Shown here: positions 1 to 64,000 of the stretch, piece after piece | Layout: every line of letters begins with the position of its first letter | Position numbering within the stretch: position 1 is the stretch's first letter | DNA from: Labia minor | Lineage: Eukaryota > Arthropoda > Insecta > Dermaptera > Spongiphoridae | Direction of reading: 5' to 3' | Assembly (NCBI GenBank): GCA_963082975.1 | Contig: OY720345.1 | Span: 8,520,491 to 8,584,490 of the forward strand | DNA: 64,000 nucleotides | The notes under the pieces: generated by a model | Databases searched by the model: none | Told to the model about the DNA's origin: nothing | What the model saw: only the letters and a program-made list of their open reading frames with translations | Position numbers and translations under genes: made by a program

Positions 1-527
1 AATTTACAAAATTCCGTTATAACATAATATATTATATTTAAATTAAATTTAATTAATTTTAAATTAAAATTAATAAATAATATTTATGTTTGGCTCTTTG
101 TTGATGGCACCAGGTCACGTGTTGGAGCGTGAGATTTGCAGTGTTAAAAAATTAATTCTGGTACTTTGAGCGATTCAATCAAGCTGAAATTCTATATATA
201 GCAGTTTTATACAATTTTTAATCATGTGAAAAATTATCAAATATATATCTTTATTTTTACGGCCACTTTAGAGGAAAAAAAATCAAAACGTTGTAGGTAA
301 TGACCCTGTTCCGGTTGAGCTACATTTCTCAGAAGTTGATAGAAAACTACGAATTTTGAATAATGCCCATGTACCAAATTTCATCATTCTAGCTCAAACC
401 GTTTTTGACAAATCTTGTCTACATACACACTGACATTTTTCTCAACCTTAGTGAAAATGATTCAGGAACCTAAAAACGTATAAAAACATCAAAATCTCAA
501 CATCGAATGGCTAGCGGCTAGATAGTA
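1..527 (+). repeat. Family A short interspersed element, copy 1 (truncated by window start)
   Basis: Matches six other copies in this window (near 4492, 7009, 34811, 36433, 59523, 63663). Recognisable blocks in order are an AT-rich TTTAAATTAAA/TTAATTAA run, the stretch TTTGGCTCTTTGTTGATGGC, CACGTG, a TATATATAGCAG block, TTACGG, and a block ending near AAACCG followed by a CA-rich microsatellite position. There is no coding capacity. The left end is missing because the window begins inside it; the right end is degraded near GGCTAGCGGCTAGATAGT. Confidence 0.85.
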
Positions 528-1762
528 ATTATTGTATTTTCTATTTGTTAAATTTTTATTAATATTTATATTTTTTCTATTTGTGGGATATTATTTATTT
601 TAAATTCATTTTTTATTTTAATTTTTATTTAATAATAAATTATTATATGAATAATAAATAAATATTTTACCAATTTCTCATAATCATTTATTTTTTTGTT
701 TTTTAAAAAAAAAATAGAATCAAAATATTGGATTTTTTTTTTTTGTGAATATAGAATAGATTTTTCGATGTTCATTTAGAAGATTGATTGGTTTATATAT
801 CAATATTGATAAACGATATTGATTTATTTAGCAATATTTGTGATTTATTTCTTTATCTATCTTTTCTCATTTTTTTTATCTATTAAATCTGTCTAATGTA
901 TCTTAGTCAGTTAGATTGATTTTTCTTTGGTCGTATGTTGCAAACTCTCTCTCTTTCTCTCACTTTGATCTTTTAGACCTTTTAGATCTTTTAGTAGGTG
1001 AATGATTTCTATTGGTCAATTCACAGTCATCGTTATTGATTTTATTTGTACATTTAAATTTTTTAATAAAATTTTATTCTATATAAATATATGATATATC
1101 TATATAGAACAAAAAATAAATTATTTTCAAATTTAACGAATGTTAACGCAAAGGGGTTCTGTTATGGACTTGCCAAAAGAAATTATGTTAGAGCACATAA
1201 AACAAATTGCATTAACTATTTTTTAATTATACAAAGACTGGTAATTCACGGCCGCCAGCAATCTTTTTTTTAAGGATATTAGCTTAACCTTCCTTTTAAG
1301 TCAATAATACCTACCTAAATAATTAGGAATCAATTTTTACCAGTTAGACTAAAATACCTCTCAAATATTTAAGAGCTATCTGATTCGTCACCAGATGACC
1401 CGTCGACTGCAGAAACGAGGGTTTTATTCTCTACTTAAAGATATAAATAAAAACAATGGATGCTCTCCAAAACACAATTAATTCAATTTACCTGCGTTTC
1501 TTAATGTAACAAGAAAATATTTATTGAATATAAAAAGAATTTAATTGATTTGCTGATATATTTATAAAATTCAATGTGTAACAAATACAAAATTTTACAT
1601 AAAAGCTAAAAGGTAGTTTCAACAATATAACACTAAATAAATTGATTAATTTATATAATAACTCTAAATTATATAACTAAATTTGAGGTAGTTCAATATG
1701 TAAATAAAGAGAGAAAATTTTAAACAAATTATTTATTAAAGCTTTTGTGGTTATTTTGATAA
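528..1762. other. AT-rich non-coding stretch
   Basis: Very AT-rich, with poly-T and poly-A runs and a CT-rich patch near 948-965. I see no coding exon, RNA gene or recognised repeat end. The short open frame at 1091-1273 has no family resemblance. Confidence 0.5.
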
Positions 1763-1953
1763 TTATTAAGGGAACTTTTATTAAAAGACCACATTGTTTG
1801 TATAAAATTATTTATTAAATTAAAATAACTGTATAACTGAACAACTGTACAGTTATTTTAAATATGTATAACTGAACAACTGTACAGTTATTTTAATTTA
1901 ATAAATAATTTTATACAAACAATGTGGTCTTTTAATAAAAATTCCCTTAATAA
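1763..1953. repeat. Near-perfect foldback (long hairpin) element
   Basis: The left arm (about 1763-1833) and right arm (about 1883-1953) are reverse complements over about 70 bp with very few differences; both contain TTATTAAGGGAA and GACCACATTGTTTGTA. The roughly 50-bp centre holds two direct copies of TAACTGAACAACTGTACAGT. It looks like a young foldback MITE. I see no clear target-site duplication. Confidence 0.75.
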
Positions 1954-2224
1954 CTCTTAAACAGTTGATCTCAAATAACCAATATTTCAAATTATAATTA
2001 ATAAGTAAATTAACAAATTAATTAATATGAATTCAAATACCTGGGCAGCAATAATTATACAAAAGGATAATTTATCAAACCTTAAATAATAGTTTTATAA
2101 TTCCAAAAACATAATCGAGAAGTCCTTCAGATAGGACTTTCCTTCTCGAAAGACCAAAGCAAATAGACAGAGCTCCAGCGAAATATGGCAAAAGAGCTCA
2201 GAACCAAAGGCATAAAAACAAGAA

Positions 2225-2481
2225 CCTCTGACTTTTGTACGTCCTACGCAAGGACAACGCCTATCAAGTCGGTTATATCAATGAAGTGTCCTATGATCAG
2301 TACAACGGGTCCTCTCAATCTTTACCTTGATTTTCTTGATCGAAGGCGCTACTTTTTATCAAGTAGCTATTCCACAATGTTGATCCCGGAGGCTGGGTTG
2401 ACTCCGTCCCATAGACCCCAGCTAGAGATATTCCCTTGCCAGGCCCGGGACCAAGTGAATGTGAGACAGCGATGGCGTCTT
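2225..2481 (-). mobile_element. tRNA-derived SINE, family C, copy 1
   Basis: Minus-strand copy of the commonest SINE here. This copy lacks the very start of the tRNA-like head but keeps the body (AAGAAAATCAAGGTAAAG, GGGACGGAGTCAACCCAGCC on the minus strand). It is flanked by a 13-bp direct repeat ATAAAAACAAGAA (2212-2224 and 2482-2494), supporting insertion by target-primed reverse transcription. The 124-residue open frame across it is SINE sequence, not a gene. Confidence 0.9.
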
Positions 2482-2494
2482 ATAAAAACAAGAA

Positions 2495-3627
2495 GGCAAC
2501 TAAATATTCAAATTTTCAGTCCCGTGTCTCGTGACTGTGTTTGCCCACTTCGCCTTTAGACTTTTACAAAAAATTTTAAAATGATAATTAGATGGAGGTT
2601 TAATCTTGCTCAAACAACGAATAAAATTAGAAAATATTTATATATATTTGTGTTTTTACTTAAATTATAAAATATATATTTACTATCAAGCTCAGTCGTT
2701 GTCAATAAAATTTTTATTTTATAAATTTAAATTACCTATATAAAATAATCTATTAACATAAATAGTTTTTTTTTAATGAATTATTAAGAATTTATTAATT
2801 CAGATTTTTCAAATATGGATTAATAAATTATAATTATAGTATAAATTAAATTAAATTGAATGTAATCTTAAGTTTATATTGGTTTTTATTATTTTATTTT
2901 TTTTTTTAAATGTTGATGTAAACAGGTAAATAGTAGAATGTGGAACAAAGCCATTTGTTTATATGAAAGGTGTGTAAAGTTCAAAATGTGTACAATCCTT
3001 TGAGTTGGTTAATTTATAAAGCCCTTTTAGTCAAGGGTTGTAAATTCTTATTAACAACGTTGCTACCCCATGTGCTAATAAGGTGTTTGCATGGTTTTAG
3101 AAATTGCCTCTCAATTGATTTATCATGTCATATTAATCTCGACATTTTAGTGTAGACATACGCCTGATTGTGCCCCTCCAAGGCATTCCCAGGACAATCA
3201 ATTCTATCCACTTAATCCCATCGAGGAAGCTAGCGATGTTGTTAATCCTTTCTTATCAACCCTTTTATGTCATCTGTCATACACTCCAGCTATTCACTAA
3301 TAAATTCACGATCGATATATATTTTTATTTTTTTTTTATTTTCAATACCAATTCAAGATTATTTAGAAATATTTACAAAAACATTTCTTAGAAGGAATAT
3401 CATTATTTTGTGCAATAGATACTCGTATATTTTCGTATATTTTCAGATTTTTTTTTACAATGAAAATACAAGATCAAATATGATGAATTGAGAATGAATT
3501 AAATTTGAATTTCAAATCCGCAAAAACAAAAATCATTTATATTTAAAAATTAAATTCTTAAAAAATGTAAAACTAGAAATAAACTTACTTTTTTTAATCA
3601 TTATTATTTTTTTAAAAAATATAATGA

Positions 3628-3676
<49 letters not shown>

Positions 3677-4418
3677 TTTTTATTATTATTATTATTTTTA
3701 TTATATTATATATTGATAATAATTTTTATAGTTATAGCAATAAGTGTGGCTAGTATTTATTTTTTATTTATTTTCTTAATTAATTAATTATCTCATTTTT
3801 AATTATTTAATTTTTTATTCGTTTTTTTTTTAAATTAATAATAAAATTAATGAATCAATGGGAATGAATTTGGCCTAGTTACGATTAAATTTTATTATGC
3901 AAAGAGTACGTATCACTGTTGATTGCAAATAAAAGGTAAATCCGTGTTTTGTACGACTGGATCATCCTTTTCAGAATACTGAATGAGTATATAAAGGTAC
4001 GTAATCCATCCATCGAGTATAACACGCTCATTGGGATTTTATAAATCTACCGACCTTAATTAAGTTAGAAAGATATTCTACCAAAAGAATCTGGCTTTAA
4101 GTAAATTAAATATATAACCATTTAATTTTATTAAAACAATTTGAGTTTATGATATTTTTTTAGACTTGGTTTTATTTCACGTTTTAATTTTAAAAAGTTA
4201 TATTGAACTTTTTTAGGAAAAAAAAAATATTAAAACTATTCTTTGAGTTGAATTTTCAAACTTTAATCTGAAGAACATGAACAAAAATCTCCAAAATTTA
4301 AAAAAAATTTATAATTTTTTTTAAAAAAAATATCACTTTTTATAAAAATATTTACACAATTAAATAAATATACTTATTTATAATTTTTAATTAATATACA
4401 ATTTTTAATATATATATA
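2495..4418. other. AT-rich non-coding stretch with a TTA microsatellite
   Basis: Non-coding, with a long imperfect (TTA)n tract at about 3629-3705. The part at 3140-3310 is less AT-rich, but I see no family resemblance or convincing splice-bounded exon. Confidence 0.5.
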
Positions 4419-4756
4419 TACACCTGTCCCCCGTTTTACACGGTACTTTTTTTACACAATTTCGATTTTACACGGATTTTAAATTAACCGATTTCAAATT
4501 TGAATTGGAGTAAATAATATATATTATATTTAAATTAAATTTAATTAAATATAAATTAAAATTAATAAATAATATTTATTAAACCAGTGCATGTTTGGCT
4601 CTTTGTTGATGGCTCCACGTCACGTGCTAGCGCATGAATTGCAATCGTGTTAAAAAATGAATTCCAGTACTTTCAGCGATTCAATCAATCTGCAATTCTA
4701 TATATAGCAGTTTTATACAATTTTTAATCATGTGAAAAACTATCAAACATGTATTT

Positions 4757-5356
4757 TTACCGACCGACGATAGTAAGAGAGGTATTGTTTTCACACCAAA
4801 TTTCACATGTGGAGATTTTTACATATCTCCACGAATCATGCATTTTCTAAACAGAAAAAAGTATTTTTAGCATGATGTCCGTCCGTCCGTCCGTCTGTCC
4901 GTATAGATGTGTACAGCCTGAACGGCTCAACCGATTTTGATGAAATTTGGTATATTTACTTAATGCACCAGTGGGATGAATTGATCAACTTTTGGTGCAA
5001 ATCCGGAAACCGGAAGTGGTAGTATTAGCGATCGACGATAGGAAAGAAAGGGTTATTTTCACAGCAAATTTCACATGAGGAGATCTTTTACATATTATCA
5101 CGAATCATTCACTTTGTATTTGTTTTTTCTTCGAGAAAAATCATCTTTATTAGTTTTTTCTTAATTTAAAATTATATGACGTCATCCAGCCATTCATGAC
5201 GTCACAGCCTGGTCTTGCATATATATTATAAATAAAATAAAATTAAAAATGTTTATATTTATTATTTATGTATCCATATCTGTTTTTTATTACATTAATA
5301 GATATCTTAAAATTATTTGAAATTGTTTCTGTAGCTGGAAATTAATTTATTTCTAC
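4757..5356 (+). repeat. Family B element, copy 1 (3' end missing)
   Basis: Starts ACCGACCGACGATAG. Contains a CCGTCCGTCCGT minisatellite, a CCGATTTTGATGAAATTTGG block, CCGGAAACCGGAAGTGG, an internal partial repeat of the start beginning GATCGACGATAGG, and TGACGTCA-rich sequence. Lacks the terminal hairpin present in copy 2. Confidence 0.8.
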
Positions 5357-5531
5357 ATTAGTTAACAAAAGTGTTTTTCAATTAATAGCAATCATACATA
5401 ATTTGTTAAAGGATATACATTTATGAAATTTTAATATAATTTCAAAAACTATATTATTATTATCATTAATAATAATTCCATTAAAACAAAATGATAGTTG
5501 TGATGTTGTGATACTTCTAAATTGATAGTTT

Positions 5532-6165
5532 TTTACCGACCGACGATAGTAAGGGAGGTATTGTTTTCACACCAAATTTCACATGTGGAGATTTTTACAT
5601 ATCTCCACGAATCATACATTTTCTTAACGGAAAAAAGTATTTTTAGCATGATGTCTGTCCGTCCGTCTGTCCGTCCGTATAGATGTGTACAGCCTGAACG
5701 GCTGAACGGATTTTGATGAAATTTGGTCTATTTACTTAATGCATCAGTGGGATAAATTGATCAACTTTTGGTGCAAATCCGGAAACCGGAAGTGGTAGTA
5801 TTAGCGATCGACGATAGGAAGGAAAGGGTTATTTTCACACCAAAGGAGATTTTTTTTATATATCACCACGAATCATGCACTTTGTATTGGTTTTATCCTC
5901 GATAAAAATCATATTTATTAGTTTTTTCTTAATTTAAAATTATATGACGTCATCCAGCCATTCATGACGTCACAGCCTGGTCTTGCATATATATTATAAA
6001 TAAAATAAAATTAAAAATGTTTATATTTATTATTTATGTATCCATATCTGTTTTTTATTACATTAATAGATATCTTAAAATTATTTGAAATTGTTTCTGT
6101 AGCTGGAAATTAATTTATTTCAAACTGTCGGTCGGTTCAGACCTGGCCACAGGTCAACTTATTAT
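5532..6165 (+). repeat. Family B element, copy 2 (full length, about 630 bp)
   Basis: Best complete copy. The 5' end carries CCGACCGACGATAG; the 3' end carries the inverted counterpart TGTCGGTCGGT, followed by the hairpin GACCTGGCCACAGGTC and AACTTATT. The interior has the imperfect internal duplication and CCGT-rich tract seen in copy 1. No open reading frame of interest. Confidence 0.85.
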
Positions 6166-7008
6166 TTTTACGGTCAGTTTAGAGGAAAAAAAATGAAAAA
6201 GTGGTAAGTAATGACCCTCTTCCGAAAGAGCTACATTTCTCAAAAGTTGATCGAAAACTACAAATTTCGAATAATTCCCGTATCCCAAATTTCATGATTC
6301 TAGCTCAAACCGTTTTTGCGTAATCTTGTCTACATAAACACACACACACACAAACACATACACACAGACACAATCTCAGTGAAAATGATTCAGGAACCTT
6401 CAAAACGTATAAAAACATCAAAATCTCGACATCGAAAATTTTCATAATTGCAATACTATCTCTGGCGAGATAGTAAAACCTGGTAAAAGTGTATATTCGG
6501 CTGCATACACGCATTTATATTCTTATATTTTTTGTTCCTAATATAGAATGAATTAAATTCTTTATTATGTACTTACATATACTACCTAATAAAATAATAA
6601 AGGAATTAAAATATGATTGAATTATCCACATTTTAATGTTTTTGGTTTTAACATTGAAAATTTAAGATTTCGATTTATACGGTTTTGTTCGGAACCAATC
6701 TTCCATGTAAAATGGGGGACAGGTGTAGGTGTATATAATATTGAAATCTGTTAAATGGTAAATAAATGGCATACTTGATTGTATTTATTAACATGTTTAC
6801 TTTTTTCCTTGTTTATAATATACATGTATGTTAATGACTATTTGAAATATGTCAGTTGGCTCTGTGCCACCCTATATTATAATAGTATATAATAGAATAC
6901 ATTAAGATATTTTAAAATTTTATTTGTTTACTTTTATATATATATATATATATATAATTTCCATATTTACTAAACAAAAATATTAGAAAATTATTTGTAT
7001 ATACTACT

Positions 7009-7615
7009 ATTAATTTTTACTATCTCGCTAGCTATTGCGATCAGAAAATTTTCGATTTTGAGATTTTCATGTTTTTATAGGTTTTGAAGGTTCCTGAATC
7101 ATTTTCACTAAGGTTGAGAAAAATGTCTGTGTGTGTGTATGTGTGTATGTATCTAGACAAGATTACGCAAAAACGGTTTGAGCTTGAATAATGGGTACAT
7201 GGGCATTATTCAAAATTCATAGTTTTCAATCAACTTTTGAGAAATGTAGCTGAACCGGAAGAGGGTCATTACCTACAACGTTTTGATTTTTTTTCTTTTA
7301 AAGTGCCCGTAAAAATAAAGATATATGTTTGATAATTTTTCACATGATTAATAATTGTATAAAACTGCTATATATAGAATTTCAGCTTGATTGAATCGCT
7401 GAAAGTACCAGAATTAATTTTTTAACACTGCAAATCTCACGCGCCAACACGTGACGTGGTGCCATCAACAAAGAGCCCAACATGCGCTGGTTTAATAAAT
7501 ATTATTTATTAATTATAATTTATAATTAATTAAATTTAATTTAAATATAATATATTATTTTATTTAATCCAATTCAAATTGGCGAGATAGTCGAGTGGAG
7601 ACACTCCAGATTTTT
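7009..7615 (-). repeat. Family A element, copy 3 (full length)
   Basis: Complete inverted copy running from TACTATCTCGCTAG to GCGAGATAGTCGAGTGGAGA followed by CACTCCAG and a T run. It shows the A-family structure clearly: inverted ACTATCTCGC near both ends, then the hairpin GAGTGGAGACACTC, with a GT/CA microsatellite inside. Confidence 0.85.
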
Positions 7616-8548
7616 TTTTCTAGGTTTATTCTAAATTATTCATATGGTGTGTTGTTTTTTATTTTAAAAAGTAAATAGATATCGATAGGTAGGTAGGGGT
7701 ACCTTGACTTACTTATCTTATTCATTTTTATTCAGCATAAGAATTTTTTTTTTCATGCGATTGAAGTTGAGATCTAGGCATATAAAATTCTTTCGCTTTT
7801 TCTCCATTGTCAATCAATAAAAGCTAGGGGCTTCCATAAAATAAAAATATTAAATAAAATTGAATGTAGAGAAGAGTGGAGAGGAAGTGGAGTGGAGGTG
7901 GCATGTAAAAAAATGGAAGAAAAGAAAATTGAGTTGGTATTCATTCAGTAATCAATGTTCATATTCCAATAAATACAAACCTACAGGCCAAATATATAAA
8001 GTCTCTTAGAATCTTGCAAAATTTTTCATTGATATATTTTTTTAGGAGATTGCAAATTTATTTAGAATAATGAAATAACATCTTTTTAATTTTAAATATT
8101 TTGCAATTAATATACAATTATCAATTTATATATATATATATATATATATATCCTCCCTCAATAAATAAAATTATGATTATGATATTTAGAATATTCATAT
8201 TTATTTATATTTTTTTCTATTACTAAAATATTAATTTTTTATTTTAATTAACTAAATTATATATCACCATTATTTATAAAAAAAAAATTAGATAGAATAG
8301 AAATTAAATTTCTAAAAATTATTTTTTTAGAAATTTAATTACTTTAAAAATCTATTTTTTATAATTTCTATTTATAATTATAATAATCCTTTTGTAGCTA
8401 TTTAGCTATTTTATTTTATGTGTAATTATTAATTATAAATATATAATATTTCTAGAATGTTTTTTACAATTAATAAATTAATTTTAACATAAAATAACGG
8501 TTTTCCATTTAGTATTATTTAGTTATTCACTGTATATAGACACTAATC
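7616..8548. other. AT-rich non-coding stretch
   Basis: AT-rich with a (TA)n run near 8128-8152. A purine-rich patch lies at 7865-7930. No gene or recognised element seen. Confidence 0.5.
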
Positions 8549-8910
8549 ATGAAACGCTCAAAATCTACATTCATGTTATTTGATTTAATGAAATCTGCTG
8601 CTGAAGTCCATCAAATACTTTTAGAAACTTATGGTGATGCTGCTCCGACATATCGATTTTGGTTCCAACAATTAAAAAACGGCGATTTCGTTGTCATTGC
8701 AGATGGAATGGGAAGCTCTGCCGCACCCAGCCTACTCACCAGAGATAGGCGATTTTTGATTACAATTTGTTCAGATCGATGCAGCATGGCTTGGCAGGCA
8801 TGCGAAATGCTGAAGAAATGTATAAATGGATCGATGATTGGATCGCTGCCAAACTAACATCGTTCTTTCAATACGGTATCGCCATGTTACAAGAATGATG
8901 GGGCAAAATA
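8549..8910 (+). pseudogene. mariner transposase relic with large internal deletion
   Basis: The first part, from the ATG at 8549, translates to a mariner N-terminal helix-turn-helix region (KSAAEVHQILLETYGDAAP, then FWFQQLKNGDF). After a deletion and frameshift near 8735-8760 the C-terminal part follows in another frame: DYNLFRSMQHGLAGM, EEMYKWIDDWIAAK, FFQYGIAMLQE, ending at a TGA. The catalytic core between them is missing, so this is a non-functional Tc1/mariner (mariner subfamily) remnant. A normal mariner transposase is about 345 residues. I could not identify its terminal repeats. Confidence 0.85.
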
Positions 8911-8959
8911 TTTTGATTAATATTAATAGTGTACCAACTTTTCTGAATAAATGTCTTTT

Positions 8960-11100
8960 CAGAATACATAGCAAGCACCTAATAACAAAATAATGAAATT
9001 AGAAATAAATCTATAAATGTACGATATATATTTCTCTAATGTTTGTAATTTATAAAAATTTACAACTAACTAGCTGTAAGTACTTTTTATAAAGTTTATA
9101 TATTTTATTAGAGATAAGAGGGAAAAATTTGCCTTGACCATAATGTATCATATATAGTTATATAAAGTAAAAATATACAAATTATTATTAATATGAATAG
9201 AAAGAAAATGAAAGTAAATTAAATAACATATAAAATTTAAAATTAAAACTCATATTTTCCAAATGAGAACATATTACATTGACGACTAAATTAATTCCAA
9301 ATTGAAAGTCGAAGGGTTTATTTTTCAGTTTTTTTTTTTAATTTTAGCTTGGATGGGCAGAAACACATAGGAGTTTCTCTCTAATTAAAATTAAACCTAG
9401 TTAGCAATTATACTCCAAATGGAAAGGAAACATTTTTCGGGAGAAACGATGAGTGAATGTAAAATAAAAAAAAAAAACAAAAAAAAAACACAACATATTT
9501 TACATCAAATACCATTTATATTAGCCTCGAAAAAAGTTCAATTTAATCAATTGCATTACACATGTTGGAAACAATTAAGAATATATAATAATATTATTAT
9601 ATACTATTGTAAAGTATGGGAAGAATTATTTAAAAAAATGGGTTTAAAATTAATAAAATTAATCTTTAATTTAATTGGTAGTATTTTGGTTTTTATTAAT
9701 AGAAAATAGAAGGGTAAATTCAATAAAGGTTGACCAGAGAAGACGTAAATTTAAATTCATTCAGATTAAAAAATATAATAAAATTAATAGTTAATGAAAT
9801 GTTAAAGGATATTAATATTTAATTATAGTTATATTTAAATAAATCAATGGTGAAAGAAATTAATAATATATTTATCATAGGTATTATATGGGAAAATTGT
9901 AACTTATAATTTAACTTTGTATAAAATAAAGTTCATTTATTTGAATATTTATTTTATTTATATTTGTATAGCAATTTCACTTTTTAAAGGGTCTACCACT
10001 TATCTGTTTAATGTTAATAGTATAGAGTTTAGGGCAAGACCAGACTAGGGTTGATTTTCCAGGTGACGTTTTCTGGATTCCTTCCAGGCATTCAATGATA
10101 TGTAGTACATCTTCATGGAGCAGTAACTTCCAAGTCTTGGCCTTGATGTAGGATCCTGGCACTGTCATATCGTTCAAAGATGATCTCTCTCTCTCTCTGA
10201 CCTCTCCATCCTGAAGAATTCCATCCAACTGAATGACTCTACCCTATCCGAGCAGCCTTTGTACTATTCTTCATCCCCTCTTCTCTACTCAGGTAACCCA
10301 TCTTTGTTCTTCGTAATTTTAAGAAATATATGTCATCTTATTTATCGAATGATCCTATTTCAATTACAATTACATTGTCTAAATAGACGAAGATAACGTA
10401 GCCAATATTGGTTTAAATGTGTATTTATGGCGTCTTTATAACACATTTAGGCAGAGATTTATTTATTTATTTATTTTTAAAAAATAAATAAATTTATTCA
10501 AGAAAAAAAATAAAACTTAAAAAAAGAATTTTAATATTTGTACTCTATTATGACATATATTTACATATATATACCTACTATATACTATATACTCGTATGT
10601 TTATAATATACATACATATACCTACACATTATTAAAAGGTTGAAAATAACTAAAACTGATATTTAGTCCACCCAATTTATTTATTGATACTCAATGGAAT
10701 TCTGTAATCTCTATAACAGACACATATAAAATTATGATTTAGGTCAGGTTTTAATATTAAAACAAATTAATAAATTAATCTTTACAAAATGTTTATATAT
10801 TAAGACTTCGTTTAACACGTCCCATCAAAATAGAATATAAAATGAAACGATATAAAAATCCGTTCGTATAACACGGCAAGAAAGATAAGCCTAACGCTGC
10901 ATGCATTTTCGGGGAACAATTCAAATAAACCGACACAGTGTGGTACTATATTTATTAGATAGAATGCCATGCTCAATGTATTGTCTATTTAGGTTCGTAT
11001 ATACGTATAACTAAAAATATATATATTTAATAAAATAAAATAGTTATTAATATTTCACAATTCAGATAATATATGACAAAAATACTGACATTAATCTGTA
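8960..11100. other. AT-rich non-coding stretch with an unrecognised small ORF
   Basis: Mostly AT-rich. Two open frames stand out. One at 9419-9709 (plus, 96 residues, lysine-rich and AT-driven) is probably chance. One at 9977-10228 (minus, 83 residues) has more balanced composition and includes VPGSYIKAKTWKLL, but I do not recognise it. A CT-dinucleotide run is at 10184-10200. Confidence 0.4.
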
Positions 11101-11334
11101 CATCAATATCTAAATTTTTAATTTTAACAAAAATTGGAAAGATTTAACTTCACATATCATATGTATTGGCTCTTATTTCGATCTTTCATTCAATATGGCT
11201 CTAAAAAAAAGGCAAATTTTTTTTTACAAACTTCCCGGTTTGGTGTTTCCGAAATATGGACTTCTGGCCCGGGAGACATTTTGAAAATTTCATTTTGGTC
11301 CGCGCTAAAAAAAAAAAGTATTTGCCCACCCCTG
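11100..11334 (+). mobile_element. Right end of a hAT-like non-autonomous element
   Basis: The terminal TTTGCCCACCCCTG at 11321-11334 is the inverse of the common hAT terminus CAGGGGTGGGCAAA. Internal text such as GGCCCGGGAGACATTTTG and TTGGTCCGCGC fits this class. I did not find the matching left end or its 8-bp duplication, so the left limit is approximate. Confidence 0.55.
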
Positions 11335-11336
11335 CA

Positions 11337-12060
11337 CTACCTCATACACTCAACATGAGCGCCATGTGTTGCTCGAGAAACATCGAAACGGTAGTCCATT
11401 TCATTCCATACACGCATCAACTGGTCCCTGTTTATTGAATTGACAGCTTCAATAATTCGATTTCGCAGATCTTGAAGTGTAGCTGGCATAGGTAGGACAA
11501 ACACTGTCTTTTTTATGTACCTCCACAGAATGAATAATGGATTGAGATCTCACGAATTCCAACACACAAAATGACTTTTCCTGTAGTGTAGTCGCCATGT
11601 TGCTATAAACCAGTGATTCTCAACCTGGGCGATATCGCCCCCTGGGGAGCGATCGACATCTAAAAGGGGGCGATTATTTGGGGGGCGAAAAAAAGGTAAG
11701 ATGATTTTGCGAGCAGGCTTTTTAAACATTTCCTCTTTTTTTCAATATGGTTCTAAAAAAAAGTCAGATGATTTGGCAATCAGGTTCTGAAACTCGATTT
11801 TTCAATATGGCTCTAAGTATCACCTAGTGTACCTACCTTATATTAGGGATTATCATGAAATTTTTATCTGTAAAAATGTATAGGGGGGCGAATTAAGAAG
11901 CGGGTCTTACAAAGGGGGCGTCTGGTCCAAAAAGATTGAGAAACACTGCTATAAACAAACAACAGCGCTGCTGTGTGAAAAATTTGAACCTTCCTCTATC
12001 CATTGACATGCGCAATGTGTTTCTATCTTTCATAGTTTGTCTTTAATACGAAATTGAAAT
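11337..12060 (-). pseudogene. mariner/IS630-type DDE transposase relic, split by a hAT MITE
   Basis: Minus-strand reading gives an intact C-terminal segment from about 11548 down to the TAG at 11337: YIKKTVFVLPMPATLQDLR, then NRIIEAVNSINRDQLMRVWN, then EMDYRFDVSRATHGAH. This is the characteristic C-terminus of insect mariner-like DDE transposases. Upstream, DLNPLF is the degraded DLxPxDFFLW motif, in a broken frame. The 338-bp element at 11611-11948 interrupts the relic; degraded sequence resumes to about 12060. The N-terminal half is not recognisable. Confidence 0.8.
11611..11948. mobile_element. hAT MITE, family 1, copy 1, with 8-bp duplication
   Basis: Begins CAGTGATTCTCAACCTGGG and ends AAAGATTGAGAAACACTG. 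It is flanked by a perfect 8-bp direct repeat CTATAAAC (11603-11610 and 11949-11956). The TIR form and 8-bp duplication are diagnostic of hAT. No coding capacity. A related copy lies at 33568-33853. Confidence 0.92.
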
Positions 12061-13588
12061 CTGCTCTTTCATTTTGTAAATTCTAATCTATTCTATTATT
12101 AATAATCCTTTTCAAGTTTATTATATTTATGATTATACAATATATATTTAAAATATGTAAATATTTTTTTTTCGATTCGATCTGATAGGTACTTTTTGCA
12201 TGTCTGATAATTATTGTCTCATGGAAGTGTTCTTTCCTTATTCGCGTAGTTATAAACATAATTGATGGAAATACTATTTCCTTCTTTCCAATTTTGGCAT
12301 TCAAATCACCTTCTAATATGAATGTATGATTATAATAATTTGAAACATTCTCTTTAATCACGATTGGAGAATTCAATCACCATTTACCATTTACCATTTT
12401 AACTATTTTGGAATTGTTTTATATAAATGTTATGATTTAAAATAAAATTGGTATCCAATCTATATATTATATACAATCATTGTACAAGATAAAACGATCT
12501 CTGGGGTGTCTTCAAATCGCCACTTATAGTTGGTGTAAAAAGAGAGGAGTAAGAGGAAGAGGATTGATGGGAGAGAGAAACAGGAATGTAACAAGCAACC
12601 CTTCTAATTTCAAATCACTTGTGCTCTTGCCCTTTGCAATTCGGGACCATCGGTATTTAGCCTAGCAACTGCAAAGACAAACTCTAGTCCAATAGCTTGT
12701 GAGGGGATCAATCCGTTGGGGGTTGCTTGTTGGGTGAATAGTAGAGAGGGTTATTGGGTGGAGCGGAGGGGGGTGAGGGGTGGGAGGGATGAGTGTGGAT
12801 GGGAAACCCCTCCGGGAATTGAGTGGCTTTTCTTAGTTTACCATATATTCGCCACAGATCCCTAGCACCCATTTTTGCTGGTCCCGAATACAAAGCAGGA
12901 GCATCAGTTTGTCTGCCTTCCGGGATTCGATCCTCTTCGAACTTGGATTTTTTTTCTTTTTTCTCTCTCTCTCTCTCTCGTTTTCTACCCTTCAGTGAAT
13001 GTCTATTGCTACATTTTATAAAGTTTAATATTATGTCGAGTTGAAGTGGCCGGTTATGTGTGTTTTCTAACCAAGCGTAAAGCGATTTGGATGTGTGTAT
13101 GCTTTCAAAATATATAAGTATATATAACTCACGTTTATATATATACTTAAAAAAAAATAAAAAATAAAGGGAAAAAAGTTTAAAAAAGCAGAAGAAACAA
13201 AAAAAAAAAAAAATTGTATTCTTTTTCTATCCATAAAAAAAAATAAACTTTAAATTATATTTTATAAAATAAATTGTTCAAAGATCAGATAGATCTATTA
13301 GAAAATTTATTTAACCAGATAAATATATGTAACTTATGAATTATATAAAATCAACGTATGATTTGCCTGATAAATAATAAAACTAAAATAAATCATATCT
13401 TTATACATATTGTAGTGAATAATAATAATAATAATTTTTATTTTTTTTTTTTTATTTTATTTTTACAAATCACAATCTAGTTATAAACCTTAACTAATAA
13501 GTGATATTTATTTAAAGTTAATGATTTTAAAAACATGCAAACATGAGCAGTTTAATCCATTAGTTCATGAGGTTTATTCCTTCTGGTC
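11957..13588. other. Non-coding stretch with possible endonuclease scrap and CT-rich tracts
   Basis: The minus frame at 12083-12376 contains FILEGDLNAKIGKKE, which resembles the GDFNAKIG motif of APE-type LINE endonucleases, but nothing else in it supports a LINE. The region 12480-13040 is less AT-rich with G-rich (12720-12790) and CT-rich (12957-12980) runs; no gene recognised. From 13040 to 13588 it is AT-rich. Confidence 0.35.
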
Positions 13589-13599
13589 TGGTTGGCATC

Positions 13600-13640
<41 letters not shown>

Positions 13641-13694
13641 CTTTATTTTGAAAAAATAATACATTTTATATACAAAAATATATACATTTACTTT
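13641..13694 (-). repeat. 54-bp inverted repeat, left arm (inverted LINE 3' end)
   Basis: Exact reverse complement of 17967-18020. Lies inside the target-site duplication, hence part of the same inserted unit. The adjoining (TAA)n tract (13601-13640) corresponds to the (TTA)n tail on the right, but is longer. Confidence 0.97.
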
Positions 13695-13844
13695 TGGTAC
13701 TTGCTCTTTGGTCGTGCTAGAGGTCGGACGCATTACTTGCTCCCACTGATATAAATAGAAATATAGAATATTATATATATATAATTATATTTATAAGTTT
13801 TTTGATTTGTTTTTTCTTTTTTTCTTTCGTTTTTTATAAATAAA

Positions 13845-14612
13845 ATGAGTGAATTTAAGGAAGTTATGAAGAAGTTTGATGATTTTAAAGATGAGATCAA
13901 GAATTTGATTCGAGAAGAATTGAGGAATCTCAATATTTCGTCGGCATTGGAGGAGATGAACGAGAGATGCGAAGATTTGAAGAGAGAGAATGAACAACTA
14001 AGAAATGAATTGTCACGCCAGGGAGAAGAGCTGGAAACCTACAGAAGACAAAATAATTTAATCATCCACGGAGTGCCCTGCAAAGAAAATGAAGATTATG
14101 AAATGCTAGAAGAGTCGGTCTTAGACATTTGTAATAAAATTATGTCTGTGGCTACAACCGGCAGTGATATCAATTATGTAAAAAGAATTGGTAAGCGAAA
14201 CTCCGAGAAAAAACCAATTGTGCTGTCGCTTGTCTCCAAAAATCATAAGATGAAGATTTTACGCAATACAAGAAAATTGAAGAATAGTAAAATATATATA
14301 TTTGAAGATTTGGGGAAGAAGAAGCAAGGACAACGGAGGGAACTGATAAAGTTAAGGGATAAATACAGGGAAGAGGGAAAAATTTGCAAATTGAAAAATG
14401 ATGGTCTTATTGTGGATGGCCGTTATGTTCATTATGATCTGCTTTTTAAAGATCCGCAGAAGACGAGGACGTCGACAAAGCCTCAAAGAGAAGAGGAAAC
14501 AAATGATGAGGATAGATCGAAAAAGAGGAAGAGGAATGTGTGTACTAAAACCAAACCCACATCTATAGAAAATTTTTTTTGTCCCCGAAGCAACTCCGGA
14601 CCAACACATTAG
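13845..14612 (+). CDS. LINE ORF1 protein (coiled-coil, RNA-binding type)
   Basis: 255 residues. Residues about 1-75 are charged and heptad-like (for example LEEMNERCEDLKRENEQL), predicting a trimer-forming coiled coil. Next comes NNLIIHGVPCKENEDYEML and a mixed alpha/beta segment to about residue 190 (VKRIGKR, KPIVLSL, KIYIFEDLGKK) that resembles the RRM-like and C-terminal domains of L1-type ORF1 proteins. The tail is basic (KKRKRN). Expected role: bind element RNA and form the ribonucleoprotein for target-primed reverse transcription. The ATG follows a short 5' UTR. The coding end overlaps the open frame of ORF2 by 44 nt. Function is inferred from architecture and position; there is no CCHC zinc knuckle. 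Confidence 0.85.
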   Translation: MSEFKEVMKKFDDFKDEIKNLIREELRNLNISSALEEMNERCEDLKRENEQLRNELSRQGEELETYRRQNNLIIHGVPCKENEDYEMLEESVLDICNKIMSVATTGSDINYVKRIGKRNSEKKPIVLSLVSKNHKMKILRNTRKLKNSKIYIFEDLGKKKQGQRRELIKLRDKYREEGKICKLKNDGLIVDGRYVHYDLLFKDPQKTRTSTKPQREEETNDEDRSKKRKRNVCTKTKPTSIENFFCPRSNSGPTH

Positions 14613-14640
14613 GCGGATAAAACGGCAGGAAAATGAAAGT

Positions 14641-17600
14641 GAGTTCCTCGACATAATTTCTTATAATATTGCCGGGATAAAAAGTAAAATAAACAATTTT
14701 GAGTTTTTAAATTTTATTAGAGGTTTTAAAATTTTTGTATTGATAGAGACATATGTTGAGGATGTTAAAACATTTGCCAGAATCCAAAATCTGTTTCCAA
14801 ATCATACTCTTAGATTCATATCTGCTTCTAGAATAAAAAAGAGAGGGAGAGCGAGTGGGGGTATGATTTATGGCGTAAATAATCAATTAAGAAGCATGGT
14901 AAAGATGATTGAAATTGATAGTGTCATAATCTTTGAAATGAATATTCACTCAACCAAGCATTACCTGGCGCCTGTGTATTTGAATTGTAACAATTGGATT
15001 GACGACTATGATTCCCTGTATAAGTTTATGGAACGAATGCAAAATGAGCAAATTATTTTAATAGGAGATTTTAATGGAAGGGTGTCGGACTGGCAGGAGA
15101 TACCAGTGGGAGATATCGGATTGAGAAGTTTAAAAAAATATAGACGTTCGAGGGATAATGTAATTAATTCAAATGGCAGAATATTATTAAAACTTTTTAA
15201 TGATTTTAATTTAGCAATTTTAAATGGACGTATTGAGGGGGATCAGATGGGTGAACACACATTCATTGGGGCAATGGGTAACTCAGTAATAGATTTATGT
15301 GCTGTATCATTGGATGCTGCTCAATATATTCATTCCCTCGAAATACTCCCAAAACATTTTTCAGATCATCTCCCGTTAGCTCTGAAATATAAATATAATT
15401 ATTATGAGACAACAGACTCCATTGCGCTACTTCCTAAATTGAAATGGATTGATGGGAGAAGGGATAATTTTAATAAGGAGGTAGATAGGGCATTGAGATC
15501 GAGCCCAATGATGGGGGATTCGTCAATGGAGACAGATCACTTAACAAATTTATTATATGAAATAGCAATTAAAAATAATATGACTTACGATAATAATAAA
15601 AATATATTGAAATTCGAAAATAGGTGGTATGATTACGAATGTTATAAATTAAGAAAAAAATTATATATAGCATTGAACCTTCTTAGAAAGAATAATTCTA
15701 AAATATTTAAATCGAATTATATTAAAATTAGAAATGAATATAAAAATAAATGCAAAATAAAGAAACAGCTATATTTAGATACTCTAATAAATGAATTTAA
15801 AAAAGTAAATAACAGCAAAGAATTTTGGTGTCTGGTACGTCATTTTAAAAATAAAAAATTTAATACTGATAAAAATATCCCGCCGCTTGCATGGTTGAAT
15901 TATTTTAAGAAGTTGTTAAACCCTTCGCTTTCGGGTTCAAGTATAAGCTATGCGGAGCCATTTATAATTGTTGAATATTTAGATAGCCCTTTTTTGATGT
16001 CTGAATTGGTAAGGGTGTTGAATAAAGCTAAAAGTAATAAAGCTCCTGGTCTAGACAGAATTACTTACGAATTTTATAAAAATGTTTCAAATCTTTTTTT
16101 GGAGAAACTCCTTACTTGTTTTAATAAGATTTTTGAAAATGGAATTGTTCCAAGGGGTTTCAAAGATTCAATCATATTTCCAATACATAAAAAGGGACTG
16201 ACTAGTGAAGTATCGAATTATAGGGGGATCTCTTTTAATAATGTTGTGAGTAAATTGTTCACAGGGTTATTGTTAAATAGAATCACTAGCTGGATAAATA
16301 ACATGAATATAATAGGGGAATTTCAAGCAGGATTCCGAAGTAATTATTCAACTGTGGACAATATCAACACCCTTATTAACATAATTAACCTCCGGTTAAA
16401 TAAAAAAAGACAAAAAGTCTTCGCATTCTTCGTGGATTTCTCCTCCGCATTCGATCGAGTTGATAGGCAGGCCCTGTATTACAAATTACTGAATTTGGGA
16501 TTGTCTACCAAGGTAGTCAAAATAATAAAAAGTCTGTATACAGACACGCAGGCTAGTGTGTGGTGTGGAGAAGAGCTAACTAAAGCATTCGAAACAACTA
16601 TGGGAGTGAAACAGGGATGTTTGCTAAGTCCGACGCTATTCTCATTGTTTGTGAATGATATAGAAGATTTTATGGAGGGGGGGGTGACCATTGGTGAAAC
16701 TAAAATTAAGATGCTGGCCTATGCGGATGACATTGTAATTTTAGCCCCGGAAAAGATAGTGCTACAAAGGATGATAAGCACATTAGAGAATTATTGCAAG
16801 ATGTGGAATTTGATAGTAAATTTGGAAAAATCAAAGATAGTAGTATTTAGAAATGGTGGGCGTCCTGGGGCGGGAGAAAATTGGTATTTTGGAGGAAAAA
16901 AGGTGGAAATAGTTAATAAATATAAATATCTTGGAATCACAGTATCGTCGGGGTTAGCAATGGGATGGCACTTTAAGGAGAAAAAGGAGAGGGCCATATT
17001 TGCTCTTAATTCCTTTAATAGAATACTATTAAATAATAATATAAACTGGAAGTCTAAATTGAAAGTCTTTAACTCAGTGTCACGATCAATAATATGCTAT
17101 GGTGCCCAGGTGTGGGGATATAAGAGTTATGATGAGGTTGAAGTACCTTTCAAATTCTTCGTCAAAAAATGTTTTAATCTGCCAAGGAATACCCCCGATT
17201 ACATATTATACTTGGAAACAAACCTCTCACCAACTTATATATACACTTTAAAATTACACTTGGATTACATAATAAAATGTTTAAAAATGACGCATAATAG
17301 ATATCCATTTGTAGTAATAAAAGAAATTATAAACAATAAAATTTCATGGTTTAAGGACTGGCAAAGTTTGTGTGAAAAGTGTAACCTTAACATTAGTGAT
17401 ATCCTTAATGGTAAAATCAGTTCCAAATTTATGGTATATGAAATGAAAAAAATAATAGTAAGTGATCTAATGGAGAGAGTGAACAATAGTGAAAGACATA
17501 CAATTTATAAACAACTAGAAAGATTTGAATATGAAAATGGAGAGATGAGTGTAAATAATAGGAGTTGGCTGATGAAAATTCGAGGAGAATTGCTATATTT

Positions 17601-17853
17601 AAATAAATATACTTTCAGAAGCCAAGTCAAAATATGCTCATTATGCAATCTTTTGGAGGAGGAGGATACTTTCCATTTCATTGCGAGATGCCCCATCTTG
17701 AAAGAATTTAGGATGAGGGCACTCGGCAGGGAAGTGCTTACCTTTGAGGAGTTCAAAGAGTACCTTGAAGGGGGGGACTGGCAGAGTCTTGTCAAATATA
17801 GTAGGGAGGCCTGGAAATACAGGTACTCCCTAATAAGGGAATTTAATTTTTGA
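14641..17853 (+). CDS. LINE ORF2: APE endonuclease and reverse transcriptase
   Basis: The frame is open from 14569 to the TGA at 17851-17853, and no ATG precedes the conserved endonuclease N-terminus. Residues SYNIAGIKSK and FVLIETYVED, upstream of the first LIETY codons at 14740, are clearly part of the domain. I start the entry at 14641, but the true initiation is unknown. Counting from 14740, the endonuclease spans roughly residues 1-220, with ILIGDFNGRVSDW, HTFIGAMGNSVIDL and the catalytic FSDHLPL. The reverse transcriptase follows: KSNKAPGLDRI, NYRGISFNN, FFVDFSSAFDRVDR, GVKQGCLLSPTLF and YADDIVIL at about 661-668. A Cys/His motif CSLC..HFIARCP lies near 965-985. Expected reaction: nick target DNA and copy element RNA in place. 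No frameshift or stop is visible. Confidence 0.95.
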   Translation, partial: EFLDIISYNIAGIKSKINNFEFLNFIRGFKIFVLIETYVEDVKTFARIQNLFPNHTLRFISASRIKKRGRASGGMIYGVNNQLRSMVKMIEIDSVIIFEMNIHSTKHYLAPVYLNCNNWIDDYDSLYKFMERMQNEQIILIGDFNGRVSDWQEIPVGDIGLRSLKKYRRSRDNVINSNGRILLKLFNDFNLAILNGRIEGDQMGEHTFIGAMGNSVIDLCAVSLDAAQYIHSLEILPKHFSDHLPLALKYKYNYYETTDSIALLPKLKWIDGRRDNFNKEVDRALRSSPMMGDSSMETDHLTNLLYEIAIKNNMTYDNNKNILKFENRWYDYECYKLRKKLYIALNLLRKNNSKIFKSNYIKIRNEYKNKCKIKKQLYLDTLINEFKKVNNSKEFWCLVRHFKNKKFNTDKNIPPLAWLNYFKKLLNPSLSGSSISYAEPFIIVEYLDSPFLMSELVRVLNKAKSNKAPGLDRITYEFYKNVSNLFLEKLLTCFNKIFENGIVPRGFKDSIIFPIHKKGLTSEVSNYRGISFNNVVSKLFTGLLLNRITSWINNMNIIGEFQAGFRSNYSTVDNINTLINIINLRLNKKRQKVFAFFVDFSSAFDRVDRQALYYKLLNLGLSTKVVKIIKSLYTDTQASVWCGEELTKAFETTMGVKQGCLLSPTLFSLFVNDIEDFMEGGVTIGETKIKMLAYADDIVILAPEKIVLQRMISTLENYCKMWNLIVNLEKSKIVVFRNGGRPGAGENWYFGGKKVEIVNKYKYLGITVSSGLAMGWHFKEKKERAIFALNSFNRILLNNNINWKSKLKVFNSVSRSIICYGAQVWGYKSYDEVEVPFKFFVKKCFNLPRNTPDYILYLETNLSPTYIYTLKLHLDYIIKCLKMTHNRYPFVVIKEIINNKISWFKDWQSLCEKCNLNISDILNGKISSKFMVYEMKKIIVSDLMERVNNSERHTIYKQLERFEYENGEMSVNNRSWLMKIRGELLYLNKYTFRSQVKICSLCNLLEEEDTFHFIARCPILKEFRMRALGREVLTFEEFKEYLEGGDWQSLVKYSREAWKYRYSLIREFNF

Positions 17854-18037
17854 TATTAATCCCCGACTTTGGGACTTTAAATTGTGTTTGTTTTTTTTCT
17901 TTTTAATGTATATATGTATAGGGAAAGAGCAGTTCATCACAAGGCCAAATGCCATGATTATATCTTAAAGTAAATGTATATATTTTTGTATATAAAATGT
18001 ATTATTTTTTCAAAATAAAGATTATTATTATTATTAT
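17854..18037 (+). other. LINE 3' UTR and (TTA)n tail
   Basis: Begins just after the ORF2 stop. Contains the polyadenylation-like AATAAA within CAAAATAAAG near 18011-18020, then ATTATTATTATTATTAT directly before the target duplication. The final 54 unique bases are those repeated inverted at the 5' end. Confidence 0.85.
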
Positions 18038-18929
18038 GGTTGGCATCATTTTAAATACATTTGTTATTTGTTAAGAATAAAAGGCTAAAGATATATAAAT
18101 AAGAGATGTCGTAGGCAAATGGCATTTTTTCAGAAAATAGATTTGCCTAGACAAAAACTATTTGGCTATATCTTTGTTGGGCAAATAGCTTTAAATACAG
18201 TTGCCAATTACGAAATTATTCAAAAAATTTTTTATTCTTTATTGTATATTTATCAAACTCGAGCTAGTCATAACTTCAGTGCAGTTTTAAGATCTAAATT
18301 AATTTATTTAATTGTCAAAATAAAAATCAGTTTGATATAAATAAATAACAGTGCAATCTCAATAAAAAAAGTATATTTTGTTTATTCAAGTATAAGTAAT
18401 ATTTCCCCTCCCCGCCATTATTTTGCTTATATCCTATTAAATTGTTTTAATTGATTAAAAGATTTTTTGAAAATAAATAATATATGTTTTTTATCGACCG
18501 ACGATAGAATGGTTATTTTCCTAAAATTGCCATTTGCCTACGACATAGGTTCTTAAACTTATGTACTCCACGGACCCCCACTTGAAAAAATTTTTTTTGA
18601 CGGACCCCCATCACAACTTTAGGTACTTTACGTCATTTTATTAATTAATTTCTGGCTTACGATCTCATAAGGACAAGGATATATGATGAATATTTCTAAC
18701 AGTGATTGGTGAATAACGATTTTTTTGCATATTGTAGAACACATTTTATTAGAAATTATAATATTGAAGAAAGAAAATACAAACATTGTCATAGCAACAA
18801 ATCTCACAAATTATAATGGGTACTTACATTAAATTCATATAAATATTTTATAATTTTTTTCAGAAAATATTAAATAAGAAATATTTTAAAAAATAACTGC
18901 ATCTATCTCATTAAATATAACTTACATAT

Positions 18930-20789
18930 TTAATGAGATGTATGCAGTTGTTTTCTTGAAACAAGAATCTCAATATCTGGCTTAATATTGGAAACTTTTA
19001 ATCTAAGATCCGGCTCTACATTTAATTTGTTTCTATATTTAGACTTAATATAAAATAGTACCGAAAAAGCTTGTTCGCATAAATATGTTGTGCAGAATGG
19101 AATCAAGTGTTGAAGTGCTTTATTTGCAAGCGCAGGATAATCTGACCTGAGAAGTAACCAAAAGTTGCTCAATTCAGTTTTGTTAAATTTTAGTTTATAA
19201 GTTGTATCACATGATAATTCCACGAGAATATCTTGTTCAGGTGCAGATAAATGTTTAGTATTTGTAATTTCCATATTAAATGGATCTCTGATCCAGTTAT
19301 TGCAAGGATCAGGAGTAGAAAAATACTTCCTGAAGTTGCTTTTCAAAGTAATTAAATGTTCAACAAATAATTGACGCGTTTGATTAAGCAATTTTTCACT
19401 GGAGCTTTCTATGAAATCATTGAGAGTTGGAAAAGACTCATATACACCGTTCTGGATGCGTTTCGACCACAAGTCGATTTTTTTAATCATTGCTTCTATT
19501 TTATCTTCAACTTTAAATATATTTACAACAGTACCTTGCAGGCTCAAATTAAGTTCGTTCAATTTTGTAAAAATATCAGTCAAGTAAGCCACCTTAGCTA
19601 ACCAGATAAAATCATTGAAACATTCGGTCAGTTCAAAATGCGCATCTATTAAAAACAATCGTATTTCATCTCGAAGCTCAAAAAGGCGAATGAGTACTTT
19701 CCCGCGGGACAACCAACGTACATCTGTATGTAATAATAAATGTGTATGTTGACTACCCATTTCCTCACACAAAATTTTAAAAACTCTGGAATTAAGTGGA
19801 CGAGCCTTAATGAAATTGACAATTTTAACTACTTCGTCTAATGTTCTTTTCAAATCTGGTGACATATTTTTGGCTGCTAATGATTCTCTGTGAATGCAGC
19901 AATGATTCCAAACAACCTGAGGCGCAACATTTTTAATAAGAGCAATCAATCCAGTTCTTGTACCTGACATTGCACGAGCACCATCAGTGCAAATTCCAAC
20001 ACATTTTGGCCACTCTATTTCATTTTCGGTTATAAAATTATTCAAACTGTTAAATATGTCATTAGCTGTCGTTCGTGAAGGTAGTGAATCACAAAACAAT
20101 ACATCTTCTTGTATTTGATTTTCAAACTCATATCTAATGAAAGCTAACAAATTGGCATTATTAGTGACATCAGTACTTTCATCCAATTGTAATGAGTAAT
20201 AGTGACTTTTGCGCACTCTCGATATTAATTCTTCTTTTATATTACATGACATGTCTTCAATCCTATTCTTAACCGTATCATTTGATAATGAAATCAAATT
20301 TATATCGTTTGCTGCTTTAGTTCCTAACATTATATTTGTAATTACTTTTGTAGCAGGAAGAATTAATTGCTCTGCTATATTATGCGGCTTTCCTGCTTTA
20401 GCAATAAGTAGAGCTACTTCATATGATGCCATTACTGCTTTCTTACTCATACCACCAGATCCCGTCTTTACCATCAATTTCTGACTTGAATTAAGTTCTT
20501 CTTTTTTCATTTTAAAAAATTCGATAGACTTACTAACATGCTCGCTGTGCTTTGTTTGTAAATGACGTCTGAGATTAGCAGGTTTCATACTTTCATTGGA
20601 TAAACTTTCCTGACATAGAACGCAGACTGGTCTTTCCACATCATTGTTGCAAATATAAGTAAATCCAAATGATAAATAATCATCCGAATATTTTCTAGTT
20701 TTGCGTTTCTTGGTAGAGTTTGCTGTTGATGCCTCATCATCTGATTCTTTCCGTTTCTGTGTTGAACCAGTTTGTAGCCAACGATCCAT
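18930..20789 (-). CDS. hAT transposase, ZBED5/SCAND3-like, 619 residues
   Basis: Starts with the ATG at 20789-20787. A basic N-terminus (KKRKTRK) is followed by a BED-type zinc finger: CVLCQES with Cys56 and Cys59, then His76 and His81 in LRRHLQTKH. The RNase H-like catalytic core has D203 in LQLDESTDV, D269 in GICTDGARAMSG and E572 in CEQAFS, the usual hAT DDE triad. HCCIHRESLAAKNM is typical of the ZBED5/FAM200/SCAND3 lineage. The hATC dimerisation region is at the C-terminus (about 520-600). Length fits the family. It lies inside matched hAT ends with an 8-bp duplication, so it is the element's own enzyme rather than a host gene. All three catalytic residues are present and no stop interrupts it; activity is plausible but untested. 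Confidence 0.95.
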   Translation of the reverse strand: MDRWLQTGSTQKRKESDDEASTANSTKKRKTRKYSDDYLSFGFTYICNNDVERPVCVLCQESLSNESMKPANLRRHLQTKHSEHVSKSIEFFKMKKEELNSSQKLMVKTGSGGMSKKAVMASYEVALLIAKAGKPHNIAEQLILPATKVITNIMLGTKAANDINLISLSNDTVKNRIEDMSCNIKEELISRVRKSHYYSLQLDESTDVTNNANLLAFIRYEFENQIQEDVLFCDSLPSRTTANDIFNSLNNFITENEIEWPKCVGICTDGARAMSGTRTGLIALIKNVAPQVVWNHCCIHRESLAAKNMSPDLKRTLDEVVKIVNFIKARPLNSRVFKILCEEMGSQHTHLLLHTDVRWLSRGKVLIRLFELRDEIRLFLIDAHFELTECFNDFIWLAKVAYLTDIFTKLNELNLSLQGTVVNIFKVEDKIEAMIKKIDLWSKRIQNGVYESFPTLNDFIESSSEKLLNQTRQLFVEHLITLKSNFRKYFSTPDPCNNWIRDPFNMEITNTKHLSAPEQDILVELSCDTTYKLKFNKTELSNFWLLLRSDYPALANKALQHLIPFCTTYLCEQAFSVLFYIKSKYRNKLNVEPDLRLKVSNIKPDIEILVSRKQLHTSH

Positions 20790-20878
20790 TTTATGGAGTA
20801 ATTTATTAACATTGAACTACAATAATATAAATATAATATAAATATAATATAAATATAACGAATTATTATTTACTAGCT

Positions 20879-21000
20879 ATGTTTTAATATGATTTTAAAT
20901 GAATGTTTTAATATCATTTTAAATGAATGTTTTAAATCATTTTAATAAATGTTTTAAATCATTTTAAATAAATGATTTAATATCATTTTAAATGAATATT
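20879..21000. repeat. Imperfect tandem repeat, unit about 25-28 bp
   Basis: Repeats of ATGTTTTAATATCATTTTAA-type units in the hAT 5' flank upstream of the transposase start. Confidence 0.75.
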
Positions 21001-21020
21001 AATTTATATAATAAATATAT

Positions 21021-21140
21021 TTCGTAATTTGATTCTAAAATATTATTAATTTCGTAATTTGATTCTAAAATATTATTAATTTCGTAATTTGATTCTAAAA
21101 TATTATTAATTTCGTAATTTGATTCTAAAATATTATTAAA
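21021..21140. repeat. 30-bp tandem repeat, four copies
   Basis: Four near-identical units, each starting TTCGTAATTTGATTCTAAAA, lie in the untranslated 5' region of the hAT element (the transposase is on the minus strand). Such tandem arrays near hAT ends sometimes hold transposase binding sites; that role is inference. Confidence 0.9.
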
Positions 21141-21871
21141 ATAAATATTTTTTATTCATAAAACTAACTTATACTTACTCTCAAAAACAGCCTTTCTGGG
21201 AAATTGCAAAATGTGTTTAGTGTTTTTATAAAATAATGATCATGCAAATTACACTAAAAATTAAAAAAAATTATTAGCTATAATAAACTATTATTAGCTA
21301 TAATTTAATTATAATTAATTAAATTAATAAAAATAATTTAAAGATACAACTCGTTGAGAAATGAACTTATAATTAACATTTGCTTTAAAACTGTTTAAAA
21401 CCCCAGAGTGGACGCTGACAATTTGGGTTTTTCCGGGTAAGACTGTCCCCTCCCCTGGTTTTCCCCAATAACAAAGTGAAAGAAAATTCCCTTATATGCC
21501 TCCCCTTCCGAGCCCCTAAGAGGGGTTATTTTAAAGGAACAATCGAAAAATGATTTTAAATGAATGAATGGATGAAAATTCAAATTTTATATATAGTTTT
21601 TTATATATGTTTATTTATTCACAAAAAATTAATTGACATAATTATCAATTTAATAAAATAAAATAGTATTATTAATAGTATTAAATTATAGCCGTAATTC
21701 TCTAGGAGGATATAGTTACACAATGAACTTTAAATATTTATATATGTATATATTTTTACGATGATTTTTTTCCGAGGACCGCGGACCCCCAGTAAAGGCT
21801 TCGCGGACCCCCAGGGGTCCGCGGACCACAGTTTAAGAACCACTGGCCTACGACATATAATAATATATATA

Positions 21872-22535
21872 CAGGAAGTCCTCGAGTTGCGTCGTTCCGA
21901 GTTACGTCAATTAATATTTTGATACCATTCCTCAAACTTAAGTCAGAAAGTTTCTAAATACGTCAAGGGTTTAGTCAGGCACGGCCCGAGCTCTTATGGC
22001 GCCCTAGGCCAAGGGTCTAAAGTTCGCCCCATATGTTTTAACAAGCAAAAAAAAAGAATCAACTAAAAAATTTTTGTTTGTTATTAAAAAAATATTTTTA
22101 TATTTGAAAATATATTTTATTTTAGTTGGATCCACATATTGATTGATCTTCATAAAAAGGAGATATCTTGGTATGATATCAACATTATATTTTTAAAAAT
22201 GTAATAATTTACTACTTATTTTAAATAAACGCAATTTTTTTATTGCGTACCATAATTTTTTATTTACTATTAAGTCTTATCAGCCCTGATATCTTGCGAA
22301 GGATTAATTTTTTTTTCATAATGGCGCCCCTGCCAGCCAAGCGCCCCGAGCCATGGCCTTACTGGCTCGGCTCTAGGGCCGGCCCTGGGTTTAGTACATC
22401 CAAGACTTTTTTAACGTTTTTTTTTAATTAGTACTATGCATGTGGCAAGAGATGGTGCTTCGAGTTACGTCGTTTCGCACGATTTACGTCACATATTTTC
22501 GGAACCTAACTTGCTGTAACTACGCGGACTGACTA
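21872..22535. mobile_element. pogo-like MITE, interrupted by a hAT MITE
   Basis: Left end CAGGAAGTCCTCGAGTTGCG and right end (reverse complement) TAGTCAGTCCGCGTAGTTAC align imperfectly, both next to TA. The subterminal CGAGTTACGTC motif occurs at 21898-21908 and again near 22461. The original element was about 250 bp before the inner insertion. Confidence 0.65.
21976..22387. mobile_element. hAT MITE with 8-bp duplication
   Basis: Starts CAGGCACGGCCCGAGC and ends CTAGGGCCGGCCCTG, with a perfect 8-bp direct repeat GGTTTAGT on both sides (21968-21975, 22388-22395). GC-rich ends, AT-rich middle, no coding capacity. Confidence 0.9.
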
Positions 22536-22539
22536 TATA

Positions 22540-23700
22540 TAGATATATTAAGTAATGATATTTTTAAAGGTAACGTTTCAATATTAATTTAAGTATTTTA
22601 ATATCATTGAAAAAAAATATTTTCATCAGCAGGAATTATTAAAATTCATTATAACATGTTATAATTTTATATTAAAGTATATATTTAAAAGTGATATTAA
22701 AAAATGAATTTATAATGTCATTATTATTATATTAAAATATCTAAAATATCAATTGGATTGATTAAAAAGTTTCCTTTTTATTCCCTAATTTTTTTTATAA
22801 GCCATTAATGAAATAATTTTATCGTTTATTTTATTGTATAATTTAAAATTACCTTGAATATGATTTTGTTTTAGTTTATTCATTCTATTAGTAATAAAAC
22901 AGAAAAAAAAATAATTAATTAAAAGAAATTAATTTCTTTGTTTGAATGATTTCTAAACATCCTACTAGCTAGGTATTTAAATTTTTAATTTTATAATAAA
23001 CTTAGATTAAATATATAAATAAAAATAAAAAATCTATATTAATAACATATATATTACATATTTTATTTTATTTTAAGAGATAAAGAGAACATTAAATTTA
23101 TTCAAAAATAATAAATTATATTCTAAATTTATATTAAAAAAAAGCAAAAATTAAATCTTGTAAAAAAAATATTAAACTATTAGATTAGATTAGTTGAATA
23201 ACAAACAAAACAATAATAATTATTTTTTTATTATTTGGTCCACATTCGTGGTCAGTAAAAAACTCTACTCACTGCAAAGTAATACACGTATAATATTTTG
23301 TTTGTTTCACTATTCCTGTCCTTCCTGACTTTTATAATTTATTATAAAAAGAAAATGTAAGATTCTTTTTTTTTTTTAATAAAATATATAAGGTAATAAA
23401 CAAAGGATAATCTCTCTTTGCAATAAATTTTGCAATTTTTTTTTTCTTTTATTATAATTTTAAAAATTTTCTATTTTTTTTTTACTTTCATTAGAAAAAA
23501 TGACAAAATATATAATTTTGATAGTTTATGAATAAATTAATAAAAATAAAATCTCCATATTCATTTCATTGGAAGTAAAACAATTATGAAGTTATCCAAA
23601 AAAAACAAACAAACTATAATTAAGTGTTTGTTAATTATTAATTTTATTCAAATGAATTAATTGTAGGAAATTTTAATAAAAATGTATGTTTTTGTTGATA
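22540..23700. other. AT-rich non-coding stretch
   Basis: Poly-T, poly-A and TAA runs; nothing recognised. Confidence 0.5.
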
Positions 23701-23712
23701 GTAAATAAAGGT

Positions 23713-23979
23713 TTGTTCTGAAAAGAACAATTGTGTTGAAAAGATGGCGCTCACATCCGAGCAGCATTGCGTCCAATTGTCAAAGAACAGAACAAGTCCC
23801 TTGCGGAGGTTTTTATCACCTTGCTCAGAACAAGTGAATCCAGTTGAGTCAATTGCAGACGAGAACGTATTTATGTTATATATTTAATTAGTAGAACTTA
23901 TATTTAGATTAAGATTAATATATTAAGTTAGCTAATATTATAATATATGTTAATAAATAAACCCTATTGTAATAACATT
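23713..23979 (+). repeat. Possible solo LTR
   Basis: A patch of higher GC starting TGTTCTGAAAAGAACA, with repeated AGAACAAGT motifs, then an AT-rich half with AATAAATAAACCC near 23951 as a polyadenylation-like signal and an end at TAATAACA. TG...CA limits, a leader-like GC half and a late AATAAA fit a Ty3-type solo LTR. However, I could not find a matching 4-5-bp duplication, a partner LTR or a primer-binding site. Confidence 0.3.
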
Positions 23980-25091
23980 TATGTATTAATTAGTATAATA
24001 GAAAATGTAAAAACCATGCTTGGCGGTAAAACCAGTCAATGAGCGACAAGATTGAATATGCCTAGCTAGCTACCATTTAAAAACGAACATGTATCAATAT
24101 TCAATCAATTATGACCAAGCCTTGATTATGTTATGAGCACTTAGACTATTGGTTTTACTCACGTTTATGTTAAGCAAGCATTTTATGTTTTATGAATTTG
24201 CTACATTTATGTAATATTTTATTAAAAGGATTTATGCATCCAATTTATTGAATTATCATTTATGAAGATCTACCTTTAAGAAGATAAAAGAAGAAAGAAG
24301 AAAAAAAAATATTTTCCTACATAATTAATAATGAAATTTGATTATTTATTTTATTTATCAAACTCTGCCATTATTATGCCCAATAAATGATCATTTACTA
24401 GTATTTCAACTTTATTTCATTTGTTAATGAAGCAATTATCTTATTGTATTTTATTTTATTTTAAAAAGTTTGTAGTAATTTTTTTTATTTTTAATTTGGT
24501 AATTATTTAATTTTCCTCTTAAAAAATAAAAATATTTTAGTGAGTGTGAGGTATGATTGAATGGAATGATATCTGACATTCATCGATGGATATTTAGATA
24601 AATTATCATAAAGTGATCAATAATTTCAAGTAAGTAAATACATTAGGAAGAAGAGAGTAAAAGGAGTAGGAGAAGAAGAATTGTTTAAGAGGGAATGTGT
24701 GGGGCAAGGGTGGGTGTGCGGGGGTGTGCTTCTATTTCCTTTCTTCACTCAAAAGGTTTATTGAAATAGAGAGTCTAAGAGAATGTATTTGACACTGTGA
24801 AGGAGTTTGTAAGAAGCGCATTGAAACTTTATCTTCACACTACTCCCCCGCTTTCTATTCTTCAAAGCATTCTTCAAATTTTATCTTTTATTTTTGAACA
24901 GAATAAATTGTAATTAGATTAAATTGTTTTATAAATGTGTGATAAAGATATTAAAGAAGATTTATTATATACCTATAATATATACAAAAAAATCTTTAAA
25001 TTGCATTCTTCATAAATCCGCATTTAGTTTTAGAATTGTTTATGTTTGTCTTTGATGTCGAAGAAGATTCTAAACTTCTATACCAATATCA
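23980..25091. other. Non-coding stretch
   Basis: AT-rich with a G-rich patch at 24640-24730. No gene or element end recognised. Confidence 0.45.
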
Positions 25092-25106
25092 ATTTATATA
25101 TTTAAA

Positions 25107-25387
25107 AAAACAAAAAAATTTCTGACTTTATACATCGTACGCAAGAACAACGCCTAAGTGTCGGTGTCCTACGATCAGTAGAACGGGTCCTATCAACCTT
25201 TACCTTGATTTTCTTGATCGGAGACGCTACTTTTTATTAAGTAGCTTTTCAATTTTGATCCTGGAGGTTGGGTTGACTTCGTCGCATAGATTCCAACTAA
25301 AGAAATTCCATTGCCAGGCCCGGGGCTTGAACCCGGGACCACGAGAATGTGAGTCAGCTTCGTTAACCTCTCACCCTGTGGCGCCTT
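25107..25387 (-). mobile_element. tRNA-derived SINE, family C, copy 2
   Basis: Minus-strand SINE with a B-box-like GGTTCAAGCCC in the head and the AAGAAAATCAAGGTAAAG body. Target-site duplication ATTTATATATTTAAA (25092-25106 and 25388-25402). The 70-residue frame across it is SINE sequence. Confidence 0.9.
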
Positions 25388-25402
25388 ATTTATATATTTA
25401 AA

Positions 25403-26267
25403 CAAAATTTAAATAAAGTAAAAATCATTTAATTTAATTTATATATAAAATAAATATTACCCCCATATTTAACAAATATAAAACACCACATATGGGCATA
25501 CCACTATAAATTATTTAAATAGAAACCACCCCATATCCCTCCCACACACACACCACCACCACCACCACTATTAACTGATTGATCTACTAGTTTTAATTGT
25601 TTAATTTTAATCTTATATAAAATAATTTCCTAGTGATTTCTTAATAAACTTTAGCCTCCTTTTTCCTTTAACCTTTCTCACCCTCACCCCACTTCCACCT
25701 TTCCACCCCCCCCCCCCGCCCTCTGTTTCTACTAGCGTACCATTGACTTTATAAAATGAAGATCCACTCCACTGATCCGATTTTAGCAATTTGCGTGCAC
25801 TTGTCGAGAACAGTTGTGGAAGCTTGAACAATTTATATTATAATTTGTACAAGCAGAGCGGTGCAATAGAATTTAGAAGCAAAGCAAAATGCTCAAATGA
25901 AAGATAAATTTAATTTATATATATATATATATATAATATTCTAATATACCTATATATTTAGTTCATATGTAATATATTCTTCATTGAGGAAAACAAAAGC
26001 ATGGAAATGAAATTTCATTTAGTATATTACAGAATAGAATGTTAAAATCATCAAAGTTAAAATTATATGTATATGTATAAAGTTTTATTTGAAAAAAAAA
26101 AAATATAGTTTTACATTATATTGAATATAAGTATATATATATGTGAGAGGGAATTAAATGTTAAAGAGTTATATTATTATTATGATTATTATTATTATGT
26201 AGTCTATCTTATATATATATAGATACGATCGTATAAGATAAATTAGGTAGATGAGTTGATATCTTAC
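25403..26267. other. Non-coding stretch 3' to the alkaline phosphatase exon
   Basis: Probably intron of the minus-strand phosphatase gene. Contains CACCAC repeats (25550-25567), a C15-type run near 25706-25718, and (TA)n near 25917-25936. No further phosphatase exon recognised here. Confidence 0.45.
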
Positions 26268-26442
26268 CTTGTTGTTGTGCCCAGGAGACAAGTGACGGTA
26301 CACGTGACATATAACTTGTCATACAATCGCCAAGTTTAGCAGAGGCATCAAGACCCACTGTCTCATAATTGGCTTTAACACCACACAGTAAGGCTGTTGC
26401 ACACGCGGAGGATTCCCCAATTTGTCTATCTGCATTATATGT
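26268..26442 (-). CDS. Alkaline phosphatase, single internal exon
   Basis: A 175-nt exon bounded on the minus strand by an acceptor (TTGTGTTTACCAG before 26442) and a donor (GTAAGATATC after 26268). It starts in phase 0 and ends with one extra base. It encodes TYNADRQIGESSACATALLC, then GVKANYETVGLDASAKLGDC, then VPSLVSWAQQQ, matching the alkaline phosphatase stretch around the catalytic serine. The usual D-S-A nucleophile motif reads E-S-S here, so the serine is kept but Asp is Glu and Ala is Ser. GVKANY is a hallmark of metazoan enzymes, which are usually secreted or GPI-anchored phosphomonoesterases. Neighbouring exons were not recognised and probably lie outside the window or beyond large introns. 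The open frame past the splice sites is intronic. Confidence 0.92.
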
Positions 26443-26597
26443 CTGGTAAACACAACAAAACAAAACAAAAAAAAACAATTTAATATTTTGAATTTATGAA
26501 TTTGATTAAATATTAAAGAAATATGATTAACAACTCTATTATAGTACATTAATGAATAATTGGTACATAATGGGTACATATGTGGAAATAACATAAA

Positions 26598-26878
26598 AAA
26601 AACCTCTAACTTTGTACATCCTACGCAAGGACAACGCCAATCAAGTCGGTTATATCAAAGAGGTGACCTAGGATCAGTAGAACGGATCCTCTCAACCTTT
26701 ACCTTGATTTTCTTGATCGGAGGCGCTGTCAAGTAGGTTTTCCCCAATGTTGTTCCCGTAGGCTGGGTTGAATCCGTCCCATAGACCCCAACTAGGGAAA
26801 TTCCCTTGCCAGGCCCGGGACTTGAACCCGGGACCATGTGAATGTGAGGCAGGTTCGCTACCTGCAATGCCGCCTTCA
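26598..26878 (-). mobile_element. tRNA-derived SINE, family C, copy 3
   Basis: Inserted upstream of the phosphatase exon, presumably in its intron, on the same strand as the gene. Perfect 15-bp duplication TGGAAATAACATAAA (26583-26597 and 26879-26893). Keeps GGTTCAAGTCCCGGG (B box) in the head. Confidence 0.93.
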
Positions 26879-26893
26879 TGGAAATAACATAAA

Positions 26894-28822
26894 CATGGAA
26901 AATGTATAAATTACCTAAATTATCTAAATTAATAAGATTTGAATTTTCAATCTTATTTAAGTTTAATAATAGTTCAGTATTTTACTACTCAGTGATATAT
27001 TGATAATTTTAATAAATACTCGTACATATATTGTTAACAGTAAGTTTACTAAATCTTATATTCATCGTTAAACAAAATTATCATAATTATTTAATTAATA
27101 TTTACATTTTAACATTTTTAATTTCTGAGATATTATAATATTTTCATTTAGAAATTTAAACAATATCTTTTTAATCTTATAATTATTTCTTTTTTAATGT
27201 CTATCTGAATTTTACTAATAAGTAATAAATATCAATGACCTTTTATTTATTTTATTCAAGTTTTAGCTCTAAACTAAAGTAATAATAAACATTTGACTTT
27301 TGAAATTATTTTTATTTTAGTTTAAAAAAAAATAATAATAATAATAATTGAAAAAAATGAATGAATTAATATGACGTGAGTGATTTTTATTTATTTATCT
27401 ATTTTGATTTTCCGTTTTCATTAAATTAATAATGGGATAAAGAAGAGAAGAAGAAGACAACCGGTATATATCTCTTTATTCTTTTTTTTTTCAATGAAGG
27501 AAAAAAAAATCTCTTCTGTTTTCTACTTTTTTAATTTTTTTTTTTTTTATTATTTTTTTTTTATGTGATGGTATATTTAATATTCAAACGATAATGTGCT
27601 TTTTCAAAGGGTTTTAAATCTTTCATTACAGAGCGTGGGAGATTTTTTGAAACCTTATTTCGATTACAACAGGATATCCACTTTTCTTTCTTTCATTTCT
27701 TTTCTTTTTTTTTTTTTTTTTTTTTAAATAAAAGTCTCTAATAGGTTGAAAGTTTTCACACCATTACCTCTTTTTCTCTGAGATTAACATTTCTCGTAAC
27801 CTAATTTTTTTTTTTTTTTTGGTTAAAAACAAAGTGTCTATTACTTAACGAAAACAGATTTATTTCATTTGTAGGTAGGTATAGGTATCTTTATTTATTA
27901 TATGAAATAATATATATTTTTATATATTGATAGAAAGTGTAATGGATAAATAATTAAATATAAATATACTACTACTTATAAAGGTTCAGCAATTTTTAAT
28001 ATTTTTAACAACAGTAATTGTTAGTGACATGTTTAGTTGGTTGCATAGATTTCAGGCAATTTATGTGCCACTGCGAAGCCAAAGCGATTCACTCCACATA
28101 GTCCAAAGTTCACAGCTTGTAAAAAAAATTCAGGTTTACAGAAAAATGTATATTGAATTGCAATATTAAGATTATCAAGTTCATTATTCACTTCATAAGT
28201 TGCAGATTACATTACATTACATTAAATTACATTATTAGGAAAATTTTAAAAATCGAAGTTAATCGGTTTGGATTCTGAGTGGCACTTATAATCTAATATT
28301 AATTTGATTAAAAATTTTTAAAAATAATTCTAAAAATTTTGCTAGGTTCTAATAAATAGCAAGTTCTGACAAACCATTTAGGATATTTTCAAATTGAAGT
28401 TAATCTTTATAGATATTTTATACGATTTTACTTTTATTGGCTAATTTGTCATTTTTCAATATATATATATATATAAATAAATATTTATGAATAGATAGAT
28501 AAACTTTGAATAAAAATTATATATGAATCTATAATTGTTGTTGTTGTTTTACTCTTAAGTAAAGTTGATAACGAATTCATCACAAGACAGAACCAGAGTG
28601 ACAAGAGGCCGTCCCCCTGAAATATTCCTCTTTTGATGGTAATAGGGTCGATATTATTATTATTGCTATTACTATTAATTCATTTTATGTTATTTATTCC
28701 CCACACAAAAAAAATAAAAAAATAAAAATAAATAAATAAATAAATTAAATAAAATCCAAATTTCATGCATGAATTGATAGATTATATTAAAGCATAAAAA
28801 CATTTGATGTCCAATAGAATAT

Positions 28823-28862
<40 letters not shown>

Positions 28863-29140
28863 AATTTTAATTCCAAAAAACAATGAAAAAAATAAAAATA
28901 GAATTGAATATTTTTTTTAATTAATAATAATAATAATATATCTATTTATTTGTTAGTAAAAAATATAAAGTGATGGTGGATGAGTTGAAAATAAAACAAT
29001 AGCGATATGTTATTATCTTAATATAATGAATGTTTTCTACGTCATTGATTTGAATGAAATAAATATTAATTTTATTTTATTATTTATTGTATAGAATTTT
29101 TAATATTAATAAAGTTAACCATTATGTTTATTATATATAC

Positions 29141-29175
<35 letters not shown>

Positions 29176-29310
29176 TATATAATGGTTGCTGTTTTTAAAA
29201 AGATAATTTTTCGCTCTCTAAAAATCCCAAATCCATTCAAAATCATATTAATTATCCAAAGATTTCTTATTATTATTTCTTATAATTTATAATATATACA
29301 GGGTTATTCT
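26894..29310. other. AT-rich non-coding stretch, probably intron
   Basis: Long poly-T runs (27530-27560, 27706-27725, 27806-27822), (TA)n at 28829-28860 and 29145-29170. A less AT-rich patch at 28015-28130 has no recognised coding potential. The upstream exon of the phosphatase was sought and not found. Confidence 0.45.
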
Positions 29311-29640
29311 CAAAAAGAAAGAGAAGATTTCACAAATTTATTTCTTCCAAACTAAAAAAAATTAAAAACATGGTTATAACGTTAATGGGATCAAGAAAAG
29401 TTTACAATTACAAGTTTATAATTATGGTATGCATTCAATATGAATGAGCACCGGGTGTTACACGACAAATGTCAAAACGGTGGTCAATCATTTCTTGCCA
29501 CACACGAATCAGCTGGTATTTGGTCATTGAATTCACAACTTTAATAATTCGATGTCGTAGATCTTCTTCCATATCATCTAACATGCTACTGAAAAATTCG
29601 AATCTTTTGTTGTGGTCGTCAGGATGCAATGCTTGCTATA
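29298..29640 (-). pseudogene. mariner/IS630-type transposase relic, internally deleted
   Basis: The minus frame 29435-29629 joins two distant transposase parts: HPDDHNKRFEFFSSMLDD (pre-catalytic linker) and RVWQEMIDHRFDICRVTPGA (C-terminus), with the catalytic core deleted. It is related to the relic at 11337-12060. TACAGGGTTATTCTCAAAAA at 29298-29317 looks like one terminal repeat of this type. The other end is displaced by the mariner at 29643-30122. Confidence 0.75.
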
Positions 29641-29642
29641 AC

Positions 29643-30122
29643 TGCAGGTCAATAAGTCCGTGATCTTAAATGAAATTGCAACACTGCTCCTGTTAACAGG
29701 CAACTATTCTAAATTTTAAACTAGCTGGATATTTTATTTTTTGTTTGACATCCATTAATAGCAGAATATTTTGTGATTTGAGAAGAGAATGGAAAAAGTG
29801 AATTTCCATGAAAATCCACGAATTGGAATACGAATTGCTCCCTCATCCGCCCTATTCTTCATATTTAGCCCCGAATAACTATTTCTTGTTTTCAAATTCT
29901 GAGGAAATGGCTCAGCGTAAAGGGAACAATAAAATCGTCTCACAATGAAATACCTATTTTGATGTCTTCGATAAATCTTATTTTTTGGAAGGAAAAAAAA
30001 AATTGAAGAAACGTTGGACGAAGTGTATAGAGCTCAAAGAAGACTACGTTGAAAAATAAAATAATTTTTTATCCAAAAACCTGTGTTCCATTCAAAAAGT
30101 CACTTACTTATTGACCTGCACT
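29643..30122 (+). pseudogene. Second mariner (irritans-type) relic, C-terminal half
   Basis: TIR-like TGCAGGTCAATAAGT at the left end and its complement ACTTATTGACCTGCA at the right. The coding remnant at about 29797-30058 reads MKIHELEYELLPHPPYS, SSYLAPNNYFLF, then after one in-frame TGA, FDKSYFLEG and RWTKCIELKEDYVEK ending in TAA. This is the C-terminal third of an irritans-type mariner transposase; the PHPPYSPDLAPSD motif is degraded. The N-terminal two thirds are deleted. The 62-residue minus frame at 29755-29943 is a shadow of this relic. Confidence 0.85.
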
Positions 30123-30262
30123 CGTATTATTTGATTAAAAAAATTTAAAATTTCAGATCAATTTTTTTTTTTTTGAATTTCAAATATATTAAAATATTTA
30201 AATTTATTTATTTTATTAAAGTCAAAATTAAAATAAAATTATAAAAATTGCCTGGAGCATTT

Positions 30263-30682
30263 TACCGACCGACGATAGTAAGGGAGGTATTGTTTTCACA
30301 CCAAATTTCACATGAGGAGACTTTTTAAATAACTCCACTAATATAATATATTTATAAATATATAATTATTTAAATATTAGTTGTATATATGTATATCCTC
30401 ATGCACTTTCTATTGGTTATATCCTCGGGAAAATCATCTTCATTAGTTTCTTCTTAATTTAAAATTATATGACGCCACCCAGCTCTTCATGACGTCACAG
30501 CCAGCTCAACTTATATATTATAAATAAAATAAAATTAAAAATATTTATGTTATATGCCTATCTGTTTTTTATTGCATTAATAGATACATTTAAATTATTT
30601 GAAATTGTTTCTGAAGCTGGAAGTTAATTTGTTTCAAACCGTCGATCGGTTGTGCGCCTGGTCACAGGTCAACTTATTGTAT
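30263..30682 (+). repeat. Family B element, copy 3
   Basis: Begins TTTTACCGACCGACGATAG and ends CCTGGTCACAGGTCAACTTA, so both termini are present, but the middle (CCGT tract and internal duplication) is replaced by AT-rich sequence. Confidence 0.8.
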
Positions 30683-30689
30683 TTTAACA

Positions 30690-30832
30690 ATGAAACATTT
30701 CTCCTGCTATATTTCTATTTTCAAATTTTATATTAAAAAATAAATAACTTAAAATAACATAATTATTACTTGAAAAGGAAGGAAATCATTTATTGTTTTT
30801 ATTTATGAAGAAATAAGAAAAAATTGAATAAA
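30690..30832 (+). repeat. Local duplication X, copy 1
   Basis: Closely matches 31858-32003: both run GTATTTTAACA, CATTTCTCCTGCT, ATAACTTAAAATAACATAAT and TTACTTGAAAAG. Copy 1 follows a B element; copy 2 precedes one. Confidence 0.8.
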
Positions 30833-31857
30833 TTTCATGAAATGTAAAATTATTTTTTAATAAATTTAAAAATAATATCCCGGGTAGCGAGTAGATTCTT
30901 TTCTATAAACCCAGTAGAAAAGAATTCTATTTCAGGGATTGGCGTCCCTGCCCTCACGTGAGCTCATGATTTCTTCTAACTCTCTCTTCTACCTGGAGGA
31001 ATCATGTCCTTTACCCGCTGACTCCTTTCAATCCATTCCCTTACTTTTACTCTTCCCCCCCCCTCCCCTGATCATTCTAAAAATCAAATTTATTTGGATG
31101 AAGGAGAATACCTAGCATAGATTCATTAAAAAGAAAAAAAAATTGAAATCTTGTCTAAAACCTATACGAATCGATTCATCATGAAACGTGTAGATTCTTT
31201 TTCACTACTATTATATAATTTTTCGATGTTTAAATATTGATTGATTAAATATTAATTAAATACTGATTGATTAAATATTAATTATTGAATTTTGACAGAT
31301 TGAAAACATTTGCCGCCATGTTGTACCCCTCCGCCACCTCAACTCACCACCCACCCACCCTCCCTCTTGGCCTGCCTGCCTGCTTGCCTACTTCTAGTGC
31401 ATTCATTCAGTTCCCATTCCCTTTCCAGTGGAAGACGTTGGCCGGCCTCACCACCGAAATCATCCCTCAATCAAAATTAATTGTAAATTTATTTATTCCT
31501 ATTAATTTAAATTGAAGTTTAATAAATTTTAGAAAAGATTGAAATACAAATTTTTAAAAAAGTTTTATAAATGATAGATTGATAACTTTTTACTGATCTA
31601 TTAATTATATATATTTAATAAATTTCGCCCCACCTCCAATGCTTTGCTTCTCGGTGACCTTGAAGGGGACAGCATAGCAATGGATGAGATTCAACTGCCT
31701 TTGACTTTATTTTCAAAATAAATTTTAATATTTCGCCTTCGTTAAATGAAATTAATATACAAATTAATTATACCTCGTATTATGCGACAAATAAATTAAT
31801 ACGAATTATTTTAATAAATCGATTTAATCAACTTTTTCATCCCGTTCATTCCTTAGT
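30833..31857. other. Non-coding stretch with GC-richer patches
   Basis: Pyrimidine-rich patches at 30930-31080 and 31310-31470 (CCACC, CCTGCCTGCC repeats). The open frame 31285-31515 is low complexity. No gene recognised. Confidence 0.4.
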
Positions 31858-32003
31858 TTTTGTATTTTAACATTGAAGCATTTCTCCTGCTCTTCTATTC
31901 AATTTTCAAATTTTATATTCAAAAATAAATAACTTAAAATAACATAATTATTACTTGAAAAGAAAGGAAATAATTTATTATTTTTTTTATGAAGAAATAA
32001 GAA
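31858..32003 (+). repeat. Local duplication X, copy 2
   Basis: See copy 1 at 30690-30832. It runs directly into the truncated B element. Confidence 0.8.
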
Positions 32004-32243
32004 AAATCATCTTCATTAGTTTTTTCTTAATTTAAAATTATATGACGTCACCCAGCTCTTCATGACGCCACAGCCAGCTCCTACTTATAATTATAAATAA
32101 AATAAAATTAAAAATATTTATGTAATATCCATATCTGTTTTTTATTGCATTAATAGATACATTTAAATTATTTGAAATTGTTTCTATAGCTGGAAATTAA
32201 TTTATTTCAAACCGTAGGTCGGTTCTGCGCATGGCCACTTATT
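32004..32243 (+). repeat. Family B element, copy 4 (3' half)
   Basis: Begins ATCATCTTCATTAG and ends GTAGGTCGGTTCTGCGCATG with GCCACTTATT; only the 3' half is present. Confidence 0.75.
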
Positions 32244-32249
32244 TAAGAA

Positions 32250-33245
32250 TAGGAGACAATTTACAATAAAATAATTAATCTAATAAGATTTTTCAATGAA
32301 AATGGTTAAGATTATGACCAATAAATATTTAAATATAGGTTAATTTATTTTAGTAGAAAGCATAATTAAAAATAAAAATAAAATAGCATTCATTTCGAAT
32401 TTACAATTCAATGCAAATGAGAAACTTAAATTGGCAATTTAAAGAGAAAAACAAATAATATAATTTTTTTTTATTTGATTACTTACGATTAAATATATTA
32501 TCAACTCAAATGAACTTTTATTATAATTAAAAACTTAAAAATTACAAAATTGAATATGTTAAATGTGTTGTTATATTTATTTAATTATATTCAAATAAAA
32601 ACATTGCAATATATACTCGTATATTAATAAATTGATATATTTATTACTTGTTATCTTGCTTGATTATATAAAAAAAATAGTTATTTATATTCATTGAGAT
32701 AGTATAGTTCTACATACCTCTATATTATATTAATTTTGTATAATAATAATAATAATATTATAACATTTATTAATTTTTTTATTAATAGTTTAGAAAAAGG
32801 ACAATATTCAATGTCTTAATAAATAAATAAAGTTTTGAGGAAAAAATTACAAATAATAATATACATAAATTAAATGAAATTAGTTTTGAAACGGGTAGAA
32901 CAATTAATTAGATTGAGCTTAGCAAAAGACAGTAAATGAAATGCATGTTCAAGCGTTGAATTTCATTACTAATTGTTTTGCCTGTTTCAATATTTAGCTA
33001 TTATTTAATTATTCATTTAGATTTAATGTTTATTTGATACGGATTCCCTTTTCTCTTTGACTTTATAAGGAGAATTTATTTATTTATTTATTTGATGTTG
33101 ATTTTTTGTTTTTTTTGTAAATTTTATACTTATCCTATACTTATAAGCGGAAATATAAATGATTTTTAAACATAAATTAATTTAAAACTTTATTGAATAA
33201 AACTTGATAATTAATTGAATAGAAATATAATTATTTATTTATTTA
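32250..33245. other. AT-rich non-coding stretch
   Basis: Nothing recognised; short TAA runs near 32742-32760 and a TTTA run at 33075-33092. Confidence 0.5.
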
Positions 33246-33250
33246 AAATG

Positions 33251-33530
33251 AGACGCCTCCTGGTAGGGTGTTGGTTAACTGTGTTAGCTCATATTCTCAT
33301 GGTCCGGGGTTCATGTCCTGAGCCTGACAAAGGACTTTCTTAAGCTGAGGTCTATTAGACAGAGTCAACCTACCATCCGGGATGAAAATTAGGAAGATAC
33401 TTGATAAATAGATAATCAATAAAATTAAGATAAAATCTGATAGGACCCATTCTACTGTTCTTAGGATACCTAATGAATATAACCAACTTGATAGGTGCTG
33501 TTCTTGCGTAGAATGTTCAATAGCCAGAGA
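33251..33530 (+). mobile_element. tRNA-derived SINE, family C, old diverged copy
   Basis: Alignable along its length with younger copies (GTCCGGGGTTCATGTCCTG head, CAGAGTCAACCTACCATCC, GATAGGACCCATTCTACTG) but with many substitutions. This indicates that the family has been active for a long time. No duplication visible. Confidence 0.75.
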
Positions 33531-33567
33531 TTTTTTATTTATTTATTTCAATTACTACTATCTACAT

Positions 33568-33853
33568 TAGTGATTCTCAACCTGGGCGATCGACATCTTA
33601 AAGGGGGCAATTATTTGACTATACGCTTTGGGGGGGGGGGGGGGGGCGAAATCATTTTCAACTCCAAAAAAAAGGTCAGATGATTTTGCGATCAGGTTCT
33701 GAAACTCGATTTTTCAATATGGCTCTAAGTATTACCAAGTGTACCTACCGTATATTAGAAATTATTATGCAATTTTTATCTGTTAAAATTTATAGGGGGG
33801 CTAATTATGAAGCCGACCTTACGAAGTTGGTCCAAAAAGGTTGAGAAACGCTA
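33568..33853. mobile_element. hAT MITE, family 1, copy 2
   Basis: Same family as 11611-11948: TAGTGATTCTCAACCTGGG ... GGTTGAGAAACGCTA, with an 8-bp duplication ATCTACAT on both sides (33560-33567, 33854-33861). Contains a run of about 16 G. Confidence 0.9.
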
Positions 33854-33861
33854 ATCTACAT

Positions 33862-34805
33862 TATCCTTTAAGAGATTTCAAATAATATTTTAAAATTAAA
33901 TTAATATTTTAGTTTAATACATGTTTAGTGATGGAAATAATAAATAAACGCCAGGATGTAGGACACTAGCAATGGCCTTTCTCAACCGGTTGATTAAGCG
34001 ATAACAGCGCCCCCATGGCGATTACTTTTTTTCCTCACTATACACTCACACCGAATATTATTATTATTATTCTTTCAATTAATTATTTTTATACTTATAA
34101 TTGAATTAATTGAAAATATATTTAAGTATTATATATTTGATTTACAAATTTTTCATATTTCCTCCAATTTTCATTCATCCCATCGTATTTATACATTTTC
34201 AAAATTCCGATCAGCTACTTTTGAAAAGGTCATTTCTTTTGAATTTTTATTATATTATCATCCCTTTACTTTTTCCCCCTTTTCCTCTCTTCCTTTCACG
34301 ACACCTGATTTTAGATGATACGAATGTCGAATTACGTTCAACATAAAAACTCACCAATGTTTTTTTTTTTTTATTTTTATTACCCACGTGTGTATAGGAG
34401 AGGAGAACTGCTATCATTGCGGCCAAGGGTTCTTCTTCTTCTTCTTCTTCTTCTTCTTCTCTTCAGCCCTTTTGACCTTTCGTAGTGTTCATTCGGACAA
34501 GTTCAGGCGTGACTTGTCTCATCGGCAATTGGATGTCAAATTGAGCTTTGCTTCCACAGACAACGATATGACGATATTTAAGCTTTCGACGTGACTTTCA
34601 GACGACATTTGCTAAATCTCACCCCACCCCCCACCTCCCCGTCCCCTTCCTTCCTCTCACCCTTCAATGGATGATGTTTCTTAGATTTAGACTTGTATTT
34701 AATACAACAAGTAAGATATTCTCGCGACGTGAAACGTGTTTAAATTAAAAACAATGGAATTATTAATATAAATAACTTTCTACATATACCATATATTTAT
34801 AAAAA
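33862..34805. other. Non-coding stretch with TTC microsatellite
   Basis: (TTC)n at 34429-34460. The surrounding frame 34388-34594 is driven by this run. A C-rich patch is at 34618-34665. No gene recognised. Confidence 0.4.
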
Positions 34806-34810
34806 AAAAT

Positions 34811-35410
34811 AAGCTGGAGTGTCTCCATTCGACTATCTCGCAAATTTGAATTGGATTAAATAACATATATTAATTTAAATTAAATTAAATTAATTATAAA
34901 TTATAAATGAATAAATAATATTTATTAAACCAGCGCATGTTTGGCTCTTTGTTGATGGCACCAAGTAACGTATTGGCGCGTGAGATTTGCAGTGTTAAAA
35001 AATTAATTCTGGTACTTTGAGCGATTCAATCAAGCTGAAATTCTATATATAGCAGTTTTATAAAATTTTTAATCATATAAAAAATTATCAAACATATATC
35101 TTTATTTTTACGGTCAGTTTAGAGGGGAAAAAATCAAAACGTTGTAGGTAATGACCCTCTTCCGATAGAGTTACATTTCTCAAAAGTTGATAGAAAACTA
35201 CGAATTTTGAATGATGCCCGTATACCAAATTTCATTATTCTAGCTCAAACCGTTTTTGCGTAATCTTGTCTACACATACACACACACACACACAAACATT
35301 TTTCTCAACCTTAGTAAAAATGATTCAGGAACCTTCAAAACATATAAAATCCTCAAAATCTCAACATCGAAAATTTTCATGATCGCAATACTATCTCTAG
35401 CGAGATATTA
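34811..35410 (+). repeat. Family A element, copy 4 (full length)
   Basis: Begins CTGGAGTGTCTCCATTCG then ACTATCTCGC; ends ACTATCTCTAGCGAGATATT. Interior CA microsatellite at 35277-35296. Confidence 0.85.
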
Positions 35411-36430
35411 AAAAAAATAAACAAACAAATAAATTAATTAATATTTATTTTTTCTTATTTGAAGCATTAAATTAAATTTTAAATTTATTTAAATTATTTT
35501 TTTTATTATTCAATCCAGATAATTATTTTTTTAATTCAATATGCACGTTGTATTTGATATAATTTAATTTTACCATTTTCAACTGTGATAGAATGTCAAT
35601 ACGTACGTACGTTTACGTACCTAAATGTATGTAACCTAGAATACATTTCTGTATAATTTGTTGTTTTGTTTCTCTTACTATTGTATATATTTATTTATGT
35701 AAGTATAGTATATTCACATACGTTTTGAATATTCTATCTAATTTCACAATTATTTTTATTTATTTTAAATTCCCTTCTCTTTTAACACTAAAAACAATTT
35801 AGATTCTATTTTCATTCGTTCATTCCAAATGGTATTGAATGGACTGATCTTTCCTTGTGTTTGCTAGAACCTCAACTAACATTCATTAAATGTTATGCCC
35901 TTTCAACAAATTTAATTCTCTATTTTCTGTTTTCCTCTCTCTCTTTCTTCCACACACACACACACACACATACACACATTTAAACTCTTATTTGATTATT
36001 GAAATTGAAATCAAAATTTATAATAAGTTGAAAAATAGAATAAAGCAATTACACAAACTACCAAACTATTATAACCGATACAGTGATATATTTATTCATT
36101 TTGAAATATAATTATTTTATTTAAATCTAAATGAACCAATAACTTTAAAAGAATAAACAATACATACAATGAGAATTTTAACTAGAAAATTTGTTATATA
36201 TATATATTAAATTCAATTACTTACTATCTTTTTATTATATGCAATTTATTTAATTTAAATGTTCTTTTTCTTAAAATTCCTCAAGTAAAATAATTAACTT
36301 AATTATCTCTTCTCTTTCTTATTCTCTTTATAAATGTTACAAAGAATATTTTATTTTATTTTATAGAAAAATAAATATTAATAAATTAATTAAAAAATAA
36401 ATAAATTAATTAATTAAAATTTAATGTTTT
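35411..36430. other. AT-rich non-coding stretch
   Basis: Contains ACGTACGTACGTTTACGTAC near 35600 and a CA run at 35951-35970. No gene recognised. Confidence 0.45.
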
Positions 36431-36432
36431 TT

Positions 36433-36945
36433 ACTATCTCGCCAGTGTGTGTATGTGTATGTATTTAACCAAAATTACGCAAAAACAGTTTGAGCTAGAA
36501 TGATGAAATTTGGTACATGTGCATTATTCAAAATTTTGAAGTTTTCTATCAACTTTTGAGAAATGTAGCTCAACCGGAAGAGGGTCATTACCTACAACGT
36601 TTTGATTTTTTTCCTCTAAAGTGCCCGTAAAAATAAAGATATATGTTTGATAATTTTTTATATGATTAAAAATTGTATAAAACTGCTATATATAGAATTT
36701 CAGCTTGATTGAATCGCTCAAAGTACCAGAATTAATTTTTTAACACTGCAAATCTCACGCGCCAACACCTTACTTGGTGCAATCAACAAAGAGCCAAACA
36801 TGCGCTGGTTTAATAAATATAATTTATTAATTTTAATTTATAATTTAATTAATTTAATTTAGTTTAAATTAATATATGTTATTTAATCCAACTCAAATTT
36901 GCCAGATAGTCGAGTGGAGACACTCCAGATTTTTTTTTTTTTTTA
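36433..36945 (-). repeat. Family A element, copy 5
   Basis: Inverted relative to copy 4, about 1 kb away. Ends with the GAGTGGAGACACTC hairpin, CAG and a long T run. Confidence 0.85.
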
Positions 36946-37540
36946 GTTTTATTGAAAGATTTAACAAAACTCATTTTTATGTATAAAATACCTAAACAGC
37001 AACTTCTAATAAATGTTAAGTTAAAAAAACAATCAAACAGACAAAGACTGCAAATAAAGCAAAGTTGATTGACAGACAGATAAAGAAATAAATATTTTAA
37101 TTTATTAAAAGAAAAATGATTGTTATATTCATATAAAAATATGTAATATTTGAGTAGATGGTAAATGATATGACAGAAAACAAAATAATAAAAAAAGAAA
37201 AAAAAATGTAGAAGAATGAAGGGAGAAACGGATAAAATCTGATCGGATGAGACAGATCAAGCTGATATATGCAAATGACGTCAGGAAACATATTGAAACG
37301 GCACTTCAAATGGATCATTTTATATGAAAATGCCGAGTTCGCAAAAGAATACTTATATTTATTTTTTGTTTATATGTAATAAAAAAAAAATAAAATAAAA
37401 TAAAAATGATATTTTTATTGAAAAAGTAAAATATAAATCCTATTAAAGTATTTTATTGAAAAAAAAAAATAAATAATATTCATTTTCAAAATTATAGTGA
37501 TGAGCTGTCTTAACAGTTTGTGAAACATACTATAGATTGA
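36946..37540. other. AT-rich non-coding stretch
   Basis: No gene or repeat recognised. The minus frame 37097-37318 is low complexity. Confidence 0.45.
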
Positions 37541-37544
37541 CATT

Positions 37545-39010
37545 AAAAAAAGGGTGATGCTAAATGTTTTTTCACAATAAGGGTACTTCCAGCAGGTGGA
37601 GACAACTGGACTTTACAACTTTACTGTGAACAGCAAAAGTGATTACGACAGGCAATTGCAAGAGAATGGCCCAAATTAAATAATAGGAAAGACTTTGTCT
37701 TCCATTATGACAACTGAAGAACTACTCCTGAAAGTTAATGATATGGTTCCGTATATTTATTTTCGAGTTATTAGGTTTTATCTGATGGGAAGGTCCTTTC
37801 TGTCTGTCCCATTAGATCTGGGGTTCTACAGGGTAGCGCGTCCTGGGACCCTTTTTATACCTTTTATATACACATGACTTACCCATTGCACCTCAAACGA
37901 CTTTAACCACTTTCGCCGACGACACTGCTGTACTTGCTTCACACAGAGATCTAACAATTGCTTTTGCGATTCTCCAGCAAAATCTAAATCTAATAAAATT
38001 ATGAATTCACACACAAATGGAGAATCGTGGCTAATAAAGAAACGTGACATTTATATTAAATAGAGTAACCTGCCCGGCTGTTGAACTTTACAGAAAAATT
38101 CCTATTAAAAAGACAGTAAAATACTTAGGTATGCAATTATTGTAAGACATAAGACTGACTTGGGAGATGCAAATACAGACAAAAAATAAAAACAATTATA
38201 ATTAAAACTACATAAACTACTATATTGACTCACATAGGATGTAAATCTAACAGGACTCTAAACAACAAACTATTATTATACAATAAGGGGAATAACTAGT
38301 AACACTAATATGAACATTATTCAGAAATTCCAAAATAAGATAGTGAGGACAATTGTCAACGCTCCATGGTACATATCTAACAAGATAATCCTTAGAGATC
38401 TCAATGTCAGAACTGTGGCGGAGAAGGTGCAGATTAATATAGCATATGTTATTTCAACAGACTACCAAATTATGCTAACGACAAAGCGAGACAACTTACT
38501 GACACTCTAGGACTTACCAGAAGACTAAGAAGACTTAAATCCAACGACTTAATACATGATAGACTCAATTATCTTTCAACTAATGGGCCGTCGGTTTGAT
38601 TTAAGTCAATCGCTCCATCTTCTCTTACTTCTCCCTCATAATAATATCTTTATTTTTAATTGTATATATTACCAGTACATAAGACAGTTGTGGAATAAAT
38701 GTATTTTGTGGAAGCTAAATAAAAAAAAATTTTGACAACAGTGGCTATAATGACGCGTCAAACGTTGCAAGAGTTTAGTTGGAAAATATTAATACACCCT
38801 CCATATAGTCCGGACATAGCGCCCTCTGACTATCATTTATTCCGATCTTTTTAGAATTCTCAATTAATGAAATTAAACTGAATTTAAATGAAGCATGTGA
38901 AAAACATTTGATTTAGTTTTTCAAGCAGAAATCGAAGAAATTATTTACCGATGACATCATGGTTCTGACCGGAATCCTGTTCTTTGAAAGATTTTAGAGA
39001 CTTGTGTATT
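37545..39010 (+). pseudogene. mariner transposase relic, interrupted by a LINE
   Basis: The left part (37545-37714) reads LYCEQQK, LRQAIAREWPKLNNRKD and FVFHYDN with stops; the right part (38733-39010) reads VAIMTRQTLQEFSWKIL, IHPPYSPDIAPSDYHLFRS, then degraded sequence with LNEACEKHLI and FFKQKSKKLF. Together these are the catalytic core and C-terminus of a mariner-type transposase; the DN of HYDN corresponds to the second catalytic Asp. A LINE separates the two parts exactly at those codons. Stops and frameshifts make it non-functional. Confidence 0.85.
37715..38732 (+). mobile_element. 5'-truncated jockey-like LINE fragment
   Basis: Flanked by TGACAAC (37708-37714 and 38733-38739) and ends in AATAAAAAAAAAT. 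Reverse-transcriptase remnants, in broken frames, include IRSGVLQGS (the GVPQGSVLGP motif), [17 protein letters not shown] (catalytic FADD), and a C-terminal FQNKIVRTIVNAPWYISNK typical of jockey-group elements (38310-38510). Multiple stops show it is dead. Confidence 0.85.
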
Positions 39011-39811
39011 TAAGACTGTAGGGGGTCACTTGTTTTAAAACCTTCTGGATTGTTTTCCTAGTTATCTCCTTCAATTTTAATCCATATATATGATTTACTT
39101 ATTGGCATATCTTATTCATTCGATGATAAGTATTTTGAATCACAAATTCTCACATCTTATTTTTTCATTTTTCTTTCTCTGTCCAACCTAATTGTATTCT
39201 CAAGTCTCCTTGTTAAGCCAAACAGTCTCATTGAGGTATCGCATTATTCTGGATACATAATTTATTGAAAAAGTTTAAAATTCACATTAAGTGATCCAAA
39301 AGAATGAAAGATAACGTTGAATGAAAAATTAATTTTTTTTTCTTTAAATATGAATGTCAGAAAGTGATTTTTTATGATAATAAAGAGGGAAATAAAAATA
39401 GTTGGTAGTGGTAGAATTTCTTTTACTCGTTGACCTCGATTTCGTTTTTTTTTTTTTCTCTCTTTTTTAGTATCAATGTCCAATAAGTTTGCCAATTGGT
39501 TTCTAAAAAGCATCCGTGGCTCCCTTGAGCACGTCATTTGTAGCCTCATATGGTCATTTTGGGAGGGAACCTGGGCATTAAAGAAACACCTTTACTTCAC
39601 AGAAAAAAAAATATCAAGAGATACGTGATGATTACCCCTGAGAATGGCTTATAACAATCCACTTTAGCCAAAATTCTATAAAAAAAAAAAAAAAAAAATT
39701 AATAATTTATTTTTATTGTGTTGATTTTATTTTTATCATTTTCGTTAAATAAATCATAAACTTTATCAGATTACATTTAATAGATTAAGTAAATATTTTA
39801 TATAAAAAAAC
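39011..39811. other. Non-coding stretch
   Basis: AT-rich with poly-T/poly-A; the minus frame 39262-39549 has no recognised family. Confidence 0.4.
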
Positions 39812-39969
39812 AAAAAAAAACCTCTGACTTTGTACATTCCACGCAACGACAACGCCTATCAAGTCGGTTATATAAATGATGAGGTGTCCTATGATCAGTA
39901 GAACGGTTCCTCTCAACCTTTACCTTGATTTTCTTGATCAGAGGCGCTATCAAGTAGCTTTTCCTCAAC
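39812..39969 (-). mobile_element. tRNA-derived SINE, family C, 5'-truncated copy
   Basis: Only the 3' body (AAGAAAATCAAGGTAAAG to GTACAAAGTCAGAGG on the minus strand) is present; the tRNA-like head is missing. Confidence 0.8.
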
Positions 39970-40740
39970 GAAGCTAAAAGCAGTTGAAAACAAATACATT
40001 TCATAAATTTGCTAAACTCACAAAAATATAGTATTCATCCAAAAAGTCTTCTTATTTCAACAAAATGTTATCAGTGAAAATTTTGTTAAAAACTTTAAAT
40101 CTTATGATCGGATAGATAGAAACACACACCTCATTCAATACAAAAAGGGGGGGATCATCTTTTTTACCCCACTGTCATTTAAAGAGAGAAAATATGAAAC
40201 ACTTATTAACTTATTAAAAAAAGTAAATTTTCAAATTTACTTATTCTTAATAATCATTTATACCTATTTCATAGATTGGTATAGACTTAAGGTATCTTTT
40301 GTATAAATTTTGTTTAAATTTTCTTTTTTTATCTCGTATTATATCATCTTTTGATAGCTCTTTACTTTTCTATTTTTATTAATTCTATTTTAACCCATTT
40401 AAGAAAATATCAAAACAATATTCCAAAAAAACCTAATATATATATGATATAACTATCATCTTGATATTATCTTGATATTATACTATAATTCATATTTTAT
40501 TTTCCAATAGTTTCTTTTAAAATTTTTATTTGTTTATTTTTTTTCTAAATTCCATTCAAATTGATAACCATTCGTTTCTTATATTAGAAAATTCAAATAT
40601 ATAAATTTATTTTAAAATTTTTGCATGCTTATTAAAAATTTTTATGGAAATATTAGATGCAGAATTAATACGAATAATAATTAATAATAGAGTATAGTAT
40701 TTAAATATTTCAAATTTAAATTGGGTGGCTTGTATTGCAG
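39970..40740. other. AT-rich non-coding stretch
   Basis: Nothing recognised apart from T-rich sequence and a GTATTGCAG acceptor-like site at its right edge. Confidence 0.45.
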
Positions 40741-40880
40741 GTTGCCTAAATGCCAGGGGCTCCTAGTCGAGTGAACGAACGCTCACTCAGTCAGTCAGTC
40801 GATTTCGTTGTGTGAGTGTGCATGCCAACTCAAACCACGCGGGCGGCGATGACGCTCTTTCTCTCTACTATATCAAAAGC
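40741..40880 (+). other. Candidate 5' UTR exon or promoter-proximal exon
   Basis: A 140-nt GC-richer island ending in a strong donor, AAAGC|GTAAGTAT at 40880/40881, and starting after an acceptor-like TTGTATTGCAG. It includes CACTCAGTCAGTCAGTCG, which contains repeated TCAGT initiator-like motifs, so it may instead hold a transcription start. An ATG at 40822 gives a short frame that would stop in the candidate exon at 46614, hence at most an upstream ORF. No protein is recognised. Confidence 0.35.
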
Positions 40881-43519
40881 GTAAGTATATTTTCTATTGA
40901 AATTATCATAATTCACCAATATAAAGTGATCAATTAACATCACCTCTACCATCATTGTAATAAAGTCTCAAATGATTTACTGATTTTTTTTAATAATTAT
41001 TTTAATAGAAAAATATCATATTTGTTTTTTATTTCATATTCATATTATGAATGATATTTTATTTATTAATATATATATATATATATATATTAAAAGTGAT
41101 ATATCTGCACATTACTCAAAATTTAATTTAAAATTATTTACACATTTTATTAGAATTTGAAAATGTATATATCTTCTTTTCTTCTAATTAATCTCTTTTC
41201 TATTTCATTTTTCTCATGTCATTTAATATAATAGGATATATTATATATCGTATCTCCTATATATATATTTCTATTTATTATTATTATTATTCTATTTTTT
41301 AATATTTTCTATTCAATATGAGTTGATTTTTTTAATATATATTTGGATATTATTATTCATTTAAGTAAATATAATGACATTTATTCTAGAGACGCCCAAA
41401 CGGAAGGGCTAATTTATTTTCTTTTTTTCTTTTATTTTGTAATTTACTGTTTAATTTATCTAAAAAAATGATAAATTCTGATAAATATTTATTATTTCAA
41501 TATCAATTATTTTCTGAGAATTCTACATGATTATCAAAATCAAAAATCAATTGAAATTTAAATAGAAATCATTTTAACATTCTCTTTTAATTATAGATAA
41601 TAAAAAAAAGGTCAGTTTTTAATACTTTCATTTATTAAACAAGAATTTTATTATGTGTCTTTATAATATATCTAAATATTATTATTTCATTGAAAGTTAT
41701 AATAACGAAAAATTAATATGTGATACATTGATTAACAACAGTTTCAAAGTATTTTTAATCTGTATTAAAAAAAAAATACAACTGATTATAAAGGCAGATA
41801 TTTTATTAGAATGAATTAATTATAAATTTGGAAATAATTTTAAAGCTCGGAAGCTTCTATTAGCTAAATAGCGTAGGCGTTACGTTATATATATTATATA
41901 TTATTCGTATTCTACATTCTATTGTATATATCTCGAGACAACTCCCAATATATTTACTTGTTTTTCTTATTTTGATTTCAAGCAAGAGCTATTGAACTAA
42001 TATATATATTTTCATGTTATCTTTTTTATAATTACACACAAAAAACATCTGATCAGTTAATTTATAAAATATTTCAGTTAAATAGAATTTCTATGCTGAA
42101 TCTAAATTTGAATATAAGAAATAGAAAAATTCGTAATTCTTAAATGTTATACCATTATGTATTGCTAAATATACATTTATGTAATATTTTAAGTGTTTTA
42201 TTTGAAATTTTTAAAAACAAAAAATAATATAATTTAGTCATTTAAATTGACGTTTTGAAAATATTTTTGTATACATAAAACATTAAAAATAATATATTCT
42301 TTTTTTTAACCTTTCACTTTCAAAAAGAAAAGAAGAAATATTCAAATATATAGAAAGAATAAATAAAAATGAAGTTAAATATGTTCTAAATGTTTTATTA
42401 AATTAATTAAAATGAGAAGTTTTAGAATAAATGATTTAATTGAATTGATATTTGAATATTAGAATTTAAAATAAAAAGTGAAATATTATAATAATTCTTT
42501 GATTGGAAATAGCTATGATAATTCATAAAATGATTCCGCTAGGGACAGTGAACCGCGAGATGCTCTTGAATGAACAACACGGCGAATTATATATAAATTT
42601 TAAAAAATTAATTTCTGCGGTTATTGATTAAATATAAATAAAAGTTATAGCCTATGTTACTCTCGAGGTATATAAGAATATTGTGATGTAATTTCATAGA
42701 AATCGGTTCAGCCAATTCTGAGTCTATAAAATAGTTATTTTCCGTACAGACAGACAGACAGACATGAAAAATTCTAAAGTCACTTTTGGATTCTAGAGGT
42801 CATGCAACGCGAAGATATGCAAAAAATTTTAAATTCTGAGCAATATGCAGACAAAAACCTTTTTTTATATATATAGAAGATATAATATTAAAATATATGA
42901 TTTATAATAAAATAAAATAAAGCTATAATATTATGAAAATAATCAATTTATCATATAGTTTATTGGTTTTTTTTTGTTATCAAATAAATAACCAAGAATT
43001 TAATTAATTTAATTTTAAAATTTTTTTTTAAATTTCTTTATAAAAATGAATTAAAAAAAATAATAAAGTTTCAAACCTTGTATTTTCCTTGTTTTGTTTT
43101 TGTTTTTTTTTAATTTATACATTCAATATTGAATATCGATTATTAAATTCTTGATATAAGTAATAAATAATCTTCAAATTTATGTAATTTATTTAATTAA
43201 TGTTAACTCTATTATATTATAATTTCATTTGTTAAAGCAAATATCATGATCGTGACAATTTCATAAAGTAATTATATCTAAAATAATATTATAATAATAT
43301 CCACATATAGGTATGTATATTTTTCAAAAAATTCTTATAAATAAAATAAAAATAAAAATTACCACTTGATAATTCCTCTTTCAAAATTAATAATAATAAT
43401 AATATCAAATATTAAAAATTAATAATTCAATTGAAATTATTTATTTAAAATAAGTAATTTTTTTTTTTTTGTTAAAGAAAAATAAATAAAAAAAAATCCT
43501 TTATTGAAAAATTATCAAG
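40881..43519. other. AT-rich stretch, possible intron, with a possible retroelement 3' end
   Basis: At about 42535-42860 there is AAATCGGTTCAGCCAATTCT, a CAGACAGACAGACAGAC run and GGTCATGCAACGCGAAGATA, a style common in insect non-LTR retroelement 3' ends; family not assigned. The remainder has TA runs (41070-41090) and no recognised gene. Confidence 0.35.
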
Positions 43520-43522
43520 TAA

Positions 43523-43635
43523 AATTTATTGGTTGTGGGTTACGATGTTTATGAACAGCTGGTTCAATATTGGAGCCACGGAAAACTATTTGATCGTAAA
43601 CCGCAATTTCCGACAGTTATGGTTTGTCGTAGCTG
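43523..43635 (+). other. Candidate exon, weakly DEG/ENaC-like
   Basis: Open from 43523 to a good donor CTG|GTGAGC at 43635/43636. The frame reads GYDVYEQLVQYW, then FDRKPQFPTVMVCRS. A YxxLxxYxS segment followed by FPxVxxC resembles the post-TM1 region of degenerin/epithelial sodium channels (pickpocket type). No clean acceptor precedes the frame except GAACAG at about 43553-43558, which would drop the first residues. This could be chance. Confidence 0.25.
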
Positions 43636-43639
43636 GTGA

Positions 43640-43883
43640 GCCATAAATACGAATTCATATTCTAAAATTGTTACCTGTACAAACACGCTAAGCATAGCTC
43701 TCTATCTATCTATCTATCTACATATACATATATATGTATGTAAGTATATACACGAAAATACCATTCATACCTATAAAAATGGTATTTATTAAAAATATGA
43801 TTTATGATATATTAAAATTTATCATACTCTCTCATTCTCATTATATAATCTTGAGAAATTGTATAATATAAATTTCAATATAT

Positions 43884-43919
<36 letters not shown>

Positions 43920-44055
43920 GACAAATTAAATAATATTTTTGTTCAAATTATTTATTATTATTTTTTTTAATTTATTAAATTAAAAACAATTATTTTAGAT
44001 TGTTATTATTATTATTATTATTATTATTTTGTTAATTGCTGTTAATTCTTATTAA
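43640..44055. other. Non-coding stretch with microsatellites
   Basis: (CTAT)n at 43700-43720, (TAA)n near 43887-43918, (ATT)n near 44001-44028. Confidence 0.5.
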
Positions 44056-44058
44056 AAA

Positions 44059-44515
44059 ACGAGGGTGGGGTGAAAAGTTTCCGGCCTGACCAAGAAAAAC
44101 GATGTTTTTATATATTTTTTTTTGCTTCATTTTTCAACATTTAATATAGCTGAGCCCTGTACGATGTCAGCTGAACGTGTGTGAAATATTTTGCACAACC
44201 ATTTGAATATAGAAAGCTGTGTGCAACGTGAGTTCCGCATTTGGTAACGTTACACCAAAAACTGCTTCGAAAAACCATCTCTACCGACAATTTGGCGCTG
44301 TAGGCGTAATTCAAACAAATTTTGGTGTCGATTCATAACTGTTGATGAGATTTAATTAAATTAACCTAAATTTAATTAATTAAGTGAATTAGAACACCGT
44401 TATGAGACATGTATCAGTGTTGATGGAGATTATGTTGAAAAATAAAGCAAAAAAAAAAAAATTTAAAAACATTGCTTTTCTTTGTCAGGCCGGAAACTTT
44501 CCACCCCACCCTCGT
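44059..44515 (+). mobile_element. mariner deletion derivative (MITE)
   Basis: Ends are inverted repeats: CGAGGGTGGGGTGAAAAGTT then TCCGGCCTGAC at the left, and GTCAGGCCGGAAACTTTCC then ACCCCACCCTCG at the right. Right flank TA. Internally there is an HTH-like scrap (TPKTASKNHLYRQFGAVGV) and a transposase C-terminus RYETCISVDGDYVEK followed by a stop, so most of the transposase is deleted but both ends survive. Confidence 0.85.
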
Positions 44516-45826
44516 AAAGAAGAAATTGATTTATATAATATAAAAATAAATGAAGAGGAAATTTTTAATTTAGAGCCATATTATTTAATCTAGCAAAAAA
44601 GAGACATTAAATTAAATTTTAAATGCTAAAATATAAAAATAAATCATAAAAGCACAGAAGTAAAAAAATAAATAAATTAGTATAACTAAATAATTTTGTA
44701 TGATAAAGCAATACAATACAATATATAGTATAACATCAAAAGTGAAGTTAATAGTAGAGAGAGGGAGAGAGATCTCTGAATTAAATATAAAATTAAAAAT
44801 AAAATTAAATCATGGTGATGGTCTTTCATTTTTTTTCTCTTCAACATTGTCATAGATAAAATGATGGGCAAATGGGATAAAAAACTTTTTAAAAAGTTTC
44901 TGGTATTATTTTACCGCCAGGAAGTTCTAATGAAAACATTGAAAATCAACCAATTGAATTCTCAAATAGTTTTAAATTTGTAAAACTAAAAATGTATATA
45001 ATCTATGTTACATATATTTACAGTGGGTTAAAGAAATAAACAAAGATATGAAAAAGTCAGGCATAGATCTTTTTGAAACATCAGAAACAATAAAATTTAT
45101 AAGAAATGTAGAGAGTTGGAAAGTTCAGCTGATGAGAGAAAAAGAATTGGGATAAAATGGTCCGATGTAAATAAAAATGATTATGGAGAAAAAAAATGAG
45201 GGCATTCTGATAGAAGAAAAAAAGCAATCCAAAATTTACATAAACAAAGAGTAATAGAAGAGGGAAAAAATAGAGTCTGGTACCGATTACATTGAAATTT
45301 TACCAATTTTACCAATTCTATTAATTTTTCTGACCAAATTGGTTATATTATTTTTAGAGTTTATAGAGTAAAGTCTATGATGACTTATTACATTGAATAT
45401 TTTTTTAATTGTATTTTTAATGACGAATAATGCGGTTTTGTTCACATCTGTAAAAATTTTAACAACATCTGGTAGTATTATTTCTAAAAATGATATTATA
45501 ATTTTTTATTACAATATCATTTTTATTAATTCTTTTATTAATAAATTAAGAATTGTAGTTTTTATACAATAAATCTTTTAAATAATATTGTAGTAAAATT
45601 GTCAATTAATTATATTTAAATAGAAATATTCAAAAATATTTACTACATTTATTTTTGAAAAAAACAAACCTTATTTATACTTATACTTGTAAACCAAATA
45701 ATAAATAACATTGAATAAACTAAAATGTTTCAGAATAAATATCCAACATTAAAGTGAAATTATACCGTTATAGTTTAAAAAAAAAAACATTTAATAGGAG
45801 ACATTTTCCATCTTTTTAGTTTTATA
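44516..45826. other. AT-rich non-coding stretch
   Basis: A region at 45030-45300 is purine-rich and could be a decayed coding remnant, but no family is recognised. Confidence 0.4.
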
Positions 45827-45828
45827 TA

Positions 45829-46286
45829 CAGTAGAACCTCAGTAACTTAAAAACCTCTATAACTTCAAAAAAAAAAATAATATGTTTGCTTCCCATCAGA
45901 GCCCAAAACCTCAATAACTTAAAATACGCAATCTCTATAACTTAAATAAGTAATCTCTGTATTGGCCCTGAGAAGCTGAAATCTTGAAGAAACAAGAATC
46001 AGGAGAAAGTCTTCAATGTAAAAATCGAAAAATTGCCGAATTCCCTAATTTAGAACAATTTGCTTGTTTACGTGGTTCAAACTGTGTAGAAACAAAACAT
46101 CAGTGTTAGTGAACCCATACTGAAAGAAAAAGCAGAAGAGTTCGCTAATTCGCTGAAAATAAAAAATTTAAAGCCCCTTTGTTATTAACCTATCTCTAAA
46201 ATAGACTCCCCTTGATAACTTAAAACCTCTATAACTTAAAATATTTTATGTTTCCCTTGGACTTTAACTTATCGAGTTTCTTACTG
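45829..46286 (+). mobile_element. pogo/Tigger deletion derivative
   Basis: Begins CAGTAGAACCTCAGTAACTT and ends GAGTTTCTTACTG, each next to TA (45827-45828 and 46287-46288). Internal subterminal repeats of ACCTCTATAACTT. A coding scrap near 46100-46184 reads ISVSEPILKEKAEEFANSL, typical of the CENP-B-like DNA-binding domain of pogo transposases. The DDE core is missing. Confidence 0.85.
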
Positions 46287-46613
46287 TATTTATTTTATTA
46301 TTTATAAAAAAAAAAAAAAACTATTCGAACATTGATTTTTTGATAATTTCACATTCAATTTTATTAAAAGTTAAATGAAAATGATTTATTTTTAATGAAA
46401 ATCACATCTTTAAGATGTTAGTATTATTTTCCCAATATAATTTTAAATTTTAAAGAATTTTTGAAAATTAATATCCCAGAAATAAAATAATATTTTTAAA
46501 AATCTCTACACCTTTTGAATCATATTGATGTTATTTATTTATTTTTATATTTTTTTTCTTCATTTTGTTGATATAAATCTTATCAAATATTATTTAATTT
46601 CTAATTTTTCTAG

Positions 46614-46688
46614 ACTGGAGAGACGAGACATTAATTCAAGTCTTCGAGTCTAATCTGCAAGATGTATCAACCCTTTATTAACTGTGAG
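46614..46688 (+). CDS. Candidate first coding exon (MYQPFINCE)
   Basis: A 75-nt segment between an acceptor TAATTTTTCTAG (46613) and a donor GAG|GTTAGTAT (46688/46689), preceded by a T-rich tract. It contains an ATG at 46662-46664 in the context CAAGATGT, giving nine residues MYQPFINCE to the donor in phase 0. The upstream part of the exon has stops in all or most frames relevant to the 40741-40880 exon, consistent with 5' UTR. I do not recognise the protein. Support is splice consensus only. Confidence 0.4.
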
Positions 46689-46883
46689 GTTAGTATTTAT
46701 TATTAATTTCATTTTCAATTCAAGATAAATTTATTTATTTTTCAACTTCATAATTTAATATGTTATTTTTACTTCTTATTTCTATTTCATGTTTCAATCT
46801 TCGTTCCTGATTCTGGATGTTGATTTTAATTCTTAATTATCTTCTCCATCTCTGATGATGATGAAACGATCTTCATAATACAG

Positions 46884-46893
46884 TTCACCAAAT
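46884..46893 (+). other. Possible 10-nt micro-exon
   Basis: AATACAG|TTCACCAAAT|GTAAGTAA: acceptor and strong donor only 10 nt apart. If joined to the previous candidate exon it would continue the frame as FTK plus one base. Micro-exons this small exist but are rare; the pair could be chance. Confidence 0.2.
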
Positions 46894-46899
46894 GTAAGT

Positions 46900-47672
46900 A
46901 ATCATCGTTATTTATTTAGCATTGCATATGCAAGGCAAATAAATGTAAATTTTATTAATTTTCAAATGTAAGTGTTGTATTAATATTTAAAGTAAATTTT
47001 AACATACATATAAGAGGGTTTAATTGAATTTAAATTGATTTTTTTGTTTTCTTAATATTAATAAAAAGAATTTTAAAGAAATATACTAATCCATAGATTA
47101 TATTAGAACTAATAAATAAAAAGGTGTGGGTGGATAATACAAGTGTCATGTCATTATTTTAAGAGAAGCGTTACATGAATGAAATCTACCTTTTTGTAAT
47201 GTTGCCAGCCTAGTTAAGGTGGATTGACCAAACGTGCATTTGGAAAGGTAATTCAGGACAGTTTCGAAATGGGAATAGACTGAACAGGAACAAATTGTTG
47301 TTTACCTTTGGAGCGTAGGGTATATTTAATTAGCATGGGCAATTTACTCTTAATGGTGAAGACTAAGCCTCTCCTTAGGTAAGTAGGTTCAATTTCAGAT
47401 TGTGGTTTCATTTCGAAAGCAAAAAAGTCAAAGTCACTCTCACCTTCAAAGAGGCTTACAGACCAAAATCCTTATTATTATTATTTAAGACAAAGTCTTT
47501 TTTTCATTACTTTTTTCAAATTCCGTAAGGAAGGGAATTTTCGGGGAGATGGAAAGGCCCCATTAAATATTCAATTGTTTTTGTTTTATTTAATTAATAA
47601 TTTATAATAATAATATATATGGTGATTATTTTTTATAAACCTTTTCTTTCTTTTTGAAATATTCAATGTATA
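46900..47672. other. Non-coding stretch
   Basis: A less AT-rich patch at 47150-47480 has no recognised coding potential. Confidence 0.4.
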
Positions 47673-47680
47673 ATGTAATC

Positions 47681-48075
47681 CAGGCCTGGCCAACCCGCGG
47701 CCCACCGTGAAAAATTGTGCGGCCCGCCAGTTAAGTTTATATTTCTTTTGTAACTTTCATTTCTCGTCTGTTTATTCAAAAACTGAGAAAATAATTAAAA
47801 TAATTATAATTCATTCATTCTTTTATTGAAAATATGTCCTACAATTTTTAAACTACATATTTGATTCCATAAAAAGGAAGAAAAAAGTTAGAAATAATAG
47901 AAATTAATAGAGAATATATTTTTTTATTATAAATTGTTATTATTATTTTTATTTTAAAAAAAAGTAGCCGAAAAATAATAAATAAAAACATTAAACATTA
48001 AGCATCAAGAAAGTATTAAAAGTGTTTTTTTAATACATTAGAGGCTCATGGAGTCATTTGGGTTGGCCAGGGCTG
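47681..48075. mobile_element. hAT MITE, family 2, with 8-bp duplication
   Basis: Begins CAGGCCTGGCCAACCCGCGG and ends TTGGGTTGGCCAGGGCTG, with a perfect 8-bp duplication ATGTAATC (47673-47680, 48076-48083). The CCGCGGCCC text is typical of hAT ends. No coding capacity. Confidence 0.92.
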
Positions 48076-48083
48076 ATGTAATC

Positions 48084-48455
48084 TATATCTATAATATCTT
48101 TTAAAGTTTTTACTATTTAGGCAGAATTAATTATTATTATAATAACTCACATTCAGTTCAAAATTTAAATTCAAACATTAAAAATATCATAAAGATATAG
48201 AGTATTTTCCACATTATTATTATTTTTTTTATATTAACATACTAAATATGAGTATAATAATATTTTAATTTTCTTTATATTGTGGATAATATTTCAGGTG
48301 AATGTAACTACAATATACCTATATTGTTATCAACTATATCTATACTCAATAATAATAAAATATTAATAAATTATCAAATATTTTTCTTAGCATTATACTG
48401 GGAAATCATATTTGGAAAGAAATAAAATATATTTCAGCTTATCGTCTTAGAAAAT
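48084..48455. other. AT-rich non-coding stretch
   Basis: Nothing recognised. Confidence 0.5.
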
Positions 48456-48456
48456 A

Positions 48457-48820
48457 AATTGACCTGTGGCCAGGCACAAAATAAAATAAAAGTAAATAGT
48501 TTAAAATAAATTAATTTCCAACTACTGAAAGAATTACAAATAATTTTATTATATCTATTAATGTAATAAAAACAGATATGGATATAACATAAATATTTTT
48601 AATTTTATTTTATTTATAATATATAAGGAGGAGGCGTTGACTGTGACGTCATGAAGGGCTGGGTGATGTCATATAATTTTAAATGAAGAAAAAACTAATG
48701 AAGATGATTTTTCCCGAGGATAAAACCGATATAAAGTGCATGATTCGTGGAAATATTTAAAACATGTGAAATTTGGTGTAGAAATAATACCTCCCTTACT
48801 ATCGTCGGTCGGTAAAAATG
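48457..48820 (-). repeat. Family B element, copy 5 (internally shortened)
   Basis: Minus-strand copy from the hairpin TTGACCTGTGGCCAGG to the other end CTATCGTCGGTCGGTAAAA. The CCGT tract and the internal duplication are missing, leaving about 360 bp. Confidence 0.82.
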
Positions 48821-50097
48821 AAGATAAAGTATTTTTTTTAAATTTTAAACATTTATTACACTTAACTATTTATATACTTAATAAATACCAATTTTTTGAT
48901 TTTCTAAAATAAATGATATTCGAACATTTTTCTGATATACTTAGGGATCTCATCCATCTCGGTTTTATACTTTCCTAGTCATTGCCGGTAGTAGGATGTT
49001 GGCGCCCGATGCAGAACAGTAAATTGGCGCCCTTCAAATAAGTATTAGAAAAAAATTTTACAAACAAAACATGTTTGGTAATTCAAACAACAAAATAAAA
49101 TAAATATTTATTTTTTACTATACTTAATAACAATTAATATCAAAAAATTATCTATTGAAAAAATTTGGAATATAATCTTTTATTTCCTATGAATTTTTAC
49201 TTATATATCCAGTGTTGTCTTTTAATTATAAAGCTGTCTATTTGTTTTTCTTTGCTTGGCCTATATTCTGGTAAATCCCCTCCTGTTATAAATTCCATGT
49301 CTGTACTCTGTGCCAAGCCCAAATCGCCCTCACAACTTATCTCTTGACTGTTTTTTTTTTTCGTTCTGATGTTGAGTTCATTTATTATTTTGTTAAATGT
49401 TATGAATCTTGGATTTTTATTAAAAAAAAATGCGATTATTTAAATTTATAAAAGTTTTTTTTTCTTTTAATAAACAGAAGAAATCATTCTTTTAATTAAA
49501 ATTTCTAAGATAAAATATCGTTTTCTATACAATTTTTAATAACAATAATAATAATAATGATTTTTCTTCCCTTTTTCATTTTTAGACAATTTAGATTCTA
49601 TTGCTTGTAAAATAACAAAACGTAAAGTAAGTAAAATATAGAACTCTTAATTTCTTATTTTCGTAAAATAAATTAATCTAAAGTTCTCCATTCACGACAA
49701 CCAGTATTTCCTTAAGGTAAATGTTTATGGCATTTCCTTGAAGATTTCCTCACCAGGGAAAGGAATTTCTTTAAAGAAATCTTTAAGAAAAAGAACCTGA
49801 AAATTTCCTGCAGGTCATTATTGTAGATTTCTGCTAGCTTTGCATGGCTTGCATAAATGTGAGTGTAAATTTGTAGAATTTGTGTGAATCAATTATTTTT
49901 TATTAATTTATTTATTAATATTTACATACAAACATAAATCCTAACCAAAAGATTTGCTTTACATTACATCACATTAGTTAAGTCATATATATATAGTATT
50001 TAAATCACTTACTTTATTTGAGTTGACTAATAATATTTAAATAATTAAATCAATTTTGAGTATTTATTTCGTATCTTCTTTTTCATTAAATCCTTAG
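48821..50097. other. AT-rich non-coding stretch
   Basis: A GC-richer patch at 48975-49035 (TTGGCGCCC repeated) may be a hAT MITE remnant like 21976-22387, but lacks paired ends. The remainder, including the 49165-49347 frame, is unrecognised. Confidence 0.35.
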
Positions 50098-50113
50098 TTT
50101 AAATGTTGATAAT

Positions 50114-50398
50114 AAAAAAAAAAACCTCTGACTTTGTTACGTCCTACGCAACGCCTATCAAGCCGGTTCTATCAATGTGGTGTCCTATGATCAGTAGAAC
50201 GGGTCCTCTCAACCTTTATCTTGATTTTCTTGATCGGAGGCGCTATCAAGTAGTTTTTCCCTAATGTTGTTCCCGGAGGCTGGGTTGACTCCGTCCCATA
50301 GACCCCAGCTAGGGAAATTCCCTTGCCAGGCTCGGGACTTGAACCCGGGACCATGTGAATGTGAGGCAGGTTCGCTACCAACACACCCAATGGCGCCC
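50114..50398 (-). mobile_element. tRNA-derived SINE, family C, copy 6
   Basis: Full-length, with a B box GGTTCAAGTCCC and the full head. Target duplication TTTAAATGTTGATAAT / TTTAAATGTTGGTAAT (50098-50113, 50399-50414; one mismatch). Confidence 0.93.
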
Positions 50399-50414
50399 TT
50401 TAAATGTTGGTAAT

Positions 50415-52268
50415 GCATATTTTTATTGTATTTTATTTGCATCTGTTTCTAGGTGTAGATCTTGATGTACCAAGGTGCAATCATGATAATTCTGAAGACA
50501 TTGTTTTTAAATTTTTTTAGATAATCTCTATATTACATTTTTTTCTTATACTTCCATAAAAATAAATCTCGTAGTTATGGTTGTACATTTTTCAACATTT
50601 CATATATTTATATGTATCTAAAATTTCCTATAATAGATAGCTCAGAACGGAGAAGCTAATATACTTTTAGTTATTGTTTATATATATCTTATCTTATTAT
50701 ACTAGAAAAAATTGTATATATATATATGTATTTTATATATTTGTATTTTTGAAATATTAAACCACTCGTAGGACGTTTTTGAATTTCACCCCATAGATAA
50801 TTTTTACAAAGAAATTAGTTTTTTCTTAATTTAAAATAGGAAATATAAATGACGTCAGAAACTACGTCAGACAGCGCTTCCTTAAATACAAAAATTACAA
50901 AATATATATTATGTTATATCCACAGGCCATATTTTCTGTCTTTCAGTGCATTAATACGTAAGTTTAAGGGGTGTATGTTTTATGACTTTTTTTTTAATTT
51001 TTGTTCTTATAAATTATTTGAACTGCGGCTCAGTTAAAATATATATAATAATAATAAATGTTATATTTTTAATTATAATATTTTACTTAATTTACTTTTA
51101 ATGTATGATTTTAATTTGAAAATATATTTTGAATATTAATTTTAATTTAAAAATTTATTAGATTAAATATTAATTCATGAGAATTCAGTTCTTATTCTAT
51201 TCTAATGAATATTATTATTCTTTTCCACAATTTAAAAGTTTCTACAAATAATTTTTAATATTCACTCACCTCTACTCTTCACTTAATTTCGACTAATACA
51301 ATTTTCAATGGTTTATTTTGTATAAAAATATCGAATTGAATCGTTTCTCATTCTCTCTTTTTCTTGAAATTTTTAATATTTCTTCATTTTAATTGATTTT
51401 AATTGATTTAATCATAATTTGTTTATTTATATTTAACAATAAATCATTATTATATATAATTTATTTAGCCACAATCAAAACCAAATTAAATTAAAATTAT
51501 TTGTTTTTTTTCTAATTTGTCAAATACATTTATAAAAAAAAAATCAATCATGTGAAATTTCAATTATTTTCTCTTTTGATCTAATTAAACAGATTTCAAA
51601 AATGTATCCATCACTCGTTCTCTCTCATTCTCTTTTGCTTTTATGTCATTATCTTCTTTGAACATGGGATAATATGAATCAAATTAATATCTATTTGTCT
51701 ATTTTCTACCATTAATTGAATGGAACGTAACATTCCTGGGTGGGATTTTGGTTCCACCCTTTGCGTTTCGAAGAGGCGGCAGCAACACGCCTCATTCCAA
51801 AACTCCTTCAATCTGTTCTTTCTTCTTTGAGAAAGCGCGATATTGAGTTGCAAGACTAAAGACGAATCCCAACCAACGAGACAATAGGCCTCGAAACAGA
51901 CATACCAACCCTTAATAACAATGCCCCTCCCCATAACCCCCTGCCAACGCCCCGCCATTGCCAATTTCACCAGATAACGAAACACAAAAGAAAGAACGAA
52001 AAAGACTTAAAACTGGTTGAAATGAAACCGACATTCAATTATTTGATCCATAATTGGATCATTTAAACTGTTTTCACTGTTTTTGCTATTACTATCTAAA
52101 TTTATTTTCAAATTCAATGCAGGTAACACTCCAAGAACACTAAAAACAGGTTACCTTGCATAAATAGAAGTGTTAGTTGAGCCATAAAAGTTAGCTACTA
52201 CTAAAATGTTTAGATGTATAGGATGTGGGAGAGTATTTGCCGCTTTTTGAAATAAAAAAAAGATAATG
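50415..52268. other. Non-coding stretch with an unrecognised GC-richer patch
   Basis: Mostly AT-rich. 50814-50880 has B-like text (TTTTTTCTTAATTTAAAAT, GACGTCA) and may be an old B scrap. 51720-51990 is less AT-rich and open on the minus strand for 114 residues (51641-51985, with WDSSLVLQLNIALSQRRKNR), but no family is recognised and no splice context is convincing. Confidence 0.35.
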
Positions 52269-52270
52269 AT

Positions 52271-52983
52271 TTACATACCGGTAAGCTTCAGGGATTTGGA
52301 TAACACTTTGCCAGTGAATTCCTTTTTTAATTCCAAAGAAACTTTCCTTATGCAATCTTTCACGGTTGCTTCTAGTTTCTGAGATAAAAATTATTAAAGT
52401 TTGGCAGATAAACTAGTTATGAATGAGCAGCCATTTAATAATGTTTTATTGACTAATTCACTAATTATTCACTTCTTATTCACTAATTATCGGTTTTTTC
52501 TTTCAGTTCGGTTTGGATATAGAAAAATTATTTAATTAATTATTTTTTTAATTTTCATATATCCAAAACGAACTGAAAAAAAAACATGAAAATTAGTGAA
52601 GCCCTCTGATGGTCAAATGAATAAAACATGGTAGCTAAATTGAATGTCAATGAATTTATATGCAAATTTTAATAATTTTTATCTCAGAAACTATAAGTGA
52701 CCGCTAATTTAATTGAAATTTGACAAATAAACTAATTATGAATGAGCAGCCATTTAATAATGTTTTATTGAATAATTCACTAATTCACTCTGCTGGTCAA
52801 TTGAATAAAACATTGTAGCTAAATAGAATATCAATGGATTTACATATATGCAAATTTTAATAATTTTTTTCTTAAAAACTAGAAGCGACCGAGAAATATT
52901 GCATAAAAAAAGTTTCTTTGGAATTAAAAAAGGAATCCACTGGCAAAGTTTCATCCAAATCCCTGAAGCTTAACGGTATGTAA
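52271..52983. repeat. Long-armed foldback element with internal duplication and central hairpin
   Basis: The first about 130 bp (TTACATACCGGTAAGCTTCA onward) is repeated inverted at the right end (TGAAGCTTAACGGTATGTAA) with roughly one difference per ten bases. Inside, a block with ATGAATGAGCAGCCATTTAA occurs twice in direct orientation (near 52420 and 52739). The centre (about 52491-52584) is itself a hairpin: CAGTTCGGTTTGGATATA and its complement TATATCCAAAACGAACTG. No coding capacity; superfamily unknown. Confidence 0.85.
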
Positions 52984-53283
52984 ACAATTACCTAAAAAAA
53001 GTTAAATTATATATATGATATTATACACAAAATAATTTCTCATTATCTCTACGTAAAAGACTGAAATTCAAAGCTTTAATAAAATTCTAATTCATATAAT
53101 AATAATTTTATATTTGATAATAATGATGGTATTTCTTTTATGTTAAAGTATATTATTATAAATTATATAATTAATTCAAGCCTTTTATAAAGGATTATGC
53201 AATAAGTAATACCTTTAAAAAAATTATAACAGTTTAGAAAGATTATTAAGTTACATACAAACAAAATTAAATAAGGACTATTC

Positions 53284-53543
53284 AGTGATGTATTGGTAAA
53301 ATAAGAAGTAAGGGAACGCATAGTGGGAGCAAAAAAGTCCTATTTTCAGCAAACTATTTTTTTCCATAAAAGTTTTTATTTTTTCTTATTCTTACTATAC
53401 AAAATATTAATGAACACAAAAAAGAAATTTTAACAATAGATTTAAGTGGGAGTTGTCGGGACATGAAAAAGTACTGAAAAGCGTTCCGGTTCTGAAAAAA
53501 GGTAAGGGAACGTCGTTCCCCCACGTTCCCCTCCCAATACACC
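53284..53543. mobile_element. hAT-like MITE, family 3
   Basis: Ends AGTGATGTATTGG and CCAATACACC, inverted, with ACTATTC repeated on both sides (53277-53283, 53544-53550); extending by one base gives 8 bp with one mismatch. The exact end and duplication length are ambiguous, so assignment to hAT is likely but not certain. GGGAACG repeats inside. Confidence 0.65.
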
Positions 53544-53550
53544 ACTATTC

Positions 53551-54495
53551 ATGTTTGATCAGTGAATATAAGGAAGTAAGTACCAGCGATTTGATGAATG
53601 TGTATTTTTTTCATAAATTATTATTACTATAGTGAGACGATTCATTAAAAAATTCGTAGAATATATAATAATATTTAAATAGTAAGCTACTTTACAGAAG
53701 AAAAACAAAAAAACTTTTATCGCATCTTTTTTATAATCTTGTCAGATGTGGATTATGGCATTTAAAAAAAAACATGCAAAATAAGCTAATCATGGCTTTA
53801 ATAAAAAAAAAAAAAAAGAAAGAAGAAAAGCGAAAGGGTGAGGGAAAGAAGTTTGAGTTACCAAAACGAAATTGAACGACTAAAAAAAAAATTATAGGTG
53901 GAAGAAAAAACGGGGGCATTGGGGGAGTTGCGTGACGTGTAACACGCACGAGTGAAGAGTCCGCTAGAAAGAGGCGGTTCAAATCACTGCCGTTCATGGT
54001 TTTTATTCCACTAAAAAGAAAAAAATTACTGACCTTGGCCCCCGATACTTTTTTATGTCATTTAAAAGATGGTTTATGAGAAGAGACAGGAATAAGAGAG
54101 AAAGGGGTGAGAACGTAATGGGATTGAAAAGCTACAACTGATACTTTTTTATTTTCTTTCTATTCAAAGATTATCTAATTGGGTATAAAGTATACCCCCC
54201 CCCCCCCCAAATAAATTAAACTGTTTAGATCAATCATTTTTTAAAAAAATCACTTTTAACAAAGTAAAATTTATACATTGAGATTATAAGTTATCAAATT
54301 ATCTTCTTTTTTGGAATCGTTGTGATGATTTATTAAAAAAAACTCAAACATTTATTAATTGGATTTATAAATGTTTATCATGTTCAATTTAATATCATAT
54401 CATATATACTTCTCAATTATTAGCTTATATTTGAAAACAATTTTTAGTTTTGTAGTTTTTTTTTTAATTATTTTATGTATACTTTCTTGTCTATG
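53551..54495. other. Non-coding stretch
   Basis: Purine-rich 53800-53900 (the minus frame 53731-53997 is its shadow), a less AT-rich patch 53915-54000, a C12-type run near 54196-54208. No gene recognised. Confidence 0.4.
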
Positions 54496-54496
54496 C

Positions 54497-54780
54497 GCCA
54501 TTGGGTGTGTGGGTAGCGAACCTGCCTCACATTCACATGGTCCCGGGTTCAAGTCCCGGGCCTGGCAAGGGAATTTCCCTAGCTGGGGTCTAGGGTACGG
54601 AGTCAACCCAGCCTCCGGGAACAACATTGGGGAAAAGCTACTTGGTAGCGCCTTCGATCAAGAAAATCAAGGTAAAGGTTGAGAGTACCCGTTCTACTGA
54701 TCATAGGACACCTCATTGATATCAGCGGCTTGATAGGCGACGTCCTTGCGTAGGAAGTACAAAGTCTGAGTTTTTTTTTT
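54497..54780 (+). mobile_element. tRNA-derived SINE, family C, copy 7
   Basis: Starts GCGCCATTGGGTGTGTGG, B box GGGTTCAAGTCCCGG, ends GTACAAAGTCTGAG plus a T10 run. Possible short duplication TTGTCTA at both sides. Confidence 0.92.
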
Positions 54781-56200
54781 GTCTAATGCTATTTCACATA
54801 TTAATATTCTTTCTAATATTTCTGGGCACATAATCTATAAAATCATTGGGAGAATGAAAGGAAAGATATTTCAACTAGAATGGTGGAATAATTAAAATAT
54901 TACCTGAAAATGCAGTGAATAATATATAAAGAATTCAAAGATATATAACGTGGAGGTTTTTTAAAAAAAAAAAAAAATATCTTTTAATTATTAATTGTAA
55001 ATATTTAATATTTGATTATTTGTTATTTCTTTTTATTTTTTTTTCTTTTGTTTTATGACAAGTCAGTGTTTAACTAAAACCTCCAGTTTGGGGATCTAGA
55101 GACTTGATTATGAATTTTTTATAATATGTCACATTCCTCTCTTTTACGAGAACATAAATTTTCCAAAACTGACAATTACACCCCTACGAATCCATAAATA
55201 GTCAAACAGTTAATCTGACAAATGACTCTATAAATATTTTTTAGATACTAGCTAGCTAGCTAGTTAATATTTTTAAATATTAAAAAAAAATAATTAATTT
55301 TTATTAATTAGTTTTATCCAAATACAATATCGAATATATTTGCGGAATTTAAATGTAATCTATATAATTAAATTCCTCCAAAATTGCTTCATGGATCTTA
55401 ATGGTTCTAGAAATTTCCATACAAGAATGTTAATAATATTTAAATTTGTATTTAAAATTCTAATATTCTATTATATTAGAAGTATAATTCAATTAAATTA
55501 AATTGAAATTTACTTCTAATTGATTAATATTTTCTAAAACAAAGTAAGTAATATTTTTTATATTTAAATTTATATTTTGAAAAATTGTGCAATTTGCAAA
55601 TTTGAGTGAAAACGAAGATCCAAATGAAAGAAAACGTCGATTGGCTAAAGCAAGTAGGACAAGATGGTTATCTCGGAAAAAAAGTAAAATAAGTCTGTAT
55701 ATTTTTGTTGATGATAATTTCTTTCTTATAGAATTATTTTATTTCTTGACATATTTTGTTACTTTGTATTCGTTGTAAATATCACTAAAAAGTAGTATTA
55801 AAAATTTATAAGGGATAGCCCCCATTTTATTTATTTTTATTTCATATTTTTTTTTTAGCAAAGATGTCCTAAGATGATATAAATTGAACATTGGTTTATT
55901 AAACCATGTTCATTTTTCTGAGGACATCTATACAGAAATTCTCATACAATAAAAAAACGTGTTGTCATTATTAATATGCTATTAATACAATTTCGAAAAA
56001 AGTCAAAAAAAGATCTTCTACTCAAAAGTGATCAACAAAGGAGTAAACCCCGTCGAAAATATGAATATTTTTAATATACTGATTGAATTCAACTGAATTA
56101 AAAGCTTTTGCATACAAACTTTCAACAAATTACTACATCGGGGGTACAGAGGGTAAAGAGAGCTAGAAATTGAATTAAATTGTTATTTTATGTTTTAATA
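54781..56200. other. AT-rich stretch with a possible hAT-like coding scrap
   Basis: At 55587-55690 a frame reads NLSENEDPNERKRRLAKAS then RTRWLSRKK, reminiscent of the TRWLS segment of hAT-type transposases, without further support. The rest is AT-rich and unrecognised. Confidence 0.35.
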
Positions 56201-56205
56201 AACAA

Positions 56206-56484
56206 AAAACCTCAGACTTTGTACTTCCTACGCAAGGACAACCCCCTTCAAGCCGCTTATATCAATGAGGTGTCCTATGATCAGTAGAACGGGTCCTCTC
56301 AACCTTTACCTTGATTTTCTTGATCGAAGGCGCTAGCAAGTAGCTTTTCCCCAATGTTCCCGGAGGCTGGGTTGACTCCGTCCCATAGACCCCAGCTATG
56401 GAAATTCCCTTGCCAGGTCCGGGAGCTGAGCCCGGGACCATGTAAATATGAGGCAGGTTCGCTACCCACACACCCAATGGCGCC
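56206..56484 (-). mobile_element. tRNA-derived SINE, family C, copy 8
   Basis: Full-length minus-strand copy from GGCGCCATTGGGTGTGTGG to GTACAAAGTCTGAGG; the head reads CCCGGGCTCAGCTCCCGG, so the B box is degraded. Confidence 0.9.
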
Positions 56485-57205
56485 TATATGGTGTATGTAG
56501 TAATAATCATCGATAAATTGTAAACTATCGATTGTTATTTGACTATCTCATAGTTTATATTGGCCCAAGAGTAAACTTTTCTTAGCTGGTCCAAGACAAG
56601 ATTTCCATATCTATTCGTGTGGCACATGTGCATCTGATTTGGAGAGAAGTGGGGCGTGCCAAGTGCTCTTGTATCGTTGATGTACCAAATGCTTCCAAAC
56701 AAGCAACGAATAAACAAAAGAGGCGGTTCTCTGCCTCCCGATCCATGTCATTTAGTCACGAGATCATGTTGATGGGATGAGTAAGAGATAGAGAGAGAGA
56801 GAGAGAGAGAAGTGGGGAGATAAGGTGTCTGTATGTATGTATTGATGTATATGTTTGTGTGTGTAACATAAAAAGACAAAACAATAAAGAAAAGAATTCA
56901 ACACCAAAGTGGGTGTCATAATATACATATACTTACATATTCAATTCAATTGGTTTAAAATCCAAAAATATTTAAAACTACATATTTTTATCTTTTAGTT
57001 GGTATATAAAAAGTTTTCCGTTTAAATCAATTTTGTTTTTTTATAATTTTCCGGTTAAATTTTTATTTTTATTCTTATTATTTTATATAAATTTAAGAAA
57101 ATTATATAAAATTATTTTCATGATTTCACAAAAAGAAAATAATTAATCAAATAATTAAAATTATAATTAATTTCATTATTTATTCTTTTCTTATATATAT
57201 ATACA
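56485..57205. other. Non-coding stretch
   Basis: A less AT-rich patch at 56560-56780 (minus frame 56535-56717) is unrecognised; GA run at 56789-56810; otherwise AT-rich. Confidence 0.4.
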
Positions 57206-57207
57206 AA

Positions 57208-57464
57208 AAAACCTCAGACTGTTGACTATCAAGTAGGTTATATAAATGATGAGGTGTCCTATGATCAGTAGAAAGGTTCCTATCAACCTTTACCTTGATT
57301 TTCTTTATCAGAGGCGCTATCAAGTAGCTTTCCCAATTTTGATCCCGGAAGCTGGATTGACTCCAACCCATAGCAAGAGAAATTCCCATGCCAGGCCTGG
57401 ACTTGAACCTGGAACTACGAGAATGAGAGGCAGCTTCGCTAACCTCTCACCCTGTGTTGCTCTT
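57208..57464 (-). mobile_element. tRNA-derived SINE, family C, diverged copy 9
   Basis: Similar to copy 2 (GAGTGAGAGG-type head variant GGTGAGAGGTTAGCGAAG) and somewhat deleted; the 5' side abuts a (TA)n tract at 57473-57519. Confidence 0.85.
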
Positions 57465-57467
57465 TTT

Positions 57468-57526
<59 letters not shown>

Positions 57527-58900
57527 CATTTATTTAAATCAATTTTAACAAAAATATTTATAATATATTTCATTTTAAAATTAATTAATATAAAACAAAA
57601 CAAAAAAATACATAATTTAAAAATAATTTGATACCGATTGAATAAAAAGATGATTTTAACGATTTTATTATGATAGTAGTATATATGTTGGTAATATACA
57701 TATACATATATATTTAGGTACATTATTATACTAAAAGAAAGAAAAAAACAGAAGTTTCTATTTTATTTTATTCGATTTAAAATTTACATTCATTCACTTT
57801 TTTTTCCAAGTTTAGTCGTACTTGCAATGACTATGAATGCAAAGAATCTAAAAAGTTTTTTTTTTCTATGGATTGTTTTCTAAACTACTTAAATTGATTG
57901 GATTTTATATACAAGAGGAGAAATCAAGATTATTGCTTTCCCATTCTACACGCCCTGTTAACTGTTGCTGTTGAAGTTACGATTGTCGAAAAGGGAAGTT
58001 TGCTAGATATCAAATTCACTTGATAAATAATTAATAAAAACTCATTGATAAAACATTACAGCCGTCTGGATCAGCTAGAATAACTCATGATGTAAAAGTC
58101 TTGTTGGAAATAAACTGACGTGAAGGTGAATGAAGTGGGGGGGGGGAGAGGTGGAGGGGTGTGAAACAGGCAAAGATAAAAAATAAATATTTTATATATT
58201 AATTGATATTAGAAATTGATACTTGAAAGATAAGTATTTTAAAATATTAAACGAATTGTTCCTTATTTTTTTTTCTAATAAATTGAATAAATAATTGAGG
58301 AGGCTGATTCAGAATTTATCTATCAATTTTTTTTCTCTTTAAACTTTTTAAGAAATTCTTTACTATGAAAAATGATATCATGATGTTAAATCTTATTTTA
58401 ATTTTTGTTGAACATTAATTATTATATAATTAAATGATTTCTTTATTATTACGTTTAATAAATTAAAATAGTGTGTTGTTTTCTTACTTAAACATAAAGA
58501 AAACAAACAAACAAACCAACAAAACAATTATACAATTAAAAAAAGATAAAATAAATGAATGAAAAGAAGAATAAAAGAGAGGATGTTTGTACGTAAGTCA
58601 TATTTAAGGCGAAGTGATGTAAAAGTGGAGTAAACGATTATTTTTCTCGCAACATGATAATAAAATGTATGGAAAATACTTAATTATCTACTTTATGTCA
58701 TTATGTACCAATTCATATAGATATCACCTATTTAGAGTGCGTTTCCCGTGTCTAATCTATCACTCTTTTGAAATCAACCGAATAAATTAACACATGTAAC
58801 TTTGTGAATTGCAATAACAAAGCTTACAATTAGTGAGTGCTATAATAAATTTTGTGTTTTGGGGTTTTGAGTTTTGGTAATTAGATAAATATGGATTATA
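57465..58900. other. AT-rich non-coding stretch
   Basis: (TA)n microsatellite at 57473-57519, then AT-rich; a G10 run near 58138-58148. The frames 57469-57723 and 57320-57529 are microsatellite or SINE shadows. Confidence 0.5.
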
Positions 58901-58913
58901 TTTTATATAGAAT

Positions 58914-59198
58914 GAAGGCGCCATTGGGTGTGTGGGTAGCGAACCTGCCTCACATTCACATGGTCCCGGGTTCAAGTCCCGAGCCTGACAAGGGAATTTC
59001 CCTAGCTGGGGTCTATGGGACGGAGTCAACCCAGCCTCCGGGAACAACATTGGGGAAAAGCTACTTGATAAAAAGTAGCGCCTCCGATCAAGAAAATCAA
59101 GGTAAAGGTTGAGAGGACCCGTGCTACTGATCATACGACACCTCATTGATAGAACCGGCTTGATAGGCGTTGCGTAGGACGTACAAAGTCAGAGTTTT
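58914..59198 (+). mobile_element. tRNA-derived SINE, family C, copy 10
   Basis: Full length, with a perfect 13-bp duplication TTTTATATAGAAT (58901-58913 and 59199-59211). tRNA-like head with GGTTCAAGTCC, then AAGGGAATTTCCCTAGCTGG and the AAGAAAATCAAGGTAAAG body. Two long frames on opposite strands across it are SINE translations. Confidence 0.95.
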
Positions 59199-59522
59199 TT
59201 TTATATAGAATATATATTTTTAAATTCATGAGTAAAAACAGTGTTTTTATCTCACTCACGCCTTATACATATTCTATCATGTGGGGCAAGTGCGCTGTAG
59301 TTTGTTTGTCTCATATCGAAATGCATTTCTCCTTATTATTTTATTTAAGATGAATAAATTTTTCTGATTTCTCTGGAAAGTAAAGTAGCGCAATCTTCAG
59401 GAAATAGAGAACCTTTTACTAAATGTGCTGAAATTATTCCTCCAGAAAAAAAATTACTTTTGAAGATATTCTACTGCCAATTAGTTCTATTAAAAGCAAT
59501 GCGCCTAAACCTTTAAACAAAT

Positions 59523-60023
59523 TGGCTGGAGTGTCTCCACTCGACTATTTCGCAATTTGAATTGGATTAAATAACTTAATATAGTTTATTTAAATTAAAT
59601 TTAATTAATTAAAAATGATAAATTATAATTAATAAATGATATTTATTCAACCAGCACATGTTTGGCTATTTGTTGATGACACCACGTCACGTGTTGGCGT
59701 GTGAGATTTGCAGTGTTAAAAAATTAATTTCGGTACTTTCAGCGATTCAATCAAGCTGAAATTCTATATATAGCAGTTGTATACAATTTTTAATGATGTG
59801 AAAAACTATCAAACATATATCTTTATTTTTACGGTCACTTTAGAGGAAAAAAATCAAAACGTTGTAGGTAATGACCCTCTTCCGGTTGAGTTACATTTCT
59901 CAAAAGTTGATAAAAAAACTATGAATTTTGAATAAAGCCCATGTACCAAATTTCCTGATTCTAGCTCAAACCGTTTTTGCGTAATCTTGGTTACATACAT
60001 ACACACACACACTGGCGAGAAAG
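59523..60023 (+). repeat. Family A element, copy 6 (3' part shortened)
   Basis: Begins CTGGAGTGTCTCCACTCG; after the CA run it jumps to TGGCGAGAAAGTAAA and abuts a B copy directly. Confidence 0.82.
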
Positions 60024-60026
60024 TAA

Positions 60027-60936
60027 ATAAGTTGACCTGTGGCCAGGACCGAACCGACCGACGGTTTGAAATAAATTAATTTCCATCTACAGAAAAAATT
60101 TCAAATAATTTTAATATATCTATTAATGTAATAAAAAACAGATATGGATACATAAATAATAAATATAAACATTTTTAATTTTATTTTATTTATAATATAT
60201 ATGCAAGACCGGGGCAGCATGGCTGAGTGGGTAGAGTACTAGATTTACTAGATTTCTACACAGGAAGCCTGAGTTCGAATCCCAGCATAGAACTCAAGAT
60301 TATATATTTATTTAATTTAATTAATAAATATAAAAATTTAATTCAATTTAACATCGGCTGCCCCACCGAAGAAGGCAAGGGGAAACCACTTCGGTCAAAT
60401 TTTCCCATGAACACCCTATGACTCCTGTGGAGTTATTAGGGCCACGACACTTCCGCTAGGAAGTTATCGACAACGAAGAAAGAATATGCAAGACCAGGCT
60501 GTGACGTCATGAATGGCTGGATGACGTCATATAATTTTAAATCAAGAAAAAACTAATAAATATGATTTTTCTCGAGGATAAAACCAATACAAAGTGCATG
60601 AATCGTGGTGATATATAAAAAAATCTCCTTTGGTGTGAAAATAACCCTTTCCTTCCTATCGTCGATCGCTAATACTACCACTTCCGGTTTCCGGAATTGC
60701 ACCAAAAGTTGATCAATTCATCCCACTGATGCAGTAAGTAAATATACCAAATTTCATCAAAATCGGTTGAGCCGTTCAGGCTGTACACATCTATACGGAC
60801 GGACGGACAGACATCATGCTAAAAATACTTTTTTCTGTTTAGAAAATGCATGATTCGTGGAGATATGTAAAAATCTCCACATGTGAAATTTGGTGTGAAA
60901 ACAATACCTCCCTTACTATCGTCGGTCGGTAAAAAG
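60027..60936 (-). repeat. Family B element, copy 6, interrupted by a SINE
   Basis: Minus-strand full-length copy: AGTTGACCTGTGGCCAGG hairpin, CCGACCGACGG, and far end CTATCGTCGGTCGGTAAAAA. Contains the internal duplication and CGGACGGACGG tract. Interrupted by SINE D. Confidence 0.88.
60211..60483 (+). mobile_element. Second tRNA-derived SINE (family D), single copy
   Basis: Flanked by a perfect 12-bp duplication ATATGCAAGACC (60199-60210, 60484-60495). The head has an A box TGGCTGAGTGGGTAGAGT and a B box GAGTTCGAATCCC, both close to the Pol III consensus. The body holds AAGGCAAGGGGAAACCACTT and GGGCCACGACACTTCCG and ends in AACGAAGAAAGAAT. About 273 bp; distinct from family C. Confidence 0.93.
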
Positions 60937-61612
60937 GAAAAGGAAGGTGTGGTTGCCGCGGCCAAGAACTTTCGAGTCACAGCGACAGATAGATAGTAAA
61001 TAATATATTGTTAAAAACAGAAAATATTCCTAAAATATTCATAACATAACATTCTATGTATCGAATGTACTTCAAATAACCAGTAATTAAAATAAATAAA
61101 TTAGTTAAAGAATTAAAAATCATTTCTGGATAATTTATGAGCTATTTATATGATATTATTGCAATAAATGGATAATAATAATAATGATAATAATATTAGG
61201 AACATTTGTGTAAGCAGGTGGAGTAATCATTAATAATATTTAAAGGAATAAATATATTATAATCATGATCAAAGTTTGTAATTGTATTGTGTAGAATTTA
61301 TTTAATTATTAAATTATATGGTTATTTTATAATTTATAAATCATAATTTTTATATCTTTGATTTAGAATTAATTGGCATTGGTATCATACCGTCCAAACT
61401 TTTAATTGAAAATTAACATTATTACATTTTACATGTACGTAATTTAGTCAGTTATGTTGAATAATATATGAAATAATCACAAGGACATTGTATACTGTAA
61501 GGAGAGATAGCCAACAAGTTCTCCGATGGATGCACCAATTTGGATGGGGGGTCTTGTCAGTTCATATAAGGAGATGAAGGAAAGGGAAAATGAAAAATAG
61601 AGCCAGCTAATT
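60937..61612. other. AT-rich non-coding stretch
   Basis: Nothing recognised. Confidence 0.5.
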
Positions 61613-61613
61613 T

Positions 61614-62134
61614 TTACCGACCAACGATAGTAAGGGAGGTATTATTTTCACACCAAATTTCACATGTGGAGATTTTTACATATCTCCACGAATCATGCAC
61701 TTTATTAACAAAAAAAAAAATATATTTTTAGCATGATGTCTGTCCATCCGTATAGATGTGTATAGTTTGACAGATTTTGATAAAATTGGTAGTATTACAG
61801 ATCGACGATAGGAAGAGAAGGGTTATTTTCACACCGAATTTTACATAAGGAGATTTTTTACATATCTCCACGAATCATGCACTTTGTATTGGTTTTATCC
61901 TCGGAAAAAATCATCTTCATTAGTTTTTTCTTAATTTAAAATTATATGACGTCACAGCCAGCTCCTCCTTATATATTATAAATAAAATAAAATTAAAAAT
62001 ATTTATGTTATATCCATAACTGTTTTTTATTGCATTAATATATACATTTAAATTATTTGAAATTGTTTCTGTAGCTGGAAATTAACTTATTTCAAAACGT
62101 CGATCGGTTCTGCGTCTGGTCGCAGGTCAACTTA
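61614..62134 (+). repeat. Family B element, copy 7
   Basis: From TTTTTACCGACCAACGATAG to GTCTGGTCGCAGGTCAACTTA; both ends kept, interior shortened. Confidence 0.85.
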
Positions 62135-62449
62135 ATTCTATCAAAAATTTATTTTCTAATACTTACATATTTACAAAAAAAAAATAAAATTTAGAATGAA
62201 ATATTTATATAATTACAATAAATGTCACAATAATGTCACAATTTCTTGTCTCATCTTCACACCTCCCCTCACACCGTCGTCGAACCCCTTCTCTCTGCTC
62301 ACTTAGTGGTGAGTTCAAACCTTGCCTGTTAACTTCTTCCCTTGACCCTGTATAAGGTTCATTAACTTATTTCTAGAAAAAATTTTATATATATATATTT
62401 ACATTTAAATTTTTCATAGAATAATTTTTATCTTAAATTGTTTTATTAA
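62135..62449. other. Non-coding stretch
   Basis: A CT-rich patch at 62250-62350; no gene recognised. Confidence 0.45.
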
Positions 62450-62678
62450 AGGCGCCATTGGGTGTGTTGGTAGCGAACCTGCCTCACATTTACATGGTCC
62501 CGGGCTCAAGTCCCGAGCCTGGCAAGGGAATTTCCCTAGCTGGGGTCTATGGGACGGAGTCAACCCAGCCTCCGGGAACAACATTGGGGAAAAGCTACTT
62601 GATAGCGCCAAGTAAAGGTTGAGAGGACCCGTTCTACTGATCATAGGACACCTCATGGATATAACCGGCTTGATAGGC
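62450..62678 (+). mobile_element. tRNA-derived SINE, family C, copy 11 (internal deletion)
   Basis: Complete head and both ends but lacking about 40 bp (from CTCCGATCAAGAAAATC to the AAGTAAAGG block). Confidence 0.9.
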
Positions 62679-63662
62679 GTTATATATATCTAAAAGAAAA
62701 ATTTTCAAAAATTTCTTATTACAAAATAATGATTTTTTTAAAATTTATTTCAAAATTATATCTCACAAATAAATAAATTAAGAAAATAAAATAAAATTAA
62801 ATTAAATTATTAAATTATTCATATATTTATATCTTCTTTATTTTTATTTTAATTAATTTTGAAAGGCACACAATAAATATAATAATAATAATAATGTTTT
62901 TAATTTTAAAATTATATTAAATAAGGTTTTTTAAAATTTGAAACTATTTGAAAATAATAATAATAATTATTATATTCTCAAATTTTTCATAATAACATTT
63001 AATGAATATAAATTGGTTAAAATCTTTCTCGTTTTTTACGCTCTCTCTTTCTCTCTTTGTGAATAATCTAAAGTAAAAATCTCTAAAGAAAAAAAAAGGA
63101 TAAAAAGACCTCTTATTGAACAAAATGTGAAAAGATTATTCCTTCTTGAACTTTCTTTTGTCCTGTCGACACACATTAATTTTCTCTTTAAGATTAGTAG
63201 CCAGCTGAAAATTTTCAATAGCGATAGCTTTCTCATCTGATATGTTTAAACCCTTTTTTCGAAACGTTATTTTTTTTTTTATTGAGAGTGGAGAGATATT
63301 GATTAAGGTGAGGTGGGGTAAGTGCAGACCAGTTTTTGCAAAGTTTAGTCTAGGTTAATATATTTATTTTACAAATAATAATCTTGTTTTACTACTATCT
63401 AATTTGTATTGATATAAATATACAATTATATTCAAAAATATGTTTAATATAACAAATAGTAACAAAAGGCAAGTAGTCCGCACTACTGGGCAAGAGCGTA
63501 CACGCATATTACGAACGAAATTGAATCTTTATATGATGAACTACGGGACAGGAGCAGACTTTCACACATTATCACTAATACTGCTTTTTACAGAACAATA
63601 ATATGTTGTTTAGTTTTAAAGTTGGGTGATTTAGAAACATTAGAAATAAACAAATTAGAAAA
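62679..63662. other. AT-rich non-coding stretch
   Basis: No gene or element recognised. 63300-63360 and 63470-63600 are less AT-rich but without open frames of note. Confidence 0.45.
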
Positions 63663-64000
63663 AATCTGGAGTGTCTCCACTCGACTTACTCGCAAATTTG
63701 AATTGGATTAAATAACATATATTAATTTAAATTAAATTAAATTAATTAAATTATAAATTAAAATTAATAAATAATATTTATTAAACCAGCGCATGTTTGG
63801 CTCTTTGTTGATGGCACCACGTCACGTGTTGGTACGTGAGATCTGCAAAAAAATAATTCTCGTACTTTCAGCGATTCAATCAAGCTGAAATTCTATATAT
63901 AGCAGTTTTATACAATTATTAATCATGTGAAAAATTATCAAACATATATCTTTATTTTTACGGTCACTTTAGAAGAAAAAAATCAAAACGTTGTAGGTAA
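63663..64000 (+). repeat. Family A element, copy 7 (runs off window end)
   Basis: Begins ATCTGGAGTGTCTCCACTCG and follows the family A block order until the window ends. Confidence 0.88.

Follow-up and report, generated by a model that had tools for sequence, protein, structure and literature searches.

A LINE bounded by inverted copies of its own 3' end raises the question of whether its family constitutes a new kind of element or whether a single insertion took an unusual course. Such a LINE lies in the window, i.e. the whole 64,000-nucleotide stretch of Labia minor DNA that was analysed. A sequence-only reading had put forward two explanations for it: that target-primed synthesis began on both cut strands of the target, or that the family routinely carries terminal inverted repeats. 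In this report, we conclude that the architecture is most likely an unusually clean by-product of insertion, not a new kind of element. Our reading, to which we assign a probability of roughly 0.88, is that an ordinary LINE inserted recently and once, and that reverse transcription started from both nicked target ends, each of them priming on the (AUU)n tail of LINE RNA.

Anatomy of the element and its ends

Together with the flanking copies of its target-site duplication (TSD), the insert spans 13589-18049 and has two ORFs. Its parts are as follows:

13589-13601, no strand: left copy of the 13-bp TSD, TGGTTGGCATCAT, one of two exact occurrences within the window
13602-13640, minus strand: inverted triplet tail, (AAT)13
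13641-13694, minus strand: the final 54 unique bases of the LINE 3' UTR in inverted orientation, identical to 17967-18020
13695-13698, no strand: TGGT, the head-to-head junction
13699-13844, plus strand: LINE 5' UTR, whose first bases, ACTTGCTCTTTGGTCGTGC, are the same in other family copies
13845-14612, plus strand: ORF1, 255 amino acids
14569-17853, plus strand: open frame of ORF2, endonuclease and reverse transcriptase
17967-18020, plus strand: end of the 3' UTR, 54 unique bases, the arm pairing with 13641-13694
18021-18036 (or 18037), plus strand: triplet tail on the right, (ATT)n, rather short compared with the family
18037-18049, no strand: right copy of the TSD, TGGTTGGCATCAT, the first T of which is perhaps derived from the tail

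With an endonuclease and a reverse transcriptase in ORF2 and without LTRs, the element is a non-LTR retrotransposon (LINE). Pfam recognizes Exo_endo_phos_2 (4.3e-10) and RVT_1 (1.5e-37) in ORF2, the PDB matches of which include human L1 ORF2 (3.7e-36) and R2 (1.5e-24), and a repeat comparison of the stretch found no LTR-like direct repeat in the element. The open frame of ORF2 has no in-frame ATG across 14569-14760. The length of ORF1 is common to seven of the nine copies compared, the window copy counted. Folding of the 3' UTR RNA revealed nothing unusual (z -0.60).

The two ends match perfectly. As the sequence-only reading had claimed, the 54 unique bases of the 3' UTR and the triplet tail recur exactly inverted at the 5' end: 13624-13694 and 17967-18037 agree at 71 of 71 bases, made up of the 54 unique ones (13641-13694 and 17967-18020) and 17 of the tail. 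When 13400-18300 was dinucleotide-shuffled 200 times, exact inverted repeats did not exceed 22 nt at their longest (mean 14.3). Elsewhere the window harbors longer inverted repeats, up to 102 nt, that stem from dispersed repeats; thus, it is not the length of 71 nt alone that is unique, but the placement at both ends of the element.

The further claim that both arms lie inside one 13-bp TSD also proved correct, in that TGGTTGGCATCAT has two exact matches in the window (13589-13601 and 18037-18049). This single TSD surrounds both triplet tails, and no copy of it was found at the locus between the inverted piece and the LINE. The insert therefore consists of two cDNA pieces of opposite orientation, with each tail abutting one copy of the same duplication. 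The internal junction reads TTTACTTT-TGGT-ACTTGC, the TGGT separating the inverted piece from ACTTGC, the first bases common to the 5' ends of other copies.

Copies of the family in the genome

The 604-Mb assembly that contains the window (71 contigs) was searched with ORF2, yielding at least 56 matches, five of which (the window copy included) span positions 1-1077 free of stops. Following this search, 20 genome stretches were compared as sequence. Within them, the window copy apart, a 3'-end query matched only the 3' ends of LINE copies. Independent copies of the family have a 3' tail and a TSD of variable length, and many are 5'-truncated; of 35 copies, a script assigned a TSD to 22, and some of the other 13 (e.g. 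L041) have one by eye. The matches listed include no paralogous empty site across the junction.

The 5' end, intact or almost so, was read in seven ordinary copies (L023, L024, L026, L030, L031, L039 and L041). All except L039 begin with two to five G's followed by ACTTGC, adjoining the TSD or flank; in L039 the G's are missing. At the 5' junctions of these seven, neither an AAT array nor an inverted 3' end is present. In a further copy, L025, the 5' end is about 40 bases short.

Across the genome, a 31-base pattern from the 3' end (up to two mismatches) occurs at 84 places, 45 forward and 39 reverse, and a 32-base pattern from the 5' end (up to three mismatches) at 17. At two of the 17, an inverted 3' end lies within 6 kb of the 5' end: it is 67 nt away in the window copy and 1386 nt away in L032 (C2:65128833). 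Ten of these 5' ends were read as sequence (the seven ordinary copies, the window copy, L032 and L040), and seven were assessed by coordinates only (C4:1484129, C5:55506452, C1:83633824, C1:104387259, C4:45701532, C5:73195563 and C10:30050215). By coordinates, a list blind to very short, tail-only or strongly diverged inverted pieces, a short inverted 3' end stands beside the family 5' end in the window copy only (1/17). LINE sequence in both orientations was present at two of 30 loci cut out around 3' ends, and these were again the window copy (L053) and L032 (L059).

The inspection of other 5' ends had been proposed by the sequence-only reading as the means of deciding between its two explanations, and its outcome argues against the second. 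If the family routinely bore terminal inverted repeats formed from its 3' end, which would be a new LINE architecture, most full-length copies should have inverted ends. The window copy alone has such ends; the 3'-end query, the seven ordinary 5' junctions and the genome-wide count all speak against such a family, and the long inverted piece of L032 is attributable to twin priming. We regard it as extremely improbable. The result of one in 17 thus rejects a family with terminal inverted repeats and supports priming on both strands, in line with the first explanation.

L032 is informative in its own right. Its left tail is followed by an inverted segment (2952-4329), which meets GGACTTGC without intervening bases; the forward sequence continues to about 2500, and the TSD measures 12 nt. 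Read in the opposite direction, it is a conventional twin-priming product in which the second cDNA reached the RNA 5' end. Twin priming thus happens in this family, and its second cDNA can get to the 5' end of the RNA. Pairs of 3' ends on opposite strands no more than 20 kb apart number four in the genome, the window being one. The pair at C10:48692413/48698561 (L033) belongs to an inverted duplication whose two copies share identical flanks; at C9:30061225/30069479 (L073) the LINE breaks at the same points in both inverted arms, and the locus is read as an inverted duplication; and C6:35162517/35177222 is an inward pair of 3' ends 14.7 kb apart. The 5' end of another copy, L045, carries a 19-nt direct repeat that looks like a template jump.

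The window copy has five private substitutions relative to the other aligned copies (L041 left out), and its identity to 11 copies is 98.15-99.84%. By these values the copy is young and its insertion recent. Transcription presumably starts at the G/ACTTGC end. An RNA starting near ACTTGC should not transmit the inverted piece to daughter copies, an expectation that agrees with the lack of this piece at the other 5' ends examined.

Origin of the inverted end

In the course of events that we propose, one nicked strand would have primed on the RNA tail, its cDNA breaking off once 54 unique bases had been copied. Priming by the other nicked strand would have taken place inside the tail, and the resulting cDNA would have reached the 5' end of the RNA or come within a few bases of it. 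Full extension of this second cDNA would yield a complete element, and the two cDNA ends would then have been joined without clear microhomology.

The tails and the target site offer some indication of which strand gave rise to which cDNA. Counted as uninterrupted triplets after AAAGATT, the left tail measures 38 nt and the right one 14 nt. The tails of 35 other copies range from 4 to 49 nt, with a median of 29 nt in the 16 copies that form the longer-stretch subset. Tails of 14 nt or less occur in five of the 35 and in two of the subset, these two being interrupted longer arrays. Tail length can shift by slippage after insertion. A first-nick matrix was derived from 20 of the 22 TSD-bearing sites; the 13 copies for which the script found no TSD did not contribute, and L028 and L056 were dropped (a 7-nt match inside triplet sequence; a TSD overlapping triplet-like sequence). 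Under this matrix the edge at the left tail receives -1.9, and that at the right tail -6.4. Of the 20 true first nicks, six fall short of -1.9 and two of -6.4; among the 20 second nicks, 13 lie below the former value (seven above it) and six below the latter, such that the two distributions overlap broadly.

The left edge weakly resembles an ordinary first-strand nick site, having the slightly better fit to the family. The ordinary left tail, the short right tail and the nick scores together hint, weakly, that the short inverted cDNA was the first-strand product. Given priming on both strands, we consider it reasonably probable that the inverted piece arose in this manner and that the complete element is the second cDNA. 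The notion of two-strand priming therefore stands, with the tentative refinement that ordinary first-strand priming gave the short inverted cDNA and not the full-length one. A bolder proposal, which we view as doubtful, is that the nicked strands are interchangeable as primers, with a tail-primed cDNA on the second strand copying the entire RNA into a coding-intact element while the first-strand product aborts.

Whether one or two RNA molecules served as templates is a closer question. If both strands were primed, the use of two RNAs (dual priming) is somewhat favored over one RNA copied twice, because the 71 nt present in both cDNAs go beyond reported twin-priming overlaps. The arms are identical and the family is nearly invariant there, making two source RNAs indistinguishable by sequence. 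Conversely, one RNA could have been primed twice in a long tail, the same 54 bases being copied twice as the second cDNA displaced the first. Twin priming is known in the same family from L032, and the short right tail is what tail-internal priming would be expected to leave; in Meyer et al. 2010 (PMC2837659), tail-internal second priming is proposed for 11 L1 loci that likewise have a short 3' poly(A). Yet by this route a single RNA would have to serve twice as template for the 54 bases and some of the tail, and the published overlaps, as given in PMC12016303, are short: the human L1 median is 12 bp (quartiles 4-17), as against 71 nt here. Textbook twin priming of a single RNA accordingly does not fit readily, and we place the single-RNA route at a little below even odds, conditional on two-strand priming.

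The remaining explanations dispense with two-strand priming. The locus is known from the assembly alone and triplet arrays are difficult to assemble, and reads or contigs might thus have been misjoined at an AT-rich repeat. A misjoin, however, should leave neither a start at the 5' end of the family nor a 13-bp TSD that matches on the outer side of the two tails, and the assembly numbers 71 contigs over 604 Mb; we judge an artefact to be quite improbable. The region is rich in repeats, many of them nested or adjacent, which lends some plausibility to two insertions: an older short inverted copy, and a full-length LINE that later landed at its inner edge. Nonetheless, the later element would have had to hit the exact edge without a TSD of its own, one TSD encloses both pieces with no second one between them, and the arms are identical over 71 nt. 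Nested insertion was rejected for the missing second TSD, and we hold it to be highly improbable. Finally, a jump in which the reverse transcriptase leaves one RNA at its end and resumes on the tail of a second RNA finds parallels in R2, for which template jumping is described (PMC2912911), and in the direct repeat of L045. A jump to the 3' end of another RNA would, however, generate a direct repeat and not an inverted one. Orientation rules out the simple form of this model, leaving it a vanishingly small probability.

Relation to known processes, and implications

The closest precedent is the “dual priming” that Meyer et al. 2010 (PMC2837659) postulated for human L1. The authors could neither prove it nor distinguish it from twin priming, and they hoped for validation; their 39 loci have poly(T) beside which inverted L1 sequence was not detected, none of them is full-length, and the canonical cleavage motif lies on the poly(T) side. 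The likenesses are as follows: tail-primed cDNA from both nicked strands within one TSD, tails at both target junctions, the better first-nick motif on the side of the inverted tail, and an internal junction without clear microhomology. The window LINE differs in having 54 unique bases after the inverted tail and a full-length partner. It shares with twin priming (Ostertag and Kazazian 2001, as described in PMC12016303 and PMC2912911) two opposite cDNAs joined inside one TSD. In twin priming as described there, the second priming occurs at an internal RNA site, whereas here it would be in the tail; in addition, there is no internal deletion, and the element thus stays complete. For antisense RNA/LINE-1 chimeras, a 2026 catalogue (PMC13174262) suggests that twin priming engaged a second RNA. 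These likewise contain an antisense second piece inside the insertion, including antisense Alu pieces with a poly(T) tail, but their second RNA is Alu, 5S rRNA, tRNA, etc., and that of the window LINE is its own 3' end.

In the open-licence literature, surveyed mostly as titles and abstract openings, we found neither a LINE family with terminal inverted repeats nor a full-length LINE that carries an inverted copy of its 3' end. Searches of viral_contigs, genome_contigs, plasmids and phages returned no relatives of ORF2, and sequence patterns had no matches in viral_contigs. A reverse-transcriptase pattern did identify 14 loci in genome_contigs, 11 of them with tblastn matches at 21-27% identity, too distant to help as a comparison; the longest exact inverted repeat among those listed for the 14 is 29 nt.

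Priming on both strands is a known process, of which the window LINE would be a new form, seen once among the 17 family 5' ends examined. Tail-derived homopolymers alone, such as those of Meyer et al. (PMC2837659), do not allow the copying of a second RNA 3' end to be demonstrated. The triplet tail and 54 unique bases in both cDNAs make this locus a readable case of the proposed dual priming, and, if two RNAs were indeed used, it would be direct sequence evidence for that process. The locus also provides a signature that can be searched for in any genome: a full-length 5' end preceded by an inverted 3' end and tail, the whole enclosed by a single TSD. Terminal inverted repeats of this kind need not signal a new transposon class. 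Further, the element bears on the symmetry of target-primed reverse transcription between the two cut strands. If the proposal of interchangeable primers is true, twin priming, usually thought to destroy copies, would also yield full-length ones, marked by a short inverted 3' end.

Start of ORF2 in the LINE

The ORF2 frame of the LINE, a two-ORF non-LTR retrotransposon, is open from 14569, and yet no in-frame ATG is found between 14569 and 14760 (region noted, 14569-14863). The 3' end of ORF1 overlaps this frame in a different frame. Among the nine LINE copies that were compared, the window copy included, ORF1 has a length of 255 aa in seven, and the sequence of the ORF1/ORF2 overlap is near-identical in all nine. 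Given the lack of an early ATG, the shared ORF1 length and the near-identity of the overlap, ORF2 is probably initiated at a non-AUG codon, by reinitiation or by a frameshift.

LINE-like reverse transcriptases at 21-27% identity to ORF2 are also encoded in contigs filed under bacterial assemblies (loci L003-L010 and L012-L014, from a separate contig collection). These contigs are probably eukaryotic contamination.

Other repeats and frames around the LINE

The left flank of the insertion, 13384-13599, is itself a dispersed repeat with 40 scored matches in the genome, self counted; the non-self matches have 80-88% identity, and they end within 13582-13599. An AAT run lies within it at 13418. 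This repeat may be a small element that has its edge within the LINE target site. Downstream of the LINE is the following feature:

18930-20789, minus strand: long open frame of 619 aa; its matches to hAT dimerisation and to the BED finger are weak and fall under Pfam cut-offs

The window also holds 11 copies or fragments (2216-62681) of a SINE family of ~285 bp, presumably tRNA-like, a label based on a B-box-like motif. Its T-rich tail is unlike that of the LINE.

Unusual copies of the LINE family

Several other copies in the same genome have uncommon structures. Around the truncated copies L028 and L042, the flank duplications are unusually long: the first spans 106 bp with 99% identity, the second 149 bp with 96%. 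At L040, another copy contains a LINE 5'-end fragment of ~134 nt in its ORF2, where the fragment separates element positions 3345 and 3346. The truncated 5' end of L045 is directly repeated over 19 nt, as template jumping would be expected to produce. At L064 and L070, LINE 3' ends of 41 nt and 115 nt, respectively, are followed by the same 230-odd bases, and in L064 these bases run into a new (ATT)n tail, with an apparent target-site duplication. This pattern looks like 3' transduction, in which the tail would have been re-made on a foreign 3' end.
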